This document shows, piece after piece, positions 1 to 64,000 of a stretch of DNA of 64,000 bases. The stretch's first letter is position 1. Every line of letters begins with the position of its first letter. The translations under genes and the position numbers were made by a program. A model generated the notes under the pieces. The model had not been told where the DNA came from, made no database searches, and saw nothing but the letters and a program-made list of their open reading frames with translations. Origin of the DNA: Alphaproteobacteria bacterium (GTDB lineage: Bacteria > Pseudomonadota > Alphaproteobacteria > Micavibrionales > Micavibrionaceae); contig JAGRIU010000056.1 in NCBI GenBank assembly GCA_020443075.1, positions 1-64,000 on the forward strand, read 5' to 3'.

Positions 1-117
1 AATAATCTGGAAGTCGAGCTGATCGCCCCGATCGCGATGAACGAAGGTCTTCGCTTCGCGATCCGCGAAGGCGGCCGCACCGTCGGCGCCGGCGTCGTCT
101 CCAAAATTATTGAATAA
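1..117 (+). CDS. tuf: Elongation factor Tu, C-terminal end only
   Basis: These are the last 38 residues and the stop codon of EF-Tu; the rest lies before the window. The closing residues [15 protein letters not shown] and VVSKIIE are the conserved end of EF-Tu domain 3, the beta-barrel that contacts aminoacyl-tRNA. EF-Tu is the GTPase that carries aminoacyl-tRNA to the ribosomal A site. The gene ends 26 bases before rpsJ, the usual tuf-rpsJ junction of proteobacteria, so it is probably co-transcribed with the S10 operon. Confidence 0.97.
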
Positions 118-143
118 GCGGTCGAAATAAGGAAGTTGAAAAA

Positions 144-470
144 ATGGACGCACAAACGATACGCATAACGCTGAAGGCTTTTGACCACCGCATTCTGGAT
201 ACCGCCAGCCGCGAGATCCTGAATACGGCCAAGCGCACGGGAGCTTCCGTGCGTGGTCCGGTGCCGTTGCCGAACAAGATCAAGAAATTTTCTGTGATCC
301 GCTCGCCGCACGTGAACAAAAATTCACAAGAGCAGTTCGAAATGCGCACACACAAAAGACTTTTGGATGTGATTGAGCCTACGCCTCAGACAATTGATGC
401 TTTGATGAAGCTGGATTTGCCTGCTGGTGTGGATGTGGAAATCAAGATCGGCCAGATGCAAGCGGCATAG
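144..470 (+). CDS. rpsJ: 30S ribosomal protein S10
   Basis: S10 is a small-subunit head protein that also, as NusE, takes part in transcription antitermination. The 108 residues are close to the family length of about 103. The signature RGPVPLP is present near residue 38, followed by [15 protein letters not shown], the conserved loop region. The start is backed by an AAGGAAG Shine-Dalgarno at 129-135. It opens the S10 operon here. A hairpin repeat and a second hairpin lie in the 102-base gap before rplC, longer than the usual spacing. Confidence 0.98.
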
Positions 471-490
471 CCGTTTGCGAGGCGATCGCA

Positions 491-511
491 GTCCCCGCGG
501 AAGCGGGGATC
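491..511. repeat. Short hairpin repeat, single unit
   Basis: The sequence CCCCGC (493-498), a four-base loop and GCGGGG (503-508), followed by ATC, match the hairpin unit found at seven other places in the window. It lies in the rpsJ-rplC gap and has no T-run, so it is not a normal intrinsic terminator. Confidence 0.75.
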
Positions 512-532
512 AGGAATAGGATTAAAAACTAA

Positions 533-551
533 GTTGGGCGCTGTGCCCAAC
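533..551 (+). promoter_or_regulatory. Hairpin in the rplC leader
   Basis: GTTGGGC (533-539), a five-base loop and GCCCAAC (545-551) form a perfect 7-bp stem. It ends five bases before the AGGAAGGA ribosome-binding site of rplC, so it could affect rplC translation. Whether it does is inference. No T-tract follows it. Confidence 0.4.
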
Positions 552-572
552 CTCTAGGAAGGAAAAAAGAAA

Positions 573-1373
573 ATGACAAACGCCCAAGGATTGAACACTC
601 GAAGAGTTGGATTGATCGCCCGGAAAGAGGGCATGACGAGGATCTTCGACGAAGATGGTCGCCATGTGCCCGTGACCGTGCTTAAAGTGGAAGCCTGTCA
701 GGTCGTTGCTGTGCGCTCCGAAGACAAAGACGGTTACGTAGCTGTTCAGCTCGGCGCAGGCAAAGCCAAGGTTAAACGTGTTTCCAAGCAAAACCGTGGC
801 CATTTTGCAAAAGCCAAGGTCGAGCCGAAGCAAAAAATGGCTGAATTCCGCGTGGCCAATGAAAATATCCTCGAAGTCGGCGCATTGCTGAGCGTCAACC
901 ACTTTATCGCCGGCCAGTATGTCGATGTAACCGGAACCTCCATCGGTAAAGGCTTTGCTGGAGCGATGAAACGCCACAATTTCGGCGGGATGCGTGCATC
1001 TCACGGTGTGTCGATTTCTCACCGTGCACACGGTTCCACCGGCCAGTGTCAAGAACCCGGTAAGGTGTTCAAAGGCAAGAAAATGGCAGGTCAGTTGGGG
1101 AACGCACGTGTAACAACGCAAAACCTGCAGGTTGTCGCTGTTGATGAAGAAGACGGTCTGATCTTGGTCAAGGGCGCAGTCCCGGGCGCAAAATCCGGTT
1201 GGGTTCTGATCAATGACGCGGTGAAAAAACCGGCTCCTGAAGGTGTGCCTTATCCGGCAGGCCTGAAAGAAGAAGCTAAACCGGCTGAAGAAGCAAAACA
1301 GGATGCTCCGGCGCAAGAAGAGGCTCAAGTTGAAGCCGCTGCCGAAGCCCAAGAAGAGAAAAAGGAAGACTAA
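573..1373 (+). CDS. rplC: 50S ribosomal protein L3 with acidic C-terminal tail
   Basis: L3 binds 23S rRNA domain VI early in assembly and reaches towards the peptidyl-transferase centre. The core is conserved, including [17 protein letters not shown] and [20 protein letters not shown]; the Gln of GSTGQCQ is the residue methylated by PrmB in E. coli. At 266 residues it is longer than the usual 205-240. The extra part, from about residue 219 on, is a low-complexity tail rich in Glu, Ala, Lys and Pro. An AGGAAGGA ribosome-binding site at 556-563 sets the start. Confidence 0.98.
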
Positions 1374-1376
1374 GCG

Positions 1377-2003
1377 ATGAAAATGGCAGTCAAAACAATT
1401 GAAGGCAAAGCTTCGGGCGAAATTACGCTAGAAGACGGCATCTTTGGTCTGAAAGAGATCCGCAATGATTTGATCCACCGCATGATCAATTATCAGCGCG
1501 CCAAGGCACGTTCGGGTAACCATAAGGTCCAAACACGCTGCGAAGTCTCCGGCACGGGTAAAAAACCCTGGGCGCAAAAAGGAACAGGGCGCGCGCGTGC
1601 GGGTGACCTGAAACGCACGCAAGACCGTGGCGGCGCTGTCGTTCACGGACCCGTTGTGCGCTCTCACGCGATCGATATGCCTAAAAAGCTGCGCAAGCTG
1701 GCGATGAGACATGCGCTCTCAAGCAAAGCCGCAGAAGGCAAGCTGATCATTTTGGATGAAGCCAAGGCGAAAGATCACAAGACAAAGCCGATGGCGGCCA
1801 ACATGGAAAAGTTGGAGCTGAGCAATGCTTTGATCATCGGCGGCAATGAAATTGATGTGAATTTCGCGCGTGCCACGGCAAACCTGCCGCGCATCGATGT
1901 ATTGCCTTCGCAAGGCGCGAATGTCTATGACATCATCCGCCGCGACGTGCTGGTTCTGACCAAAGAGGCGGTCAACGATTTGACAGACAGATTGAAGGAT
2001 TAA
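1377..2003 (+). CDS. rplD: 50S ribosomal protein L4
   Basis: L4 is a primary 23S rRNA binder whose extended loop lines the exit tunnel; in E. coli it also represses the S10 operon. The conserved loop is seen in [14 protein letters not shown], followed by [13 protein letters not shown]. The 208 residues fit the family. Two candidate starts exist, 1377 and 1383; AAGGAAG at 1363-1369 is 7 bases from the first, which is chosen. The gene begins 3 bases after the rplC stop, so the two are probably translationally coupled. Confidence 0.97.
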
Positions 2004-2007
2004 GACC

Positions 2008-2322
2008 ATGGCTAAAGCAAAGAAACAGGAAGCAACAGAAAAGAACTACCAGACCATTTTGGCCCCTCACATCACCGAAAAGGCGACGCTGGGGTCCGAG
2101 CACGGTCAGGTGACGTTCAAAGTGGCTAAAAATGCAACCAAGCCTGAAATTAAGGAAGCTGTTGAAAACATCTTCGGTGTAAAGGTTAAGGCTGTAAATA
2201 CGCTGGTGCAAAAAGGTAAAACCAAGCGCTTCAAAGGAATCGTGGGCCGCCGCTCCGATTTCAAAAAAGCAATCGTAACCCTCGAAGACGGTCAAATGAT
2301 CGACACAGGCGCAGGCGTATAA
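2008..2322 (+). CDS. rplW: 50S ribosomal protein L23
   Basis: L23 sits at the exit-tunnel mouth, where trigger factor and SRP dock on the ribosome. The 104-residue protein begins with a lysine-rich stretch, then [15 protein letters not shown], the typical L23 opening helix, and later [18 protein letters not shown], the conserved rRNA-binding loop. It starts 4 bases after rplD with an AAGGA ribosome-binding site. A 56-base gap to rplB carries a small GGCG/CGCC hairpin. Confidence 0.98.
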
Positions 2323-2378
2323 TTTAAAGGTTTAACTATGGCGGCTTCGCCGATAATGAGCAAAAAGGAACTGAAAAA

Positions 2379-3206
2379 ATGGCATTGAAACATTATAAAC
2401 CCAGATCACCCGGTCAGCGTCAGCTGGTCCAGATCGACCGTAAAGACCTGCACAAAGGCGCTCCGGAAAAGACTTTGACAGAAGGTCTGAAAAAAACCGG
2501 TGGTCGTAACAACACAGGTCGCATCACCACACGTCACATCGGCGGCGGTCACAAGCGCCGTTACCGTATCATCGACTGGAAACGTGACAAGTGGGATGTC
2601 GAAGGCACGGTCGCGCGTCTGGAATATGACCCGAACCGCACGGCTTTTATTGCCTTGATCGAATATAAAGACGGCGAGAAGCGCTACATCATCGCACCTC
2701 AACGCCTGAACGTCGGCGATAAAATCATTGCCGGTGAAAAAGTGGACGTGAAGCCCGGAAACGCAATGCCGCTGCGCAGCATGCCGGTCGGGACGATCAT
2801 TCACAATATCGAAATGAAGCCCGGAAAAGGCGCGCAGATGACACGCTCTGCCGGAACCTTTGCCCAGCTCGTTGGCCGCGATCAAGGTTATGCCCAGATC
2901 AAGTTGTCCTCCGGTGAGCTGCGGATTGTCCGCGCCGAATGTATTGCCACAGTAGGCGCGGTCTCTAACCCGGACCACATGAACACCAATGACGGTAAAG
3001 CAGGCCGTACACGCTGGAAAGGCAAACGCCCGACCGTTCGCGGCGTTGTGATGAACCCGGTTGATCACCCGCACGGCGGTGGTGAAGGCCGGACCTCCGG
3101 TGGTCGTAACCCGGTTACGCCTTGGGGTGTACCGACCAAAGGTTATAAAACACGTAAGAACAAATCGACGGATAAATACATTATCCGCAGACGGAACAAG
3201 AAATAG
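2379..3206 (+). CDS. rplB: 50S ribosomal protein L2
   Basis: L2 is one of the most conserved proteins of the large subunit and is needed for subunit joining and peptidyl-transferase activity. It has the full family length of 275 residues. The motif HPHGGGEGR (about residues 230-238) contains the histidine shown to be important in E. coli, and the end GRNPVTPWG plus the basic tail is intact. The N-terminal half has the OB-like rRNA-binding region, with [18 protein letters not shown] around residue 45. Confidence 0.99.
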
Positions 3207-3218
3207 GAGACTTGAAAG

Positions 3219-3494
3219 ATGGCACGTAGTGTATGGAAAGGCCCGTTCGTAGAAAAAAGCCTCCTCAAAAAAGTTGAGGAAGCCCGCAATGCCGGCAAAA
3301 ATACGGTGATCAAAACATGGTCCCGCCGTTCAACAATTCTGCCGAACATGATCGGTCTGACATTTGGCGTTCATAACGGCAAAAAATTTATCCCTGTGGT
3401 GGTGAGCGACCAGATGATCGGTCACAAGCTGGGAGAGTTCGCACCGACCCGCACTTACGCAGGGCACGGCGCAGATAAGAAAGCGAAGAAGTAA
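3219..3494 (+). CDS. rpsS: 30S ribosomal protein S19
   Basis: S19 pairs with S13 in the small-subunit head near the A-site tRNA. The 91-residue length is standard. [16 protein letters not shown] at the N terminus and [17 protein letters not shown] near the C terminus are the family signatures. It follows rplB by 12 bases, in the invariant rplB-rpsS-rplV-rpsC order. Confidence 0.99.
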
Positions 3495-3536
3495 TAACGA
3501 GTTCTCAAGTAGAGCATTAATAAAAGGAAAAACACA

Positions 3537-3914
3537 ATGGGACAGGAAAAAAACCCAAGACGCGTAAAAGAAAACGAAGCGCGCGCATTCGGGAAGTATT
3601 TGCGCACCAGCCCTCAGAAACTGAATCTGGTGGCCCAGACAATCCGTGGAAAATCCGCAGCGAAAGCTTTGGTGGATCTTGAATTCTCCAAACGCCGCAT
3701 AGCGCAGGATGTCCGCAAGCTGTTGCAGTCGGCTGTGGCGAACGCGGAAAACAATCACGGTCTGGATGTTGACCGTCTGGTGGTTTCCGAAGCGACCGTC
3801 GGCAAAACACTGATGATGAAGCGTTTTCACGCGCGTGCCCGTGGCCGCGGTGCGCGCATCGAGAAAAAGATTTCCAACATGACCATCGTGGTCCGTGAAG
3901 CACAAGACGCATAG
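3537..3914 (+). CDS. rplV: 50S ribosomal protein L22
   Basis: L22 lines the exit tunnel with its long beta hairpin, a site where macrolide resistance changes arise. The 125 residues include [19 protein letters not shown] near the start and the hairpin end [30 protein letters not shown] before the ATG gives the ribosome-binding site. The protein is slightly longer at the N terminus ([15 protein letters not shown]) than the E. coli one. Confidence 0.98.
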
Positions 3915-3932
3915 TTAAGGAGCGATTGAAGT

Positions 3933-4619
3933 ATGGGACAGAAAGTTAATCCAATTGGCCTTCGGGTAGGGATCAACCGCACATGGGACAGCCGCTGGTA
4001 TGCGGGCCGTGATTATGCGGACAAGCTAGTCGAAGACCTGAAATTGCGCGAATTCGTGCTGGAGCACCTCAAAGCCGCCGGCATTTCCAAAGTGATCATC
4101 GAGCGTGCTGCCAAAAACACGAAAGTGACCGTGCACACAGCGCGTCCGGGCGTGATTATCGGCAAAAAAGGCGCCGACATTGAAAAACTCCGCTCACAGC
4201 TTTCCCGCCGCGCAGGTGGCGATGTATCTTTGAACATCGTCGAAGTGCGCAAACCCGAAATTGATGCTCAATTGGCCGCCGAGGGCGTGGCCCAGCAGCT
4301 TGAGCGCCGCGTGAGCTTCCGCCGCGCGATGAAGCGCGCCGTTCAAAGCGCTATGCGCATGGGCGCGGGCGGTATCCGTATTAACGTATCAGGCCGTTTG
4401 GGCGGCGCAGACATCGCCCGGACAGAATGGTACCGCGAAGGCCGCGTGCCTTTGCACACACTGCGTGCGGATCTGGATTATGGCACAGCCGAAGCGCTCA
4501 CAACTTACGGGATTATCGGCGTCAAGATCTGGATCTACAAAGGCGACATCATGGAACATGATCCGATGGCCCGTGATAAACGCGTTGAACATGCAGGGGG
4601 CGGCGCACCGCGCGGTTAG
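3933..4619 (+). CDS. rpsC: 30S ribosomal protein S3
   Basis: S3 forms part of the mRNA entry site and ribosomal helicase. The N-terminal signature [18 protein letters not shown] is intact and the type-2 KH domain carries [18 protein letters not shown] (about residues 69-86). The C-terminal domain has [24 protein letters not shown]. At 228 residues it is of normal length. Unusually, rplP does not follow at once: 186 non-coding bases intervene. Confidence 0.99.
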
Positions 4620-4634
4620 GAGTGGGAAGGGCCA

Positions 4635-4664
4635 AAGGGAAAAGCTCGTTGAAACTTTTCCCTT
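4635..4664 (+). promoter_or_regulatory. 10-bp hairpin after rpsC
   Basis: AAGGGAAAAG (4635-4644) pairs perfectly with CTTTTCCCTT (4655-4664) across a 10-base loop, starting 15 bases after the rpsC stop. No T-run follows, so termination is uncertain; an RNA-processing or stability site is as likely. Its right arm overlaps the promoter-like sequence at 4663. Confidence 0.5.
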
Positions 4665-4691
4665 GCAACTTGTCATTAAACGCAGTATAAA
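4663..4691 (+). promoter_or_regulatory. Candidate internal promoter before rplP
   Basis: TTGCAA (4663-4668) and TATAAA (4686-4691) are separated by exactly 17 bases, a good sigma-70 type match, in the long rpsC-rplP gap. It would start a transcript near 4698 with a leader of about 100 bases, which includes a GTCCAT/ATGGAC stem (4757-4784). Not proven. Confidence 0.5.
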
Positions 4692-4805
4692 GCCCGCGCA
4701 ATTACAAACGTCTTTAAACGTTTAACCATATGGGAACTCTCTTTTTAAAAAGAAAAGTCCATGTGATTGATTTTTTTTATGGACTGATTTTGAAGGGTAC
4801 TAAAC

Positions 4806-5237
4806 ATGTTGGCACCAAAGAAATTTAAACATCGCAAGCAGCATAAAGGCCGCATTCACGGCATGGCCAAGGGCGGCACACAGCTGGCTTTCGGCGCTTA
4901 TGGTCTGAAGGCTCTGCAGCCTGATCGTATTACAGCGCGCCAGATCGAAGCAGCGCGCCGCGCGATTACCCGTCACCTGCGTCGTCAGGGTAAAGTCTGG
5001 ATTCGTATTTTCCCGGATGTGCCCGTAACATCCAAGCCTTTGGAAGTTCGTCAGGGTAAAGGGAAAGGCTCTCCGGAATATTGGGCCGCCCGCGTTAAGC
5101 CTGGCCGTATTATGTTCGAACTCGATGGCGTGCCTCAGGAACTGGCCCGCGAAGCCTTTGACCTGGCAGCGATGAAGCTGCCGATCAAAACAAAGTTCGT
5201 CAGCCGTGTCGGTGTAATAACTGAAGAAGCCGCATAA
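4806..5237 (+). CDS. rplP: 50S ribosomal protein L16
   Basis: L16 stabilises A-site tRNA and the peptidyl-transferase region. The protein (143 residues) begins [16 protein letters not shown] and carries the family signature [20 protein letters not shown] at about residues 79-98. Spacing to rpmC is 12 bases. It is the first gene after the unusual gap and promoter-like sequence that follow rpsC, so it may head a separate transcript. Confidence 0.99.
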
Positions 5238-5249
5238 GGATTAGGAACG

Positions 5250-5489
5250 ATGAAAGCAGAAGATTTGAAAACCAAAACTGCAGATGAGCTGCAAAAGCTG
5301 TTGCTGGACACCCGCAAAGCCCAGTTCAATCTGCGTTTTCAAAAAACCAGCGGTCAGGCCGATAACCCGTCTGAAATCCGTAAGCTGCGCCGCAATGTTG
5401 CGCGCATCAAAACATTTTTAACCCAGCGCCGCAAAGAAGAAGCCGCAGCCCCGAAGGCTAAAAAGACCTCTTCTAAAAAAGCCGCATAA
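5250..5489 (+). CDS. rpmC: 50S ribosomal protein L29
   Basis: L29 is a two-helix protein beside L23 at the tunnel exit. The core, MKAEDLKTKTADELQKLL to IRKLRRNVARIKTFLTQR, is standard. At 79 residues it exceeds the usual 60-70 because of a C-terminal Ala/Lys tail (about residues 62-79), which resembles the tails of S17 and L30 in this cluster. An AGGATTAGGA sequence precedes the start. Confidence 0.98.
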   Translation: MKAEDLKTKTADELQKLLLDTRKAQFNLRFQKTSGQADNPSEIRKLRRNVARIKTFLTQRRKEEAAAPKAKKTSSKKAA

Positions 5490-5512
5490 GTTTTAAGTAA
5501 GGGACGAAAAAA

Positions 5513-5902
5513 ATGCCAAGACGTATACTGGAAGGCGATGTTGTAAGCGACAAGACAGACAAGACGATCACCGTTCTTGTTGAGCGTCGTTTCAGACACC
5601 CGATCTATAAAAAATACATTAAGAAGACTGACAAATATGCAGCGCACGACCCGAACAACCAGTTCAAAATCGGCGACCGCGTCTCCATCATCGAATGTGC
5701 ACCGATTTCCAAAACCAAGCGTTGGACGGTTGTAACCGGTGATGAAACGGCTGCCGCACCGAAGGCTGAAAAGAAACCGGCCGCCCCGAAAGCTGCGCCT
5801 AAAAAAGAAGAAGCAAAAGCTGAGAAGAAGCCGGCCGCTAAAAAAGAAACAGCCAAAAAGCCGGCCGCTAAAAAAGCGCCCGCTAAGAAAAAGGAGTCCT
5901 AA
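5513..5902 (+). CDS. rpsQ: 30S ribosomal protein S17 with long Lys/Ala tail
   Basis: S17 is a primary binder of the 16S rRNA body. Residues 1-76 form the normal OB-fold protein, with the signature [18 protein letters not shown]. Residues from about 82 to 129 form a tail made of Lys, Ala, Pro and Glu, with repeats such as KKPAAKK, so the protein is about 50% longer than usual. At the DNA level the tail contains a 19-base direct repeat (5828 and 5858). The tail is similar in composition and wording to the N-terminal extension of L30 in the same operon. Confidence 0.97.
5828..5876 (+). repeat. Direct repeat inside the S17 tail
   Basis: The 19 bases at 5828-5846 recur exactly at 5858-5876, a 30-base (10-codon) period that codes for KKPAAKK-type repeats. 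This suggests that the tail grew by slippage or tandem duplication. Confidence 0.8.
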
Positions 5903-5905
5903 GCC

Positions 5906-6274
5906 ATGATCCAGATGCAATCCAGAATGGAAGTGGCCGACAACTCAGGGGCCCGTCAAGTCCAATGCATTAAAGTGCTGGGTGGTTCAAAACGCCGCAC
6001 AGCCGGCGTAGGCGACGTTGTGATTGTGTCCGTTAAGGATGCAATTCCCCGCGGCCGCGTGAAAAAAGGCAACGTGCAGCGCGCCGTTATCGTGCGGACG
6101 AAAAAAGGTATTCAGCGCCCTTATGGCGAAAAAATCAGCTTTGATACGAACGCCTGCGTACTGATCAATAATAGCGGTGAGCCGATCGGCACCCGTATTT
6201 TTGGCCCCGTAACCCGCGAATTGCGTGCTAAGGGCTACATGAAAATTATTTCTCTGGCCGGAGAGGTGCTCTAA
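5906..6274 (+). CDS. rplN: 50S ribosomal protein L14
   Basis: L14 lies on the subunit interface and helps form inter-subunit bridges. All 122 residues match the family length, beginning [16 protein letters not shown] and ending REKGYMKI-like ([16 protein letters not shown]). It begins 3 bases after the rpsQ stop, which suggests coupling; the ribosome-binding site AAGGAG lies in the last codons of rpsQ. Confidence 0.99.
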
Positions 6275-6276
6275 CC

Positions 6277-6600
6277 ATGACACAACAAAAACTGAAGATT
6301 AAAAAAGGCGACGAAGTGATCGTCCTGACCGGAAAAGACAAAGGCGCCAAAGGTGAAGTCCTGAAGGTAATTCCTGCGGAAAACCGTGTTCTTGTCAAAG
6401 GCGTGAACGTCGTAACAAAACACCAGAAACCGACGCAGTTCTCTGCCGGCGGTTTGCAGAAAAAAGAATTGTCGATCCATGCCTCGAATGTGGCGCTGGC
6501 CGACCCGAAATCCGGTAAACCGACCCGCGTTGGCTACAAAACCCTCAAAGACGGGAAAAAAGTCCGCGTGGCAAGAAAATCCGGCGAAACGATAGGGTAA
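6277..6600 (+). CDS. rplX: 50S ribosomal protein L24
   Basis: L24 is an assembly initiator that binds the 5' end of 23S rRNA. Its KOW motif is at residues 6-30, [20 protein letters not shown]. The 107-residue length is normal. It starts 2 bases after rplN. In most bacteria rplE would follow directly; here a 66-codon ORF lies between them. Confidence 0.99.
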
Positions 6601-6605
6601 AGAAA

Positions 6606-6806
6606 ATGTCTTCCGGAATGGATGACTACAAAAAGGAATGTGCAATAGGAAAGGCTTTAGCAGAAAAATTCGGACCTCTTGCGGCGAAAAGCGTCGGTAT
6701 TCGAGTTAAGGATGGAAGAATTACAGATTTAACGTATACAGGTGGTTTTGGCCTAACGTTACAAGAAATAAGAAGATTTGTTAGAGAAGAACTAAAAATT
6801 GAATGA
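6606..6806 (+). CDS. Unknown 66-residue protein inserted between rplX and rplE
   Basis: I do not recognise this protein. It is an intact ORF of 66 residues, placed 5 bases after rplX and 16 before rplE in the same direction, at a junction normally without a gene. Codon choice differs from its neighbours: AGA, ATA, TTA and GTA are common and the stretch is AT-rich. The sequence mixes an N-terminal helical part (DDYKKECAIGKALAEKFG) with a short beta-like part (VGIRVKDGRITDLTYTGG) and a C-terminal charged helix. No signal peptide or membrane segment is seen. The base composition suggests a later insertion. A spurious ORF is possible, but the tight spacing favours a real gene. Confidence 0.6.
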   Translation: MSSGMDDYKKECAIGKALAEKFGPLAAKSVGIRVKDGRITDLTYTGGFGLTLQEIRRFVREELKIE

Positions 6807-6822
6807 ACGAAGTGAGTGAACA

Positions 6823-7365
6823 ATGAAACCGCGTTATCAGGAAATATACGAAAAAGAAATCGTTCCGGCTCTGCAGGAAAAGTACGGCTACAAAAACGTG
6901 CATGAAATTCCGAAGCTGGAAAAAATCGTCATCAATATGGGCGTCGGCGAAGCGACCCAGGACCGTAAGCACATTGAAAATGCGGCAAACGATCTGGGTC
7001 TGATCGCCGGTCAAAAGCCGGTCATCACAAAGGCCAAGCAATCCAACGCCTCGTTCAAGATCCGTGAAAATATGGCGATTGGTTGTAAGGTGACGCTGCG
7101 CCGTCAGCAAATGTATGAATTCTTGGACCGTTTTGTAACGATTGCTCTGCCGCGCGTACGCGACTTCCGCGGCATCAGCCCGAAAAGCTTTGACGGGCGC
7201 GGCAATTATGCGGTTGGCATTAAAGAACACATTATCTTCCCGGAAATTTCCTACGACAAAGTCGATAAGATCCGCGGGATGGATATCGTGATTTGTACTT
7301 CGGCAAAAACAGACGACGAAGCGCGCGAGTTGCTGCGTCTGATGAAACTGCCGTTTAAAAAATAA
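6823..7365 (+). CDS. rplE: 50S ribosomal protein L5
   Basis: L5 binds 5S rRNA and contacts the P-site tRNA and S13. The protein has 180 residues, with the conserved [14 protein letters not shown] near residue 30 and [20 protein letters not shown] around residue 110-130. The Shine-Dalgarno region is weak (GAAGTGAGTG), and lies in the 16 bases after the inserted 66-codon ORF, so translation may depend on that ORF. Confidence 0.99.
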
Positions 7366-7398
7366 GCATTTAAACCTTAAAAAAAGGACGAACATTAG

Positions 7399-7704
7399 AT
7401 GGCTAAAGTTGCAATGATTGAGCGGGACAAAAAGCGCCGCCGCCTTGTGAAAAAGTACGAGAATAAGCGTGCGAAGCTCAAAGCGATCATTAAAAATCAG
7501 GATATTCCGGCTGAAGAGCGTTTTCAGGCTGTGTTGGCGTTGGCTGAATTGCCGCGTAACTCGGCAAAGAACCGCATCCGTAACCGTTGCGCCGTCACAG
7601 GACGCCCGCGCGGTCATTACCGGAAAATGAATATTTCCCGCATTGCATTGCGGGACCTGGCTTCTCGTGGTGAGTTGCCCGGTGTAGTGAAGTCAAGCTG
7701 GTAA
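7399..7704 (+). CDS. rpsN: 30S ribosomal protein S14, zinc-free long type
   Basis: S14 is a small-subunit head protein next to S3 and S10. At 101 residues with only one cysteine, it is the long form without the CXXC zinc-binding pairs of the short form. The signature [22 protein letters not shown] region and the end GVVKSSW are standard. AAAAAAGGACG before the start gives the ribosome-binding site. Confidence 0.99.
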
Positions 7705-7717
7705 GGAGAGCAAAACA

Positions 7718-8116
7718 ATGGCTATGAGCGATCCTCTTGGTGATATGTTGACCCGCATCAGAAACGGTCAGATGGCAGAAAAATCCGTCATTGAATGTCC
7801 GTTCTCGAAGTTGCGTGAAAACGTTTGTAAAGTGTTGGTTGATGAAGGTTTCATTCGCGCTTACAAGGTTGAAGACCGTGAAAATAACAAAAAAGTGCTC
7901 TTGATCGAGCTAAAATACGCAGAAGGCCGCGGCGTGATCCGTCAAATCGACCGTGTGTCCAAACCGGGCCGCCGTGTATACACCAGCATGAAAGACATGA
8001 AGCGCTTTTATAATGGTCTGGGTGTTTTGGTCGTTTCTACACCGCGCGGTGTGATGGCCGACCATCAGGCACGCGCAGCCAATGTTGGCGGCGAAGTGCT
8101 CTGCCAGGTCTTCTAA
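7718..8116 (+). CDS. rpsH: 30S ribosomal protein S8
   Basis: S8 is a primary binder of the central domain of 16S rRNA and, in E. coli, the translational repressor of the spc operon. The 132 residues include DPLGDMLTRIRNGQ at the start, RVSKPGRRVY in the middle, and GLGVLVVSTPRGVMADHQAR near the end, all typical. An AAGGAG ribosome-binding site lies 11 bases before the ATG. Confidence 0.99.
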   Translation: MAMSDPLGDMLTRIRNGQMAEKSVIECPFSKLRENVCKVLVDEGFIRAYKVEDRENNKKVLLIELKYAEGRGVIRQIDRVSKPGRRVYTSMKDMKRFYNGLGVLVVSTPRGVMADHQARAANVGGEVLCQVF

Positions 8117-8138
8117 AGGATTTTAAAGGAACGAAAAA

Positions 8139-8699
8139 ATGTCACGTATTGGAAATAAACCGGTCACCATCCCCGCAGGCGTTGAATTCAGCGTCAACGG
8201 TCAGGATGTTAAGGCCAAAGGCAAACTGGGCGAACTGGAACTTCAAATTCACGACGAAGTGTCTGTGAAACTGGAAGAGGTCGCCAACGATGAAGGACAA
8301 ACATCCAAAATCGTCGTGTTGGCGCCGAAATCCGAAAGCCGCTTTGCCCGCCAAATCTGGCCGACCATGCGTACACTGGTCAATAACATTGTGATTGGTG
8401 TGAGTGAAGGCTATTCCAAAAAACTGGAGATCAAAGGCGTGGGTCTGCGCGGAAATCTGCAGGGCAACACACTGGTAATGTCCCTCGGCTTTTCGCACGA
8501 AGTACGCTACGACGTGCCGCAAGGCGTAAAAGTAACGATGGACGGTCAAACCAACATTGAAGTCTCCGGCATCGACAAACAACAGGTTGGTCAGGTTGCT
8601 GCCAAAATCCGTGGATTTAAACCACCTGAACCGTACAAAGGTAAAGGAATTCGCTATGCCGACGAATACGTCGTGCGTAAAGAAGGCAAGAAGAAATAA
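8139..8699 (+). CDS. rplF: 50S ribosomal protein L6
   Basis: L6 lies near the sarcin-ricin loop and the factor-binding site. The 186 residues hold the two tandem L6 domains. The C-terminal signature [15 protein letters not shown] is present. It is a little longer than E. coli L6 (177) because of an extra acidic stretch around residue 47-53 (EVANDEGQ). Confidence 0.98.
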
Positions 8700-8750
8700 G
8701 GACCGTTCTCAAGCAGCGAAGCGATAGAACATAAAAAAGGAATTAAGACG

Positions 8751-9131
8751 ATGAAAGCACTGACATCCGCTCAACGCAGAACATATCGTACCCGCAATAA
8801 GATTCGCCGCGTCAATATCGACCGCGTATCAAATCGCCGGACGCGCCCGCGTCTGTCTGTTTTCCGCTCCGGCAAGCAGATCTATGCGCAGGTGATCGAC
8901 GACATCAAAGGCGTAACACTGGCCGCTGCCTCCACACTGGAAGGGGATCTGAAAGAAAAACTCAAATCCGGTGCCAATACCGATGCAGCTACAGAAGTGG
9001 GCAAGCTCGTAGCCCAGCGTGCGAAAAAAGCAGGTGTAGAAACAGTGGTCTTTGACCGTGGACGCTACGTGTATCACGGCCGGGTCAAAGCTCTGGCCGA
9101 AGGCGCACGCGAAGGCGGCCTGAAGTTTTAG
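8751..9131 (+). CDS. rplR: 50S ribosomal protein L18
   Basis: L18 binds 5S rRNA together with L5. The 126-residue protein has the [20 protein letters not shown] segment near residue 32-50 and ends [20 protein letters not shown], the normal L18 end. AAAAAGGAATTAAGACG precedes the start codon. The 51-base gap from rplF has no clear feature. Confidence 0.98.
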
Positions 9132-9173
9132 GGATAATTTTGAGAATACTGACCGAGGAAAAAGGACAAAAAC

Positions 9174-9743
9174 ATGGCTCGTGGACAAGTAGCAGAACAA
9201 CAAGCAGAACGCGAAGAACCGGAATTTCTGGAGCGTCTGGTTGGAATTAACCGTGTGGCTAAGACAACAAAGGGTGGGCGCAACATGGCGTTTGCCGCGC
9301 TGGTTGTGGTCGGTGATGGGAAAGGTCGCGTTGGCTATGGTCATGCCAAAGCCCGTGAGGTTCCCGAAGCAATTAAAAAAGCCACTGAGCAAGCGCGGCG
9401 TAAAATGATTCGCGTCCCCTTGCGCGAAGGCCGCACATTGCATCACGACGTCAAAGGCCGCGATGGCGCAGGCCGTGTGTTTATGCGCTCAGCCCCGCGC
9501 GGAACAGGGATTATCGCTGGTGGTCCGATGCGTGCGGTTTTCGAAGCAATCGGTGTGCAGGACATTGTGGCGAAAGCCATCGGGTCTAACAATCCGTACT
9601 CCATGGTGAACGCGACTTTTAACGCTCTGGAGCAAATGCAAAGCCCGCGGCATGTAGCGGCTCGCCGCAACAAAAAAGTGAGTGATATTGTCTCAAACCG
9701 TGAAGAAACAATGAACGCGGATGCAGGCGTTTCTGAAGAATAA
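9174..9743 (+). CDS. rpsE: 30S ribosomal protein S5
   Basis: S5 acts in decoding fidelity and mRNA entry. The 189 residues contain the N-terminal dsRNA-binding-like domain, with [20 protein letters not shown] and [18 protein letters not shown], and a C-terminal ribosomal S5 D2-like fold with [19 protein letters not shown]. The C terminus is slightly extended. RBS GGAAAAAGGACAAAAAC lies before the ATG. Confidence 0.99.
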
Positions 9744-9754
9744 GGATCAAAACA

Positions 9755-10156
9755 ATGGCTGAAGACAAAAAAGACGAAAAGAAAAAAGCCCCGGCGAAGA
9801 AAACAACAGCCGCCAAAAAACCGGCCGCGAAGAAAGCGCCTGCCAAAAAGGCTGAAACCAAGGCCGCCGCGCCAAAAGCTGCGCCTAAAAAAGAGGCCGC
9901 CGCCAAGACGCCCGTCAAAAAGGCCGAAGCGAAACCGGCTGAGAAAAAACCTGCTGCGAAGAAAACGCCTTCCGGCAAAACCGTGACGGTCACGCAAATT
10001 GGCTCGCCGATTGGCCGCCATGATGATCAACGCGCGACTTTGATCGGTTTGGGGCTGAATAAAATGCACCGCACACGCACATTGGAAGACACACCGTCCG
10101 TGCGCGGTATGATCCGCAAAGTGCGTCACCTGGTAAAAGTGGAAGAAGCGGCATAA
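9755..10156 (+). CDS. rpmD: 50S ribosomal protein L30 with 70-residue Lys/Ala-rich N-terminal extension
   Basis: L30 itself is a protein of about 60 residues. Here residues about 72-133 ([19 protein letters not shown] onward) are the L30 fold. Residues 1-71 are almost wholly Lys, Ala, Pro and Glu, with repeats such as KKPAAKK and APKAAPKKE, like the histone H1-type tails of other bacterial proteins. An in-frame start nearer the core is not seen. The extension shares short blocks with the S17 tail. The gene starts 11 bases after rpsE with an AAGGA site. Confidence 0.95.
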
Positions 10157-10186
10157 GCCGAGCTTATTTGCTAAAAGGACAAGACA

Positions 10187-10681
10187 ATGAAACTGAATGA
10201 ATTACAACCCAACGAAGGATCGAACAAAGATCGCACGCGCGTAGGCCGCGGAATTGGCTCCGGTAAGGGTAAAACCTCAGGCAAAGGTCAAAAAGGTCAG
10301 AAAGCCCGCTCCGGCGTCGCGATCAACGGCTTTGAAGGCGGGCAAATGCCGATTTACCGCCGCTTGCCGAAAAGCGGTTTCAGTAATGCACCGTTCCGCA
10401 CACATTTGGCCGAGCTGAGCCTAGGTAAATTGCAGGCTGCGATTGACGAGAAAAAAATAGATGCCAAGAAAACCATCGATGAAGATGCGTTGGTGGCCGC
10501 CGGTGTTGTGAGCAAAAAACGCGACGGCATCAAGTTGCTGACCAAAGGTGAACTGAAAACAAAAGTCGATTTGAAAATCACCAAAGCCTCTAAAACGGCT
10601 CAGGCCGCCGTAGAAAAAGCCGGTGGCAAAATCGAGTTCATCGAAAAAATCATCGCCCCGATCGAAAAGAAACAGAAATAG
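10187..10681 (+). CDS. rplO: 50S ribosomal protein L15
   Basis: L15 is a late-assembly large-subunit protein. The 164 residues begin [20 protein letters not shown], with the glycine-lysine-rich [17 protein letters not shown] (about residues 23-39) typical of L15, and end with a KIEFIEKI segment plus a short Lys-rich tail. It is the last gene of the spc block before a clear terminator; secY, which normally follows at once, is about 1 kb further on. Confidence 0.99.
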
Positions 10682-10709
10682 ATTCGCGCTAAAAGCGTGT
10701 TTTCATCCC

Positions 10710-10746
10710 AAAACCCGCCAAAAAATACTGGCGGGTTTTGTTTTGG
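10710..10746 (+). terminator. Intrinsic terminator after rplO
   Basis: AAAACCCGCCA (10710-10720) and TGGCGGGTTTT (10729-10739) form an 11-bp stem, followed by GTTTTGG. It would end the spc transcript before secY, which is unusual, as secY is normally part of that operon. Confidence 0.8.
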
Positions 10747-10807
10747 ACAAAGAAGAGCGAAAAGACATCAAAAATAACTAAAATCTGCGCTCGTCTTTTA
10801 TTACCAT

Positions 10808-10837
10808 TTGGCATAGTGCATATGATATGCTTAATAT
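10808..10837 (+). promoter_or_regulatory. Promoter with internal palindrome before the HEXXH gene
   Basis: TTGGCA (10808-10813) and TAATAT (10832-10837) are 18 bases apart. The spacer contains the inverted repeat GCATATGATATGC (10818-10830), a possible operator. The position, between the rplO terminator and the next gene at 10866, fits an independent transcription unit. Confidence 0.5.
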
Positions 10838-10865
10838 CTGAGGAGTAAAAAAGAATATAAGGCCC

Positions 10866-11546
10866 ATGAAGTCAAAAGCGTTAAAATCATTTTTCCTGTT
10901 TGCCATCCTGGTTTTCATAGGGCTCGTTTCCCATGCGTCACCCGCGAAGGCCATGCGTTTTTGCCAGTTCGAAGATCCGAAAATGATCGTCAAGTTGGGT
11001 AAGCGTCCGACGAAATATATCAAAGGCCACTCTGCGCGCCACCTGACCTCGATGCAGGGCCACACCGCAGGAACCATTCTCGGGCTAGCCGATTCCGGCA
11101 TGGGACTGGAAATCAGAACACAATTTGAAATTGCTGAACAAGACGGTCGCTATTGTGTTGGTATAAAAGCCATGAAAGTCCTGTGGCTGGCGCTACCGAC
11201 GGTCTACCTCGCCAGCGATTACAAAAAGGGTTCATGCGAGTACACGGCCGTTTTAGCCCACGAACAAATTCATATCCGCCGTAATAACCAATTCATCAGC
11301 GAATACGCCCCGCGCTTCAAAAAAGAAGTCGGCAAGATATCCAAGCAAATGCGCACGCAAATCGGCCCGATTGGTGAAAACCAGATTCAGGCGGCGCAAA
11401 CAGAACTGGAAAACCAGATGTATGAAAGATTGATCAATCAGTTCTTCGATCGATATATCCCCGAACTCAACCGCCGCCAAAGCAAGGTCGACAGCCCGGA
11501 AGAATACGCAAAAGTGTTCGCAAAATGTAAAAATTGGGGATTTTAA
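10866..11546 (+). CDS. Predicted secreted protein with HEXXH motif, inserted between rplO and secY
   Basis: I do not recognise the family. The 226-residue protein has a signal peptide (residues 1-29: basic start, hydrophobic LFAILVFIGLVS, AKA cleavage site). Residues 132-136 read HEQIH, in the context YTAVLAHEQIHIRRN, the zinc-binding pattern of many metallopeptidases. The rest is charged and helical, with four cysteines in the mature part at residues 33, 97, 124 and 222. It is probably periplasmic. It has its own promoter and lies behind the spc terminator, so it is probably not regulated with the ribosomal genes. Proteolytic activity is inference from HEXXH only; the third zinc ligand is not identified. 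Confidence 0.8.
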   Translation: MKSKALKSFFLFAILVFIGLVSHASPAKAMRFCQFEDPKMIVKLGKRPTKYIKGHSARHLTSMQGHTAGTILGLADSGMGLEIRTQFEIAEQDGRYCVGIKAMKVLWLALPTVYLASDYKKGSCEYTAVLAHEQIHIRRNNQFISEYAPRFKKEVGKISKQMRTQIGPIGENQIQAAQTELENQMYERLINQFFDRYIPELNRRQSKVDSPEEYAKVFAKCKNWGF

Positions 11547-11632
11547 AATCCTTGCCCCAGCTCATCAAGGCACCGAAAACAGCCTCGGAAATGAAATATC
11601 TGTGAACCTTGAGAATTTTGATCTCTTCGCTC

Positions 11633-11661
11633 TTGTGCGGCTGTAGACTTTTCACTATGAA
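11633..11661 (+). promoter_or_regulatory. Possible promoter of secY-adk
   Basis: TTGTGC (11633-11638) and TATGAA (11656-11661) are 17 bases apart, 45 bases before the secY start. The match is partial. A local promoter would be needed because the spc terminator and an inserted gene separate secY from rplO. Confidence 0.35.
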
Positions 11662-11705
11662 TAAGAACTTCTAAGATATGCTAGTAACTGTAAGGATGAA
11701 CATAG

Positions 11706-13046
11706 ATGGCTTCTGCTGCTGAACAGCTTGCGAAAAATGCTAACTGGGGCGCGCTGGCCAAGGCCACGGATCTTAAAAAACGCCTGCTTTTTGTTATCGG
11801 GGCTCTTTTGGTATACCGGCTGGGAACCTACATCCCTGTTCCCGGTATTGATCCTTATGTGTGGAACGAGATTTTCACCCAAAAAGGCGGCGGTATTTTG
11901 GACATGTTCAACATGTTCTCCGGTGGCGCTTTACAGCGGATGACGATCTTTGCACTGAACATCATGCCGTATATTTCGGCCTCGATCATCATGCAGTTGG
12001 CCACCGCTATGTCGCCGAAGCTCGAAGCCATGAAAAAAGAAGGCGAAATCGGGCGCATGAAAATCAATCAATACACCCGCTACTTCACGGTTGTTCTAGC
12101 CGCTATCCAGGCCTACGGATTGGCCGTTGGTCTTGAATCTATGCAAGGATCAACCGGTTCGGCTGTGATTGATCCGGGATTGTTTTTCCGTATTTCAACG
12201 GTGATTACCATCGTCGGCGGCACTGTGTTTTTGATGTGGCTGGGTGAACAAATTACCGCCCGCGGCATCGGCAACGGGATATCCCTGATCATCTTTGCCG
12301 GGATTGTCGCCGGACTACCCCGCGCGATTGCCTCTATGTTGGAACTCACACGCCAAGGCACATTCAACGGCCTGCAGCTCTTTATGCTGTTTGCCATGGT
12401 TTGTGGTGTGATCGCCTTTATCGTGTTTATGGAACGTGCTCACCGCCGCGTCGTTGTCCAATACCCCAAGCGGCAGATGGGCAATAAAATGGTTGGCGGC
12501 GAACAAAACCATATCCCGTTGAAACTGAATACCTCGGGCGTGATTCCGCCTATTTTTGCCTCTTCGCTGCTTTTGCTACCCTTAACGATTGTCGGTTTCA
12601 GCGGCGCCGAAGGCGGAGACATCACAGCAACCATCGCGCGCTACCTCCAGCATGGCCAGCCGCTTTATATGGTGCTCTACGGGGCGTTGATCGCGTTTTT
12701 CTGTTTCTTCTACACCGCGATTGTGTTTAACCCCGAAGAAAATGCCGACATGCTGCGCAAGCATGGCGGGTTTATTCCCGGTATTCGCCCCGGTAAGAAC
12801 ACCGCCCAGCATCTGGACTATATCCTGACCCGCATCACGGCGATTGGCGCTTTGTATCTGGTCTTTATCTGTCTGTTGCCGGAATTCCTGATTTCAAAAT
12901 ATAATATGCCGTTCTATTTCGGCGGGACCTCGCTCCTGATCGTTGTGAGCGTAACTATGGATACAGTGGCGCAAATCCACTCGCACCTGATCGCCCACCA
13001 GTATGAGGGCCTGATGAAAAAAGCAAAACTGCGTGGTCGAAGGTAA
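11706..13046 (+). CDS. secY: Preprotein translocase subunit SecY
   Basis: SecY is the ten-helix channel of the Sec translocon in the inner membrane. The 446 residues show the first helix at LLFVIGALLVYRLGTYIPVPGI (PVPGID motif), the plug and TM2 region with FNMFSGGALQRMTIFALNIMPYI, and GEQITARGIGNGISLIIFAGI. The loop RRVVVQYPKRQMG and the end GLMKKAKLRGRR are standard. AAGGATGAACATAG precedes the ATG. adk follows after 35 bases, as in many bacteria. Confidence 0.99.
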   Translation: MASAAEQLAKNANWGALAKATDLKKRLLFVIGALLVYRLGTYIPVPGIDPYVWNEIFTQKGGGILDMFNMFSGGALQRMTIFALNIMPYISASIIMQLATAMSPKLEAMKKEGEIGRMKINQYTRYFTVVLAAIQAYGLAVGLESMQGSTGSAVIDPGLFFRISTVITIVGGTVFLMWLGEQITARGIGNGISLIIFAGIVAGLPRAIASMLELTRQGTFNGLQLFMLFAMVCGVIAFIVFMERAHRRVVVQYPKRQMGNKMVGGEQNHIPLKLNTSGVIPPIFASSLLLLPLTIVGFSGAEGGDITATIARYLQHGQPLYMVLYGALIAFFCFFYTAIVFNPEENADMLRKHGGFIPGIRPGKNTAQHLDYILTRITAIGALYLVFICLLPEFLISKYNMPFYFGGTSLLIVVSVTMDTVAQIHSHLIAHQYEGLMKKAKLRGRR

Positions 13047-13081
13047 GTAAGTACATAAAAAGCCTAAAGGAGCATATACAG

Positions 13082-13663
13082 ATGAACCTGATCATATTTG
13101 GCCCTCCCGGCGCGGGTAAAGGAACCCAGGCCGCTCTCATTCAGGAAAAATACGGCCTGAAACAACTCTCCACCGGAGATATGCTCCGCGCCGAAGTCTC
13201 CAGCGGTTCGGACCTTGGGCAGCACCTCAAAACCACCATGGATAAGGGCGAACTGGTTTCCGACGATACCATCATCGAAATTATCGCCGGCTGTATCGCC
13301 CGCCCGGATTGCGAAAAAGGCTTTATCCTCGATGGTTTCCCGCGCACCGTTGCCCAAGCCGAAGCGCTGGACAATATGCTCTCGCACATGAAACGCCAGA
13401 TCGACCATGTTCTGGTTCTCGAAGTTGACGAAGACGCTCTGGTTGATCGTATTCTGGGCCGCGCAGCCGAAACCGGTGGCGCGCGCAGCGATGACAACGC
13501 CGAAACGCTGAAAAAACGCCTGCGCGTTTATCACAATCAGACGGCGCCCGTTTTGCCGTATTACGCAGGCCGCGGCGTGATGCGCGGCATCGACGGCATG
13601 CGCTCGATCGACGAAGTCCAGACCGAGATTGACGCTTTGCTCGGTAACGCTCGGGCCGCCTGA
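13082..13663 (+). CDS. adk: Adenylate kinase, short type
   Basis: Interconverts ATP + AMP and 2 ADP in the cytoplasm. The P-loop GPPGAGKGTQ is at residues 7-16; the AMP-binding LSTGDMLR and the DGFPRT motif follow. At 193 residues it is the short form: between GRAAETGG and ARSDDN the LID domain is reduced to a few residues and lacks cysteines. It starts 35 bases after secY with AAGGAG upstream. Confidence 0.98.
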   Translation: MNLIIFGPPGAGKGTQAALIQEKYGLKQLSTGDMLRAEVSSGSDLGQHLKTTMDKGELVSDDTIIEIIAGCIARPDCEKGFILDGFPRTVAQAEALDNMLSHMKRQIDHVLVLEVDEDALVDRILGRAAETGGARSDDNAETLKKRLRVYHNQTAPVLPYYAGRGVMRGIDGMRSIDEVQTEIDALLGNARAA

Positions 13664-13671
13664 TTTTTTCC

Positions 13672-13699
13672 TTGACCAGACTTGAAAAAACGCTATAGT
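13672..13699 (+). promoter_or_regulatory. Promoter of the rpsM (alpha) operon
   Basis: TTGACC (13672-13677) and TATAGT (13694-13699) are separated by 16 bases, just after the adk stop. This is the best sigma-70 type match among the ribosomal intergenic regions. It would give a 5' leader of about 190 bases that contains the structured repeat at 13778-13872. Confidence 0.6.
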
Positions 13700-13777
13700 C
13701 GCGCCGATCCTCTGTAAATGTGGATTTTTGGTTTATGAACTGGCGGGCGCTTAAGTCTCTTACGGTTCAGTGGTAGC

Positions 13778-13872
13778 AAAGAGCGTTTTGAGTGAATTAG
13801 AAACGAGGGACGAAGTGGCCAAGTAGGCCATGAGGATCCGAGTGACGCTATTCAGGCAAAACGATCGAAGCT
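13778..13872 (+). repeat. Structured intergenic repeat, copy 1
   Basis: Nested stems: CGTTTTG (13784-13790) with CAAAACG (13857-13863), GAATTAG (13794-13800) with CTATTC (13848-13853), and an inner hairpin TGGCC/GGCCA (13816-13830). A second copy at 55778-55873 shares the flanks and the blocks GAATTAGAAACGAGG and GAGTGACGCTATTCAGG but has different, still complementary, stems. A third, reversed copy is at 15778-15880. This copy ends 24 bases before rpsM, within the predicted leader. Confidence 0.8.
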
Positions 13873-13895
13873 AGAAAATTGAAAAGGAAAACAAA

Positions 13896-14267
13896 ATGGC
13901 ACGTATCGCCGGGGTCAACGTACCCGACAAAAAACGCACGCCGATTGCCCTGACATATATTCATGGTATTGGCCGCACATCAGCATTCAAAATTTGTGAG
14001 AAACTGGGCATCGATGTCCAAAAGCGCATGGGCGAGCTGGATGAAGACACGCTCAACCAGATCCGCGCCGAGATCGACTCTGAAGCCTACACCATCGAAG
14101 GCGATCTGCGTCGTCAGGTTTCCATGAACATCAAGCGTTTGATGGACATGAAATGCTATCGTGGTCTGCGTCACCGCAGCGGTTTGCCCGTAAACGGTCA
14201 GCGCACAAAGACAAATGCCCGTACCCGTAAAGGTCCGGCCAAGCCGATCGCCGGTAAGAAGAAGTAA
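13896..14267 (+). CDS. rpsM: 30S ribosomal protein S13
   Basis: S13 is a head protein that contacts L5 and the P-site tRNA across the subunit bridge. The 123 residues begin [14 protein letters not shown] and carry the signature [17 protein letters not shown] near the basic C terminus. AAAAGGAAAACAAA precedes the start. No rpmJ (L36) or infA gene lies between adk and rpsM, as is common in alphaproteobacteria. Confidence 0.99.
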
Positions 14268-14280
14268 GGGAAGGTGAACC

Positions 14281-14664
14281 ATGGCTAAGCCTAAAATTAA
14301 GAAAAAAGAGAAAAAGAACATCATCGCCGGTGATGTGATCGTCAACTCCACTTTTAACAATACGCTGATCACCTTTACCGATAAGCAAGGTAACGTGGTG
14401 TCTTGGTCGTCTGCGGGGATGATGGGCTTCAAAGGCTCTCGTAAATCCACGCCGTATGCCGCGCAGGTCGCCGCCGAAGATGCGGGCCGCAAAGCGCAGG
14501 AACACGGCATGAAAGAAGTCGATGTCCGTGTCAAAGGTCCGGGCTCAGGCCGCGAAAGCGCTCTGCGCGGACTACAGTCCATCGGCTTTACGATCAAAAC
14601 AATCGTCGATGTAACGCCCATCCCGCACAACGGATGCCGTCCACCGAAACGCCGCCGCGTATAA
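14281..14664 (+). CDS. rpsK: 30S ribosomal protein S11
   Basis: S11 forms part of the platform near the Shine-Dalgarno helix. The 127-residue protein has the signature [19 protein letters not shown] and the invariant end [18 protein letters not shown]. It starts 13 bases after rpsM with AAGG in the gap. A hairpin repeat unit (14677-14696) lies in the 97 bases before rpoA. Confidence 0.99.
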
Positions 14665-14676
14665 TCGCTGAAGGCG

Positions 14677-14696
14677 TCCCCGCGAAAGCGGGGATC
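14677..14696. repeat. Short hairpin repeat, single unit
   Basis: CCCCGC (14678-14683), GAAA loop, GCGGGG (14688-14693), then ATC. Same unit as at 491 and, in paired form, elsewhere. It lies between rpsK and rpoA and lacks a T-tract. Confidence 0.8.
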
Positions 14697-14761
14697 TCTT
14701 CAACATAAAATTTAAAACCAACCAAGAGGCCGGCTAAGAACCGGATGAAGGAGAAAAGAAA

Positions 14762-15778
14762 ATGATACAGAATAACTGGCAAGAACTGATTAAACCGACG
14801 AAACTGGAAATCTCTCAAAATGAGATGCTCAACACCGGTAAAGTTGTGGCAGAACCTTTAGAACGCGGCTTTGGCCTGACGCTCGGTAACGCCCTGCGCC
14901 GCATTCTCCTGTCCTCTTTGCAGGGCGCAGCCGTGACAGCCGTTCACATTGACGGCGTGCTGCATGAATTCTCGTCTATCGAAGGTGTGCGCGAAGATGT
15001 CACTGACATTATTCTGAATATCAAGGCTTTGGCTGTACGCATGCACGCCGAAGGGCCAAAGAAAATGCGCCTGAGCGCCGAAGGGCCTTGCGAAGTCACC
15101 GCCGCCCAGATCGAAGCGGGCGCCGATATCGAAATCATGAACCCGGATCTGGTGATTTGTACACTGGATAAAGGCGCGAAGCTTTCCATGGAAATGACCG
15201 TCAATACAGGTAAAGGCTACCGTCCGGCGGCTCAAAACCGCCCTGAAGAAGCCCCTGTAGGTCTGATCCCGGTCGACTCTGTCTTCTCGCCGGTTCGCAA
15301 AGTCTCCTACGAAGTGACCGACACCCGCGTGGGTCAGATCACAGACTACGACAAACTGACACTGACCGTACAGACAAACGGCGTGATTGCGCCCGAAGAT
15401 GCTGTGGCCTTCGCTGCGCGCATCCTGCAAGACCAGCTTCAGGTCTTCGTGAACTTCGACGAGCCGGAAATCGCCAGCGAAAAAGAAGAAGCCGAAGAAC
15501 TGCCGTTCAACAAAAACCTGCTGAAAAAGGTCGAAGAACTGGAACTCTCGGTTCGCAGCGCAAACTGCTTGAAAAACGACAACATCGTTTATATCGGCGA
15601 TTTGGTGCAAAAATCCGAAAGCGACATGCTGCGCACACCGAACTTCGGGCGCAAGTCGTTGAACGAAATCAAGGAAGTGCTTTCCATTATGGGTCTGCAT
15701 CTGGGTATGCAGGTCGAAGGATGGCCGCCGGAAAATATTGAGGACATGGCCAAAAAGGCTGATGACCATCAATTTTAG
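14762..15778 (+). CDS. rpoA: RNA polymerase alpha subunit
   Basis: Alpha dimerises to nucleate RNA polymerase assembly, and its C-terminal domain binds UP elements and activators. The 338 residues contain the N-terminal domain, with [21 protein letters not shown] around residues 33-53, a linker rich in acidic residues near 235-250, and the C-terminal domain with [16 protein letters not shown]. The RBS AAGGAG lies 9 bases upstream. Its stop codon lies at the edge of the structured repeat that follows. Confidence 0.99.
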
Positions 15779-15880
15779 GCTTCGATCATGCGTTCGTGGC
15801 GTCGTTGAATATCGGCTCGTTTACCTCATTGTAAACTTCGCCTCATTCGCCTGGCCACGAACGAAATGCTCTTAGCCTAA
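15778..15880 (-). repeat. Structured intergenic repeat, copy 3 (reverse orientation)
   Basis: CGTTCGTGGC (15791-15800) pairs perfectly with GCCACGAACG (15854-15863). Inside lie GAAT/ATTC, GGC/GCC and a terminal hairpin GTTTAC/GTAAAC (15819-15836). TTAGGC at 15774-15779 can also pair with GCCTAA at 15874-15879. Read on the minus strand it follows the plan of the copies at 13778 and 55778 (AAGAGC at one end, GATCGAAGC at the other). Located just after rpoA. Confidence 0.65.
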
Positions 15881-15914
15881 AGAGCGAAAAGTTTTGGATC
15901 GGAGTGATCTAAAA

Positions 15915-15991
15915 AATGCGAATAAAGCGGGAGCAATCAACAGGGCGCTCCCATAGAGAGGTTCCCCTCTCCCTCCCAAAGGGTTCGCATT
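15915..15991 (+). promoter_or_regulatory. Predicted three-way-junction RNA element in the rplQ leader
   Basis: Three perfect stems: P1 AATGCGAA (15915-15922) with TTCGCATT (15984-15991); P2 GGGAGC (15929-15934) with GCTCCC (15947-15952); P3 GAGAGG (15956-15961) with CCTCTC (15966-15971). The 77-base element lies 61 bases before rplQ. It has no T-loop sequence or CCA end, so it is not a tRNA. A leader that controls rplQ is possible; there is no direct evidence. Confidence 0.5.
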
Positions 15992-16052
15992 ATATAAAAT
16001 GGCTTTACCCGTTTAAGGCCGCAACGCCGTAAGTGGCAGAAAGTGAAATGCA

Positions 16053-16538
16053 ATGAAACACCGCATTAAACAACGTAAACTGGGTCGCGTAACCAGCCAC
16101 CGCAAGGCGATGCTGGCAAACATGGCCGCTTCTCTTGTCAAACACGAGCAGATCAAAACGACTCTGCCCAAAGCCAAAGAACTCAAGCCCTATGTTGAAA
16201 AACTCATCACAATGGGCAAGCAGGCTGCCGCCAAGCCGGAAACGGCGCTGGCCAAACGCCGTCAGGCGATCTCCGTCATGCGCGACGAAGACATGGTCAA
16301 GAAAATCTTCGACGTTCTGGCTGAGCGCTATGAAGACCGCCCCGGCGGCTATACACGCGTGCTCAAGGCCGGTTTCCGTTACGGGGATGCCGCGCCGATG
16401 GCCGTGATCGAACTCGTTGACCGCGATGAAAGCGCCAAAGGCCAGGACTCCGGCCCGACACAGTTCGACGATGAAGCCGAAATCGAGGCCCCGGCCGAAG
16501 AGCCAAAAGCGAAAAAGAAAAAAGCTGCCGCCGCGTAA
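16053..16538 (+). CDS. rplQ: 50S ribosomal protein L17
   Basis: L17 lies at the base of the large subunit near the tunnel exit. The core (residues 1-118) begins [20 protein letters not shown] and includes [35 protein letters not shown]-terminal extension of about 40 residues is acidic, then Lys/Ala-rich ([10 protein letters not shown]). It is set apart from rpoA by 274 bases instead of the usual short gap. Confidence 0.98.
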
Positions 16539-16549
16539 CCCGATATTCT

Positions 16550-16602
16550 GTCACCCCCGCTTTATGCGGGGGTCCGGATGTCCGCACAAAAGCGGGCATG
16601 AC
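16550..16602. repeat. Paired hairpin repeat between rplQ and usg
   Basis: First hairpin: ACCCCCGC (16553-16560) with GCGGGGGT (16566-16573). Second, weaker hairpin: CCGC and GCGG around an ACAAAA loop at 16582-16595. The element opens with GTCA and ends with ATGACA, the boundary pattern of other pairs (17469, 51662). It lies between convergent genes and may act as a terminator for both, but has no T-run. Confidence 0.65.
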
Positions 16603-16614
16603 AATTGCAGTTAT

Positions 16615-16878
16615 TTACTGCAACACCCCTTCCCAATCCGCAAAGCGTGAATCGCCGGGGGTAATCAATTCTTGTCGCGCTACATACACGGAATGTAGCC
16701 GCCCCTCGATCTCCTCTTCCCAAAAGCCCAGAAATCCATGCAGAACGGGAAAATCCGGAGCGCGGTCGTAATCCTGCCAGATAAACTCCTGCAACAACGC
16801 TTCAAAATCCGGCAAGTGATACAAAATCTTCGCCGTAATCAGGCGATAATTCTCAAGCTGCTTGTCCAAACGCGCCAT
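16615..16878 (-). CDS. usg: Usg-family protein
   Basis: This small protein matches the Usg family known from alphaproteobacteria, first named from a gene upstream of trpE-type genes; its function is not known. The recognisable core is ILYHLPDFEALLQEFIWQDYD and APDFPVLHGFLGFW, with the end LHSVYVARQELI. It has 87 residues from the ATG at 16878, which has AGGAGG five bases upstream; a TTG one codon earlier is less likely. It is convergent with rplQ and divergent from groES. Confidence 0.85.
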   Translation of the reverse strand: MARLDKQLENYRLITAKILYHLPDFEALLQEFIWQDYDRAPDFPVLHGFLGFWEEEIEGRLHSVYVARQELITPGDSRFADWEGVLQ

Positions 16879-17010
16879 CAAAACCTCCTGTTTAACCTTT
16901 ATCCGTAAACATCCTGCTACAGACCATTATACCATAATACCGAAAAATCTTTGTAAAACTCTTAAAAGTAAAGCAATGAGCGGGATACATAAAAACCTAT
17001 GTGATTTATC

Positions 17011-17039
17011 TTGAAACTTATTTCTACCTGTTCTATATC
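17011..17039 (+). promoter_or_regulatory. Promoter of groESL
   Basis: TTGAAA (17011-17016) and TATATC (17034-17039) have 17-base spacing. The wider sequence, CTTGAAA and TTCTATATC, also resembles the heat-shock (RpoH) promoters of alphaproteobacteria. The CIRCE operator starts two bases downstream, so repressor binding would overlap the transcription start. Confidence 0.65.
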
Positions 17040-17040
17040 T

Positions 17041-17067
17041 CTAGCACTCACCGATACGGAGTGCTAA
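17041..17067 (+). promoter_or_regulatory. CIRCE operator (HrcA site)
   Basis: TAGCACTC (17042-17049), a 9-base spacer and GAGTGCTA (17059-17066) match the CIRCE inverted repeat, whose consensus is TTAGCACTC-N9-GAGTGCTAA. HrcA bound here represses groESL until heat shock. One outer base is C instead of T. Confidence 0.95.
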
Positions 17068-17163
17068 CAGCGCTTCGTGAAGTGAGAGTGGAGGGGCTTT
17101 TATCTGGCCTGTGAAGGGAAGACAAAAGCCTGCTTGTGAAAACCAAAAATAGGAGAAACACAT

Positions 17164-17454
17164 ATGAAATTTCGTCCTTTACATGACCGCGTTCTGGTTC
17201 GCCGCGCGGAAGCCGAAACAAAAACCGCTGGCGGGATCATCATCCCCGGTACGGCCGAAGAAAAACCCTCCGAAGGCGAGATCGTCGCTGTCGGCAAGGG
17301 CTACGTCAATGATAACGGTGAAGTTCGCGCCCTTGACGTGAAAGCCGGCGACCGCGTGATCTTTTCCAAATGGGCCGGCACCGAAGTCAAAATCGACGGC
17401 GAAGAGCTGATGGTGATGAAAGAATCCGACATCATTGGCGTGATTGCCGCTTAA
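17164..17454 (+). CDS. groES: Co-chaperonin GroES
   Basis: GroES is the heptameric lid of the GroEL chamber. The 96 residues include [14 protein letters not shown] at the start, the mobile loop [20 protein letters not shown] (residues 20-39) that binds GroEL, and the end [26 protein letters not shown]. It is preceded by a promoter, a CIRCE site and the RBS AGGAGAAACACAT. groEL follows 100 bases later, with a paired hairpin repeat between. Confidence 0.99.
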
Positions 17455-17468
17455 ATCTCTTCGCCGAT

Positions 17469-17533
17469 GTCATTCCTGCGTAAGCAGGAATCCGGTGAAG
17501 ACATAACGCGATCCCTGCCTTCGCAGGGATGAC
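17469..17533. repeat. Paired hairpin repeat between groES and groEL
   Basis: First hairpin: ATTCCTGC (17472-17479) with GCAGGAAT (17484-17491). Second: ATCCCTGC (17511-17518) with GCAGGGAT (17523-17530). The unit is bounded by GTCAT and ATGAC. Stem sequences differ from the CCCCGC/GCGGGG type but remain paired. In this position it could set the groES:groEL mRNA ratio, which is inference. Confidence 0.8.
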
Positions 17534-17542
17534 AACAAATAA

Positions 17543-19207
<1,665 letters not shown>

Positions 19208-19234
19208 GCTCTCGTCTGACCGTTAAAAAATAAT

Positions 19235-19266
19235 AAAAGGCCGTATCAATCGATGCGGCCTTTTTT
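19235..19266 (+). terminator. Terminator after groEL, usable from both sides
   Basis: AAAAGGCCG (19235-19243) and CGGCCTTTT (19256-19264) form a 9-bp stem followed by TTTTTT. On the other strand a T-rich stretch also follows, so it could serve the convergent ferredoxin gene as well. Confidence 0.85.
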
Positions 19267-19294
19267 ATGATTGCAAAGCAAAACGACGAAAAAT

Positions 19295-19609
19295 TTAATC
19301 CCCATACTCCGCCAGCGTGACCTTCAATCCGTCCAGACTTTCATCCATGATAAGCTGGCAGGACAGGCGGGAATTCTCTTTCAAGTTAAACGCCTCATCC
19401 AGCATTTCTTCTTCATCTTCGCGCATGTCCGGCAATTTATCGACCCATGCCGGATCAACATAAACATGACAGGTCGCGCACGCACAGGCCCCGCCGCACT
19501 CGGCCTTGATCGGTAGGCCATATTCACGGATAATTTCCATCACCCGCCAGCCTTCCACGGCCTCAAGCTCGTAGTCCTTGCCTTCTTGGTCGGTTACAAA
19601 AATTTTCAT
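19295..19609 (-). CDS. [2Fe-2S] ferredoxin, adrenodoxin type
   Basis: A small soluble electron carrier. The 104 residues have the plant/adrenodoxin-type cluster motif CGGACACATC (C-X5-C-X2-C, residues 38-47), and a fourth cysteine in SRLSCQLI near residue 83. MDEAFNLKENSRLSCQL is typical of the vertebrate-adrenodoxin and bacterial Fdx branch, which works in Fe-S cluster assembly or with cytochrome P450s. No isc gene or P450 is nearby, so the partner cannot be told. The gene is next to a membrane protein gene transcribed the same way (18 bases upstream). Confidence 0.93.
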   Translation of the reverse strand: MKIFVTDQEGKDYELEAVEGWRVMEIIREYGLPIKAECGGACACATCHVYVDPAWVDKLPDMREDEEEMLDEAFNLKENSRLSCQLIMDESLDGLKVTLAEYGD

Positions 19610-19627
19610 GACCCAACATCCTCTAAT

Positions 19628-20443
19628 TTACAAAATTGAAACCGTTTTATTTTCATCGTTAAACATCGAAGATACGCCATAGGCCATCCCGACACTGGCA
19701 ATCAAAACCGTTGCATAATCAAACACCGCGTACATGATCGCCGAAGCATAAGCGTGCGGCCCATGCGCGATATTTTGTGCCTCCGGTGCCGCCGGCAATA
19801 CGCCATCAACAAAGCCGGAAACCACCAATAGCACCAGCCCCGGGGGAATAAAACACATCGCCCACAAGCCGAGCATATAAAATGAGGCCGAAAACGGCAT
19901 GATTTTTTTTAAAAAATGTTTCACAGAAAAACCCAGAGCCACCGGCACATACAGCCAGAAAAAACGAAAAATCCAGATCATAAAGACAACAAATAAAGAA
20001 CTCGCGATAAACATCGCCAGACCTGGCTCAGGCGCAGAAACCTGCGTCGCTTCCGGCATATCGCGGATCGGCCCGGAAAACACAAGACCCGCAAAAACCG
20101 AAAGGATGATCTTGAATAAAACATACAAAATCATAGAGGCCATGACGGCATTTTTCTCTTCATAGTCTTTCAAGGGCCGGACCAGAACATAGGCTTTGTC
20201 GGTTTCCATCTTCAAAGCCTGCGCCATAATCAGGGCAACAGCCCAGCCCTCAAGGAAATAGGACGGCAACAAAAATAGCCCCTGACGCAAGAGATGATCG
20301 CTCAAGCCCAACATGATGACGAGAGCAAAGCTTACGATCTTGATTCCGATAACCAGAGCCGACAGACGCGCCAAAGCCTGCCTGTTATCCCAGACGTAGC
20401 GATAGGCCTTCGAGGCACATTCAATAAAATCAAAAGCGGGCAT
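19628..20443 (-). CDS. Multi-pass membrane protein of unknown function
   Basis: The 271-residue protein has about five hydrophobic segments long enough to span the membrane, near residues 20-46, 50-75, 100-124, 140-166 and 185-212. It has no signal peptide and no motif I recognise. Charged loops between TM2 and TM3 (METDKAYVLVRPLKDYEEKNA) suggest a cytoplasmic loop. It lies 18 bases upstream of the ferredoxin gene on the same strand, so they may share a transcript, and it is divergent from ctaA. Confidence 0.8.
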   Translation of the reverse strand: MPAFDFIECASKAYRYVWDNRQALARLSALVIGIKIVSFALVIMLGLSDHLLRQGLFLLPSYFLEGWAVALIMAQALKMETDKAYVLVRPLKDYEEKNAVMASMILYVLFKIILSVFAGLVFSGPIRDMPEATQVSAPEPGLAMFIASSLFVVFMIWIFRFFWLYVPVALGFSVKHFLKKIMPFSASFYMLGLWAMCFIPPGLVLLVVSGFVDGVLPAAPEAQNIAHGPHAYASAIMYAVFDYATVLIASVGMAYGVSSMFNDENKTVSIL

Positions 20444-20538
20444 GGATTTATGGCTCAGATTGATTTATCCATTAATGCCTAACATACACACAAGGCTGGC
20501 GGGTGGCTAGGCTAAGCGTAAAAGAAACTCGTATTCAC

Positions 20539-21573
20539 ATGAACGCACCACAAGAGCAAACATCAAAACCTTTGGCCATCTGGCTGTTCATCTGCGCGGC
20601 CATGGTTTTTGCGATGATGGTCATCGGAGCAATCACGCGTTTGAGCGAATCGGGCCTCTCCATGGTGGAATGGCGTCCATTAATCGGCACGCTGCCGCCG
20701 ATGAACGAAGCCGAATGGAACCGGGTGTTCGATCTCTACCAACACAGCCCGGAATTCCAGAAAAAGCATTTCTGGATGGAACTGGGCGATTTCAAAAAAA
20801 TATTTTTCTGGGAATGGCTGCACCGCTTATGGGGCCGCTCGATTGGTCTGGTTTTCGCGCTGCCATTGGCGTTTTTCTGGATACGCGGCAGTATTCCGAA
20901 AGGCTATCACGTAAAATTACTCGGCATGCTGGTCCTAGGCGGCGCGCAAGGCTTTATGGGCTGGTACATGGTCAAAAGCGGATTGGTGGATATTCCGGCC
21001 GTCAGCCACTTCCGCCTCGCCGCACATTTATCGCTGGCGTTTTTGATCTCCGCGCTGCTTTTGTGGCTGGGGCTATCGGTCTGGGGCGCCCAAAAACGTC
21101 CTTCAAAAGCGCTATTCCTCCATGGTCTGGGCGTACTTACACTTGTGAGTATTACGATTGTCTGGGGGGCGTTTACCGCCGGTCTGGACGCGGGCCTGCT
21201 CTATAACGACAGCTTTCCGAAAATGGGCGGTCTGTGGATTCCCCCCGAAGTCACGAGCGCAGGCTCACTGCTCAAAGATCCGGCATCTGTGCAATTTGCG
21301 CATCGCTGGCTGGCGCTCATCAGCGCTGCTGCATTACTAAGTCTATGGGCGCATGCTGTCATATTCAAAAAACGCGGATTCTGGGCGTTGCACGCACTGG
21401 CGCTCATGGCGCTGCTTCAGCCCACACTCGGCGTTCTCACATTATTTTCCGGTGTTCACCTGCACATAGCCGCCGCCCATCAGGCCGGAGCCATCCTCAC
21501 CTTTGCACTGCTGATCATCAGCCTGCACGCATTTTATCCAAAAGTATCGAGAAACTCAGGACATCAATCCTGA
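20539..21573 (+). CDS. ctaA: Heme A synthase (Cox15/CtaA family)
   Basis: Oxidises the C8 methyl group of heme O to the formyl group of heme A for aa3-type cytochrome oxidase; it acts in the inner membrane. The N terminus carries GAITRLSESGLSMVEWRPLIG, typical of the alphaproteobacterial and mitochondrial branch. The four conserved heme-ligand or near-ligand histidines are visible in EWLHRLWGRSIG, SHFRLAAHLSLAF, FAHRWLALI and AAHQAGAIL. About eight membrane segments are seen. The ATG at 20539 gives 344 residues, close to the family; an upstream GTG at 20503 would add 12 odd residues. The oxidase genes themselves are not in the window. Confidence 0.96.
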   Translation: MNAPQEQTSKPLAIWLFICAAMVFAMMVIGAITRLSESGLSMVEWRPLIGTLPPMNEAEWNRVFDLYQHSPEFQKKHFWMELGDFKKIFFWEWLHRLWGRSIGLVFALPLAFFWIRGSIPKGYHVKLLGMLVLGGAQGFMGWYMVKSGLVDIPAVSHFRLAAHLSLAFLISALLLWLGLSVWGAQKRPSKALFLHGLGVLTLVSITIVWGAFTAGLDAGLLYNDSFPKMGGLWIPPEVTSAGSLLKDPASVQFAHRWLALISAAALLSLWAHAVIFKKRGFWALHALALMALLQPTLGVLTLFSGVHLHIAAAHQAGAILTFALLIISLHAFYPKVSRNSGHQS

Positions 21574-22475
21574 TCGTTTTCTTCTTTTTTAGAAGGAACA
21601 AACGTAATGTGCTCTTCTTTTGAAAGAGAAGGATTTGGCGGTGACGGTTGCGTGGCCGTTGGAGTCGGCGAGGCAGATTCCACCGCAGGCCTTGCCGCAA
21701 GTTGAGAAGGCTCAGGCTCAGGAGGCGTTATAACAGGCGCATCCGTCGTTGCATAAGGAGAAGCCGGCGGCGGCGCAGCACTGTAAAGAGGGGAGGTAGA
21801 AGGGGGCGCAGTCTGGGAATCAGGCTCTGTGTCCATAACCGGAGGCTCCGCATCAGGAAAAATCGGCATAGCCTGTGTTGATGGCGGCGCGGACAGATCA
21901 ATCGGCCGAATATTTTCGTCCTCCAAAGGATCAAGGGTATGAATATCCACATGCGGTTGCACGGCTGGCGGCGGCGTATCGGAAGACTCGCGATGTACGA
22001 AAGGCTGTTCAGAAGGGGGCGAGGGGAGCGGGTCAACATCGACAACAGCGGAAGGCTCGATTTGAGGTTTTTCCGGCGGCGCAAAGCGATCGACAATATG
22101 TTCGGCGTAAATATGCAGGGATAAATCGCGCCCCCAAGCGCCGATGAGCCCATGAACATATTCGGTATTTAAAGCCCCGTTTTGCGCGCTTTTGTCTTCA
22201 AGAGTCTCCAAAATGTCGAGCAAAGCCAACTGGCGCTCTTCCGCAGCGTGTTCCAGCTCGGCCTTACGCTCGCGCGTGCCCCCGCCTTCCGTGTCATATT
22301 GAATGAGTTCAGGCTCGAAAATATAAGGCGCAACGATATCCCACTTTTTGATAAAACGAATACGTCCACTTTGATTCCCGCGAACATACAGCGTTTTAAG
22401 AGCTTCAAAAAACGCGTCAAACTGCTCGCTCGTCAGTTTTTTCTTGGAAGTTGATGCAGATTCCGGCTGATCCAT
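21564..22475 (-). CDS. Unknown protein with proline-rich C-terminal half
   Basis: The 303-residue protein is not recognised. Residues 1-145 look globular and helical (EQFDAFFEALKTLYVRG, DIVAPYIFEPELIQYD). From about residue 150 to the end, it is rich in Pro, Ser, Thr, Ala and Glu, a disordered stretch. There is no signal peptide or membrane segment. Its last bases overlap the end of ctaA by 10 bp from the other strand. It lies 91 bases downstream of the 1142-residue protein, on the same strand, so the two could be expressed together. Confidence 0.7.
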   Translation of the reverse strand: MDQPESASTSKKKLTSEQFDAFFEALKTLYVRGNQSGRIRFIKKWDIVAPYIFEPELIQYDTEGGGTRERKAELEHAAEERQLALLDILETLEDKSAQNGALNTEYVHGLIGAWGRDLSLHIYAEHIVDRFAPPEKPQIEPSAVVDVDPLPSPPSEQPFVHRESSDTPPPAVQPHVDIHTLDPLEDENIRPIDLSAPPSTQAMPIFPDAEPPVMDTEPDSQTAPPSTSPLYSAAPPPASPYATTDAPVITPPEPEPSQLAARPAVESASPTPTATQPSPPNPSLSKEEHITFVPSKKEENDQD

Positions 22476-22566
22476 GAGTAAGGCGCTCCTGATTTAACCT
22501 CTTCTATCTATTGTAAAGCGATCTCGCGCAGGCGCAAGGATGAAGATGCAAAGCCCCGAATTAAAG

Positions 22567-25500
22567 CTATGGCTGTTTCGCGCCAAAGGACGAAGAAGGC
22601 GGCCAGGTCTTGGGATTCCGGCATAGGCCCGTGGAGGCGAGTTCACCGCCCGGATCGCAGTCTGCTTGGGCCGAATTGGCATCCGGTGCACCTGTTTTGG
22701 GTTCGTTGTCTCTCGATCCGCCAAACGTTCTTTGCAGCCAGCTGCCGCGTTTGGGCTCATTCTTCTGCCCGTGAACCTCATCCCACTGCTTTTTCATCTT
22801 ATCCGCGGTATCCCATCCCCGCATCTTCGGGCGCGGGTCATGATAACGCGCGGCTACTTCTTCGCTCAGGCCGGTGGCCACGACCTCCAGCAGCCGAATG
22901 TCGGAAGCACTGGGATGCTCGCCGGCACGGCGCAGGCGCAGCTCCAAATCCCGGTCGCCGGAAAAAAGGACGGCCATTTCGTACAGCTCGGGATAATCGT
23001 TCTTCAGCCTTTTATAATAATCCATGAAAGCCTGCTCGCGCATCTCCGGCGTGACGGCCTCAGGATCAACGCCCTCAATGTAAATGCCTCTGGCCAGCTC
23101 TCTGCGAGCGTCCACATTGCCCTTATCAAAGTAATCCGGCCGGGGCATGATAACGATTTTCTGGCTAAGCCTGTTATAATAGGCCATGGCGTTATCCGGC
23201 TCGACGCCAGGCTGTACATCGACCCCCGCCACGCGGATACTCATGCCCAAAGCCTTGCCGAGCGCCAGATTTTTCCCGGCATATTTAAGCAGGAATGAAA
23301 GATGCTCCTGATCCAGCATTTGCGGCTCTCCGGCCATGTCATCCGCATCGCGCAGGAGACGGTTGGCATCATCCCGGCTGGCAATGCTGTCATAGGCCAC
23401 GGCCTCAAATTCACCGGCCAGTTGCGCTTCATAAAGATTGCCGCCGATCGGAATGGTTTTCGGACTTTCCACCTTGTTGGCGGCATTGGCGCGCACGGCT
23501 TTGGCAACGGCCATTGTCTCATGGGCCATCGCATCCAAGGCCGAGGATGAATCGGCCGGATTTTGCACGGATTTCATGTGATCCAAAAACGCAAGCGGAG
23601 TGGAACCACTGGCCCAGCGCATATCTTCCGGAAAGAGCATCGCAAAACCTGCGCTTTTTTCCCGCAAGGCCGGTGCGGCATGCTCATAGACATATTTTGC
23701 GCTGGCCTCACGCGCATCGTATTTTTGCGCCAGCTCTGCTTTCACCGCAATCAGGTGCTCAAGCGTTTGTATTTCTTCCGCTCCCAAACTGCCTTTATGC
23801 GCGGCCAGATATTCTTCCGGCTCCAAATAGCGCCCCATCAAATCCATATCGATCTTTTCAACCGAAAAGACCATGGATTTTTTATCAATCACGGCCACGT
23901 AAACATCGTTATGATCATCACGGAACGCCATATAGCTTTGCATGCATAAAGGAATCGCTTTGGCCTGTGCCCGGTAATTTGGAGAGGCGTAGGCGATCTG
24001 ATGATCGTTGTACATATCGATAATATCATCCGCGCTATAGGCTTTGCCGCCCGAAGTAATCGGCGTCATGCTTTCCAGCTTGGGATGGAGCATCGGCTGG
24101 ATTTCGTAGTTATGCGTATAACCGATCTCGCCTTCTATACCGTTAATCGCATCTTCAACGCCTTGCGCGAATTTATCGCCGTCACTGCCCGCCGCGCGCG
24201 CGCTTTTCAAAACGCCTTCACGAAATGCCGTGCGTTGAGCCTCATCGCCGAAAGGCAGCAGGTTTAAAGTTTGCAGACTTGGCAGTAAAAACGCCTCGAA
24301 ACCGTCATAAGTGCCTTGATCCTTGGCAAACTGCTCGCGCGCCTTTTTATAAAAGATCGCCAGGCGCTCTTTCAAATGCACGCTCTCGGCGCTGGTATCG
24401 GGGATCTGGTGCTCTTTATCCAGAACGTCATTCAACCCGAACCCGCCGGTATAGGCGCGCAAGAGCGCATCATGAAGCTGCACCGCATCCAGATGCCCCG
24501 CCGCGTTCAACCGCGCAACATCATCGGCCAGAATATCGCGCGTCAGCGGCGCAAAAGCCTGTCCTTGCCCGTGGAACAAGGCATAAGAGGCCAGTTGATC
24601 GCGATCATTCATATAATCAAGGGCCGTAAACAGCGCATCCAATTGACCGCTTTTCACCAGATCCTGAAACGCTTTGCGCTCTTTTTCCTCCATGAGCAGT
24701 AAAAATGCCGGCGGGTTTTCGGGGTCCGTCAGCCGTTTGAGGATATAATCACCCTTGGCCGCCGTATATTCCCAAGGCTCACCCAGTGCTTTGGGCAGCG
24801 GCTTGGGCAGGGATTTCCCGTCGCTCAAAACGGCCGGATTGCTCAAAACCATGATCAGGCCTTGCAAGGCCGCTTGATCGTTAAAATCCAGCCGCCCGTC
24901 AAGCGTGATATTGGTTGGAATGCGTTGATCCATCAAGTCTCCGGCAAAGATCTCGACAATGCTTTTGACCAAAACATTATCCTGATTTTTATCCAGAGTT
25001 TCGTTGATTTTGGGCACGAGGCCGATCAATGCGGTTTCGATTCGCTGCGCTGCTGTTCCCGTATCAAGAGCGTCATAATCCGAAAGCACCGCTACGCCGC
25101 GCGCATCCATCTGCGCCAGACCGTCGACAAGCGTCAAAAGTCTGCCTTTGAACTCTTGTTGCTCTGGTGTGCTTTCCGGCAGTTGCGGCGCAAGGGTTTC
25201 GAGCTTTTCTCTGTATTTCGCGCTGTAAATACCGTCCTTTTCCTCGTCCTTCAGCCCCGCCCCTAAAATCGGGTCGTTTTGAAGCTGGCGAAGCGTATCT
25301 TTGAGTTTTTGCTGCTCCTCCGCACCCCATTGTCCATCGGGAGAGGGCATGCCGATCATCGCCTCAACGCTCTGGATCGCCGCCGCCAGTTGCATCCGCG
25401 GATCATTCTGGTTCAGGTCCGCCGGATTAACCAGCGTATTGAAAAAACCGCCCTGAGCCAGCGCGCCCATATTGGCGAACACATCCTTATAGTTTTGCAG

Positions 25501-25995
25501 AAGAGCCAGAGACTCTTGCGGCCGCTGAAGCATCTCCGGCGCATAAGTTTTTAAGGCTCCCGCTAAGGCTTTAATTTTGTCATCCGATGATTCTTCTAAA
25601 ACCTTGGGAATGGCATGTGCCAGATCGTTATTACTATAAATATCTTCCAGCGTTGAACGCGCGAGAGCAGTTTTCGCAAAGTTCATATCCTTTACAAGGA
25701 AATCTATATCCTTTGCCGCAATAGCTTTGAATTTTTCTAGTCCCGTAACACCGTCATCATCCTTGGAAAACAGGGCCTCATTAATCGTGGCTTGAAGTTT
25801 GGTCGTCATCGCCGGATCGAAATTATCGACCCGTCCGCCATCGCCGAACAGCCCGTTCATTTGCCGTAAAAACAAAATAGAGGCCACCCGCAGCCTGTTT
25901 TCCGTGCTGACGTCAAAACCGATCGACCCCAGCGCTTGCCCTAAAGCAGCGGCTTGCGGCGGCAGTGTCGGCGTTGTGGTTGGTGGCTCGGCCAT
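22567..25995 (-). CDS. Very large unknown protein (1142 residues)
   Basis: An intact ORF of 1142 codons whose product I cannot place in a family. It has no signal peptide, no membrane segment and no obvious enzymatic motif. It is mostly helical and acidic. Residues 77-88 (SKDDDGVTGLEK) loosely resemble an EF-hand loop. A last part of about 260 residues (from VDVQPGVEPDNAMAYYNRL) looks like a separate compact domain, with PRPDYFDKGNVDARRELARG and SGDRDLELRLRRAGE. The last 60 residues are polar and disordered. Codon use is like that of the host genes. The start is ATG with a T-rich, poor ribosome-binding region. It could be an effector, a scaffold or a lineage-specific protein; no claim is made. 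Confidence 0.75.
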   Translation of the reverse strand: MAEPPTTTPTLPPQAAALGQALGSIGFDVSTENRLRVASILFLRQMNGLFGDGGRVDNFDPAMTTKLQATINEALFSKDDDGVTGLEKFKAIAAKDIDFLVKDMNFAKTALARSTLEDIYSNNDLAHAIPKVLEESSDDKIKALAGALKTYAPEMLQRPQESLALLQNYKDVFANMGALAQGGFFNTLVNPADLNQNDPRMQLAAAIQSVEAMIGMPSPDGQWGAEEQQKLKDTLRQLQNDPILGAGLKDEEKDGIYSAKYREKLETLAPQLPESTPEQQEFKGRLLTLVDGLAQMDARGVAVLSDYDALDTGTAAQRIETALIGLVPKINETLDKNQDNVLVKSIVEIFAGDLMDQRIPTNITLDGRLDFNDQAALQGLIMVLSNPAVLSDGKSLPKPLPKALGEPWEYTAAKGDYILKRLTDPENPPAFLLLMEEKERKAFQDLVKSGQLDALFTALDYMNDRDQLASYALFHGQGQAFAPLTRDILADDVARLNAAGHLDAVQLHDALLRAYTGGFGLNDVLDKEHQIPDTSAESVHLKERLAIFYKKAREQFAKDQGTYDGFEAFLLPSLQTLNLLPFGDEAQRTAFREGVLKSARAAGSDGDKFAQGVEDAINGIEGEIGYTHNYEIQPMLHPKLESMTPITSGGKAYSADDIIDMYNDHQIAYASPNYRAQAKAIPLCMQSYMAFRDDHNDVYVAVIDKKSMVFSVEKIDMDLMGRYLEPEEYLAAHKGSLGAEEIQTLEHLIAVKAELAQKYDAREASAKYVYEHAAPALREKSAGFAMLFPEDMRWASGSTPLAFLDHMKSVQNPADSSSALDAMAHETMAVAKAVRANAANKVESPKTIPIGGNLYEAQLAGEFEAVAYDSIASRDDANRLLRDADDMAGEPQMLDQEHLSFLLKYAGKNLALGKALGMSIRVAGVDVQPGVEPDNAMAYYNRLSQKIVIMPRPDYFDKGNVDARRELARGIYIEGVDPEAVTPEMREQAFMDYYKRLKNDYPELYEMAVLFSGDRDLELRLRRAGEHPSASDIRLLEVVATGLSEEVAARYHDPRPKMRGWDTADKMKKQWDEVHGQKNEPKRGSWLQRTFGGSRDNEPKTGAPDANSAQADCDPGGELASTGLCRNPKTWPPSSSFGAKQP

Positions 25996-26201
25996 AAAAA
26001 ATCACACTCTCTAACCTAAGAGACCGGATTTTCTTATAGATTGTCACTCACCCGGATCTCTACATTTTGTCATCTTAACCATTTGATTTTATTTATATTT
26101 ATACGGCCCAAAACAAAGGGGCCCGGCTAAGATAATCACATTATGCCACAAGCCGCACCGAAATACAAACTTTCAGTGCAATTTTTTCAATGTTTTCAAA
26201 T

Positions 26202-26221
26202 GGTTAACAAAAGGTTAACAA
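26202..26221. repeat. Tandem GGTTAACAA, 11 bases apart
   Basis: GGTTAACAA occurs at 26202-26210 and 26213-26221, about one helical turn apart, in the 242-base gap upstream of the 1142-residue gene. It might be a pair of regulator sites, but only two copies are seen. Confidence 0.35.
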
Positions 26222-26237
26222 GGACGGGGAGGGGCAT

Positions 26238-26903
26238 TTATTCCCCTGTTTTATCGTCTTTGCCTTCGCCGGGAGTAGTCTGTTCTCCTTCAGCATCCGC
26301 CTCTTCCTCAGCCTTTTTCTGTTTGGCCAGTTCTTCGGCTTGGGCTTCCGACTCCATGGCCTGGGGCAAGCTAACCAAAGTTTGGCGGAGCAGAGCGCTC
26401 ATCCCTTCTTGCGTTTGATCCATCTGCTTGAGAACAAATTCACAGGCTTCCGGCGTGCTGACCGGAACACGCTCGATTCGTTTATTGTTTTTCTTGCGTT
26501 CTTGATCCACCAGCTTAAACAAGGCCTTAATATCCTTTTTCTTGGCATAGTCCTGGGCGATCATCATGTTATCAATGTTGGCTTGTGCCTCGTCCAAAAT
26601 CGGATTAACCGCTGTTTTCCATTCACCAAATCGCTTATCCAAAGGATCTTTCATCTCCGGATTAGCCTTTCCGCACGCCTCAATAGCCTCTGATACACTG
26701 CCGCGCACCTGCTCAACGACCTTGATCAGATTATAATTGCCGTATAAAACCCCGAAATGCCGGGCTTCTTTTTCACCAAGATCCTTTGTAAAAGCCTTGT
26801 AGGCCTCAATAACCGGATTGGCTTTGGATTTATCGGAATCATCGGCCCAGGCCGGAGCGCTAAGGAGGGCAAGAGCTAAAACACAGGTCAAAAAGCGGGG
26901 CAT
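26238..26903 (-). CDS. Exported helical protein of unknown function
   Basis: The 221 residues begin with a clear signal peptide (MPRFLTCVLALALLSAPAWA, cleavage after AWA). The mature part is predicted as long helices, with two cysteines at about residues 77 and 153, and ends in a Glu/Lys/Ala-rich tail of about 45 residues. It is probably periplasmic. No family is recognised. It is upstream of the 1142- and 303-residue genes on the same strand, but a 242-base gap makes co-transcription uncertain. Confidence 0.8.
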   Translation of the reverse strand: MPRFLTCVLALALLSAPAWADDSDKSKANPVIEAYKAFTKDLGEKEARHFGVLYGNYNLIKVVEQVRGSVSEAIEACGKANPEMKDPLDKRFGEWKTAVNPILDEAQANIDNMMIAQDYAKKKDIKALFKLVDQERKKNNKRIERVPVSTPEACEFVLKQMDQTQEGMSALLRQTLVSLPQAMESEAQAEELAKQKKAEEEADAEGEQTTPGEGKDDKTGE

Positions 26904-26967
26904 AAAGCGCGATCCTTTCCTCTAATGAATGACAGCGTAACAATACTAAGCTAGCGCCGATAAGCGC

Positions 26968-27162
26968 AAAAAAAAAGCCTGTATGAATAAAATCGAAAAA
27001 AAGAGCTGGGATACCCGTTTTTCGACCGCTTCATACAGGCCAGTGCGCATGACATAAGAGAAAAAGTTAAATCTGTTGAAAAATCTCCCCAAAAAGGCGC
27101 GGATAACGCGCTAAAATCCCCTAGTGGCAGCCTGAACGCGCCCACATCGCGTAAATTTTTGC
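26968..27162 (-). ncRNA. Candidate structured small RNA
   Basis: On the minus strand TATAAT (27174-27169) is followed by GGCAGC...GCTGCC enclosing an ACGCG/CGCGT hairpin, then a GCGCG/CGCGC hairpin, then an 11-bp stem (GCCTGTATGAA at 27040-27030 with TTCATACAGGC at 26987-26977) that ends in nine T residues. This is a promoter-to-terminator layout for a transcript of about 195 bases without an ORF. The -35 region is poor (CATCAC at 17-base spacing, inside an inverted repeat). I could not assign it to 6S, tmRNA, SRP or RNase P RNA. Confidence 0.5.
26970..27040 (-). terminator. Large-loop intrinsic terminator of the candidate small RNA
   Basis: GCCTGTATGAA and TTCATACAGGC are perfect complements 42 bases apart, and the second arm runs directly into a run of nine T on the minus strand. 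The long loop can form further short stems. Confidence 0.65.
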
Positions 27163-27447
27163 TGCCGTATTATATTCCCCTGCTTCCTTAAGTGATGTCC
27201 CTGTTATCACTGGTCATTTGTGGTTTGCGAACCAAAATGCGTTCATCAACCTTATATATTTAACATAACATATAAAATATGAATAGAAAGTAAATAAAAT
27301 TTGAAATGTTTTGTTTTTAATTTCAGGGGGTTGCAGTTGGTTTTGCCTAATCAAAATCACGCATTTTTTTGCGAAAGACAAAAACGGAATCCGTTTACAA
27401 AGAGGTGTATAAAAATAAAGTAAAATCAATGCATTAGCGTGGCGTGC

Positions 27448-28245
27448 TTAGGCGGCTATGTTGTCAATCAGCCGTGTCCGGCCCAAAAAAGCGGCGGCCA
27501 GAACGCGTCCTTGCCAAAAACGCACGTAATCGATTTTATCAAATCCGGCCTCCAGCAACGCATTTTCAGCCTCTTGGGTCGCTGTTTCCACCGCCCGGCC
27601 ACGGGCAATCTCCTCGGCGCAATGGCGCAGGATTTTATTCAGCTTGCGCGCAATCTCCAGCTCTTCCGCACTCAAATACGCATTGCGCGAAGATAGTGCC
27701 AATCCGTGCTCATCGCGGGCAATCAGGCCGCCGACAATCTCCACGGATAATCTCTCGGCTGCCGCCATTTCCTTGATGACCTGCAATTGCTGGAAATCTT
27801 TCTCCCCGAACACGGCCACATCGGGCTGCACTTGAGAAAACAGCCTGTGCACCACCGTGACGACCCCGTCAAAATGCGTTGGTCGGAAATCCCCCTCCAG
27901 CCCCTTGGCCATCGCTCCGGCCTTGACCGTAATATCTTTGCCGTCAGGATAAATATCCGTTTCACGCGGCGCATAAACGATGTCCACACCAGCCGTATCC
28001 AGCTTGGCCGCATCGCCCTCTAAATCGCGCGGATACGCGTCGAAATCCTCATGCGGAGCAAACTGTGTCGGGTTGACGAAAATGCTGACGATGATTTTAT
28101 CGGCATGCCGGCGCGCTAAGTCCACGAGGCTGAGATGTCCGGCGTGCAAGGCCCCCATCGTCGGCACAAAACCGATCGTGCGCCCTTCTTCTTTTAAAGG
28201 CGCGATAATCTCTTCAAGCTCCTGTTTTGAATGGGCAATAATCAT
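27448..28245 (-). CDS. panC: Pantothenate synthetase
   Basis: Joins pantoate and beta-alanine with ATP to make pantothenate, the last step of vitamin B5 synthesis. The 265 residues show PTMGALHAGHLSLV, with the HIGH-type motif, then QFAPHEDFDAYPR, FGEKDFQQLQVI and LALSSRNAYLS, which stands in for KMSKS. It overlaps the end of panB by 4 bases (ATGA), so the two are translated from one message. It is slightly shorter than E. coli PanC (283). Confidence 0.97.
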   Translation of the reverse strand: MIIAHSKQELEEIIAPLKEEGRTIGFVPTMGALHAGHLSLVDLARRHADKIIVSIFVNPTQFAPHEDFDAYPRDLEGDAAKLDTAGVDIVYAPRETDIYPDGKDITVKAGAMAKGLEGDFRPTHFDGVVTVVHRLFSQVQPDVAVFGEKDFQQLQVIKEMAAAERLSVEIVGGLIARDEHGLALSSRNAYLSAEELEIARKLNKILRHCAEEIARGRAVETATQEAENALLEAGFDKIDYVRFWQGRVLAAAFLGRTRLIDNIAA

Positions 28246-29057
28246 TTCTTTGAACCTTTGTACAAATACGCATCTGACGGAAAAGCCCCTATGCGCACGT
28301 CATGCGCATAGGCTTGAGCAGCCTTGGAAATATCGTTGCGCAATGTTTTGTATTCTTTGGCAAATTTTGGTTTTTGACCATGAAGAAGCCCCAGCATATC
28401 CTCGGTAACCAGAACTTGCCCTCCGCACGCCGCCGAAGCGCCGATACCGATGGTGGGAATAGACAAAGCCTGCGTAATCTCGGCAGCGGCCTCCTCGATC
28501 GTGCCTTCGATGACGACGCTGAAAGCCCCGGCTTCTTGCACCGCACGCCCGTCTTCCAGTAAACGCGTCACCCCTTCAGGCGTTTTGCCTTTGATTTTAT
28601 ATCCACCTTCATCGGGAGCAGATTGCGGCAAAAGCCCGATATGCCCCATCACGGCAATCCCCGCATCTGTAATGGCCCGAATGCGCGAGGCCATCCGCAG
28701 CCCGCCTTCCAGCTTCACCCCGTCTGCGCCGCTGGCCTCGATCAAGGCGCGCGCCGTCTCCAAAGCCTGCGCATCGCTGGCCTCATAGGTTCCATAGGGC
28801 ATATCGACAATCACAGGGATCGAAATACCCGCCGCATCGCGCCCGCGCACAACGGCCGCCCCGTGCGCCTTCATCATCTCCAGCGTGACCTCTTGCGTAC
28901 TGGGCAGCCCGTAAAGCACCATGCCCAGAGAATCGCCAACCAGTAATAGATCCACATGCGGAGCCAGACTTTGCGCCATCGGCGCGCTAGAAGCCGTCAG
29001 ACACACCAGAGGCTGATCCGCGCGCGCATGAGTGTAAAATTTCTCTAATCCGGACAT
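28242..29057 (-). CDS. panB: 3-methyl-2-oxobutanoate hydroxymethyltransferase
   Basis: Adds a hydroxymethyl group from methylene-THF to alpha-ketoisovalerate, the first committed step to pantothenate. The 271 residues contain the substrate and metal site segment LLVGDSLGMVLYGL, then DGVKLEGG and MGHIGLLPQS, all diagnostic. It is the first gene of a panB-panC pair and is divergent from the degP-like gene, with only 54 bases between start codons. Confidence 0.97.
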   Translation of the reverse strand: MSGLEKFYTHARADQPLVCLTASSAPMAQSLAPHVDLLLVGDSLGMVLYGLPSTQEVTLEMMKAHGAAVVRGRDAAGISIPVIVDMPYGTYEASDAQALETARALIEASGADGVKLEGGLRMASRIRAITDAGIAVMGHIGLLPQSAPDEGGYKIKGKTPEGVTRLLEDGRAVQEAGAFSVVIEGTIEEAAAEITQALSIPTIGIGASAACGGQVLVTEDMLGLLHGQKPKFAKEYKTLRNDISKAAQAYAHDVRIGAFPSDAYLYKGSKK

Positions 29058-29111
29058 TTTTCTTTCGCTCCCGCCTTGAGATTTACAAAAAGGAGACCTA
29101 AATTTCTGCCT

Positions 29112-30590
29112 ATGACTATCAGGTTTAAAACAGCGGCGCTAGTCTCGATGCTTGTTTTTGCAAGCGCGCTTCCGGCTCTTTCAGCAGCGCAGGCGCAGAC
29201 CGCCATAGAGGTTCCGCGTTCCAAAGAGCAAATAAAGCTGTCCTTCTCGCCGCTGGTCAAGCGCACCGCTCCGGCCGTGGTCAACATCTATACCAAGCGC
29301 ACCGTAACAGGCTATGCGCATCCTTTCGCCGCCGATCCGTTTTTTGCCCCCTTTTTCCGCGAGGATGTCTTTGGCGGCAGCATGCGCAAACAGATCGAAA
29401 GCGCGCTGGGCTCCGGCGTGATCGTCAGTTCCGACGGTCTTGTTGTTACCAACGCCCACGTTGTGCGCGCAGCCGAAGCCATCACGGTGGGGCTGGCCGA
29501 TGGCCGCGAATTCGATGCCAAACTGGTACTCAAGGATGATCCATCCGATCTGGCGCTTTTACGCATCGGCCCCGTTGAGGAGAATCTGCCGACAATCCCT
29601 TTAAAGCCCAGCGAATCCCTCGAAGTCGGTGATATGGTGCTGGCGATCGGTAACCCTTTCGGCGTTGGCCAGACGGTCACCAGCGGCATTGTCTCCGCCC
29701 AGGGGCGCTCCAGCCTCGATATTAACGATTTTAATTTCTTCATCCAGACCGATGCGGCGATCAATCCGGGGAATTCCGGCGGTGCGCTCGTTGATCTGGA
29801 TGGCCGGCTTGTTGGCATCAACACCGCGATTTATTCGCGCGATGGCGGTTCGCTCGGCATCGGCTTTGCCATCCCGTCCGAAATGGTCGCCAGCGTGATT
29901 GCCGCCGCTGATGCCGGACAAAGCGGTGATAACGCCGTCATTCGTCCATGGCTGGGCGTGACAGCCCAGAACGTGACATCCGACATCGCCGAATCGCTGG
30001 GCATGAAACGCCCGCAAGGCGCCCTCATCGCGGATTTGAATATGGCCAGCCCGCTGCGCAAGGCTGTGCGCTTGAGCCCGAGCGCAAAAGGCGAGAAAGG
30101 ACGCGAAGGCCTGATGGTTGGCGATGTGATTCTTTCTTGCAACGGCAAAGCCATTCAAACCCCTTCGGAGATGAAATTCCGCATGGCCACCGTGCCCGTC
30201 GGCAGCAAAGCGCGCATCGAGATTATGCGCCAAGGCCGGCGTCTGGAATATGAATTCGAAGCCATGGCCCCGCCGGATAACCCGCCGCGCCGCCAGATCA
30301 CCTTAAAAGGCGATCATATTCTCAAAGGCGCGGTGATTGCCAATCTCAATCCGGCTGTAGCCGTGGAACTCGGCATGGATGATGGAGAGCAGGGGGTGGT
30401 GATCATGGAAACCTCATCCGCAGGCTTTGCCGGGCGCGTCGTGCGCATGGGTGATATTCTGCTCGAAATCAACGGCCGGAAAATCAACGATACGGGCGAT
30501 GTCGAAAAGGCGCTGGCCTCGAAGAATGTCCGCGGCCTGAGCATCACAATCAAACGAGCCGGCCAGATCCAGCGTATCATGCTGCGGTAA
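29112..30590 (+). CDS. Do-like serine protease (DegP/HtrA) with two PDZ domains
   Basis: A periplasmic protease/chaperone for misfolded envelope proteins. From the ATG at 29112 it has 492 residues and a signal peptide ending near ALSAAQAQ. The catalytic triad is visible: His116 in TNAHVV, Asp146 in DPSDLALL, Ser222 in NPGNSGGAL. Two PDZ domains follow, at about residues 270-370 and 400-490. Upstream in-frame starts (TTG at 29076) are possible because AGGAG at 29091-29095 is far from the ATG. It is closest to the DegQ/MucD group; which paralogue it is cannot be told. Confidence 0.95.
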   Translation: MTIRFKTAALVSMLVFASALPALSAAQAQTAIEVPRSKEQIKLSFSPLVKRTAPAVVNIYTKRTVTGYAHPFAADPFFAPFFREDVFGGSMRKQIESALGSGVIVSSDGLVVTNAHVVRAAEAITVGLADGREFDAKLVLKDDPSDLALLRIGPVEENLPTIPLKPSESLEVGDMVLAIGNPFGVGQTVTSGIVSAQGRSSLDINDFNFFIQTDAAINPGNSGGALVDLDGRLVGINTAIYSRDGGSLGIGFAIPSEMVASVIAAADAGQSGDNAVIRPWLGVTAQNVTSDIAESLGMKRPQGALIADLNMASPLRKAVRLSPSAKGEKGREGLMVGDVILSCNGKAIQTPSEMKFRMATVPVGSKARIEIMRQGRRLEYEFEAMAPPDNPPRRQITLKGDHILKGAVIANLNPAVAVELGMDDGEQGVVIMETSSAGFAGRVVRMGDILLEINGRKINDTGDVEKALASKNVRGLSITIKRAGQIQRIMLR

Positions 30591-30623
30591 TACAAAGCCT
30601 GTCTCGCATAAAACGACTATGCG

Positions 30624-30688
30624 TTCCCCGCGCAAGCGGGGATCTTGAGGCCGTTGATCTGGAATAGATCCCCTCTTTCGAGGGGATG
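30624..30688. repeat. Paired hairpin repeat after the degP-like gene
   Basis: First hairpin: CCCCGC (30626-30631) with GCGGGG (30636-30641). Second: CCCCTC (30670-30675) with GAGGGG (30680-30685). The two stems differ in sequence but both pair fully. It lies 34 bases after the protease stop. Confidence 0.8.
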
Positions 30689-30714
30689 CCAAGGAGAGAC
30701 GGCATACCAATAAA

Positions 30715-30740
30715 AAAGGCGCCCTGCAGTTAGCGCCTTT
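30715..30740 (-). terminator. Terminator of the 81-codon gene
   Basis: AAAGGCGC (30715-30722) pairs with GCGCCTTT (30733-30740). On the minus strand the stem is followed by TTTTTTA, so it serves the gene at 30774-31019. On the plus strand the tail is only TTTCC, a weaker stop for the protease gene. Confidence 0.75.
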
Positions 30741-30773
30741 CCTCCCCCAGGTAAAAACCTGATTTTTAAAATC

Positions 30774-31019
30774 TTACGAAGCTTCTTTAAGCTCCAAAGC
30801 ACCATCAGGATCATTTTGTGCTTCTTGGAAAAAAGGATCGTTAAACAAACTATCGGTTAAATATTCACCCCAGAATTGCTCGTCACCAACCTCGCGCTTG
30901 TGTACAATCTTCCTTCCGATAGAGAAGACCTTATTCTGATCCCTTTCACCGGACACCAAAACCTGATCCGTGTAATTCTCAACAAAGCCCTCATCATAAA
31001 GTTCAGATATATCGGACAT
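30774..31019 (-). CDS. Small acidic protein of unknown function
   Basis: An 81-residue ORF with an ATG at 31019 and AGGAAG six to seven bases upstream. It ends 34 bases before a good terminator, which supports a real single-gene unit. The product is acidic, soluble and has no signal peptide, cysteine cluster or known motif. Aromatic residues are frequent in the middle part (EQFWGEYLTDSLFNDPFF). It is divergent from the glycyl-tRNA synthetase gene. No function is suggested. Confidence 0.7.
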   Translation of the reverse strand: MSDISELYDEGFVENYTDQVLVSGERDQNKVFSIGRKIVHKREVGDEQFWGEYLTDSLFNDPFFQEAQNDPDGALELKEAS

Positions 31020-31170
31020 AACTTCCTCCCTTGAGTTAAACGCATGATAAAGGAAAACCGGAAAAATTACAAATTTCGCCCCTTAATATCGCCAAAAACC
31101 CTTGAATTTTAAGGGTTAACCCGTCACTGTACATTTTGGATTTTAAAACGAATCATTTGGATAATGGAAC

Positions 31171-32658
31171 ATGACCAAAGACATGAAAGACATCGTCGCC
31201 CTGTGCAAAAGACGGGGCTTTATCTTCCCCGCCAGCGACATTTACGGCGGCCTGAACGGCTTTTGGGATTACGGCCCGCTGGGCACGGAGCTAAAAAACA
31301 ACCTGCGTGATCGCTGGTGGAAAGACATGGTCCTATGCCCGCCGTTGGGCCCCGACGGCGCGCCGGTCGAAATCGTCGGCGTCGATAGCTCTATCATTCA
31401 AAACCCCAAATGCTGGGAAGCTTCGGGGCATGTCGGCGGCTTTAACGACCCGATGGTCGATTGCAAGGAAAGCAAGAAACGCTACCGCGCCGATCACGTC
31501 GTCGTATATTGGCCAAAAGACGGCCAAGGCTCGGGCGTGGCCTTCGATAAGGATGCCGAAGATGCTGAAATCGAAAAACGCCTTAAAAAACTGACGAACA
31601 AAGCACTTGCCGATTTCGACACGGCAAAACTTGATCAAATCGACACGGCCAAATTCGCCAATATAATCGGCCCCGATGTGAAAACCCCCGGTACGCTGAC
31701 CGAACCGCGCCAGTTCAACATGATGTTTCACACCTTTGTCGGTGCGACTTCGGGTGATGAGAACAAAGCGTACTTGCGCCCTGAGACTTGCGCCGGGATT
31801 TTCCTCAATTTCAAAAACGTGCTGGACTCCAGCCGCACCCGCGTGCCGTTCGGGATCGCCCAGATCGGCAAAGCCTTCCGCAACGAAGTCACGCCGCGCA
31901 ACTTCATCTTCCGCTCCCGCGAGTTCGAACAGATGGAACTCGAATGGTTCTGCGAGGAAAGCGAAGTGCCGATGTGGTTTGATTTCTGGGTCGATCAGCG
32001 CACCAGGTTCTGGGACGCGGTCGGCATCCCCAAATCTGCGCTGCATTTCCTCGACGTGCCCAAGGACGAACTGGCGCACTATTCCGCGCGCACGATTGAT
32101 GTGGAATATGCCTTTCCCTTTGCCGCACCGGGCTATGACGAGCTCGAAGGCATCGCTCACCGCGGCAATTTCGATCTGACCCAGCACCAGCAATTCTCCG
32201 GCCAGAAGCTGGACTATTTCGATCAGGCCACAAATTCGCGCTTCCTGCCGCACGTCATCGAGCCTTCAACGGGCCTGACCCGCGGCGTTCTGGCGCTTTT
32301 GTGTCAGGCCTATACGCCTGATGAAAGCCGCCCCTCCGGCGTGTATATGAACTTCACCCCCGCTATGGCTCCGAAAAAGGCGGCCATCCTGCCGCTCACA
32401 GCCAAAGAAGATCATGTCCCGCTGGCGCAAAAGCTCTATCTCGAACTGCGTGAGGATTTCGCCGTCGATCTCGATATCAAGCAAAATATCGGTAAACGCT
32501 ACGCCCGTCAGGATGAAATCGGCACGCCGTACTGCTTCACCGTTGATAATGATACGCTGGCCGATCACACCGTCACCGTGCGCGACCGCAACACCATGGC
32601 GCAAGAGCGCATCCACATGGATAAGGTCGCAGATTATCTTAAGGAAAAGATGAAATAA
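31171..32658 (+). CDS. glyS: Glycyl-tRNA synthetase, single-chain dimeric type
   Basis: Charges tRNA-Gly. The 495 residues are the alpha2 (eukaryote/archaeal-like) class II enzyme, not the alpha2beta2 enzyme made by glyQ and glyS that most proteobacteria use. The start has DIVALCKRRGFIFPASDIYGG and GFWDYGPLG. Motif 2 is seen in IAQIGKAFRNE and TPRNFIFRSREFEQMELEW; motif 3 lies near VIEPSTGLTRGVLALL. The C-terminal anticodon-binding domain follows (PKKAAILPL to the end). The 150-base upstream gap carries the palindrome GGGTTAACCC at 31113-31122. No glyQ-type gene is seen in the window. Confidence 0.96.
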   Translation: MTKDMKDIVALCKRRGFIFPASDIYGGLNGFWDYGPLGTELKNNLRDRWWKDMVLCPPLGPDGAPVEIVGVDSSIIQNPKCWEASGHVGGFNDPMVDCKESKKRYRADHVVVYWPKDGQGSGVAFDKDAEDAEIEKRLKKLTNKALADFDTAKLDQIDTAKFANIIGPDVKTPGTLTEPRQFNMMFHTFVGATSGDENKAYLRPETCAGIFLNFKNVLDSSRTRVPFGIAQIGKAFRNEVTPRNFIFRSREFEQMELEWFCEESEVPMWFDFWVDQRTRFWDAVGIPKSALHFLDVPKDELAHYSARTIDVEYAFPFAAPGYDELEGIAHRGNFDLTQHQQFSGQKLDYFDQATNSRFLPHVIEPSTGLTRGVLALLCQAYTPDESRPSGVYMNFTPAMAPKKAAILPLTAKEDHVPLAQKLYLELREDFAVDLDIKQNIGKRYARQDEIGTPYCFTVDNDTLADHTVTVRDRNTMAQERIHMDKVADYLKEKMK

Positions 32659-32696
32659 GCTTTTATTAGAAAATAAAGTGGAAATTGTTACTGTAA

Positions 32697-32793
32697 AAAT
32701 ACATTTTTTATGTATTTCAGACTCGACTCTGTTATGGAATCCTCTTAAAATGCTAAGGCTGAGTCGTTAAGTAGCACTTCCCGACCCAGCCTT
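32697..32793 (+). promoter_or_regulatory. Structured leader with alternative pairings
   Basis: Hairpin A: AAATACAT (32697-32704) with ATGTATTT (32710-32717), possibly the glyS terminator though without a T-run. Hairpin B: AAGGCT (32755-32760) plus GTCG (32763-32766) with CGAC (32782-32785) plus AGCCTT (32788-32793). CGACTC at 32724-32729 can instead pair with GAGTCG at 32761-32766, which would break hairpin B. The layout is like an attenuator upstream of the small HTH gene; function unproven. Confidence 0.35.
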
Positions 32794-32881
32794 GTAGAAT
32801 CATTGTCCTTAAATCCTAGGGCATCATCATAATATTTGCAAGTGGTTAAAAGTGCCGCACAATCAAATATGGAGTTTTTCT

Positions 32882-33073
32882 ATGAAGACACCTTCAAGAA
32901 AGATGACGGCAGAAATGGTAAAGAAGATAAAGGACTTGTTGGACACTCGCCAATATCATCAACACCAGATCGCCGCCATCGTTGAAGTCAACCAAGGCCG
33001 AGTATCGGAAACGAAACAAGGCAAATGGGATTGGCTGCTTAATATAGAGGATAGACAACAAAGTCTAATATAA
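32882..33073 (+). CDS. Small helix-turn-helix protein
   Basis: A 63-residue protein beginning MKTPSRKMTAEMVKKIKD. The middle (YHQHQIAAIVEVNQGRVSETKQGKW) reads as a helix-turn-helix, with the pattern of small regulators that use 'Q-x-IAxx(F/V)xVxQxxVSxIxxG'. It is probably a DNA-binding protein of a resolvase/MerR-unrelated kind, perhaps autoregulatory. The ATG at 32882 has GGAG 10 bases upstream; a GTG at 32852 is the alternative. It stands alone with a terminator 25 bases downstream. The target is not known. Confidence 0.7.
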   Translation: MKTPSRKMTAEMVKKIKDLLDTRQYHQHQIAAIVEVNQGRVSETKQGKWDWLLNIEDRQQSLI

Positions 33074-33098
33074 TCTTAAAGCATACTAAATTATTGCG

Positions 33099-33127
33099 AG
33101 CCGCCCTGCAAGGGGCGGCTTTGCCTT
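33099..33127 (+). terminator. Terminator after the small HTH gene
   Basis: AGCCGCCC (33099-33106) pairs with GGGCGGCT (33113-33120) over a short loop, followed by TTGCCTTTT. It could also stop transcription from the convergent S49 peptidase gene. Confidence 0.8.
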
Positions 33128-33152
33128 TTAAAAGACAATCAGCAGTTTATAG

Positions 33153-34022
33153 TTAAAGCCCGAACCGTGCCCACAGCGCCCGCGTTTCCAGCGTCTCGGC
33201 CAGATCGTTCGCGATATTGGCCTTCGCATCCGCACCGACCAGAGAAGAGATCAGCGCGCGTTCTGGCCCGAAATCCACGAACTTGACCTCATCGCCGAAG
33301 GTCTCTTTCATCAAAGCCTTCATTTCGCCGATCCCGTCGATCAGCCCGAGTTCTAAAGCTGCGCCGGACTCCCAGAACTCTCCTTCGAACAGGGCTTTAT
33401 CACTGCCCGTGAGCTTCTCCCCGCGCCGCGTCTTTACCCAGTCGATAAACCGCGCGTGTAGCGCGCTTTGCAAAGCCTTGAGCCGCTTCACATCGCCCGG
33501 TTTTTCATCCTCGAACGGATCGAGAAAGCTCTTGTCTTTGCCCGAAGTATGCACGCGCCGTTCGATCCCGTAACGCCCGATTAGCTCCTTAAACCCGAAG
33601 GACGAAGAAATCACCCCGATCGACCCTATAATCGACACATCGGTCGCGTAAATCTCGTCCGCCGCGCAAGCTAGCCAGTAGCCCCCCGACGCCGCCACAT
33701 CCTCGACAAAGGCATAGACCGGCACATCTTTGTCCTCGGCCAGAGCGCGGATTTGCCCAGCTACCAAAGCACTCTGCGCCGGAGACCCGCCCGGCGAGTT
33801 AATCACCAGCGCCACGGCCTTGAGATTATAGGTTTCAAAAGCCTGCTCGATCGTCTTCTCATAACGCGCATGGCTGATCCCCCCGCGCTTGACGCTGCTA
33901 TCGGCAATCACGCCCGACAGGCGGATCACCGCGACTTTTTCTTTCGGCTTCAGTAAACCGCCGATCAGCGGCAGACTGGAAAAAGCATCACAGGTTTCAC
34001 AGACTTTGTTTTTCACAGACAT
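33153..34022 (-). CDS. S49-family peptidase (SppA/SohB-like)
   Basis: A short serine peptidase of the signal-peptide-peptidase A family, probably acting at the cytoplasmic membrane on leftover signal peptides or other short substrates. From the ATG at 34022 (GAAGGA upstream) it has 289 residues. The core shows VALVINSPGGSP (near residue 71-82) and AFVEDVAASGGYWLA, in which Ser112 is the likely nucleophile; Lys162 in TSGKDKS is the likely general base, at the spacing seen in short SppA proteins. A hydrophobic N-terminal anchor is not obvious. The gene lies just downstream of the methyltransferase gene (30-base gap), with which it may be co-transcribed. Confidence 0.93.
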   Translation of the reverse strand: MSVKNKVCETCDAFSSLPLIGGLLKPKEKVAVIRLSGVIADSSVKRGGISHARYEKTIEQAFETYNLKAVALVINSPGGSPAQSALVAGQIRALAEDKDVPVYAFVEDVAASGGYWLACAADEIYATDVSIIGSIGVISSSFGFKELIGRYGIERRVHTSGKDKSFLDPFEDEKPGDVKRLKALQSALHARFIDWVKTRRGEKLTGSDKALFEGEFWESGAALELGLIDGIGEMKALMKETFGDEVKFVDFGPERALISSLVGADAKANIANDLAETLETRALWARFGL

Positions 34023-34052
34023 AAGATTTTCCTTCAAACTAAGGCCATAACC

Positions 34053-34775
34053 CTAACCAATCGCCCCCATGCCTCGCAAGACGTTTTCGGCTTCCTCCGT
34101 ATAATCGCCGTTATCCTGATGCAGCGTCAGTCCCGCATGCAGGGTTAGCGGTTTTTTGCTGTTGCGCACAGCCCGGATAATAACGCGTTTAGCAGGCACG
34201 CCAATGCGCGGCCACAGCGGGATAACCTCCACCGCCCCGAAACGGGTTTTAAAGCCCTGTAAAATCTTATCCAGCATCTCCGCCTTATGAATGATGCTCA
34301 ACGTCCCGCCGTGTTTGAGCAACTTACACCCCGCATCCAGCCAGTCTTGCAGGCTCGCCTCCGCATGGCCCATCGCCAGCGCCTTGGCTTCGGACGGTGA
34401 GCGCGTATGCGCCCCGGCCTCGTTATAGGGCGGATTGCAAATAATATGATCAAACGGCCCGCCGTCATAACCCCGCACATCGGCGCACATAAACGAACAC
34501 CGCTCAGCCATATCATTCAGCGCTGCATTGCGCCGCGCCAGTTCGATATGATCGGCCTGAAGATCAACCCCTGTGAGCTGCGCGCCCTCCACGCGTTTGA
34601 GAACGCACAACCCCGCGCTGCCGACCCCGCAGCCCAGATCCAGAACATGCTCGCCTGTTTTCACCGGGCACGCCGCCGCCAGCATCACGCTATCCAAAGA
34701 CGTGCAAAAGCCGCCCGCTGCCTGCAACAGCCGCACGCGTTGATCCAGAACACAAATTTCTTCTGCTTTGTCCAT
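34053..34775 (-). CDS. TrmN6-like tRNA adenine-N6 methyltransferase
   Basis: A class I SAM-dependent methyltransferase of the YfiC/TrmN6 group, which in E. coli methylates A37 of tRNA1-Val. The 240 residues have the SAM motif VLDLGCGVGSAG (residues 44-55), the acidic ribose-binding Asp of GVDLQADHIELA, and the catalytic NPPY at residues 114-117, which marks N6-adenine/glutamine targets. The start LDQRVRLLQAAGGFCTSLDSVML is typical of this group. Assignment of the exact tRNA is by family only. Confidence 0.88.
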   Translation of the reverse strand: MDKAEEICVLDQRVRLLQAAGGFCTSLDSVMLAAACPVKTGEHVLDLGCGVGSAGLCVLKRVEGAQLTGVDLQADHIELARRNAALNDMAERCSFMCADVRGYDGGPFDHIICNPPYNEAGAHTRSPSEAKALAMGHAEASLQDWLDAGCKLLKHGGTLSIIHKAEMLDKILQGFKTRFGAVEVIPLWPRIGVPAKRVIIRAVRNSKKPLTLHAGLTLHQDNGDYTEEAENVLRGMGAIG

Positions 34776-34808
34776 GTTGGATTATTTAAGGGAAAATACC
34801 GGAAATCT

Positions 34809-35744
34809 CTAGCTTTTCTTACCCGGTGAATAAACGCCCGGCACATCAAGCTGTGTCAAAAGCATCAACTCGATCGGGTTTTGCAGCAAGGCATGATAGG
34901 GCGCTGGCGCATAAGAGCGGATAAAGCTATCGCCGGAAACGCGCGCGGTTTTCGCCGCGCTGTAAACGCTGGACGGTGCATAAGGGGCAGGGGTGGAGGG
35001 CTCCGACGCTCCAAAACCAAGCTGGGCAATCTGGCCTGGATGGGACGGCATCGTCTCATTGCCGAGATCAGGTTTAATCTGAGGCAGGGGCGCGGCCGCG
35101 GCATATTGCGTCTCTTGCGTATAATCAGGCTGCGGCGCGTCTTTAATCGAAAACTTTTTATCAAAAAACGCATAAACCTCTTCCATAGATTTTGCGCGGC
35201 CCGATTTTACGTCATAAAACACATTCCGGTTGGCTTTGGCCGCTTTGGGGAATAGAACGGCCGCCTCTTGCAACGGATTGTCATCACGCGCTTTTAAAAA
35301 TGCCGAGGCCCCGCCCGCGCCCATAAAATGCGCGAAATACAGCTCCGTAGGCCCGATCTCGCCGCCCCAGTGAGAGCGCAGGAAACGCTCGTTTTCCGAG
35401 GCAAACTCGGCCGCCATATTTGCCGAGGCCACCGGATCGTTGCGCAGGGCCAAAATCTCTTTGCGGCTCATCCCGTCCGTTTCGATGCCGTGCTTGGCTC
35501 CGTATGTCTTGACCATATTCATCCATGTACTTTCGATGAATTGATAAAGCCCTGAAGCACTGGAGGATTTGGCTTTCGCGGTGGGGTTGAAACTGCTCTC
35601 GGCCCCGGCTTGTTGCACCATATAGGCAAAATTGACCCCCGTTTTGGCGCTGGCCTGCTTGATCGCATTCATCACACCAGTGGGCGCGCGCCGGGTCAGC
35701 GTGGCTAAAGCATTGTTAACAAAAGAATTTGCGTGTCCTTGCAT
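34809..35744 (-). CDS. Lytic transglycosylase (SLT domain)
   Basis: Cleaves peptidoglycan glycan strands. The SLT fold is at about residues 20-190: the catalytic Glu lies in VQQAGAESSFNPTAKA, followed by SSASGLYQFIESTWMNMV (the GLYQF motif). The C-terminal third is Pro-rich and disordered. There is no clear signal peptide at the N terminus, so export may need another route. It is one of a set of alphaproteobacterial proteins of this type; a flagellar or secretion role cannot be told. It is divergent from the acyl-CoA dehydrogenase gene. Confidence 0.88.
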   Translation of the reverse strand: MQGHANSFVNNALATLTRRAPTGVMNAIKQASAKTGVNFAYMVQQAGAESSFNPTAKAKSSSASGLYQFIESTWMNMVKTYGAKHGIETDGMSRKEILALRNDPVASANMAAEFASENERFLRSHWGGEIGPTELYFAHFMGAGGASAFLKARDDNPLQEAAVLFPKAAKANRNVFYDVKSGRAKSMEEVYAFFDKKFSIKDAPQPDYTQETQYAAAAPLPQIKPDLGNETMPSHPGQIAQLGFGASEPSTPAPYAPSSVYSAAKTARVSGDSFIRSYAPAPYHALLQNPIELMLLTQLDVPGVYSPGKKS

Positions 35745-35841
35745 CGGAGAATGATTTTACCTTTAAAAGTCTCTATACTGTGTCCTGCAAAGAGATTTGC
35801 AACGCCCGTGCCAAATTCAGAAAAACCCCATAAGGATATAC

Positions 35842-37488
35842 ATGAGCACCTACCGCCCCCCGATCGAAGATATGCAGTTCTGGCTCCATGACGTGCTGGG
35901 ATTTGCTCACGAAGAGCTCGACCGCGAAACAACGGCGGCTGTGTTGGACGAGGCTGCCAAGCTGGCCTCGGACGTTCTGGCCCCGCTCAATGAAACGGGA
36001 GATAAAACGGGCGCGCAGCTTAGCGGTGAAAACGTTAAAACCGCGCCGGGCTTCAAAGAGGCTTACATGCAATATTGCGAAGGCGGTTGGAACGCTGTTC
36101 CGTTCGACCCCGAATTCGGCGGACAGGGTTTGCCCTACGCGCTGGCCTTCCCGATTCAGGAAATGTGGCAAGGCGCGAATATGAGCTTCGGCCTGTGTCC
36201 GTTGCTCAATCAAGGCGCGGTCGAGGCTATTCACCATCACGGCAGCGACGAGCAAAAAGAGTTCTACCTGCCCAAACTCATCAGCGGCGAATGGACCGGT
36301 ACGATGAACCTGACCGAGCCGCAGGCCGGCTCCGATCTTGGCCTGATCCGCAGCAAAGCCGAGCCGCAGGGCGATGGGCGCTATAAAATCACGGGCCAGA
36401 AAATCTTCATTACCTATGGCGAACATGACATGACGGACAATATCATCCACCTTGTTCTCGCGCGCTTGCCGGATGCGCCCGAAGATGTGAAAGGCATTTC
36501 CCTCTTTATTGTGCCCAAGGTTTTGGAAGACGGCCGCCGCAATTCACTGCGCTGCATAGGCCTTGAACATAAACTGGGTATTCATGCCTCGCCCACCTGC
36601 ACGATGGAGTTTGACGGCGCCGAAGGGTATCTCATTGGCGAGGCGCATCAGGGCCTGAAATATATGTTCACCATGATGAACAACGCCCGCCTGTCTGTGG
36701 GCTTGCAAGGCGTGGCCATCGCCGAACGCGCCTACCAGCATGCTCTCTCTTATGCCAAGGAACGTGTGCAAGGCAAAAGCTTTACCACAGGCGAGCGCGT
36801 GACCATCGCCGGGCATAAAGACGTGCAACGCATGCTGCTGTCCATGCGCGCGCAAATAGACGCCGCTCGCGCCCTGACCTATGCCGCCGCTCAGGCGATG
36901 GATGACGGTGATGCGCCTCGCGTCGAAATCCTTACGCCTTTAGTCAAAGCCTATGGAACGGATATGGCCGTCGAGGTCGCCTCCACGGGTATTCAAATCC
37001 ATGGCGGTATGGGCTATATCGAAGAAACAGGTGCGGCGCAATTCTACCGCGATGCGCGCATTCTGCCGATCTATGAGGGCACAAACGGTATTCAGGCGCT
37101 CGATCTGGCCTTCCGCAAAACCCTGCGCGACGGCGGGCAAAGCGTGCTGGCGTTCATAGACGCTCTGGAAAAGGATGTGAGCGCAGCCGATAAAGAGCTT
37201 TTTGCTCCATACTTCAAAGAACTCAAAACGCTGGTTGAAAACATGGCCAAGGCCGGAGCCGAAAACAATCTCGACAAAGTCTCGGCCATGGCCAAGCCCT
37301 ATTTGAATGCCTTTGCCTTGATTGCCGGAGGGGCGATGCTTTCGAAAGCGGCTGCTATCCTTGAAAAATCCGGCCACGATGATGCATGGGCCACGGAAAA
37401 ACGGCAAAACGCCTCTTTCTTTCATAAAAACATCCTCCCGCAGGCTGCAGCGCATGTTCGCGCCGCTTTGGAAGGAAGTGACTTTTAG
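35842..37488 (+). CDS. Acyl-CoA dehydrogenase family protein
   Basis: A flavoprotein that introduces a 2,3 double bond into acyl-CoA, probably in beta-oxidation or the breakdown of methylmercaptopropionate-like thioesters. From the ATG at 35842 (TAAGGA upstream) it has 548 residues, longer than short-chain enzymes because of an extra C-terminal domain, like the DmdC/AidB-type branch. The FAD segment WTGTMNLTEPQAGSDLG (near residue 153), LEHKLGIHASPTCTM and the active-site YEGTNGIQ Glu are present. It has no other beta-oxidation genes next to it, so the substrate is not known. Confidence 0.93.
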   Translation: MSTYRPPIEDMQFWLHDVLGFAHEELDRETTAAVLDEAAKLASDVLAPLNETGDKTGAQLSGENVKTAPGFKEAYMQYCEGGWNAVPFDPEFGGQGLPYALAFPIQEMWQGANMSFGLCPLLNQGAVEAIHHHGSDEQKEFYLPKLISGEWTGTMNLTEPQAGSDLGLIRSKAEPQGDGRYKITGQKIFITYGEHDMTDNIIHLVLARLPDAPEDVKGISLFIVPKVLEDGRRNSLRCIGLEHKLGIHASPTCTMEFDGAEGYLIGEAHQGLKYMFTMMNNARLSVGLQGVAIAERAYQHALSYAKERVQGKSFTTGERVTIAGHKDVQRMLLSMRAQIDAARALTYAAAQAMDDGDAPRVEILTPLVKAYGTDMAVEVASTGIQIHGGMGYIEETGAAQFYRDARILPIYEGTNGIQALDLAFRKTLRDGGQSVLAFIDALEKDVSAADKELFAPYFKELKTLVENMAKAGAENNLDKVSAMAKPYLNAFALIAGGAMLSKAAAILEKSGHDDAWATEKRQNASFFHKNILPQAAAHVRAALEGSDF

Positions 37489-37497
37489 GAAAACCTT

Positions 37498-38079
37498 CTA
37501 ATATCGGCTGTTATAAAGCTTTCTAGCCAGCGCCGGATCGGAGCAGGTGACCCGCGCACGAACTTTGAGTGGCACAATGGTCTTTGACTGCAGCATCGGC
37601 GCGCGGGCATCGATCATCTTTGAAAACGTATTGGCATAACAGTTACAAAAGGCTTGCGGATCTGTTCCGGGCGGCAATGTGGCATATTCGCGCAAACAGC
37701 TGTCATACTCAACCCCGGCAGCCTCGGTCGCATCCCGGCATCTGTCTTGAATCCTGAAAGAAATGGTGGAAGATCCCAAGTCAGGTCCAGCCTCAATTCT
37801 CTCCAAAAGATGTTCAAAAGCCAGACATTTACAATCATAATACGCGCGCGTGTTAATATTACCTTTGCAGTTATTATAAGCGGCCTTGGCCTCACGCATG
37901 TATGGCTTTGGGATTTTCTTAAAATCAATTCCGCTTTCAGCCAGCCTCTCCTGCGCTGTTTTTTCCGTTGTTTCGGCGGGCTGAGCAGAAGAAGGCGCAG
38001 GAAACAAAAGCACAAAAGCCGCCAGACACGCTAGCAGCACACAAAAACGTCGAGGCGACACGAAAGAAAAATAAATCAT
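37498..38079 (-). CDS. Exported cysteine-rich protein of unknown function
   Basis: The 193 residues begin with a signal peptide (hydrophobic VLLACLAAFVLLFPAPSSAQ). The mature part has eight cysteines at regular distances, with CKC (YYDCKCLAF) and CNC (FCNCYAN) pairs, so disulfide bonds in the periplasm are likely. No metal-binding or enzymatic motif is recognised. The last 9 bases before its stop face the acyl-CoA dehydrogenase stop (convergent, 9-base gap). Confidence 0.8.
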   Translation of the reverse strand: MIYFSFVSPRRFCVLLACLAAFVLLFPAPSSAQPAETTEKTAQERLAESGIDFKKIPKPYMREAKAAYNNCKGNINTRAYYDCKCLAFEHLLERIEAGPDLGSSTISFRIQDRCRDATEAAGVEYDSCLREYATLPPGTDPQAFCNCYANTFSKMIDARAPMLQSKTIVPLKVRARVTCSDPALARKLYNSRY

Positions 38080-38151
38080 AACGTCTTTCAGTATACCATT
38101 TTTGAAATGGAGGATAAAACAAAGATATCGCTGGATGTTTCATGGAAAAAG

Positions 38152-38188
38152 AAAAAAGAGCGCAAGGACATCTGGCCCGAACGCTCTT
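38152..38188 (-). terminator. Terminator after the HTH/coiled-coil gene
   Basis: AAGAGCG (38156-38162) pairs with CGCTCTT (38182-38188). On the minus strand the stem runs into TTTTTTC, which fits termination of the gene at 38217-38810. Confidence 0.7.
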
Positions 38189-38216
38189 AAAAGCAGATAA
38201 TAAAAAGATATAAAAT

Positions 38217-38810
38217 CTATGCGCCGCCTTTAGCACGCTTCCATAAGCCGCCGAAGGAGAAATTAGCTTCGTCGTCGGTTTTGCCTTCGCTTTGTTCGGC
38301 TTCATCACGCGCATTTTCATTTTGCGCATGCATTTTTTTCATCTTGTCTTCCAGCTTTTGCGCTTCCATTTTCTCGCGGCGCTCACGAGCACGACGCTCA
38401 CGTTCTTTCAACTGCTCGGAAAGCTCTTCAGCCTGTTTCTGAGAAAATTGGCTTGTAATCAGCACCTGGGAGGCTTGTTTTTGCCACTGATCGCGCTGGG
38501 CTTTAAGGTCTTCAAGTTGTTCTTCGGCCGAATGAAGCTGGGTTTCCAGCATCTGGATGCGCATTTTCAAGCGCTCTGTTTCCAGCAAGGCCGTTGCTTT
38601 TTCCAGCTCACGCTCGACTTCTTGGGAATGGTTGATATTTTCACTGGCTTTTTTCAGCCCGAAAGCGCGGTCCAGCTCGGACGTATCAATCACGCGCCGG
38701 CCATTGGAATCGACCTCATAGGAAAGTTTTCCATTGTTCATCGCCCTCTGTACGGTAGATTTGGAACGCCCTGTTAACTCAGCAGCTCTTTGTGCGCCTA
38801 CTTTTGCCAT
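38217..38810 (-). CDS. HTH DNA-binding protein with long coiled coil
   Basis: Residues 1-50 (GAQRAAELTGRSKSTVQRAM, then RRVIDTSELDRAFG) form an excisionase/MerR-like winged HTH, as in small plasmid and phage proteins. Residues about 58-170 are a continuous charged coiled coil (EKATALLETERLKMRIQML and similar). The layout recalls KfrA-type plasmid proteins and 'entry exclusion' annotations, but I cannot assign it to either. It would bind DNA and self-associate. It is a single gene with its own terminator. A link to plasmid biology is only inference. Confidence 0.7.
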   Translation of the reverse strand: MAKVGAQRAAELTGRSKSTVQRAMNNGKLSYEVDSNGRRVIDTSELDRAFGLKKASENINHSQEVERELEKATALLETERLKMRIQMLETQLHSAEEQLEDLKAQRDQWQKQASQVLITSQFSQKQAEELSEQLKERERRARERREKMEAQKLEDKMKKMHAQNENARDEAEQSEGKTDDEANFSFGGLWKRAKGGA

Positions 38811-38961
38811 GTTTTGACCTCAATTTTTATCGGAATGAAGCATAGCGATAGCATGACTCTGATGCGTAAATCAAGAATCTATTCCGTAAACATCCAAAAA
38901 AGCTCACAAGACCTTGCGAGCAATAATTTTTAGGTGATTGGCCATCGAAAAAAATGAAAAA

Positions 38962-39750
38962 TTAAGCCGCTTCTTTTTCCAGTCGCTCGTTAAGCTTGAA
39001 ACTCAAGCGTTGCCACTGTGCGCCTGAAAACAGATGAGCGTAGATAAACGCCAGCCAGCCTTTCTGGCGCCATTCCAGAAACGTTTGATCGTCCAACTCA
39101 GCGAATTTTTGCTCATCAATAATCTTAAAACCGGAAAAATTAATCCGTTTATTGCCGGCTACATTGATCTGCGCTTCGCGCTCAACCAGCAGTCCGCTGG
39201 TCGCCAGAGCTTGACTGAAATCCAGCGTTTGCTGGGCGGCCGCGTGATAGGACTTGCAGAACTCCAGCGCATTTTGCGTCAGATCGGTCGGCCCGCCGTC
39301 TTTATCAAAGAAGGCTTGCTCACCGCCATCCTCAACCACCGAGTCATTCATATCAATGCAAAGGGTCAACTGATCGCTGTCGGGAACTTCCGAGAAAATG
39401 AACGGATAACGCCGGATATACGCCGGAACGTAGCTCATCGCGTCCCATGTATTTTGTGCATCCAAAAACAGATTTTCGTTATCGCGCAGACCCAAAATCG
39501 CCACCGGCGTCGCGTTTTCATCCGGCGAAAAGGCAATCGGGTAGAAATGACAGATTTGCGGCATTTCAATCAGATTGATTGGCACAGCGTTGATGCCCTT
39601 GGTAAAGCCAAAGCCGAAATTCTTTTTCAAAGCCAATCTGGCATGTTTTTTGGAATCCAGAGGGAGGGGCTCTTTATAAAAAAGCGGCAAATTGGCAGCT
39701 TGCCCATTCCCGGTTTCGCTAGCCTTTACGGCATCCTCACTTTTAGCCAT
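38962..39750 (-). CDS. SapC family protein
   Basis: The 262-residue protein matches the SapC family of alphaproteobacteria and Campylobacter (S-layer-associated protein). Recognisable blocks: LPLFYKEPLPLDSKKHARLAL near residue 20, the H/FYPIAFSPDENATPVAILGLRDNENLF region and SYVPAYIRRYPFIFSE. There is no signal peptide. Function is not established; genes of this family often lie next to surface-protein secretion genes, but none is seen here. Confidence 0.88.
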   Translation of the reverse strand: MAKSEDAVKASETGNGQAANLPLFYKEPLPLDSKKHARLALKKNFGFGFTKGINAVPINLIEMPQICHFYPIAFSPDENATPVAILGLRDNENLFLDAQNTWDAMSYVPAYIRRYPFIFSEVPDSDQLTLCIDMNDSVVEDGGEQAFFDKDGGPTDLTQNALEFCKSYHAAAQQTLDFSQALATSGLLVEREAQINVAGNKRINFSGFKIIDEQKFAELDDQTFLEWRQKGWLAFIYAHLFSGAQWQRLSFKLNERLEKEAA

Positions 39751-40038
39751 TCTGATATATCCTTTTTACTCTGTCATTTATTTTGGAAAAGAATCCGAAA
39801 CTATAGGATTTTAAGAAATCATAGCAAATTTATGCAACCATGCAACGCCGGATCGTTGAATTCGCGTTTCACAACGCAAAAACGACCCCCTAAGTAATAA
39901 GCATAACCTGTTTTTCCTTAACAAGAGGTTTACTCAAAAGCCGGATCGGGAATATCCAAAAGACTTGTAAAAAAGGCCGCAGCGTGTAAAAACGGCTTTC
40001 TGAAAGAGTCTTTGAAATCCCAAGGGAGTAAAGTCAGT

Positions 40039-41403
40039 ATGCGCATAGGAATGGTTGGCACAGGCTATGTCGGTTTGGTTTCGGGAACCTGTTTTGCCGA
40101 ATTCGGTATAGAAGTCGTTTGTATCGACAAGGACGAAAGCAAAATCCAGCGCCTTAAAAACGGTGAAATCCCCATTTATGAGCCGGGCCTCGAAGAACTC
40201 GTCGCCAAGCAGGTCAAGGCCGGACGCTTGTCTTTCACGACCGACTTGGCTGAAGGCATGAAGGGCGCCAAAGCCGTATTTATAGCCGTGGGCACGCCCG
40301 CGCGCCGTGATGACGGACAAGCCGATCTGACCTACGTATATCAGGCCGCGCGCGATATTGCCGCCCTGATCGAAGATTATACGTTGATTGTTACTAAATC
40401 GACCGTGCCTGTTGGCACAGCGCAGGAAGTCAAAAAGATCGTCCGTGAGGAACTGGATAAACGGGGGCGCTCCGATATCGAATTTGATATTTGCTCCAAC
40501 CCGGAATTCCTGCGTGAAGGCGCTGCGATCAACGACTTTATCCGCCCCGACCGCGTTGTGATCGGCGTGGAATCCGAGCGCGCCATCGAAATTATGCGCG
40601 ATCTGTATCGCCCGCTTTATATTAATGAAACACCGATGGTGATCACATCGCCGGAAACCTCCGAAACCATTAAATATGCCGCCAACGCTTTTCTGGCGAC
40701 TAAGATTACCTTTATCAATGAAATCGCCAATCTGTGTGAGAAAACGGGCGCAAATGTCCAGCAAGTTGCCAAAGGGATAGGTCTGGACGGACGCATAGGC
40801 TCGAAATTCCTGCACGCCGGCCCTGGTTACGGTGGCTCCTGCTTCCCGAAAGACACCTTGGCGCTGACACAAATCGGCCAGAAATACGGCGCGCCGCAAA
40901 ACATCGTCGAAACGGTTGTCTGGGTGAACACCGAGCGTCAGCGCTCTATGGCCGAAAAAGTGATTGAAGCGTGCGGCGGCGACGTCGAGGGCAAACGCAT
41001 TGCCGTTCTAGGCCTGTCTTTCAAACCCAATACGGACGACATGCGCGATGCGCCGAGCCTGCAAATCGTACCCTTCCTCCAAGATGAAGGCGCGCACATC
41101 GCCGCTTACGATCCGGTCGCCATGAGCGAAGCTAAAAAGCATCTTGAGGATGTTGAATGGTGCGACGATGCTTACGAAGCGGCTAAAGAGGCCGATGCGC
41201 TGGTCATCATCACCGAATGGAACGAATTCCGCGCTCTGGCATTAAGCCGTCTGAAAGACATCATGAAAGACACTGTGATGATTGATTTGCGCAATATCTA
41301 CAAACCTGATGAAATGCGCGCCCAAGGCTTCCGTTATATCTCCATCGGCCGTCCCGAAGTCGCGCCGCAGCAGGAAAAAACGCCTCTAAAACAGGCATCA
41401 TAA
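40039..41403 (+). CDS. ugd: UDP-glucose 6-dehydrogenase
   Basis: Oxidises UDP-glucose twice with NAD+ to UDP-glucuronate, a precursor of capsule, exopolysaccharide and lipid modification. The ATG at 40039 with AAGGGAG upstream gives 454 residues. The NAD motif MVGTGYVGLVSG is at residues 5-16, and Cys268 in GYGGSCFPKD is the catalytic thiol. It starts a run of surface-sugar genes with galE and the sugar transferase 3 kb further on. The 288-base upstream gap is AT-rich with no feature I can support. cysQ follows after 8 bases, so they are probably co-transcribed. Confidence 0.97.
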   Translation: MRIGMVGTGYVGLVSGTCFAEFGIEVVCIDKDESKIQRLKNGEIPIYEPGLEELVAKQVKAGRLSFTTDLAEGMKGAKAVFIAVGTPARRDDGQADLTYVYQAARDIAALIEDYTLIVTKSTVPVGTAQEVKKIVREELDKRGRSDIEFDICSNPEFLREGAAINDFIRPDRVVIGVESERAIEIMRDLYRPLYINETPMVITSPETSETIKYAANAFLATKITFINEIANLCEKTGANVQQVAKGIGLDGRIGSKFLHAGPGYGGSCFPKDTLALTQIGQKYGAPQNIVETVVWVNTERQRSMAEKVIEACGGDVEGKRIAVLGLSFKPNTDDMRDAPSLQIVPFLQDEGAHIAAYDPVAMSEAKKHLEDVEWCDDAYEAAKEADALVIITEWNEFRALALSRLKDIMKDTVMIDLRNIYKPDEMRAQGFRYISIGRPEVAPQQEKTPLKQAS

Positions 41404-41411
41404 AGGACTCT

Positions 41412-42254
41412 ATGAGTTTATCATCCTCCGAAGAAAAAATTCTGAATTCTCCTGCGGCGTTGTGCAATATGATCAAGCGCATCGCGCGGCAGGCCGGAGA
41501 CATCACGCTCGATTATTTCGAGGAGATCGGCCCGGGCGACATCACCAGAAAAGATGATAACTCTCCGGTGACGCAAGCCGATCAGGAAACCGAAGACTTT
41601 ATCCAAAAAGCGCTGGCCGATATTCTCCCCTCCGTCCCCTTTATTGGCGAGGAAGCTGTTTCCGCAGGGAACGCGCCCGCTATTACGCCGGATCAGGAGT
41701 ATTTCTGGCTCGTCGATCCGCTCGACGGCACGCGCGAATTTATCCGTGGCGGCCCTGATTTTACCACCAACATCGCTCTGATCAAAAACGGTCGGCCCGT
41801 CATCGGTGTTATCTATGCCCCGGCCATCGGCGAACTGTACGCGGGCTGTGGGGAAGGCACGGCTGTCCGCTGGTTGGAAGATACCGATCATGAAAAACCG
41901 ATCACCGTCCGTCGCCCGCCGCGCGAAGGCCTGACCGTTCTCTCCAGTAGAGGGATGGGAAATGCGGACAAACAGGAGGCGTTTCTAGCCGGTTTCAAAG
42001 TGCGCAAGCTGGTCAAACGCAGCTCTTCGATCAAAATGTGCGCCATTGCCGCCGGAAAGGCGGACTTGTTTCCGCGTTTCGGCCCGACTTGCGAATGGGA
42101 CACAGCCGCCGCCGAAGCTATTTTAAATGCCGCCGGAGGACTTATAACCGATGCTTTCGGAAAACCGTTACTCTACGGAGGACGCGAGCCGGGCTGGTAT
42201 AATCCCGACTTTATCGCCGCGTCTTTTCCATGGTTTGAAGAAACGCAAGCCTAA
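41412..42254 (+). CDS. cysQ: 3'(2'),5'-bisphosphate nucleotidase CysQ
   Basis: Hydrolyses PAP (3'-phosphoadenosine 5'-phosphate) to AMP, which clears a toxic by-product of sulfate assimilation. The 280 residues show the inositol-phosphatase metal site: GEEAVSAG, DPLDGTREFI and CEWDTAAAEAIL. The opening ITLDYFEEIGPGDITRKDDNSPVTQADQ region is typical of CysQ. It ends in convergence with the S24 repressor gene, overlapping by 4 bases. Confidence 0.93.
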   Translation: MSLSSSEEKILNSPAALCNMIKRIARQAGDITLDYFEEIGPGDITRKDDNSPVTQADQETEDFIQKALADILPSVPFIGEEAVSAGNAPAITPDQEYFWLVDPLDGTREFIRGGPDFTTNIALIKNGRPVIGVIYAPAIGELYAGCGEGTAVRWLEDTDHEKPITVRRPPREGLTVLSSRGMGNADKQEAFLAGFKVRKLVKRSSSIKMCAIAAGKADLFPRFGPTCEWDTAAAEAILNAAGGLITDAFGKPLLYGGREPGWYNPDFIAASFPWFEETQA

Positions 42255-42889
42255 ACCCACTGTAATTTGGCGATCACGCGCCCGACAAGCTCGAAATCCC
42301 CAAGGAAAAGCGTCTTGGCCGGAAAAGCCTGATTAAGAGAAGAAACATGCACCAGCGGCGAGCCGTCTTTCCGGCTCGTCTCACCGGAGACGATTTCACA
42401 ATGCCGGATCATATAGCCATATCCGTCGGAAATCAGGAACGCGCCGGCCGGCGTCGGTTTTTGCACGGATAGATCGACCAAAACAGGCTCACCACGGCGA
42501 AACTCAGGCTCCATCAGCGAATCCTCAACCTCGAAAATGCGAATCTGCTCCGGCGCAGCCTGTGTCCTCTGAGTGATGACATGCGCCGGGATCTGCCAGA
42601 CCGACTGAGCCTCTTGTGAAGCGCCTGTGTCATGCATCCCGGTATTTTTGTTTTGCATGAACGGTTCCACGATATAGGAACCGCTCTGCCCTCGCGCCGC
42701 TTTATCGCCGTCGGTCGGCAACCCGAAAAAACGGCGCATCAAAGCATATTCATGGGCCTTGATTTGCCGGCTGCCGCTCAAGATCTTGCTCACGGCCGAA
42801 GGCTCCAGACCCAAAGCCCGTGCAAGCTCAGCCTTTGATTTGTCGGGGGAAGCGGCAAACTGCGCCTGAAGCCATTGAGAGTAATCCAT
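42251..42889 (-). CDS. Phage-type repressor: HTH plus S24 (LexA-like) domain
   Basis: Residues 1-55 form an XRE-type HTH (KSKAELARALGLEPSAVSKILSG); residues 100-205 form an S24 peptidase fold. Compared with LexA/CI, the nucleophile region normally reads G-D-S-M-x-P-T-F; here it reads D-S-L-M-E-P-E-F, so on straight alignment Leu125 is in the Ser position and Ser124 is one place early. The base Lys position reads MIRHC, with Arg162. The autocleavage pair therefore seems lost, and the protein may be a repressor that cannot cleave itself. It is divergent from an XRE gene (131-base gap). Confidence 0.82.
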   Translation of the reverse strand: MDYSQWLQAQFAASPDKSKAELARALGLEPSAVSKILSGSRQIKAHEYALMRRFFGLPTDGDKAARGQSGSYIVEPFMQNKNTGMHDTGASQEAQSVWQIPAHVITQRTQAAPEQIRIFEVEDSLMEPEFRRGEPVLVDLSVQKPTPAGAFLISDGYGYMIRHCEIVSGETSRKDGSPLVHVSSLNQAFPAKTLFLGDFELVGRVIAKLQWV

Positions 42890-42951
42890 AACCGCTACAA
42901 TATCGCATGCAAAAACAGCAATTAAAATTTCTATTTAAGAAAATATTTAAC

Positions 42952-42981
42952 TTGAGATTTTCCAAAAAAGAAATTTATATA
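42952..42981 (+). promoter_or_regulatory. Promoter of the XRE regulator in the divergent gap
   Basis: TTGAGA (about 42952) and TATATA (about 42976) are 18 bases apart, 40 bases before the XRE start codon. The gap between the two divergent regulators is very AT-rich and has TTTCTATTTAAGAAA-like near-palindromes that could be operators. Confidence 0.4.
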
Positions 42982-43019
42982 AGGGTATTGGCTATAGGAA
43001 CAGAAAAAAGGAAAGAATA

Positions 43020-43391
43020 ATGGAACAAAAACAGAAAGAGCCTTTTTTTGAAATGGATGAGCGGATCGGCCTGAATGTAAAACGTCTGAGAAAAGCCGCC
43101 GGCCACTCACAAAAATATCTGGCCGGTATCTTAAACGTATCCTTCCAGCAAGTGCAAAAATACGAAAAGGGCCGCAATCGCCTGCCGGTTGAAAAGCTGT
43201 ATATGCTTAAAAATTATTACGATGTTCCCTACGAAACTTTTTTTGCAGGACTGGACAGCGCTGGTTTTTCTCGGAAAGAAAACCAAGCTGTGTCTTGTGA
43301 AATGCAAATGCTGATCCGGCACATAAAAATCATGCCGGAGGAAGATATAAAAAATATGATCATCCGGATGATAACGAGGCTCTTATACTAA
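43020..43391 (+). CDS. XRE-family transcriptional regulator
   Basis: A 123-residue regulator with the lambda-type HTH at about residues 18-72 (IGLNVKRLRKAAGHSQKYLAGILNVSFQQVQKYEKGRNRLPVEKL). This is the form common in alphaproteobacteria, with the second helix in SFQQVQKYEKGRNR. A short C-terminal helical part follows. It is divergent from the S24-fold repressor and lies just before the galE-sugar transferase pair, so it may regulate one or both. It has an AAGGAAAG ribosome-binding site. Confidence 0.9.
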   Translation: MEQKQKEPFFEMDERIGLNVKRLRKAAGHSQKYLAGILNVSFQQVQKYEKGRNRLPVEKLYMLKNYYDVPYETFFAGLDSAGFSRKENQAVSCEMQMLIRHIKIMPEEDIKNMIIRMITRLLY

Positions 43392-43549
43392 AAATAAACA
43401 TCCATAACCCTCAAACCCTTAGCATCAAAAACAGGCCCTCGGCGCCCTGAAAACATAATGTTACATACGATGATATGTTGCGTAGCGGCAAAAAATGCGC
43501 TACCTCTGTTGAAGTGCTTTCGCACCTGAGAAGGCTGGGAAAACAGAAA

Positions 43550-44575
43550 ATGCGTAAAACAGTTTTAGTGACAGGGGGGGCTGGCTATATTGGCTCCCAT
43601 ATATGCAAGGCCCTTTTGGCAGGGGGCTTTACACCCGTCACTTACGATAATTTATGCTCCGGAAATAAAGACGCCGTGCGTTGGGGGCCGTTTGAAAAAG
43701 GCGATATCCGCGATCGTGTGCGTTTAAAAGCTGTTATAAACCGTTACAACCCCTTTGCAATCATTCATTGTGCGGCCTTGATTCAAGTCGGCGACTCTGT
43801 CGCCAATCCGGCAGAATTCTACGATAACAACATCTACGGTTCTTTGTGCCTGCTCGAAGAAGCGCGCAGCTACGGCATCAAGCACATGGTCTTCTCCAGC
43901 ACCGCCGCCGTCTACGGCCAGCCCGGCAGCAGCGCACCGCTCAGTGAAGATCGCCCGCTCAATCCGATCAACCCCTACGGTCAAACAAAACTGGCCATGG
44001 AAAACATGATCCGCGACTACGCCGGTGCTTATGGACTAAAATTTGCGATTTTGCGCTACTTTAATGCCGCTGGCGCAGACCCGGAAGGTGAAACAGGGAC
44101 GGCCTACAAAAAAGACACGCATCTTGTGCCGCTTTTGATGCAGGTCGCAGCAGGCCAGAGGCCCAATATTGAAATCTTTGGCCGGGATTATGATACGCCG
44201 GACGGCAGCGCCATCCGTGATTATATCCACGTCACCGATCTGGCCGACGCCCACGTGCGTGCCCTGCGTCATACGTTTTTGACGGGAGAAAACCTCACTC
44301 TGAATCTGGGCACAAACAAAGGATATTCCGTACTGGAAGTGATAAAGGCGGCCCGCCGCATAACCGGCAAAACGCTGCCTGCGCTGGCCTGCAATCGCCG
44401 CGCTGGCGATCCGGCGATTCTTGTCGCCAATGCCGCCCGCGCTCAAACGCTTTTGAACTGGACACCGCAACATTCCTCGATTGATGAAATTATAGCCACA
44501 GCCTGGAACTGGAAACAGCGCCAACTTAAGGCTGGTGACGACGATAACCAAACATCCGGTAAAATGGCAGCCTAA
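43550..44575 (+). CDS. galE: UDP-glucose 4-epimerase
   Basis: Interconverts UDP-glucose and UDP-galactose for polysaccharide synthesis. The ATG at 43550 gives 341 residues, near the E. coli length of 338. The NAD motif TGGAGYIGSH is at residues 7-16; the catalytic SSTAAVYG and YGQTK (Y-X3-K) follow. In-frame upstream starts exist (43475) but would add 25 residues with no family match. It ends 3 bases before the sugar transferase gene, so the two form one operon. Confidence 0.96.
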   Translation: MRKTVLVTGGAGYIGSHICKALLAGGFTPVTYDNLCSGNKDAVRWGPFEKGDIRDRVRLKAVINRYNPFAIIHCAALIQVGDSVANPAEFYDNNIYGSLCLLEEARSYGIKHMVFSSTAAVYGQPGSSAPLSEDRPLNPINPYGQTKLAMENMIRDYAGAYGLKFAILRYFNAAGADPEGETGTAYKKDTHLVPLLMQVAAGQRPNIEIFGRDYDTPDGSAIRDYIHVTDLADAHVRALRHTFLTGENLTLNLGTNKGYSVLEVIKAARRITGKTLPALACNRRAGDPAILVANAARAQTLLNWTPQHSSIDEIIATAWNWKQRQLKAGDDDNQTSGKMAA

Positions 44576-44578
44576 GAT

Positions 44579-45244
44579 ATGAGCCTGGAAATCATTTCGA
44601 CAATGCCGGTTTTGAGCTCACCGCTGAACAAGCCGCAGTGCAAAATGTTTAAGGGTTTAATGGACATAAGCGGCGCTCTCGCCGCGCTTATAATCTTTTC
44701 ACCGTTTTTCCTCGTCATTTATGTTCTGGTCAAAAGAGACGGCGGACCTGCTTTTTATGGCCATACACGTATAGGCAAGGGCGGCAAATCATTTAAATGC
44801 TGGAAATTCCGCTCTATGCGTCCCGATGCTGATGCGGTCCTGCAAGAATTGCTGGAAAATGATCCTGCCGCCCGCGCAGAATGGGAACGTGATTTCAAAC
44901 TGCGCCATGACCCGCGTGTCACGAAAATCGGTGCGTTTTTAAGAAAAACCAGCCTCGACGAATGGCCGCAATTTTATAATGTTCTATGCGGCGAGATGAG
45001 CTTGGTCGGCCCGCGCCCCGTCGTGGAAGATGAGCGGAAATATTATGGTGCGTATTGGAAGGATTATCTTGCCGTTAAGCCTGGTATTACGGGCCTGTGG
45101 CAGGTCAGCGGCCGCAATGACACAGGCTATAAGCGCCGTGTAGTGCTGGATAGAGCGTATGTAAGGCGTTGGTCGGCATGGAAAGACATCGCTATAATAT
45201 TCAAAACAGCGAAGGTCATGCTCGTGCGCGATGGAGCTTACTAA
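44579..45244 (+). CDS. Exopolysaccharide initiating sugar-phosphate transferase (ExoY/WcaJ-like)
   Basis: Transfers a sugar-1-phosphate (often galactose or glucose) from UDP-sugar to undecaprenyl phosphate, the first step of exopolysaccharide repeat assembly. The 221 residues have one N-terminal membrane segment (LAALIIFSPFFLVIYVLV), then the conserved KFRSMRPDAD, TSLDEWPQFYNVL, SLVGPRPVV and KPGITGLWQVSGRN. It lacks the extra N-terminal helices of WcaJ, so it is nearest to ExoY. With galE and ugd in the same neighbourhood, a surface polysaccharide is the likely product. No Wzx/Wzy or export genes are in the window. Confidence 0.95.
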   Translation: MSLEIISTMPVLSSPLNKPQCKMFKGLMDISGALAALIIFSPFFLVIYVLVKRDGGPAFYGHTRIGKGGKSFKCWKFRSMRPDADAVLQELLENDPAARAEWERDFKLRHDPRVTKIGAFLRKTSLDEWPQFYNVLCGEMSLVGPRPVVEDERKYYGAYWKDYLAVKPGITGLWQVSGRNDTGYKRRVVLDRAYVRRWSAWKDIAIIFKTAKVMLVRDGAY

Positions 45245-45384
45245 ATACACAGAGCTCTACGTGAGCTTAGTGCTTTTTCAAACATTTTTCAGCAAAACGC
45301 TCTTCACTTTCGCAGCCTAAAAGCCTATCGTTGAGAAAAATTGAACTTAAATACGCCGCAAAAGGCAGGACCCAAGGCAAAACG

Positions 45385-46176
45385 ATGGCTGAAATCAGAT
45401 TACCGAAAAATTCGATTGTCCAAGATGGCAAAAAAGTCGATGTTTCGAACGGAGCAGAAAACGCCAGAACCTTCAGCATTTACCGCTGGTCGCCGGATGA
45501 CGAAGAAAATCCGCGCATGGACAGTTATACCATTAATCTTGACGAATGCGGGCCGATGGTCCTTGATGCCTTGCTCTACATCAAAAACAAAATCGATCCG
45601 ACCCTGACATTGCGCCGTTCTTGCCGCGAAGGCATTTGCGGATCATGCGCGATGAATATCGACGGCACGAATACACTGGCCTGTACCAAAGCCATCGACG
45701 ATGTGCAGGGCGAAGTGAGAGTGAGCCCGCTGCCGCATATGCCGGTCGTCAAAGACCTTGTGCCGGACCTCAATCATGCCTATGCACAATACGCCACGAT
45801 CGAACCGTGGATGAAAACCGACTCGCCGCCGCCCAGCCGCGAGCGTCTGCAAACGCCCGAAGATGCCAATCTGCTCAACGGTGATGATGGGCGCGGCCCC
45901 GCAGGCTGTATCTTGTGTTTTTGTTGCTCGACGTCCTGTCCGTCATACTGGTGGAATGCGGATCGCTTCATGGGCCCGGCCGTGTTGATGCAGGCTTACC
46001 GCTGGATTGCCGACAGCCGCGATGAAGCCGCAGGCGAGCGTCTGGACCAACTCGAAGATCCGTTCCGTTTGTATCGTTGTCACACGATTATGAACTGTAC
46101 GAACACCTGCCCGAAAGGCCTCAATCCGGCCAAATCCATCGCTGAAATCAAAAAACTGATGGCCGTGCGCAAGTAA
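45385..46176 (+). CDS. sdhB: Succinate dehydrogenase iron-sulfur subunit
   Basis: Carries electrons from SdhA to the membrane quinone site in complex II. The 263 residues hold all cluster ligands: [2Fe-2S] in [13 protein letters not shown] and LAC, the [4Fe-4S] ligands in [12 protein letters not shown], and the [3Fe-4S] site in [14 protein letters not shown]. The ATG at 45385 with AAGG upstream is chosen over a TTG at 45331. It stands alone: sdhC, sdhD and sdhA are not next to it, unlike the usual operon. It ends facing an exported unknown protein, with both stop codons inside one hairpin. Confidence 0.97.
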
Positions 46177-46200
46177 TCGCCGTTTTGGGCGGGATTACTT
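46171..46200. terminator. Convergent hairpin spanning two stop codons
   Basis: AAGTAATC (46171-46178) pairs with GATTACTT (46193-46200); GCC/GGC adds to the stem. The stops of sdhB (46174-46176) and of the opposite gene (46195-46197) are both inside. It could stop both transcripts, though no T-run is seen. Confidence 0.5.
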
Positions 46201-46797
46201 CGAAAAAGTTACGCTTGTTTTGCATACGGCGCTCTGCACCTGAATTACGCCTTTTTTTAACACCAGAACCTGCGCACATTCCGAATCGCCTTTCATCGGC
46301 ATGTCTTGGCTCATCCCGCCATCAGGCGTTGGTATACTCATAAACCCGGTTTCGAGAGTGTGTGTTTTGACAACGGCCTGCGTGGCCCAGAAATTAATCT
46401 TGATATCCTTGACTTCGACATGGTTCTCATAGCCCAAAACCCCTTCAACGCCCTCTTTCACGGATTTTATAAAATCAGATTTTCCAAGGTCCAAAGACAT
46501 GTTTTGTGGCTCCATATCTGGAATATGATAGGTAATTGTGCTGGCAAAATGCGCGTTATCACTCAGATGTTTTTCCAGATAGGGCTCTACATTATGCGGC
46601 TGCATCCGCGCCCCGGCGCCCTGTGTAATATGCGTGGTTTCCGTGATAAAATCCGTCACATTGTCTTCGTTCAAGGATTTGATTGGTTCCGATGCCAAAG
46701 CAGGCCATGACATCATCAAGGCAAAGGAAAACAAGCCCAAACACAAATGCGCCTGAAGACCGACACGCAGTGCGAAGTGATGTGCTCCAACGCCCAT
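46195..46797 (-). CDS. Exported protein of unknown function
   Basis: The 200-residue protein has a signal peptide of about 36 residues (hydrophobic LGLFSFALMMSWPALA, cleavage after ALA). The mature part (about 165 residues) looks like a small alpha/beta domain: IKSLNEDNVTDFITETTHI, then several beta strands, with two cysteines near the end. A similar layout occurs in proteins with NTF2-like folds, but I cannot confirm this. Its function is not known. The ATG at 46797 is in a region with a fair GGGCG but no strong Shine-Dalgarno. Confidence 0.72.
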   Translation of the reverse strand: MGVGAHHFALRVGLQAHLCLGLFSFALMMSWPALASEPIKSLNEDNVTDFITETTHITQGAGARMQPHNVEPYLEKHLSDNAHFASTITYHIPDMEPQNMSLDLGKSDFIKSVKEGVEGVLGYENHVEVKDIKINFWATQAVVKTHTLETGFMSIPTPDGGMSQDMPMKGDSECAQVLVLKKGVIQVQSAVCKTSVTFSK

Positions 46798-46895
46798 AAA
46801 ACGAATATTTTCCCCAAAATTTTACAATTGCCCCCACGGCAATCATAAAAGTATGACAGCAAAAAATGAAAACGCTTATAACTTTATCTAAAATT

Positions 46896-47147
46896 TTAGC
46901 TATCAATTCCGATCAGTTTAATCCGCTCACTCTCCCCGCGCAGGATAGAAAACGCAGACTTCGGCTTTTTGAAATGCTGGGAGAGGAGGGCAATCAGAGC
47001 CTTATTCGCTTTGCCTTTTTCAGGCACTGCCGTGACGCAGACTTTTAAGATGTTCTGCCCGCCCGCATCTTCTTCCCAGCCTACAATCGCATTCTTCGAT
47101 GCCTTGGGTGTCAGCTTCACGGTAATCTGCGAAGGCTCAGACATCAA
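46896..47147 (-). CDS. DUF167 (YggU) family protein
   Basis: The 83 residues match the YggU/DUF167 family: VKLTPKASKNAIVGW at the start, LKVCVTAVPEKGKANKALIALLSQHF in the middle, and ILRGESERIKLIGI near the end. The function is not established. It overlaps the start of the nadC gene stop region by 11 bases, so it is coupled to nadC translation. Confidence 0.92.
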   Translation of the reverse strand: MMSEPSQITVKLTPKASKNAIVGWEEDAGGQNILKVCVTAVPEKGKANKALIALLSQHFKKPKSAFSILRGESERIKLIGIDS

Positions 47148-47982
47148 TATCCAGAGCTAGATCCAGTTGCGGTGCGCTGTGCGTCAAAGCACCGATCGAA
47201 ATGACATCCACGCCCGTCTCCGCAATCGCGCGCACAGTTTCTAAACTCACCCCGCCCGAAGCCTCGGTCATCAAGGCTCCGTTCACCATTTCCACGGCTT
47301 TCTTTAAATCCGGAAAATCGAAATTATCCAGCATAACAATATCGGCCTTGCCGTTTTCCAAAACCTCTTCGAGCTGTGCAAGGTTATCGACCTCGATCTC
47401 GATTTTTTGCGTATGCCCGCCCAAAAGCTTGGCCTGATCCAGAGCCTCGCTGATCCCGCCCACGGCCGCAATATGGTTGTCCTTAATCAAAATCGCATCA
47501 TCAAGCCCGAAGCGGTGATTGGCGCCGCCGCCGATCCATACGGCATATTTCTGGAACAAGCGCAGCCCCGGTAAAGTCTTACGCGTATCGCAAATCTCCA
47601 CGCCCGTATCCTTCACCGCCTCGACATAAGAACGCGTCAGGCTCGCCACGCCGCTCATATGACACAGGAAGTTCAGCGCCACCCGCTCGGCGGTCATAAG
47701 GCTGCGCGCCGGGCCTTCGATACTGGCGATCACGTCTCCGGCTTCGATATCCGCGCCGTCCTCGGCGAAAATCTGCATGTCGAAATCAATGTCGGTCAAG
47801 GAAAACGCCGACAGTGCGACAATAAGCCCCGCCAGCCGCCCGCTCTTGCGCGCCCGGATCACCCCGCGCGCCGATAAGCCGGCAGGCAGCAAAATCTGCG
47901 AAGTCGCATCAAACCCGTGCCCTAAATCTTCCTTTAAGGCGGCTTTAACGGCATCTTCGATGAGCAGGGGAGAAAGGTGCAT
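47137..47982 (-). CDS. nadC: Nicotinate-nucleotide pyrophosphorylase (quinolinate phosphoribosyltransferase)
   Basis: Converts quinolinate and PRPP to nicotinate mononucleotide in de novo NAD synthesis. The 281 residues contain the family signatures: AERVALNFLCHMSGVASLT, the TRKTLPGLR substrate loop, GGGANHRFGLDDAILIKDNH and IEVDNLAQLEEVL, DIVMLDNFDFPDL and EASGGVSLETVRAIAETGVDVISIGALT. It begins 4 bases after nadA. Confidence 0.97.
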   Translation of the reverse strand: MHLSPLLIEDAVKAALKEDLGHGFDATSQILLPAGLSARGVIRARKSGRLAGLIVALSAFSLTDIDFDMQIFAEDGADIEAGDVIASIEGPARSLMTAERVALNFLCHMSGVASLTRSYVEAVKDTGVEICDTRKTLPGLRLFQKYAVWIGGGANHRFGLDDAILIKDNHIAAVGGISEALDQAKLLGGHTQKIEIEVDNLAQLEEVLENGKADIVMLDNFDFPDLKKAVEMVNGALMTEASGGVSLETVRAIAETGVDVISIGALTHSAPQLDLALDIDV

Positions 47983-47986
47983 AAGG

Positions 47987-49006
47987 TTAACTCATCTCCA
48001 GCATACGCTGGATCGGCTTGATAGCGCGCGCGGAGAGGTCCGGATCGATATAAACTTCGGGCCCCTCGCTCTGCAAAGCCTTCAAAATTTTCGGCAGCGT
48101 AATGCGCTTCATATGTGGGCACATCTGGCAAGTACCGATCAACTCGACCCCCGGATTGCTGGCGGCAATATTATCGCTCATCGAACATTCGGTATACAGC
48201 ACGGCGCGTTTAGGCTGTTTGTCCTTGATATAGACATCCATCTGCGCAGTCGATCCGGCATAATCGGCCTCGGCGATAACTTCGGGCGGGCATTCCGGAT
48301 GCGCCAGCACCACCACGTCTTCATAGTTTTGGCGCATCTGGCGCACATCCTCGGCCGTGAAGCGTTCATGCACCATGCATGTCCCTTCCCAGAACAGGAT
48401 TTCTGCGCTTGAGCCCTTGTCTTTCAAGGTCTTGGCGACATTTTGCGCCAGAAACTTATCCGGCGTCATCATGACCCGTTGATGCCCCTGCGCGATCAGT
48501 CCCTCAACGATCTTCAGCGCGTTCGAAGACGTGCAGCACACATCGCTTTCCGCCTTCACCGCCGCCGATGTATTCACGTAAGTCACCACCGGCACACCAG
48601 GATATTTCTCTTTCAAGCCCCGCACATCCTCGGCCGTAATCGATTCGGCCAAAGAACATCCGGCCGCCATATCGGGAATAATCACTTTTTTATCGGGGCA
48701 GAGAATTTTCGAGGTCTCGGCCATGAAATGCACGCCGCACTGGATAATCATATCGGCATCACTCTTGGCCGCTTCCTGAGCCAGCATCAAAGAATCGCCA
48801 ACCACGTCGCCCACACCGTAAAACACATCCGGTGTCATATAATTATGCGCCAGAATAACCGCGTTTTTCTCGGCTTTCAGACGGTTGATCTCGTGGATAT
48901 AGGGCGCCAGCGTTTCCCAGTGATCCGGCGCATATTGGGCGCGGAGCTTCTCATAGAGCGGCGCGGTCTCGCGGGCGATCTCATCGGTGTATTGCAAATC
49001 GGGCAT
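47987..49006 (-). CDS. nadA: Quinolinate synthase A
   Basis: Condenses iminoaspartate and dihydroxyacetone phosphate to quinolinate on a [4Fe-4S] cluster. The 339 residues show HNYMTPDVFYGVGDVVGDSL, the first cysteine in QCGVHFMAETSKIL, VCCTSSNA in the middle, and the C-terminal TCQMCPHM. nadC follows at once, but nadB (L-aspartate oxidase) is not in the window, so iminoaspartate must come from an enzyme encoded elsewhere, such as aspartate dehydrogenase or a distant nadB. Confidence 0.97.
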   Translation of the reverse strand: MPDLQYTDEIARETAPLYEKLRAQYAPDHWETLAPYIHEINRLKAEKNAVILAHNYMTPDVFYGVGDVVGDSLMLAQEAAKSDADMIIQCGVHFMAETSKILCPDKKVIIPDMAAGCSLAESITAEDVRGLKEKYPGVPVVTYVNTSAAVKAESDVCCTSSNALKIVEGLIAQGHQRVMMTPDKFLAQNVAKTLKDKGSSAEILFWEGTCMVHERFTAEDVRQMRQNYEDVVVLAHPECPPEVIAEADYAGSTAQMDVYIKDKQPKRAVLYTECSMSDNIAASNPGVELIGTCQMCPHMKRITLPKILKALQSEGPEVYIDPDLSARAIKPIQRMLEMS

Positions 49007-49117
49007 AGTGTCGTTCTTTAAATGTTCACATATCTACAATAAAGAAGTATCTTTCTTATTCCATAGGTCAAGGATGTGCAAGGCATAAGTAAGAGCAAAC
49101 ATAAGGAGGCAACGCAA

Positions 49118-49327
49118 ATGAAGAAATTGATCATAAAATCCAATAAATTGGGCGCATTGCAGGCACAAGTCGCAAGAACAGGAGAGAGCCAAACGATGAA
49201 AGGACAGGAGTATCAGCGAGCATTAGACGAAAGCGGCGTGAGAGATAACATCATAGAAGACACCGAAGAAAACCGAAACGCGCAAAGAGCAGCCCATCAA
49301 AAATATCATAACCTGATGATCGATTAA
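49118..49327 (+). CDS. Small basic/charged protein of unknown function
   Basis: From the ATG at 49118, with a strong AAGGAGG at 49103-49109, it codes for 69 residues. The product is charged, rich in Gln, Glu, Lys and Asn, with no hydrophobic segment or cysteine. It lies 16 bases before rarA, in the same direction, so the two may share a transcript. Nothing in it is recognised. The strong ribosome-binding site is the main support. Confidence 0.65.
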   Translation: MKKLIIKSNKLGALQAQVARTGESQTMKGQEYQRALDESGVRDNIIEDTEENRNAQRAAHQKYHNLMID

Positions 49328-49343
49328 TAAAGGCTAAAACAAA

Positions 49344-50678
49344 ATGCCCGATCTTTTTGCGGTAGACACAAACGAAAGCCTGGACACGGCGGCGGATCAA
49401 AGCCGCCCGCTGGCCGATCGTCTGCGCCCCAAAACGCTGGAAGACGTCGTCGGGCAGGATCATCTGGTCGGCGAGGGCGGCACGCTGATGAAAATGATCA
49501 AAGGCGGGCATTTGCCGAGCCTGATCTTCTGGGGGCCGCCCGGATGCGGGAAAACCACGCTGGCCAAAATTCTCGCCGCCCACACCGATTTGCATTTCGA
49601 ACAGCTCTCGGCCATTTTCTCCGGTGTGGCGGATTTAAGAAAAGTTTTCGAAGCTGCCAAAATCCGCAAAAGAAACGGACAGGGCACGCTTTTGTTCGTC
49701 GATGAAATCCACCGTTTTAACAAATCCCAGCAAGATGCCTTCCTGCCCGTGATGGAAGACGGACGCATAACGCTGGTCGGGGCGACGACCGAAAATCCAT
49801 CCTTTGAACTCAACGCCGCGCTGCTCTCGCGTGCGCAGGTTCTGGGACTCAAAAGACTGGACGAAGCGGCGTTGGAAACCCTGCTGCACAAAGCCGAAAC
49901 GCTAGCAGTGCAGGATCTTCCTCTTACGCCCGAGGCCCGCGCTTTGCTCATCACCATGGCCGACGGCGACGGGCGCTATGCGCTGTCCATGGCCGAGCAG
50001 ATGCTTTCCCTGGGAAAGCATCCCCGCGAAGGCGGGGATCTTGCCCCATTGGACGCGGAAGCACTTCTTTCCCTCCTCCAGCGCCGCGCGCCGCTTTACG
50101 ATAAAGGCAATGACGCGCACTTTAACCTGATCTCCGCCTTCCATAAATCCCTGCGCGCCTCGGACGCGGATGCCGCGCTGTATTGGATGGCAAGAATGCT
50201 CACCGCCGGCGAAGACCCGCATTACATTCTGCGCCGTATGGCCTGCGTCGCCAGCGAAGATATCTCCAACGCTGATCCGCAGGCCCTGCAAACCGTGATG
50301 GCCGCTTGGCAGGCTTTTGATCGTCTCGGCCTGCCCGAAGGCGAACTGGCCATGGCTCAGGCCTGCACCTATCTGGCCACCGCGCCCAAATCCAATGCGT
50401 CCTATAAGGCGCTCAAAGCCGCCAAGGCTGCAGCGAAAGAAACCGGTTCTTTGATGCCGCCGCGCCATGCGATGAACGCGCCGAGCAAAATGATGAAAGC
50501 CCAAGGCTATAGCGATGGTTATATCTATGACCATGATACGCCCGAAGGCTTTTCAGGCCTGAGCTATTTCCCCGATGACCTTCCGCGCGAGGCATTCTAC
50601 CAACCAGTCGAGCGCGGCTTCGAACGGGAAATCAAGAAAAGGTTGGAATATTGGGCAAAAAGGAGAAAGGGCACATAA
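49344..50678 (+). CDS. rarA: Replication-associated recombination protein RarA (MgsA)
   Basis: An AAA+ ATPase that acts at stalled replication forks. The 444 residues show SRPLADRLRPKTLEDVVGQDHLVG near the start, Walker A GPPGCGKTTLAKIL, Walker B LLFVDEIHRF, and the tetramer domain from about residue 260 (DPHYILRRM and LPEGELAMAQACTYLA). Residues 225-234 (LGKHPREGGD) are an insertion coded by a short hairpin repeat; normal relatives read straight from the sensor-2 region to the C-terminal domain. Confidence 0.95.
   Translation: MPDLFAVDTNESLDTAADQSRPLADRLRPKTLEDVVGQDHLVGEGGTLMKMIKGGHLPSLIFWGPPGCGKTTLAKILAAHTDLHFEQLSAIFSGVADLRKVFEAAKIRKRNGQGTLLFVDEIHRFNKSQQDAFLPVMEDGRITLVGATTENPSFELNAALLSRAQVLGLKRLDEAALETLLHKAETLAVQDLPLTPEARALLITMADGDGRYALSMAEQMLSLGKHPREGGDLAPLDAEALLSLLQRRAPLYDKGNDAHFNLISAFHKSLRASDADAALYWMARMLTAGEDPHYILRRMACVASEDISNADPQALQTVMAAWQAFDRLGLPEGELAMAQACTYLATAPKSNASYKALKAAKAAAKETGSLMPPRHAMNAPSKMMKAQGYSDGYIYDHDTPEGFSGLSYFPDDLPREAFYQPVERGFEREIKKRLEYWAKRRKGT
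50019..50040. repeat. Hairpin repeat inside rarA
   Basis: CCCCGC (50022-50027), a 4-base loop and GCGGGG (50032-50037), with flanks GCAT and ATC, match the intergenic unit at 14677 and 491. It codes in frame for about HPREGGD in RarA. Confidence 0.8.
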
Positions 50679-50682
50679 CGCC

Positions 50683-50747
50683 GCATCCTGACGAAAGTCA
50701 GGATCTCTTTGATGATCGGAAAAAAATCCTGATTACTATCAGGATGC
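50683..50747. repeat. Paired hairpin repeat after rarA
   Basis: First hairpin: TCCTGAC (50686-50692) with GTCAGGA (50697-50703). Second: ATCCTGAT (50726-50733) with ATCAGGAT (50738-50745). It lies between the convergent rarA and DMT transporter genes. The two stems differ by compensated changes. Confidence 0.8.
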
Positions 50748-50750
50748 AAC

Positions 50751-51635
50751 TTAATCGGTACGCTGGCTAAAACTCCGCCGTTCGCTTTCGATCAGATAAA
50801 TGCCGCTGGCGATGATGATCCCCGCCCCGATCAGCGTGCGTAAATCCGGTACATCGCCGAAGACGGCATAGCCGATCGCCACGCCCCAGACGATCTGTGA
50901 ATAATGCAGCGGCGCGGCCACCGCATGCCGTGCATAACGAAAACTGCTCGCCACGCCGACCAGCCCTAATGTCAGCATCGCTCCCGTCAAAACAAAGAGA
51001 ACCAAATGCGAAAGCGGCGGGATCACCGGATCAACGAGCGTCAAAGGCACAAGAACAAGCGTATTGATCAAATTCGGATAAAACGCCAGCGACAAAATCG
51101 TTTCATGCGCATCCAGAGGGCGGGCCAGCAGGTTTAATGCGGAGACAAAAAACATTGTGGCAAAGGCCGCCAAAATCCACGGGTTAAAAAAAGCCGGCCC
51201 GGGAGGAAAAGCAATCAAAACACCGGAGAACCCGGCGGCGATCACCAGCCAGTGTTTCAGAGAAACATGTTCTTTATAAACCGGAATGGCCAAAATCGTG
51301 ACAACAAGCGGCGCCAGAAAAAAAATCGTATAGGCCGAAGTGATCGGCATGTGTGAGAATGTCAAAACGGCGCACAGCGCCACGCCCATATTGAAAAACC
51401 CGCGCGCGATATGGATTTTCAACTTTTTCGTCTGCAACGTGCGCTTCATCCCGCCCAGCCACGGCGCAAACAGCAAGCACAGTATAAGCGCGCAGAAATA
51501 GGTCCACGCGACAATCTGCATAATCGGATAATACTGAGCTAACCATTTAGCGCCCGCATCGGACACGCAATAGGCACTAAAACCCATTAGGCCGAAAAGA
51601 ATTGCTTTTTGTGTGGAACCGGGAGTGCTAAACAT
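50751..51635 (-). CDS. EamA/DMT family transporter
   Basis: A membrane transporter of the drug/metabolite superfamily. The 294 residues have about ten hydrophobic segments with two EamA halves (residues about 10-145 and 150-285), typical of this fold. The substrate cannot be told from sequence; many relatives are amino acid, metabolite or riboflavin exporters. It is convergent with rarA and divergent from crcB, with a hairpin repeat on each side. Confidence 0.9.
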   Translation of the reverse strand: MFSTPGSTQKAILFGLMGFSAYCVSDAGAKWLAQYYPIMQIVAWTYFCALILCLLFAPWLGGMKRTLQTKKLKIHIARGFFNMGVALCAVLTFSHMPITSAYTIFFLAPLVVTILAIPVYKEHVSLKHWLVIAAGFSGVLIAFPPGPAFFNPWILAAFATMFFVSALNLLARPLDAHETILSLAFYPNLINTLVLVPLTLVDPVIPPLSHLVLFVLTGAMLTLGLVGVASSFRYARHAVAAPLHYSQIVWGVAIGYAVFGDVPDLRTLIGAGIIIASGIYLIESERRSFSQRTD

Positions 51636-51661
51636 AGGCCTGTGCGTACAAATTTATTGAC

Positions 51662-51709
51662 GTCATCCCCGCTGTTTTAGCGTTTCTAACGAAACGCCGC
51701 GGGGGTGAC
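51662..51709. repeat. Hairpin repeat with long loop upstream of crcB
   Basis: GTCATCCCCGC (51662-51672) pairs with GCGGGGGTGAC (51699-51709); inside lies a second stem GCGTTTC (51680-51686) with GAAACGC (51691-51697). GTCAT/TGAC ends match the boundaries of the other pairs. It takes up most of the 101-base gap before crcB. Confidence 0.75.
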
Positions 51710-51736
51710 AAGTGTAAGAACTTATAAGAGGTTTAA

Positions 51737-52123
51737 ATGATCAGCACAATAGGGGCCGTTGCCTTAGGCGGTGCAATCGGAGCCACAGGGCGCTACGGCG
51801 TCGGCATCGCCGCGGTAAAACTACTGGGCCACGGTTTTCCGTGGGGCACGATGGTTGTCAATATTGCCGGATCATTCGCCATGGGCTTGATCATTGCGGG
51901 CCTTGCCCATATGGACCAATCCTCCCAGGAACTGCGGGCTTTCCTCACGGTTGGCCTTCTGGGCGGTTTTACAACGTTTTCCGCGTTCTCTCTGGATGCG
52001 GTCACGCTTTATGAACGCGGCGCTTTACTGGCCGCTGGCGGCTACGCGCTGGCCTCGGTCACATTCTCGGTTCTGGCGCTGTTTGCCGGATTAATACTCA
52101 TGCGTGGAGTGCTCCCCTCATGA
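51737..52123 (+). CDS. crcB: Fluoride exporter CrcB (Fluc)
   Basis: A small fluoride channel in the inner membrane. The 128 residues have four membrane helices, GTMVVNIAGSFAMGL (the Asn and pore Ser/Gly segment) and GGFTTFSAFSLD (Phe box). TAAGAGG lies upstream. No fluoride riboswitch signature is seen in its short leader. It overlaps the pseudouridine synthase gene by 4 bases (ATGA). Confidence 0.95.
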   Translation: MISTIGAVALGGAIGATGRYGVGIAAVKLLGHGFPWGTMVVNIAGSFAMGLIIAGLAHMDQSSQELRAFLTVGLLGGFTTFSAFSLDAVTLYERGALLAAGGYALASVTFSVLALFAGLILMRGVLPS

Positions 52124-53145
52124 GTGAAAAAACCCTCAGCGACGTTCGGCATATAACAGTCAAGGACGATGACGACGGCCAGCGCCTTGATCGTTGGCTG
52201 AAGAAAAATGTGCCTGAACTCCCCTATATCCTCGCGCAAAAATTCCTGCGCACAGGCCAGATCCGCATCGACGGCAAGCGCGCCAAGCCGGAAAGCAAGC
52301 TCTCCGGTGGTCAGGAAATCCGCATCCCGCCGATCAAACCGCGCATGCGCCCTGATAAACCAAAGCTCAGCGACAAAGACGCAGCCTTCATCAAATCGCT
52401 GGTGATTTATGAAGATGAACATGTGATCGCACTGAACAAACCCTACGGCCTGCCGACGCAGGGCGGCAGCAAGGTCAAAGTCCATATCGACGGCATGCTT
52501 GACGCTTTGGCGGATAAAGAGGGCGTCAAGCCGCGTCTTGTCCACCGCCTCGATAAAGACACCAGCGGCGTTTTGCTTCTTGCGCGTTCGGCCAAAATCG
52601 CCCGCGCATTGGGTGAAAGCTTTAAGGGTCGCGACGTGAAGAAAATCTACTGGGCTTTGACATGCCCGGCGCCCCAATCCATGGACGGCGCGATCAAAGC
52701 GCCGCTGCTCAAGGCTGGCGGCAACAACAAAGAGCGCATGGTCATTGACGAAAAAGAGGGCAAATTCGCCCTCACAGATTTTGTCGTGCTCGAAAACGCA
52801 TACGAAAGCGCCGCCTTCGTTGCCTTTTGGCCGCGCACGGGCCGTACCCACCAGATCCGCGTTCACGCCGAGCTGATCGGCTGCCCGATCGTTGGCGATA
52901 AAAAATATGCGCGCTTGCCCGAACAAACCGAAACCCACGAAGCGCGCCGCAAAGCCGAAGCAAACTTGAAGGAAATGAATTTGGCCGATCGCTTGCATTT
53001 GCATGCGCGGCGTGTGATTCTGCCTCATCCGGCCTCACCGCGTAAAAAACTCGATATCACCGCGCCGTTGCCGCCGGAACTAAAGAAAAGCTGGAAAGCG
53101 CTGGGCTTTAGCCCGAACTTGAAAACCGATCCGTTTGAAACGTAA
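52120..53145 (+). CDS. RluA-family pseudouridine synthase
   Basis: Isomerises uridine to pseudouridine in 23S rRNA (RluC/RluD type) or tRNA. The 341 residues have an N-terminal S4 RNA-binding domain (QRLDRWLKKN to RIDGKRAKPESKL) and the catalytic domain with RLVHRLDKDTSGVLLLAR, where the Asp of HRLDKDTSG is the nucleophile. TGRTHQIRVHAELIGCPIVGD is typical of the C-terminal half. Which position it modifies cannot be told; RluC is likely because of the S4 domain. It overlaps crcB by 4 bases and precedes an AsmA gene. Confidence 0.93.
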   Translation: MSEKTLSDVRHITVKDDDDGQRLDRWLKKNVPELPYILAQKFLRTGQIRIDGKRAKPESKLSGGQEIRIPPIKPRMRPDKPKLSDKDAAFIKSLVIYEDEHVIALNKPYGLPTQGGSKVKVHIDGMLDALADKEGVKPRLVHRLDKDTSGVLLLARSAKIARALGESFKGRDVKKIYWALTCPAPQSMDGAIKAPLLKAGGNNKERMVIDEKEGKFALTDFVVLENAYESAAFVAFWPRTGRTHQIRVHAELIGCPIVGDKKYARLPEQTETHEARRKAEANLKEMNLADRLHLHARRVILPHPASPRKKLDITAPLPPELKKSWKALGFSPNLKTDPFET

Positions 53146-53163
53146 GGACAAGCAGATAAGACA

Positions 53164-55056
53164 ATGAGCGAAGAAGACAAAGAAACACAGAAACTGTCGA
53201 AAAAGACAAAATTCTCGCCGATGAAAATTATCAGCCGCCTGATCAAACTGACTCTGGTTTTAGGCGTTTTTGTCTTCATCATGCTCACCGTTCTGACCAG
53301 AATTGGCGGCTCCAGCCCCATCCTGCGCGAAGCCGTCGAAGATATCCTGACCGAGAAGACAGGCTACAGCGCGACAATCGGCAAGCTGAATTATATGAAA
53401 TTCTATCCCGATATCGCGCTGGACATGGAGCAAATTGAACTGCGCCGCATGTCCGGAACCCCCGAAATGATTGAAATTGCCGACGCGCCTTCAATCAGTG
53501 TCGAAAAAGCAAAAATCGCTCTGGGGTTTTTTGATGTTTTGATGGGCCGTAGCCGTTTTCGGCAATTCGAAATAGAATCCTTGGCCGCCGCGCCGCAGGC
53601 TATCACGCCGAAAGCATTATACATCACCAAAGCCTTCATAGACGATCAGGACGGCCCAGCCGCTTTGAAAATCGAAGGCCGCCTCGGCGATAAAGAGATC
53701 AGCGGACAGACATCATTGGACGTAAAAGGCAAGCCCGGTGCACAAAGCTACGGTGTCGGCGATGAACGCACAGCTTCTCTGCATATCGACACGCTGGATG
53801 TTCGCACAAACATGAAAAACACCCTCAGCGGCCTTGAACTCAATAACCTTGAAATCAAAAACGCCGACAAACCTGTTCTGAACGGTGACATCAAAATCAA
53901 GAAAAAGACCAAAGGCTGGAATGTCAAAGGGACATTGAGTCTTGAACCCGGAAAGTCCTCCATTTCCCCCGATATTAATATCGTGCCCGGCCCTGAACTG
54001 TCTGTAACAGGCCGCCTGAACAGCGCTGTGTTGAATGTCGAGGATATTGATGCAAGCAGTCCGCTGCAAAAAGCAATCGATAAACTCTTAAGCGTCTGGG
54101 AAGATAAAGAGCAATCCGGAAAAGCCGTGAATCTTTCGGGGCTTAAACTTGATCTTGAAGCAACCCTTGAAAAAACCATCGCTCAAGGCTTCGAAATCGG
54201 ACGTATCAGCGCGCCGCTCAAAATCGAAGGCGATCAATTCTCCGCCGCGCCGCTTTCCGGCAATATAAGCGGTGGCAAGCTTTCCGGCCGTGTTGATCTC
54301 GACGCACGCGAAAAAACGGCCAAACTCAAAATTCACGCCCAAATCAAAGGTCTCGATTACGGAGCGCTGCAAAAACGCTACGCCGAACAAGCGCAAATCG
54401 AAGGCCATGCGGATATGCTCTTCGAACTTACATCCACCGCAAATGATGCCGCGCGCCTCGCTGATAATCTCAAAGGTACAATCGGTTTCATCAGCGGCGA
54501 AGGCCATATGCGCTCGAACATCCTGAATATCTGGGGGCAGGGTTTGTTAAACAATTTGCTGCCGTCTTTTGGCACCGAAGATGATCTTAAACTCAACTGC
54601 GCGGTGATGGATCTGGAGCTTGAAGACCGTAACCTGACGACCAAGGCGCTATTGGTTGATACACAGCGCGTTACGGTCAGCGGGGACGGACAGTATAAAA
54701 TCGATCAAGACCGGCTCGATTTAAAACTCACCCCCAAATCCAAAGACGTCTCCATCGGCGATCTTTCAACAGCCGTGCACCTCAGCGGCCCGCTAAAGGA
54801 TCTGTCTGTAACCCCCAGTGCCTTGGATATCGGCAAGAAAATCGGCGGCCTGTTGCTCGGCGCAGTCAATCCGGCTTTCTACGCCATCACCTTTGTAGGC
54901 CTTAATTTGGATGATCAACACCCGTGCAAGGCCTTTGTTATAGAGAAGGAAAACCTGCCCCCGCCTGAAGACAAAGCGCAGGAAGAGACAAAAGACGAGC
55001 AGCCAGCACCCGAAGGTGAGCAAGCGCAGCCTCCGCAAAGCACTTTGAACGAATAA
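53164..55056 (+). CDS. AsmA-family protein
   Basis: A large periplasmic-facing protein of the AsmA/TamB-like family, which acts in lipid transport or outer-membrane homeostasis. The 630 residues have one N-terminal membrane segment (about residues 26-46: LIKLTLVLGVFVFIMLTVLT), then a long beta-rich repeat region with alternating ILREAVEDIL, SVEKAKIALG and LDVRTNMKN blocks. The C-terminal AsmA domain includes SRNLTTKALLVDTQRVTVSGDG-like sequence near residue 480 and a disordered Glu/Pro/Gln tail. It starts 18 bases after the pseudouridine synthase gene. Confidence 0.88.
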   Translation: MSEEDKETQKLSKKTKFSPMKIISRLIKLTLVLGVFVFIMLTVLTRIGGSSPILREAVEDILTEKTGYSATIGKLNYMKFYPDIALDMEQIELRRMSGTPEMIEIADAPSISVEKAKIALGFFDVLMGRSRFRQFEIESLAAAPQAITPKALYITKAFIDDQDGPAALKIEGRLGDKEISGQTSLDVKGKPGAQSYGVGDERTASLHIDTLDVRTNMKNTLSGLELNNLEIKNADKPVLNGDIKIKKKTKGWNVKGTLSLEPGKSSISPDINIVPGPELSVTGRLNSAVLNVEDIDASSPLQKAIDKLLSVWEDKEQSGKAVNLSGLKLDLEATLEKTIAQGFEIGRISAPLKIEGDQFSAAPLSGNISGGKLSGRVDLDAREKTAKLKIHAQIKGLDYGALQKRYAEQAQIEGHADMLFELTSTANDAARLADNLKGTIGFISGEGHMRSNILNIWGQGLLNNLLPSFGTEDDLKLNCAVMDLELEDRNLTTKALLVDTQRVTVSGDGQYKIDQDRLDLKLTPKSKDVSIGDLSTAVHLSGPLKDLSVTPSALDIGKKIGGLLLGAVNPAFYAITFVGLNLDDQHPCKAFVIEKENLPPPEDKAQEETKDEQPAPEGEQAQPPQSTLNE

Positions 55057-55066
55057 AACAAATATA

Positions 55067-55789
55067 ATGAAAAAATTCTATAAACTTGTTTCCACTCACA
55101 AAGAGGGCGGCCTCTATCAAGTCCATCTTGATGGTCGTCCGGTGAAATGTCCTTCCGGCAAAGCTCTGTCGCACCCTTCCGAAAAACTGGTGCAGGCTCT
55201 CATGGGTGAATGGGCGGCGCAAGGCGAAACGATCGACCCTGAAACCATGCCGCTAACCCAGATCCTCACCACGCAGATCGACCGTGTATCACGCGAGCGT
55301 AAAGCCATGGAAACGGCTCTGTTTAAATATCTCGATACAGATCTTCTATGCTACCGCGCAGGCGACGACCCGCCGGGCCAGCGCGAAGCCCAGGAAACCG
55401 CATGGAACCCGTGGCTCGGCTGGTTCGAAAAACGCTTTGGCGAGACGCTGCAGACCACAAATGATCTGCGCGCTCTGACCCAGCCGCAAACCGCCCATGA
55501 CACAGTGCATATTCATATTCAAAATCTGCAAGACGGGGTGTTTACCATTTTGGGAATCATCACGCCGCTTTCCGGCTCGCTGGTGCTGGGGCTCGCCTTT
55601 ATCGAAGGCGCGATCACGCCGGATCAGGTCTATGAATGCGCCCATGTCGAAGAAGACTTCAAAGGCAAAATCTATAACGAAGAGCTCTATGGCCGCGCCC
55701 CGCTCGAAGAGAAAAAAGACGCTGCCATGCGCCGCGACCTCGAGGCTACTGCCTTGTTTCTAATGTTAACTGAGAGCAAAGAGCGTTGA
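55067..55789 (+). CDS. ATP12-family F1-ATPase assembly chaperone
   Basis: The 240 residues match the ATP12 family, found in mitochondria and alphaproteobacteria, which helps assembly of the F1 alpha subunit. Family blocks: VHLDGRPVKCPSGKAL near residue 20, ALMGEWAAQGETIDPETMPLTQ, YLDTDLLCYRA, NPWLGWFEKRFG and LSGSLVLGLAFIEGAITPDQVYE near residue 166-188. It starts 10 bases after the AsmA gene. Its stop lies inside the structured repeat that follows. Confidence 0.94.
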   Translation: MKKFYKLVSTHKEGGLYQVHLDGRPVKCPSGKALSHPSEKLVQALMGEWAAQGETIDPETMPLTQILTTQIDRVSRERKAMETALFKYLDTDLLCYRAGDDPPGQREAQETAWNPWLGWFEKRFGETLQTTNDLRALTQPQTAHDTVHIHIQNLQDGVFTILGIITPLSGSLVLGLAFIEGAITPDQVYECAHVEEDFKGKIYNEELYGRAPLEEKKDAAMRRDLEATALFLMLTESKER

Positions 55790-55873
55790 GTTTGAATTAG
55801 AAACGAGGAGCGAAGCGTATAAAAAGGATACGTAAGCGACGAGTGACGCTATTCAGGCTCAACGATCAAAGCT
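55778..55873 (+). repeat. Structured intergenic repeat, copy 2
   Basis: Stems: CGTTGAG (55784-55790) with CTCAACG (55858-55864); GAATTAG (55794-55800) with CTATTC (55849-55854); inner hairpin CGTAT/ATACG (55816-55832). Compared with copy 1, the outer stem changed from CGTTTTG/CAAAACG to CGTTGAG/CTCAACG with both sides changed together. It overlaps the end of the ATP12-like gene and ends 1 base before the stop of the opposite gene. Confidence 0.8.
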
Positions 55874-56410
55874 CTAAAACCAGCTTTTCGGATTGGCCAG
55901 CCGGTAACCTTTGAGCGCACGGCCCAGCCCCTTCGTAAAGCGATAGCCCAAATAGAGCATTAATGGCAGCGCGGCAATCAGCGCCGCGTTGATCAAAACC
56001 GTGTGATTAAAGGCCAAAAACCCGTCCACACAAGGCGCAGCCGCTTCATAAACCACAGCGCTGTTCCCGCTATTGACGGCCGTTTCTCCACTGGAAAGAA
56101 TGCTCTCCACGCACGGATCAAATGGCGCGTAATCAATCCGCCCCAGCATATAAACAGACGCAAGCGTTGACGTGATCGCGGAAAACAAAGCCGTGATCCA
56201 GAATGTACGGATAACATAGGTGGCATGATTGTCTTGCAAGCTCTCAGGCGCGGCGCGCTTGCGCAGCCCGTAAGCCATGAACAAAAGCGCGGTAAAAAAC
56301 AGCAACGATAACACCGCCGCCGCCGCAAACGGCACCAATGACAAAATAATCGACGCGCCGAATAGCCCGTACAGATTGAGAATCGCTTTTTGTTCTTTGT
56401 TGTCGTCCAT
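55874..56410 (-). CDS. Membrane protein of unknown function
   Basis: The 178 residues have four membrane segments: about residues 12-32, 36-50, 70-92 and 137-158. No signature is recognised. A periplasmic loop between TM3 and TM4 holds two cysteines (DPCVESI and APCVDGF) that might form a disulfide. It is convergent with the ATP12-like gene, separated only by the structured repeat, and lies downstream of mutL on the opposite side of a 53-base gap, in the same direction. Confidence 0.78.
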   Translation of the reverse strand: MDDNKEQKAILNLYGLFGASIILSLVPFAAAAVLSLLFFTALLFMAYGLRKRAAPESLQDNHATYVIRTFWITALFSAITSTLASVYMLGRIDYAPFDPCVESILSSGETAVNSGNSAVVYEAAAPCVDGFLAFNHTVLINAALIAALPLMLYLGYRFTKGLGRALKGYRLANPKSWF

Positions 56411-56463
56411 ATCTTTAAAATAGTTCTGTATATTTTGCTTTGTACAAAACGAAAGAGACTAAA

Positions 56464-58296
56464 CTAGCGCCGTCCGAACAGTTTTTCAATGTCGCTCAGA
56501 CTTAACTCAATATAGGTCGGCCGCCCGTGATTGCACTGCCCGGAGAGCGGCGTTTGTTCCATCTGCCGCAAAAGCGCGTTCATTTCCTGCGCATTCAGCC
56601 TGCGCCCCGAACGCACCGATCCATGACACGCCATCGTTGAGAGAATATGATTAAGCCGCTCCTCAAGGCTTTGCGCGTTGCCGTGTTCGGCCAGCTCATC
56701 GGCCAGATCACGCAATAAGCCCGGAATATTCGCCTTGGCCCCTAAAAGCGCCGGAACGCTCTGCACGGCCAGTGCGCCCGCGCCGAATGGCTCGACCTCA
56801 AGGCCCAGCCGTGCAAGCTCTTGCGCGTGGTCCAAAATCCGCGCGCTTTCGGCCTCATCCAGATCAATAATTTCTGGCGTCAAAAGCCCCTGCTTTTCCA
56901 CGCCGCGCTCGGCCATCTGCGCTTTAAAACGCTCATAGACAAGGCGTTCATGCGCCGCATGTTGATCAACAATAACCAGCCCGTTTTCGGTCTGCGCAAC
57001 GATATAATTCTCATGCAGCTGCGCCCGCGCCGCGCCTAGGGGAAAAGCCTCGGCCTGCTCGATATCCTCCGGCTCAATCTCCATTTCACTGCGCGCCTGT
57101 GGAGCCATATCCACCGCCAGCGAGCCTTGCATGAAAGCCTGCGCGGACATCGGTGAAAAGGCCGCAAAGTCGCGTTCTCTCATCCCGCCATAGGCATAAG
57201 AACGCGGTACAGGCGCGCCGGAGCCGCGATGCAAAGGCAGGGCGGGGGAGGGCGTGCCGCCCACTCTAAACGAACCCAGAGCCTGCGCCGAAACACTGGA
57301 AGAGGCAACCGTGCCGCTGTCGTGGATGGCATGTTTAAGGGCGCTGATAATCAGACCCCGCACCAGCCCCGGATCACGAAAGCGCACCTCGGCCTTGGCC
57401 GGATGCACATTCACATCAACCTCGCTCGGCGGCACATCCAAAAACAGCGCCAACATCGGATGCCGCCCGGAATGCAAAACATCGGCATAGGCCGCGCGCA
57501 CGCATCCATGCAGCAGCTTATCGCGCACGGGTCGCCCGTTCACAAACAAATACTGATGCTGCGCCGTGCCGCGGTGCAAGGTTGGTAGCCCCGCATAACC
57601 GGACAGCGCAAGGCTCTCGCGCTCGGCCTCTATTTGCATGGAATTCTCGCCGAACTCCCGTCCCAAAAGGCTCGCCAGCCGCGCCTGCGCATCTGTTGCC
57701 ACTGGCAGGTTTAGAGCTTCTTTATCGTTATGCATCAACCGAAAAGCTACCTGCGGAAACGCCATCGCCAGCCGCAAAATCACATCTTTCACCGCCAGAA
57801 ACTCGGCCTTTTCTGATTTTAAAAATTTCAGCCGCGCAGGCGTGGCAAAGAACAAATCCCGCACCTCGATCTGCGTGCCCTCGGGATGCGATGAGGGCGA
57901 GACCCCGCTTTTCTTCCCGCCTTCAACGCGGATTTCCCAAGCTTCTTCGGCCCCGCGCGCCCGGCTCATAATCTTCAGCCGCGCTACCGCGCCGATTGAG
58001 GCCAGCGCTTCACCGCGAAACCCCATATGCTCGATATACACCAGATCATCGCCCGCCAGCTTCGAGGTCGCATGCCGATCTACGCAGGCCGCCAGTTCTT
58101 CCGCGTCCATGCCGCTTCCGTTATCGCGCACGATAATCAAACTTTTTCCGCCCTCGCGCAAAGACACCTCGATCTTGGTTGCCCGTGCATCAATCGCGTT
58201 TTCCACCAGCTCTTTCACAGCTGCAAACGGCCGCTCGATCACCTCACCGGCAGCAATCTGGTTAATCAGGGTTTCAGGCAAATATCGGATACGCAT
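56464..58296 (-). CDS. mutL: DNA mismatch repair protein MutL
   Basis: Couples MutS mismatch recognition to repair. The 610 residues have the GHKL ATPase domain (VKELVENAIDA near residue 28-38, RDNGSGMD, HMGFRGEALASIGAVARL) and the C-terminal endonuclease domain. The metal motif DQHAAHERLVYE and the zinc-binding ACHGSVRSG and QCNHGRPTYIE segments are present, so it should nick DNA itself, as expected in organisms without MutH. The linker (about residues 340-410) is Pro/Ser/Ala-rich. No mutS is in the window. Confidence 0.97.
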   Translation of the reverse strand: MRIRYLPETLINQIAAGEVIERPFAAVKELVENAIDARATKIEVSLREGGKSLIIVRDNGSGMDAEELAACVDRHATSKLAGDDLVYIEHMGFRGEALASIGAVARLKIMSRARGAEEAWEIRVEGGKKSGVSPSSHPEGTQIEVRDLFFATPARLKFLKSEKAEFLAVKDVILRLAMAFPQVAFRLMHNDKEALNLPVATDAQARLASLLGREFGENSMQIEAERESLALSGYAGLPTLHRGTAQHQYLFVNGRPVRDKLLHGCVRAAYADVLHSGRHPMLALFLDVPPSEVDVNVHPAKAEVRFRDPGLVRGLIISALKHAIHDSGTVASSSVSAQALGSFRVGGTPSPALPLHRGSGAPVPRSYAYGGMRERDFAAFSPMSAQAFMQGSLAVDMAPQARSEMEIEPEDIEQAEAFPLGAARAQLHENYIVAQTENGLVIVDQHAAHERLVYERFKAQMAERGVEKQGLLTPEIIDLDEAESARILDHAQELARLGLEVEPFGAGALAVQSVPALLGAKANIPGLLRDLADELAEHGNAQSLEERLNHILSTMACHGSVRSGRRLNAQEMNALLRQMEQTPLSGQCNHGRPTYIELSLSDIEKLFGRR

Positions 58297-58370
58297 AGGC
58301 GTTAAATTAGGCGCAAAGGCACGCTTTGTCAGGTTTGACGTAAGAGATTTAAAAGATTCAAGGGGATAAG

Positions 58371-59672
58371 TTATAAACTCGTCAGATCAATCACCGTATC
58401 ATCCAGCTTCGCCCCTTCAATTTGCGCCCCCTGTAAAACCGCGCCGGTGAAATCGGCGCGCCGCAAATCCGCATGACGCAGGTTCGCATTGCTGAGATCG
58501 GCCCCCATCAAAATACAATCGCGTAAATCGGCATGCTTCAAGTTGGCAAAGCGCAGATTTGCTCCGCTCATATCCAGCCGCTGGAGCAGGCGCCGCTCCC
58601 CCCGGGTAAACTCCAGCGGACATAAACGTGCCCCGCTCAAATCCACGCGCGCCATCTTCGCGTATTTAAACGACGAGCCGCGCAAATCGGCTTCGATCAT
58701 TTTGCAATCGCGGAAGTCCGAACGGTCAAAGGTCGCGCTTTGCAGTTCGGCTTCACATAGATTTTGATTGACGAAATTTCCTCCAATGCATTGAATGGCG
58801 GTCAAAGGATAGCGCGCCAGCTCCAGAACATCGCGCATGTCATAGCCGCTGAGATCAAGTTGTCGGCCTTGCGCGCCGGTCGTAGCAATCCACAACGTGT
58901 GCTCTTCCAAGAGTTCTTGCAGGTTCTTATCCAGATTTTCAAGGCTCTGGCCCATATCTTTTTCAGTCACCGCCGCCGTCAGGTCCAACCCTTTTTTCTC
59001 GGCGCTGTCCATGATCACGCCGGCCAGAATAGAGGAGCGCATATTAACCTGCTCCAACGAAGAACCGGATAAATCCGCATCCGTTAAATTCGCCCCTTCG
59101 AAGGTTGCCCCGACCAGATTGGCATTCACAAAACGCGCCCCGGTCAGATCCGCATCGGAAAAATCCGCCGAAGCGCCTCGGGCGTTGTCCATACTCGTTT
59201 CCACTAGCCGCGCCCCGGAAAAAACAGTGTGATCCCCTTGAATGCCGCCCGGACGTTTCCGGCTTTCTAAAACGCCTTGGGTATCACGCTCCATAATACG
59301 GCCTTCGCGCAAATCCACGGCCGTCATATTGGCGCCCGACAGATTCGCACCCGCGACATAAGCGCCGCGAAAATCGGCGCGCGAAAGATCGGCATCGCGA
59401 AAATCGGCATTCCGCAGATCACTGGCAAAAAAGCTTGTGCCGATGAAAGTCCCGCCGGAAAAATCCACATCCATCAGGGCCGATCCGGTAAAATCGGCCT
59501 GAGACACATCCCGCGCGTTAAAACTCAAACCGGAGAGATTTTGATATTGCAAAACTGCCCGCGCGCCACCAACTTGCCCACGCAGATAAAGCGCGTGCTT
59601 ATCCAGAATATCGTTAAACTCGCGTTGCCCCATAGGTTTGAGCTCATAAGGCGCGGGAATGTGATGTCGCAT
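58371..59672 (-). CDS. Pentapeptide repeat protein with two repeated modules
   Basis: A 433-residue right-handed beta-helix protein made of A(D/N)LXX repeats. It has two similar halves. Each begins with a helical cap of the pattern H-x-L-(Y/W)-(L/I)-x(3)-G-x(2)-(A/G)-x-R-x(2)-L: residues 26-42 (HALYLRGQVGGARAVLQ) and 258-274 (HTLWIATTGAQGRQLDL). Repeat blocks follow at about residues 44-228 and 298-431. No signal peptide is seen, so it is probably cytoplasmic. Function is not known; protein binding is likely. Between the halves a loop (residues 229-256) is charged and helical. Confidence 0.88.
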   Translation of the reverse strand: MRHHIPAPYELKPMGQREFNDILDKHALYLRGQVGGARAVLQYQNLSGLSFNARDVSQADFTGSALMDVDFSGGTFIGTSFFASDLRNADFRDADLSRADFRGAYVAGANLSGANMTAVDLREGRIMERDTQGVLESRKRPGGIQGDHTVFSGARLVETSMDNARGASADFSDADLTGARFVNANLVGATFEGANLTDADLSGSSLEQVNMRSSILAGVIMDSAEKKGLDLTAAVTEKDMGQSLENLDKNLQELLEEHTLWIATTGAQGRQLDLSGYDMRDVLELARYPLTAIQCIGGNFVNQNLCEAELQSATFDRSDFRDCKMIEADLRGSSFKYAKMARVDLSGARLCPLEFTRGERRLLQRLDMSGANLRFANLKHADLRDCILMGADLSNANLRHADLRRADFTGAVLQGAQIEGAKLDDTVIDLTSL

Positions 59673-59762
59673 GCGAATCCTTCGCTTAAATTGAACATAA
59701 AGCCTTCTTTTTAAAGACCTTATCCGATCTATTCTATCGTATCACGGGAGGGATATAAAATT

Positions 59763-61304
59763 TTAATCAAAACTTTTCAGCAATTTTAACAAGGCCGCCG
59801 TCGAGCCGTCATGGGCATCATCCGGCTTTTCGCTAAATTCTCGGTATAAATCTCTGGCAATAACCTTACCCAGTTCAACGCCCCATTGATCAAAACTGTT
59901 AATGCCCCAAAGGGCCCCTTGCACAAAAATTTTATGCTCGTAAAGTGCCATAAGCGCCCCGAGAGAAAACGCATCAAGCCGCGGTAAAACAATCGTCGAG
60001 CTGGGCCGGTTACCGGGGAAAGCCCTGTGTGGTTCCGCCTCATTTTGCTGCCCTTCCATTAAAGCCTGACTTTGTGCCAGGGCATTGCAGAGCAGCTTTG
60101 TATGGTGTTCTTGCAGATCATGAGGAGCCTGCGCAACAATGATAAAATCGGAAGGAATAATCTCCGTACCCTGATGTAAAAGCTGCATAAAGGCGTGCTG
60201 GGCATTCGTCCCCGTTTCCCCGAAAACAATAGGACCGGTTGCATAAGAAACCGGACGGCCTTCACGGTCAACGCTCTTGCCGTTCGATTCCATATCCATC
60301 TGTTGTAAATAGGCGGGAAGATTGCGCAGAGCATCCATGTAGGGTAAAACAGCCAGCGCGTTATAACCGAGGACGTTCCGGTTCCAGATGCCGATCAGTC
60401 CGGCCAGCACCGGTATATTCTCGGCGAGGGGTGTACTCATAAAATGAGAATCCATCGTCCGGGCGCCCTCAAGCAGCGCCGAAAACCGATCAAAGCCGCA
60501 TCCGATGGCAATCGGCAAACCGATCGCCGACCACAGGGAAAAACGTCCGCCGATCCAGCTTCGCATCGGCAGGATATGCGCTGCCGGGACACCAAAATCC
60601 AGCGCGGCTTGGATGTTGCCGGTCACGGCGTATAAACGCTCCGGCTTGGCCAGCCAGTCCTTAAGAATATGAGCATGGGTCAGTGTTTCATCTGTCCCGA
60701 AGCTCTTGGAAGAAAGGATAACCAGAGCATTCTCTGGCGCTACGGTGCGCAAAACACGGTCTAAAGGCGCGCCATCCATCGTTGAGAGAAAATGCAGACG
60801 CGGCGCTTCAGGGCAGGGCTCCAGCGCTTCATACACCAAACGCGGTCCGAGATCGGATCCGCCAATTCCCACCACAATCACATCGGTGAGCTTTTCATCG
60901 GCGCGCACCTCTTCGGAAAATTTGCGGATCAAAGCGAGATTTTCCTGAACAAAATGCGAGACGTTCTCCCCGTCAATCTCGAGGCCCTCACCCAGACTGC
61001 CACGCAGAGCCATATGCAAGACGGGCCGGTTTTCGCTGGTATTAATGGCCCGCCCGCTGATCATCTTCTCGCGCCAGCCTTCCAAATCGCAGGCGTGCGC
61101 CAGTGCACAGAGCTTTTCGATTGTCTTGCTTGTTACGCGCTGCTTGGAATAATCGTAGACAAGACCGCAAGCTTGCCGGTGGAAATGCTCGAAGCGTTTA
61201 GGATCAGCTTTGAACAGGGCGCTGATAGAAGAGGATTCCAGCTCTTGTCCATGCGCCTGAAGGGCTGCCCACTCGGGTTTTTCACTCAAAGAATTATTCG
61301 ACAT
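59763..61304 (-). CDS. pgi: Glucose-6-phosphate isomerase
   Basis: Interconverts glucose-6-phosphate and fructose-6-phosphate. From the ATG at 61304 (AAGGA upstream) the enzyme has 513 residues, in the family range. Key parts: VVGIGGSDLGPRL, SSKSFGTDETLTHA, GGRFSLWSAIGLP (PGI signature), the catalytic Glu region FGETGTNAQHAFMQLLHQGT, and SFDQWGVELGK near the end with the catalytic Lys. The gene overlaps the end of the upstream M16 gene by about 11 bases, so it may be co-transcribed with it. Confidence 0.97.
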   Translation of the reverse strand: MSNNSLSEKPEWAALQAHGQELESSSISALFKADPKRFEHFHRQACGLVYDYSKQRVTSKTIEKLCALAHACDLEGWREKMISGRAINTSENRPVLHMALRGSLGEGLEIDGENVSHFVQENLALIRKFSEEVRADEKLTDVIVVGIGGSDLGPRLVYEALEPCPEAPRLHFLSTMDGAPLDRVLRTVAPENALVILSSKSFGTDETLTHAHILKDWLAKPERLYAVTGNIQAALDFGVPAAHILPMRSWIGGRFSLWSAIGLPIAIGCGFDRFSALLEGARTMDSHFMSTPLAENIPVLAGLIGIWNRNVLGYNALAVLPYMDALRNLPAYLQQMDMESNGKSVDREGRPVSYATGPIVFGETGTNAQHAFMQLLHQGTEIIPSDFIIVAQAPHDLQEHHTKLLCNALAQSQALMEGQQNEAEPHRAFPGNRPSSTIVLPRLDAFSLGALMALYEHKIFVQGALWGINSFDQWGVELGKVIARDLYREFSEKPDDAHDGSTAALLKLLKSFD

Positions 61305-62649
61305 TCGGGAGTTCCTTAACAACCTCAACAGCCTCTAAAGAGGGTTTAGGCCCGACAAGGATCGTTGTCAAATCATCCGGTCTCAAGAGCCGCGCCGCCA
61401 CTGCGCGAATGTCGCCGGTCGTCGTGGCCCGAATAGCGGCCGCGCGCTGATCCAGATAATCCACTGGGCGCCCGTCAAGTTGCAAGGACAGCAAAAGTCC
61501 GGCAATCCTGTCGGTGGATGTCAAAGAGAGGGGCAGGGAGCCGATCAGATAATCTTTGGCCGTTTGTAACTCTTCTTCCGAGACGGGATGAGCGATCATC
61601 ATTTTCATCTCGGCCTCGATCAGCGCCAACATTTCCCCAATGCTTTCATTCTTCGTTGAAGTTGAAATATTCAGCCCCTGCACATGATCCAGATCATAAA
61701 AGCTTGAATAAATCCCGTAGGTCAATCCGCGTTTTTCCCGGATTTCCTCGGTCAGACGCGAGCCAAAGCCTGAAGAGCCAAAAATGAAATTCATGACCTG
61801 CGCTGTTTGGAAATCCGGATCATCGCGCGCGATCCCGGGCTGCATAATCTCGACGACTGTTTGCGGAATATCGCGTTCGTAAACAAAGATTTTGCCTCCA
61901 TTTTGTATGGAAAAATCCTCAGGCACTGCAATCTCGACCTCAGGCAATCCACCGAAAACATCATCCAATGTGATCGCCAGATCCTCGGGGGTTATGTCCC
62001 CGGCCACAGCTACGACAAGATTGTTCTTCCCGATCCGGCTCGTATGAAAACCTTTTAAATCCGCGCTCGTAATGTTTTGCAGGCTCGAGAGCGTCCCCCC
62101 GCTATTCATTGCGTAAGGATGTCCGGCAAAGGCCTTATCATTCAAAAGCCGCGCCGCCATCCACTGCGGGTCAGCCAAGGATGATCGGATACGCCCTAAA
62201 TTGGCCTCGCGCATGCGCCCGATGGCTTCATTATCAAAACGCGGCTGCGTCACCGCTAGTTTCAAAAGTTCAAAGGCGCGTGCCTTGTTTTTACTCAACG
62301 TCTTTAAAGAGGCTCCGAAATGATCGCGTCCGGCGCTGAAATGCAGATCAATCGCCTTGTTGCGCAGTTCGCCCTGAAAGGCCTGCGAATCCAAAGATCC
62401 TGCCCCTTCATCCATCGTATTGGACGCCATCCGTGCCAGCCCTTGCTTATCCGCCGGGTCTCCCGCCGCTCCGGCGCCGCGGAAAGAGGCCTCCAGTGAT
62501 ACAACAGGCACGGAGTGATCTTCAATCAGCCACGCCGTTAAACCGCCGGAACTTTTGACCACCTGAATATCTAGCAGCTTTTCCTTGGCAAAGCTGGGCA
62601 GGGGCGCAAAAGCGATCAGAAGACAAAGGAAAAATAGGCTCAATCTCAT
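61294..62649 (-). CDS. M16-family peptidase homologue without catalytic motif
   Basis: The 451 residues have a signal peptide (hydrophobic LSLFFLCLLIAFAPLPSFA) and an M16 fold, with EASFRGAGAAGDPADKQGLARM near residue 54-75. At the place where active members have HXXEH it reads LARMASNTMDEG, so the zinc site is missing. It is the usual inactive partner of the active M16 subunit encoded just upstream. R/Y motif-like segments (EIREKRGLTYGIYSSFYD) are kept. The start codon overlaps the stop of the active partner (ATGA), so the two are made in step. Probably periplasmic. Confidence 0.93.
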   Translation of the reverse strand: MRLSLFFLCLLIAFAPLPSFAKEKLLDIQVVKSSGGLTAWLIEDHSVPVVSLEASFRGAGAAGDPADKQGLARMASNTMDEGAGSLDSQAFQGELRNKAIDLHFSAGRDHFGASLKTLSKNKARAFELLKLAVTQPRFDNEAIGRMREANLGRIRSSLADPQWMAARLLNDKAFAGHPYAMNSGGTLSSLQNITSADLKGFHTSRIGKNNLVVAVAGDITPEDLAITLDDVFGGLPEVEIAVPEDFSIQNGGKIFVYERDIPQTVVEIMQPGIARDDPDFQTAQVMNFIFGSSGFGSRLTEEIREKRGLTYGIYSSFYDLDHVQGLNISTSTKNESIGEMLALIEAEMKMMIAHPVSEEELQTAKDYLIGSLPLSLTSTDRIAGLLLSLQLDGRPVDYLDQRAAAIRATTTGDIRAVAARLLRPDDLTTILVGPKPSLEAVEVVKELPNVE

Positions 62650-64000
62650 TGGATATGCCCCGCAGGTTGATAGGCACCGGCGGCCGCGCGCTGTTCCGGT
62701 GTGGCATTTTCATCTTCCAGCAAATATCCCGTCACCGGCGGGTGTATGGATAAATGTTGAGGATTAAGATAAAGCTGCGCGGCGTGTTGAACATGCGCTG
62801 CCGTAACGCTTTGCAGATCATCGGCCCAGTATTCAACGTCATCCAGACTGGCTCCGGCGGCCATAGCGCGCCCGATAATCATCGCCGGGCCGGCCACGCT
62901 ATCACGAGCATAAATCGCCGCATCACTCATCCGGCCAATCGCATCGCGCAGCTCTTCGGAGGTAACGCCATGCTGGGCGACTTTTTCCAGTTCGCGCTTG
63001 AGAGCCTTTTCGATCTCTTCGGGCTTCTTTCCTTCCACCGGAACACCGTAAACCCACAGGCTGGAATCACTCCAGCGCGCGCTGTCATAGTCCAGCCCCG
63101 CATCACTGGCGATTTTTTGCTCGCTTACCAAAGCTTTATACAGACGCGAAGTCGGTCCACCGCCCAGTATTTCCGCCAGAACCTCCAGCGCCAAAGACGC
63201 TTGTTTATCCAAACGCAGACTTGGCGCGCGGTAGAGAATTTGCACGACAGGCTGGCGAATCGCCGCTGATTTATATTCGATCTTTTGCGGGTGCTGCGGC
63301 AAAGCTGACGGACGGTAAGCGCGCGTCGGCACCGCACGTGCAGGAATACTGCCGTAAATGCTGATGGCTTTCGAAAATACATCCGCCGGACTGACGTCAC
63401 CGGAGACAATCAAAATCGCGTTATTGGGCTGATACCATAGATCGTAAAAAGCCTTGGCCGTATCCCAGTCCAGTTTTTCCATCTCGGGCTTCCAGCCGAT
63501 AATAGGCCTTCCGTAAGGATGCTGTCCAAAGGCCGCCTTGTCCATTTTCTCGCCGAACAAAGCCCGCGGATCGTTGTCTGTGCGCTGACGTCGCTCTTCC
63601 AAAATAACATCACGCTCGGAGAGAACCTCGTTTTCCGGCGGATTTAAACCGCGCATCCGCCCGGCCTCCATCCGCATAACGGTTTCCAGCTTGTCCGAGG
63701 GCACGCTTTGGAAATAGGCCGTATAATCATAAGACGTAAAGGCGTTATCCTGCCCGCCCAGCTTTTTAATCGTTTTGGAAAACGCGCCGGGTGCCAGATC
63801 CGCCCCGCCGATCTGCGCCGAGCCTTTGAACATCAGATGCTCTAAAAAATGCGCAATCCCTGATTTGCCTTCCGGTTCGTTGGCGGCTCCGACCTTGTAC
63901 CAGACCATATGCGTTAAGACAGGCGCACGATTATTCGGCACGACAATGACCTGTAACCCGTTATCCAGCGTAAAGCTCTCGGCGTTGAAAATCTTTTCCC
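62646..64000 (-). CDS. M16-family zinc peptidase, N-terminal part outside the window
   Basis: The reading frame stays open to the window end, so the gene continues beyond it. Inside the window are 451 codons that include the partial N-terminal FTLDNGLQVIVVPNNRAP. The zinc motif HFLEH is in GIAHFLEHLMFKGSAQ, with the further Glu downstream (NAFTSYDYTAYFQSV region and the conserved E of VILEERRQR). It is the active subunit of an M16 pair with the inactive partner encoded next, as in the PqqL-like and YmxG-like pairs. A GTG at 63941 could be mistaken for a start but lies inside the conserved domain. Confidence 0.94.
   Translation of the reverse strand, partial: EKIFNAESFTLDNGLQVIVVPNNRAPVLTHMVWYKVGAANEPEGKSGIAHFLEHLMFKGSAQIGGADLAPGAFSKTIKKLGGQDNAFTSYDYTAYFQSVPSDKLETVMRMEAGRMRGLNPPENEVLSERDVILEERRQRTDNDPRALFGEKMDKAAFGQHPYGRPIIGWKPEMEKLDWDTAKAFYDLWYQPNNAILIVSGDVSPADVFSKAISIYGSIPARAVPTRAYRPSALPQHPQKIEYKSAAIRQPVVQILYRAPSLRLDKQASLALEVLAEILGGGPTSRLYKALVSEQKIASDAGLDYDSARWSDSSLWVYGVPVEGKKPEEIEKALKRELEKVAQHGVTSEELRDAIGRMSDAAIYARDSVAGPAMIIGRAMAAGASLDDVEYWADDLQSVTAAHVQHAAQLYLNPQHLSIHPPVTGYLLEDENATPEQRAAAGAYQPAGHIQ

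Follow-up and report, generated by a model that had tools for sequence, protein, structure and literature searches.

The first part of the window, that is, of the whole stretch of 64,000 nucleotides that was analysed, is the S10-spc-alpha ribosomal-protein cluster. The genes of the cluster carry names that we take to be correct from recognition of their sequences and from their order, and Pfam confirms those of S14 and L30. Named in this way, the intact genes rplX (L24; 6277..6600, forward strand) and rplE (L5; 6823..7365, forward strand, ATG at 6823) enclose a third frame, referred to here as ORF66, which occupies positions 6606..6806 of the same strand, runs from ATG to TGA and would encode a protein of 66 amino acids in 66 codons. 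An earlier note on this DNA described an intact frame fitting exactly between the two genes, with spacings of 5 and 16 bases, and the sequence confirms it. The stop codon of rplX (6598-6600) and the 5-base spacer make up positions 6598..6605, and the 16-base spacer before rplE takes up positions 6807..6822.

A Shine-Dalgarno-like AGGG (6594..6597, forward strand), read from the sequence, falls at the very end of the rplX coding sequence and lies 8 bases ahead of the ORF66 ATG, and rplX ends similarly in several relatives. The downstream spacer holds AAGTGAG (6810-6816), likely the original ribosome-binding region of rplE. Stretches of the GTGAG or GCGAG type occupy its place in several relatives that carry no insert, and this resemblance indicates that the start region of rplE was kept. 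The flanks of 5 and 16 bases correspond to an ordinary junction, so that the insert is about the size of the frame itself.

The AT-rich, foreign-looking composition that the earlier note remarked upon is equally evident. The G+C content of ORF66 is 37.8%, against 50.2% in rplX and 48.9% in rplE, and at codon positions 1, 2 and 3 it is 48, 41 and 24%. All five arginine codons end in A (AGA four times, CGA once), while TTA occurs three times and ATA twice, in keeping with the codon preferences that had been pointed out. The codon score of ORF66 against the window, -0.25, is the lowest of the window ORFs scored (the next being -0.19), within a set picked greedily by length that includes spurious antisense ORFs. 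The expectation that the product would be abundant finds no support here, the codons of ORF66 being unlike those of its neighbours. The antisense strand of ORF66 is likewise open, over 65 codons.

The cluster in this window has further peculiarities of its own. S17 (5513-5902, forward strand) has a long K/A/P-rich tail, and L30 (9755-10156, forward strand) a K/A/P-rich N-terminal extension. Between rplO and secY lies a 226-codon ORF (10866-11546, forward strand) with a signal-like start and the motif LAHEQIH, metallopeptidase-like by eye and without a Pfam family. It is found at the same place in six of seven near relatives, with 27-46% identity, and represents a fast-evolving resident of the spc operon.

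The rplX-rplE junction and the wider cluster across the order

All six same-genus genomes have an rplX-rplE junction that holds no ORF and spans 20-26 bases when rplE is taken to start where it does in the window species. Across the order, in genome sets with one genome per species, 121 of 142 genomes gave an rplE match and the junction was readable in all 121. An extra gene is absent at this place from 119 of the 120 other genomes, with gaps of up to 91 bases. The sole exception, G799, belongs to another genus and has a 94-codon ORF (559-843 of contig L140, reverse strand) with no family and no relative within the order; its sister, G035, has no extra gene there. Kinship between this ORF and ORF66 was rejected, their score being reached by 1438 of 2000 shuffles. 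Among 27 genomes of other orders, a small sample, the largest gap is 123 bases. The earlier statement that almost all bacteria have no gene at this junction is borne out within the order.

The G799 case prompted a survey of S10-spc-alpha in 108 genomes belonging to the order (85 from the same family and 23 from other families). A junction was counted as enlarged when it exceeded its median by at least 120 and up to 600 bases, and the count leaves out rplO-secY, adk-rpsM, rpsC-rplP and rpsE-rpmD because their length is naturally variable. Enlarged junctions number 32 of 2057. In 28 of the 32, at least 60% of the gap is taken up by a forward ATG ORF, and in 2 by a reverse one. Of the two frames, the forward one is the longer in 30 of the 32 (sign test, 2.5e-7), and four junctions lack a long forward ORF.

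The listing of candidate junction ORFs, which leaves out rplO-secY and adk-rpsM, yielded 37, and 28 were kept; the nine dropped have a non-ATG start, exceed 145 amino acids or fill less than 60% of the gap. The dropped candidates include a second adk-like gene inserted at secY-adk in G029 (L232) and a 353-codon frame inserted at rpsC-rplP in G051 (L260), which is mechanosensitive channel-like by eye. The 28 junction ORFs encode 60-138 amino acids, lie in eleven different junctions, and are separated from the preceding gene by a median of 8.5 bases and from the following one by a median of 20; 21 of the 108 genomes, about one in five, have at least one. Their G+C content is lower than that of their two neighbours in 28 of 28 cases (mean 42% versus 53%), and a Shine-Dalgarno-like word precedes 24 of 28, against 877 of 3240 random places, both counts resting on ORFs preselected by length and ATG. 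They are mostly unrelated to one another, with two clear pairs, one at rpsJ-rplC (G011 and G812) and one at rpmD-rplO (G869, L252, and G043, L265). The members of the latter pair are distant relatives (27% identity, E 2e-7) from two genera of another family.

Pfam, run on 22 of the 28, gave one match above cut-off, an LprI-family (lysozyme inhibitor) gene at secY-adk in G192 (L244), which is the sole junction ORF of a known family among those scanned. One operon, that of G032 (L220), contains two inserts, namely 113 codons with a signal-like start at rpmC-rpsQ, and 138 codons starting 2 bases past rpsH at rpsH-rplF. A viral match of the 138-residue product was rejected as a short local stretch in a 94-residue protein. 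Outside the order, the comparison covered 27 genomes and 183 junctions, with gaps of up to 181 bases, and is too small to support any claim that the junction pattern is confined to this order.

The small gene at rpsJ-rplC is a sister case in which selection could be measured. It has 84-87 codons and is located at the same junction each time in G011, G812, G811 and G816 (L298-L301), which are all three genomes of one genus and one genome of another. Its G+C content is 31% in G816 and 48-54% in the other genus. The closest pair has a dN of 0.068 and a dS of 1.08 (dN/dS about 0.06), with 6, 3 and 34 differences at codon positions 1, 2 and 3; dS is saturated in the other pairs. The gene is under strong purifying selection, and at least one intercalated gene is thus constrained in this manner. 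This supports, without proving, the view of ORF66 as a gene, ORF66 itself having no relatives. A further match of the rpsJ-rplC ORF, in G849, is weak and falls in a 301-codon frame of another gene.

Relatives, coding character and alternative readings of ORF66

Single-sequence searches of ORF66 against Pfam, NCBIfam, PHROGs, PADLOC and PDB gave nothing above noise, in agreement with the earlier remark that it belongs to no recognisable family. Phage and plasmid records gave no match better than E 3, and matches to phage baseplate proteins, at E 5, were rejected. Viral contigs gave none, in a scan sensitive to close relatives only. No relatives were found in overlapping sets of 57, 385, 398 and 142 whole genomes (best E 0.003), and the genome itself holds no second copy at the protein or DNA level. 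The one match obtained from the genome contigs, in L015 (74% identity over 19 residues), was rejected, as it lies inside an unrelated 323-residue protein. Duplication of rplE was also considered; the start of ORF66, YKKE..ALAEKFG, is a little like that of L5, yet 9% of shuffles reach the score. ORF66 is thus an ORFan, in the sense that no homologue outside its lineage was detected in the family, PDB, phage, plasmid, viral and genome sets searched.

The AlphaFold (AF2) model of ORF66, built from the single sequence, has a mean pLDDT of 82.4 and a pTM of 0.65; the control, the ORF read from the opposite strand of this DNA, reaches 62.3 and 0.30. The predicted elements, H4-22, H24-28, E30-35, E38-44 and H52-61, follow an alpha-beta-beta-alpha order, and the predicted product is small and soluble; by eye it has no signal peptide or membrane segment. 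Foldseek of the model against PDB and viral models gave no significant match (E 0.88 or worse). The best VIA-align result is a DUF59 domain, 3lno (Z 5.3, rmsd 2.7 A, 65 residues, 12% identity), and other rows include rpS3 KH domains and a NifU-like domain at Z 2.5-3.7, where, by the tool's own note, a Z below 8 possibly reflects a common arrangement alone. The order of elements in DUF59-type and KH-like alpha-beta-beta-alpha folds (3lno, the rpS3 KH domains) does match the model; with 12% identity, a Z under 8 and no sequence match, the likeness may be that of a common arrangement.

ORF66 is probably coding rather than a chance frame, as favoured by the coding statistics and the fold. The opposite reading, that a non-coding or fragmentary AT-rich insert stayed open by chance and is harmless filler, survives best among the alternatives and is nevertheless unlikely. 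It would account for a frame found in a single genome and without relatives, for an antisense strand that is open too, and for the four enlarged junctions that lack a long forward ORF. Against it, only 1000 of 132,882 simulated sequences (first-order Markov, with the dinucleotides of ORF66) were open over the length of the frame, a fraction of 0.0075, and the codon-position bias of ORF66 was equalled in 15 of these 1000. The ATG and the stop fall at the two edges of the insert, the fold confidence is well above that of the antisense control, and the filled junctions number 28 forward versus 2 reverse. The earlier note, which had allowed for a fragment open by chance, also proposed absence from all close relatives as evidence against the frame. 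Orthologues are literally absent from all six same-genus genomes and from the 142 genomes of the order. This absence speaks for recent gain and not for a chance ORF in view of the codon-position bias, the AGGG and the fold prediction, whose antisense control scores lower, and most of all in view of the small forward ORFs that occupy other ribosomal-protein junctions throughout the lineage.

A new ribosome-associated or ribosome-regulating factor, whose location would reflect its function, is a reading we consider rather improbable. The frame does lie among ribosomal-protein genes, and the rpS3 KH and NifU-like rows of the structural comparison could be read in the same sense, but at their Z values they may be a common arrangement only. 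ORF66 is absent from all close relatives, matches no ribosomal-protein family and is not conserved at the locus. The presence of different, unrelated ORFs in many junctions argues for a shared entry site rather than for a shared ribosomal role.

Less probable still is a toxin-like or anti-phage selfish gene, protected by an essential operon in which its loss would be costly. Size and composition would suit such an element, and embedding in the operon would hinder its loss. Searches of PADLOC, PHROGs and Pfam gave no match, however, no partner gene is present, as a single ORF stands between two ribosomal-protein genes where a toxin-antitoxin pair would need two, and neither a signal peptide nor a membrane segment is seen by eye. 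Both this reading and that of a ribosome-associated factor had been put forward earlier, and no positive evidence emerged for either.

That ORF66 is left over from a known enzyme domain (the C-terminal half of GAPDH or glutathione synthetase, for instance) and has since diverged is highly improbable. The best weak matches among 1000-odd genomes are indeed to GAPDH (29-35% over 47-50 residues, E 0.003 to 0.12 per genome), and 0 of 500 shuffles reached the GAPDH score, a test that is post hoc because the pair was chosen after an all-protein search of more than 800 genomes. The GAPDH family is not among the Pfam matches, even at E up to 10. GAPDH is highly conserved, and a real fragment would be expected above 40% identity, which counts against a remnant. 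An assembly artefact, which 71 contigs and an occurrence in one draft genome might suggest, is scarcely credible, as both flanks form the correct operon within one 69-kb contig, contamination is 0.16%, and similar inserts occur in genomes of 5 to 10 contigs (G812, G035, G015, G192).

Two routes may be considered for the source of the DNA. The composition is unlike that of the host and relatives lack the gene, as expected of horizontal acquisition, but no donor was found among phages, plasmids, viral contigs or the genome itself, and neither a mobile element nor terminal repeats were found near the insert. A foreign source is something we infer from composition and distribution. Descent from a phage or mobile element and birth from non-coding DNA fit the A+T-richness and the lack of relatives alike, and these features do not tell the two apart. 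Rickettsia palindromic elements are likewise short inserts, specific to a lineage, that lie within or close to conserved genes, and they consist of repeated palindromes. The insert at rplX-rplE differs from them, and its identity as a palindromic or mobile element was rejected, in that it has no inverted repeats and no second DNA copy; its fold energy is ordinary (z -0.45), and Rfam gives no match of note.

A possible route for new genes in a conserved operon

The reading that we prefer, at a probability of about 0.72, is that ORF66 is a genuine ORFan, recently gained in one lineage on a ribosomal-protein transcript, and one case of an order-wide pattern. ORF66 has no room for a promoter of its own, and should thus be transcribed from the ribosomal-protein transcript. 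The earlier claim of shared transcription stands in so far as the frame is co-directional and, judged by sequence, placed for co-transcription. Translation would start under the direction of the AGGG at the end of rplX and would terminate 16 bases ahead of rplE. As rplE keeps its own ribosome-binding region, the insertion should not be polar.

The same scheme may be extended to the cluster as a whole. The junctions of S10-spc-alpha would repeatedly acquire small, A+T-richer and mostly unrelated genes, and a newcomer would be retained if it is co-directional with the operon and leaves the downstream start intact. In this way, a promoterless newcomer would gain steady expression. A forward newcomer would be expressed at little cost to its neighbours and a reverse one would not, which would explain the forward excess. 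We tentatively suggest, at somewhat less than even odds, that the ribosomal-protein gaps in this order act as a recurrent landing shelf, where forward promoterless newcomers are kept, gain their own ribosome-binding site and may turn into stable functional genes, as at rpsJ-rplC. On this view, ORF66 would have joined very recently, and the shelf would be a general means by which genes are born or captured in highly expressed operons. The shelf may also be merely a general rate of small-gene gain that becomes visible at a well-aligned place.

As for function, we favour a passenger or accessory protein over a component of the ribosome, because both the junctions and the sequences vary between genomes. 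Our guess, offered with reserve, is that it acts by binding, as a cytoplasmic accessory protein descended from a phage or mobile element, and does not belong to the core of the ribosome.

Extra genes in the otherwise conserved cluster have precedents. A study of the cluster in Gammaproteobacteria and Bacilli (PMC8046335) reports, among other insertions, nrdHEF lying between rplL and rsmC, and bfd-bfr lying between str and S10; the routes it considers are duplications, transposable elements and transfer. In both that study and the present case, extra genes enter the cluster; those described in that study are known genes located mostly between operons, whereas here they are single small ORFans that lie inside S10 and spc, between ribosomal-protein genes, in another bacterial class. 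ORF66 also resembles the taxonomically restricted small bacterial genes, or ORFans (e.g., PMC4888513, PMC4765031), in being short, A+T-rich, homologue-free and limited to one lineage. It differs from them in that the operon around it is essential and strongly conserved, and in that many independent cases of the same kind occur across the order. The literature searched, which mostly excludes subscription journals, yielded no description of small orphan genes recurring inside S10-spc, and the junction-gene pattern seems to be undescribed in those papers.

ORF66 is more remarkable as a member of a recurrent pattern than by itself. The S10-spc-alpha cluster is a standard by which the conservation of gene order in bacteria is gauged, and its small, mostly family-less and nearly always forward junction genes are a warning that the ribosomal-protein operon regions of such genomes contain unannotated small genes. 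With one transcript, the same neighbours, a known empty site and different ages, the junction genes make the fate of new genes measurable, and they represent a natural series on how new small proteins acquire translation and function.
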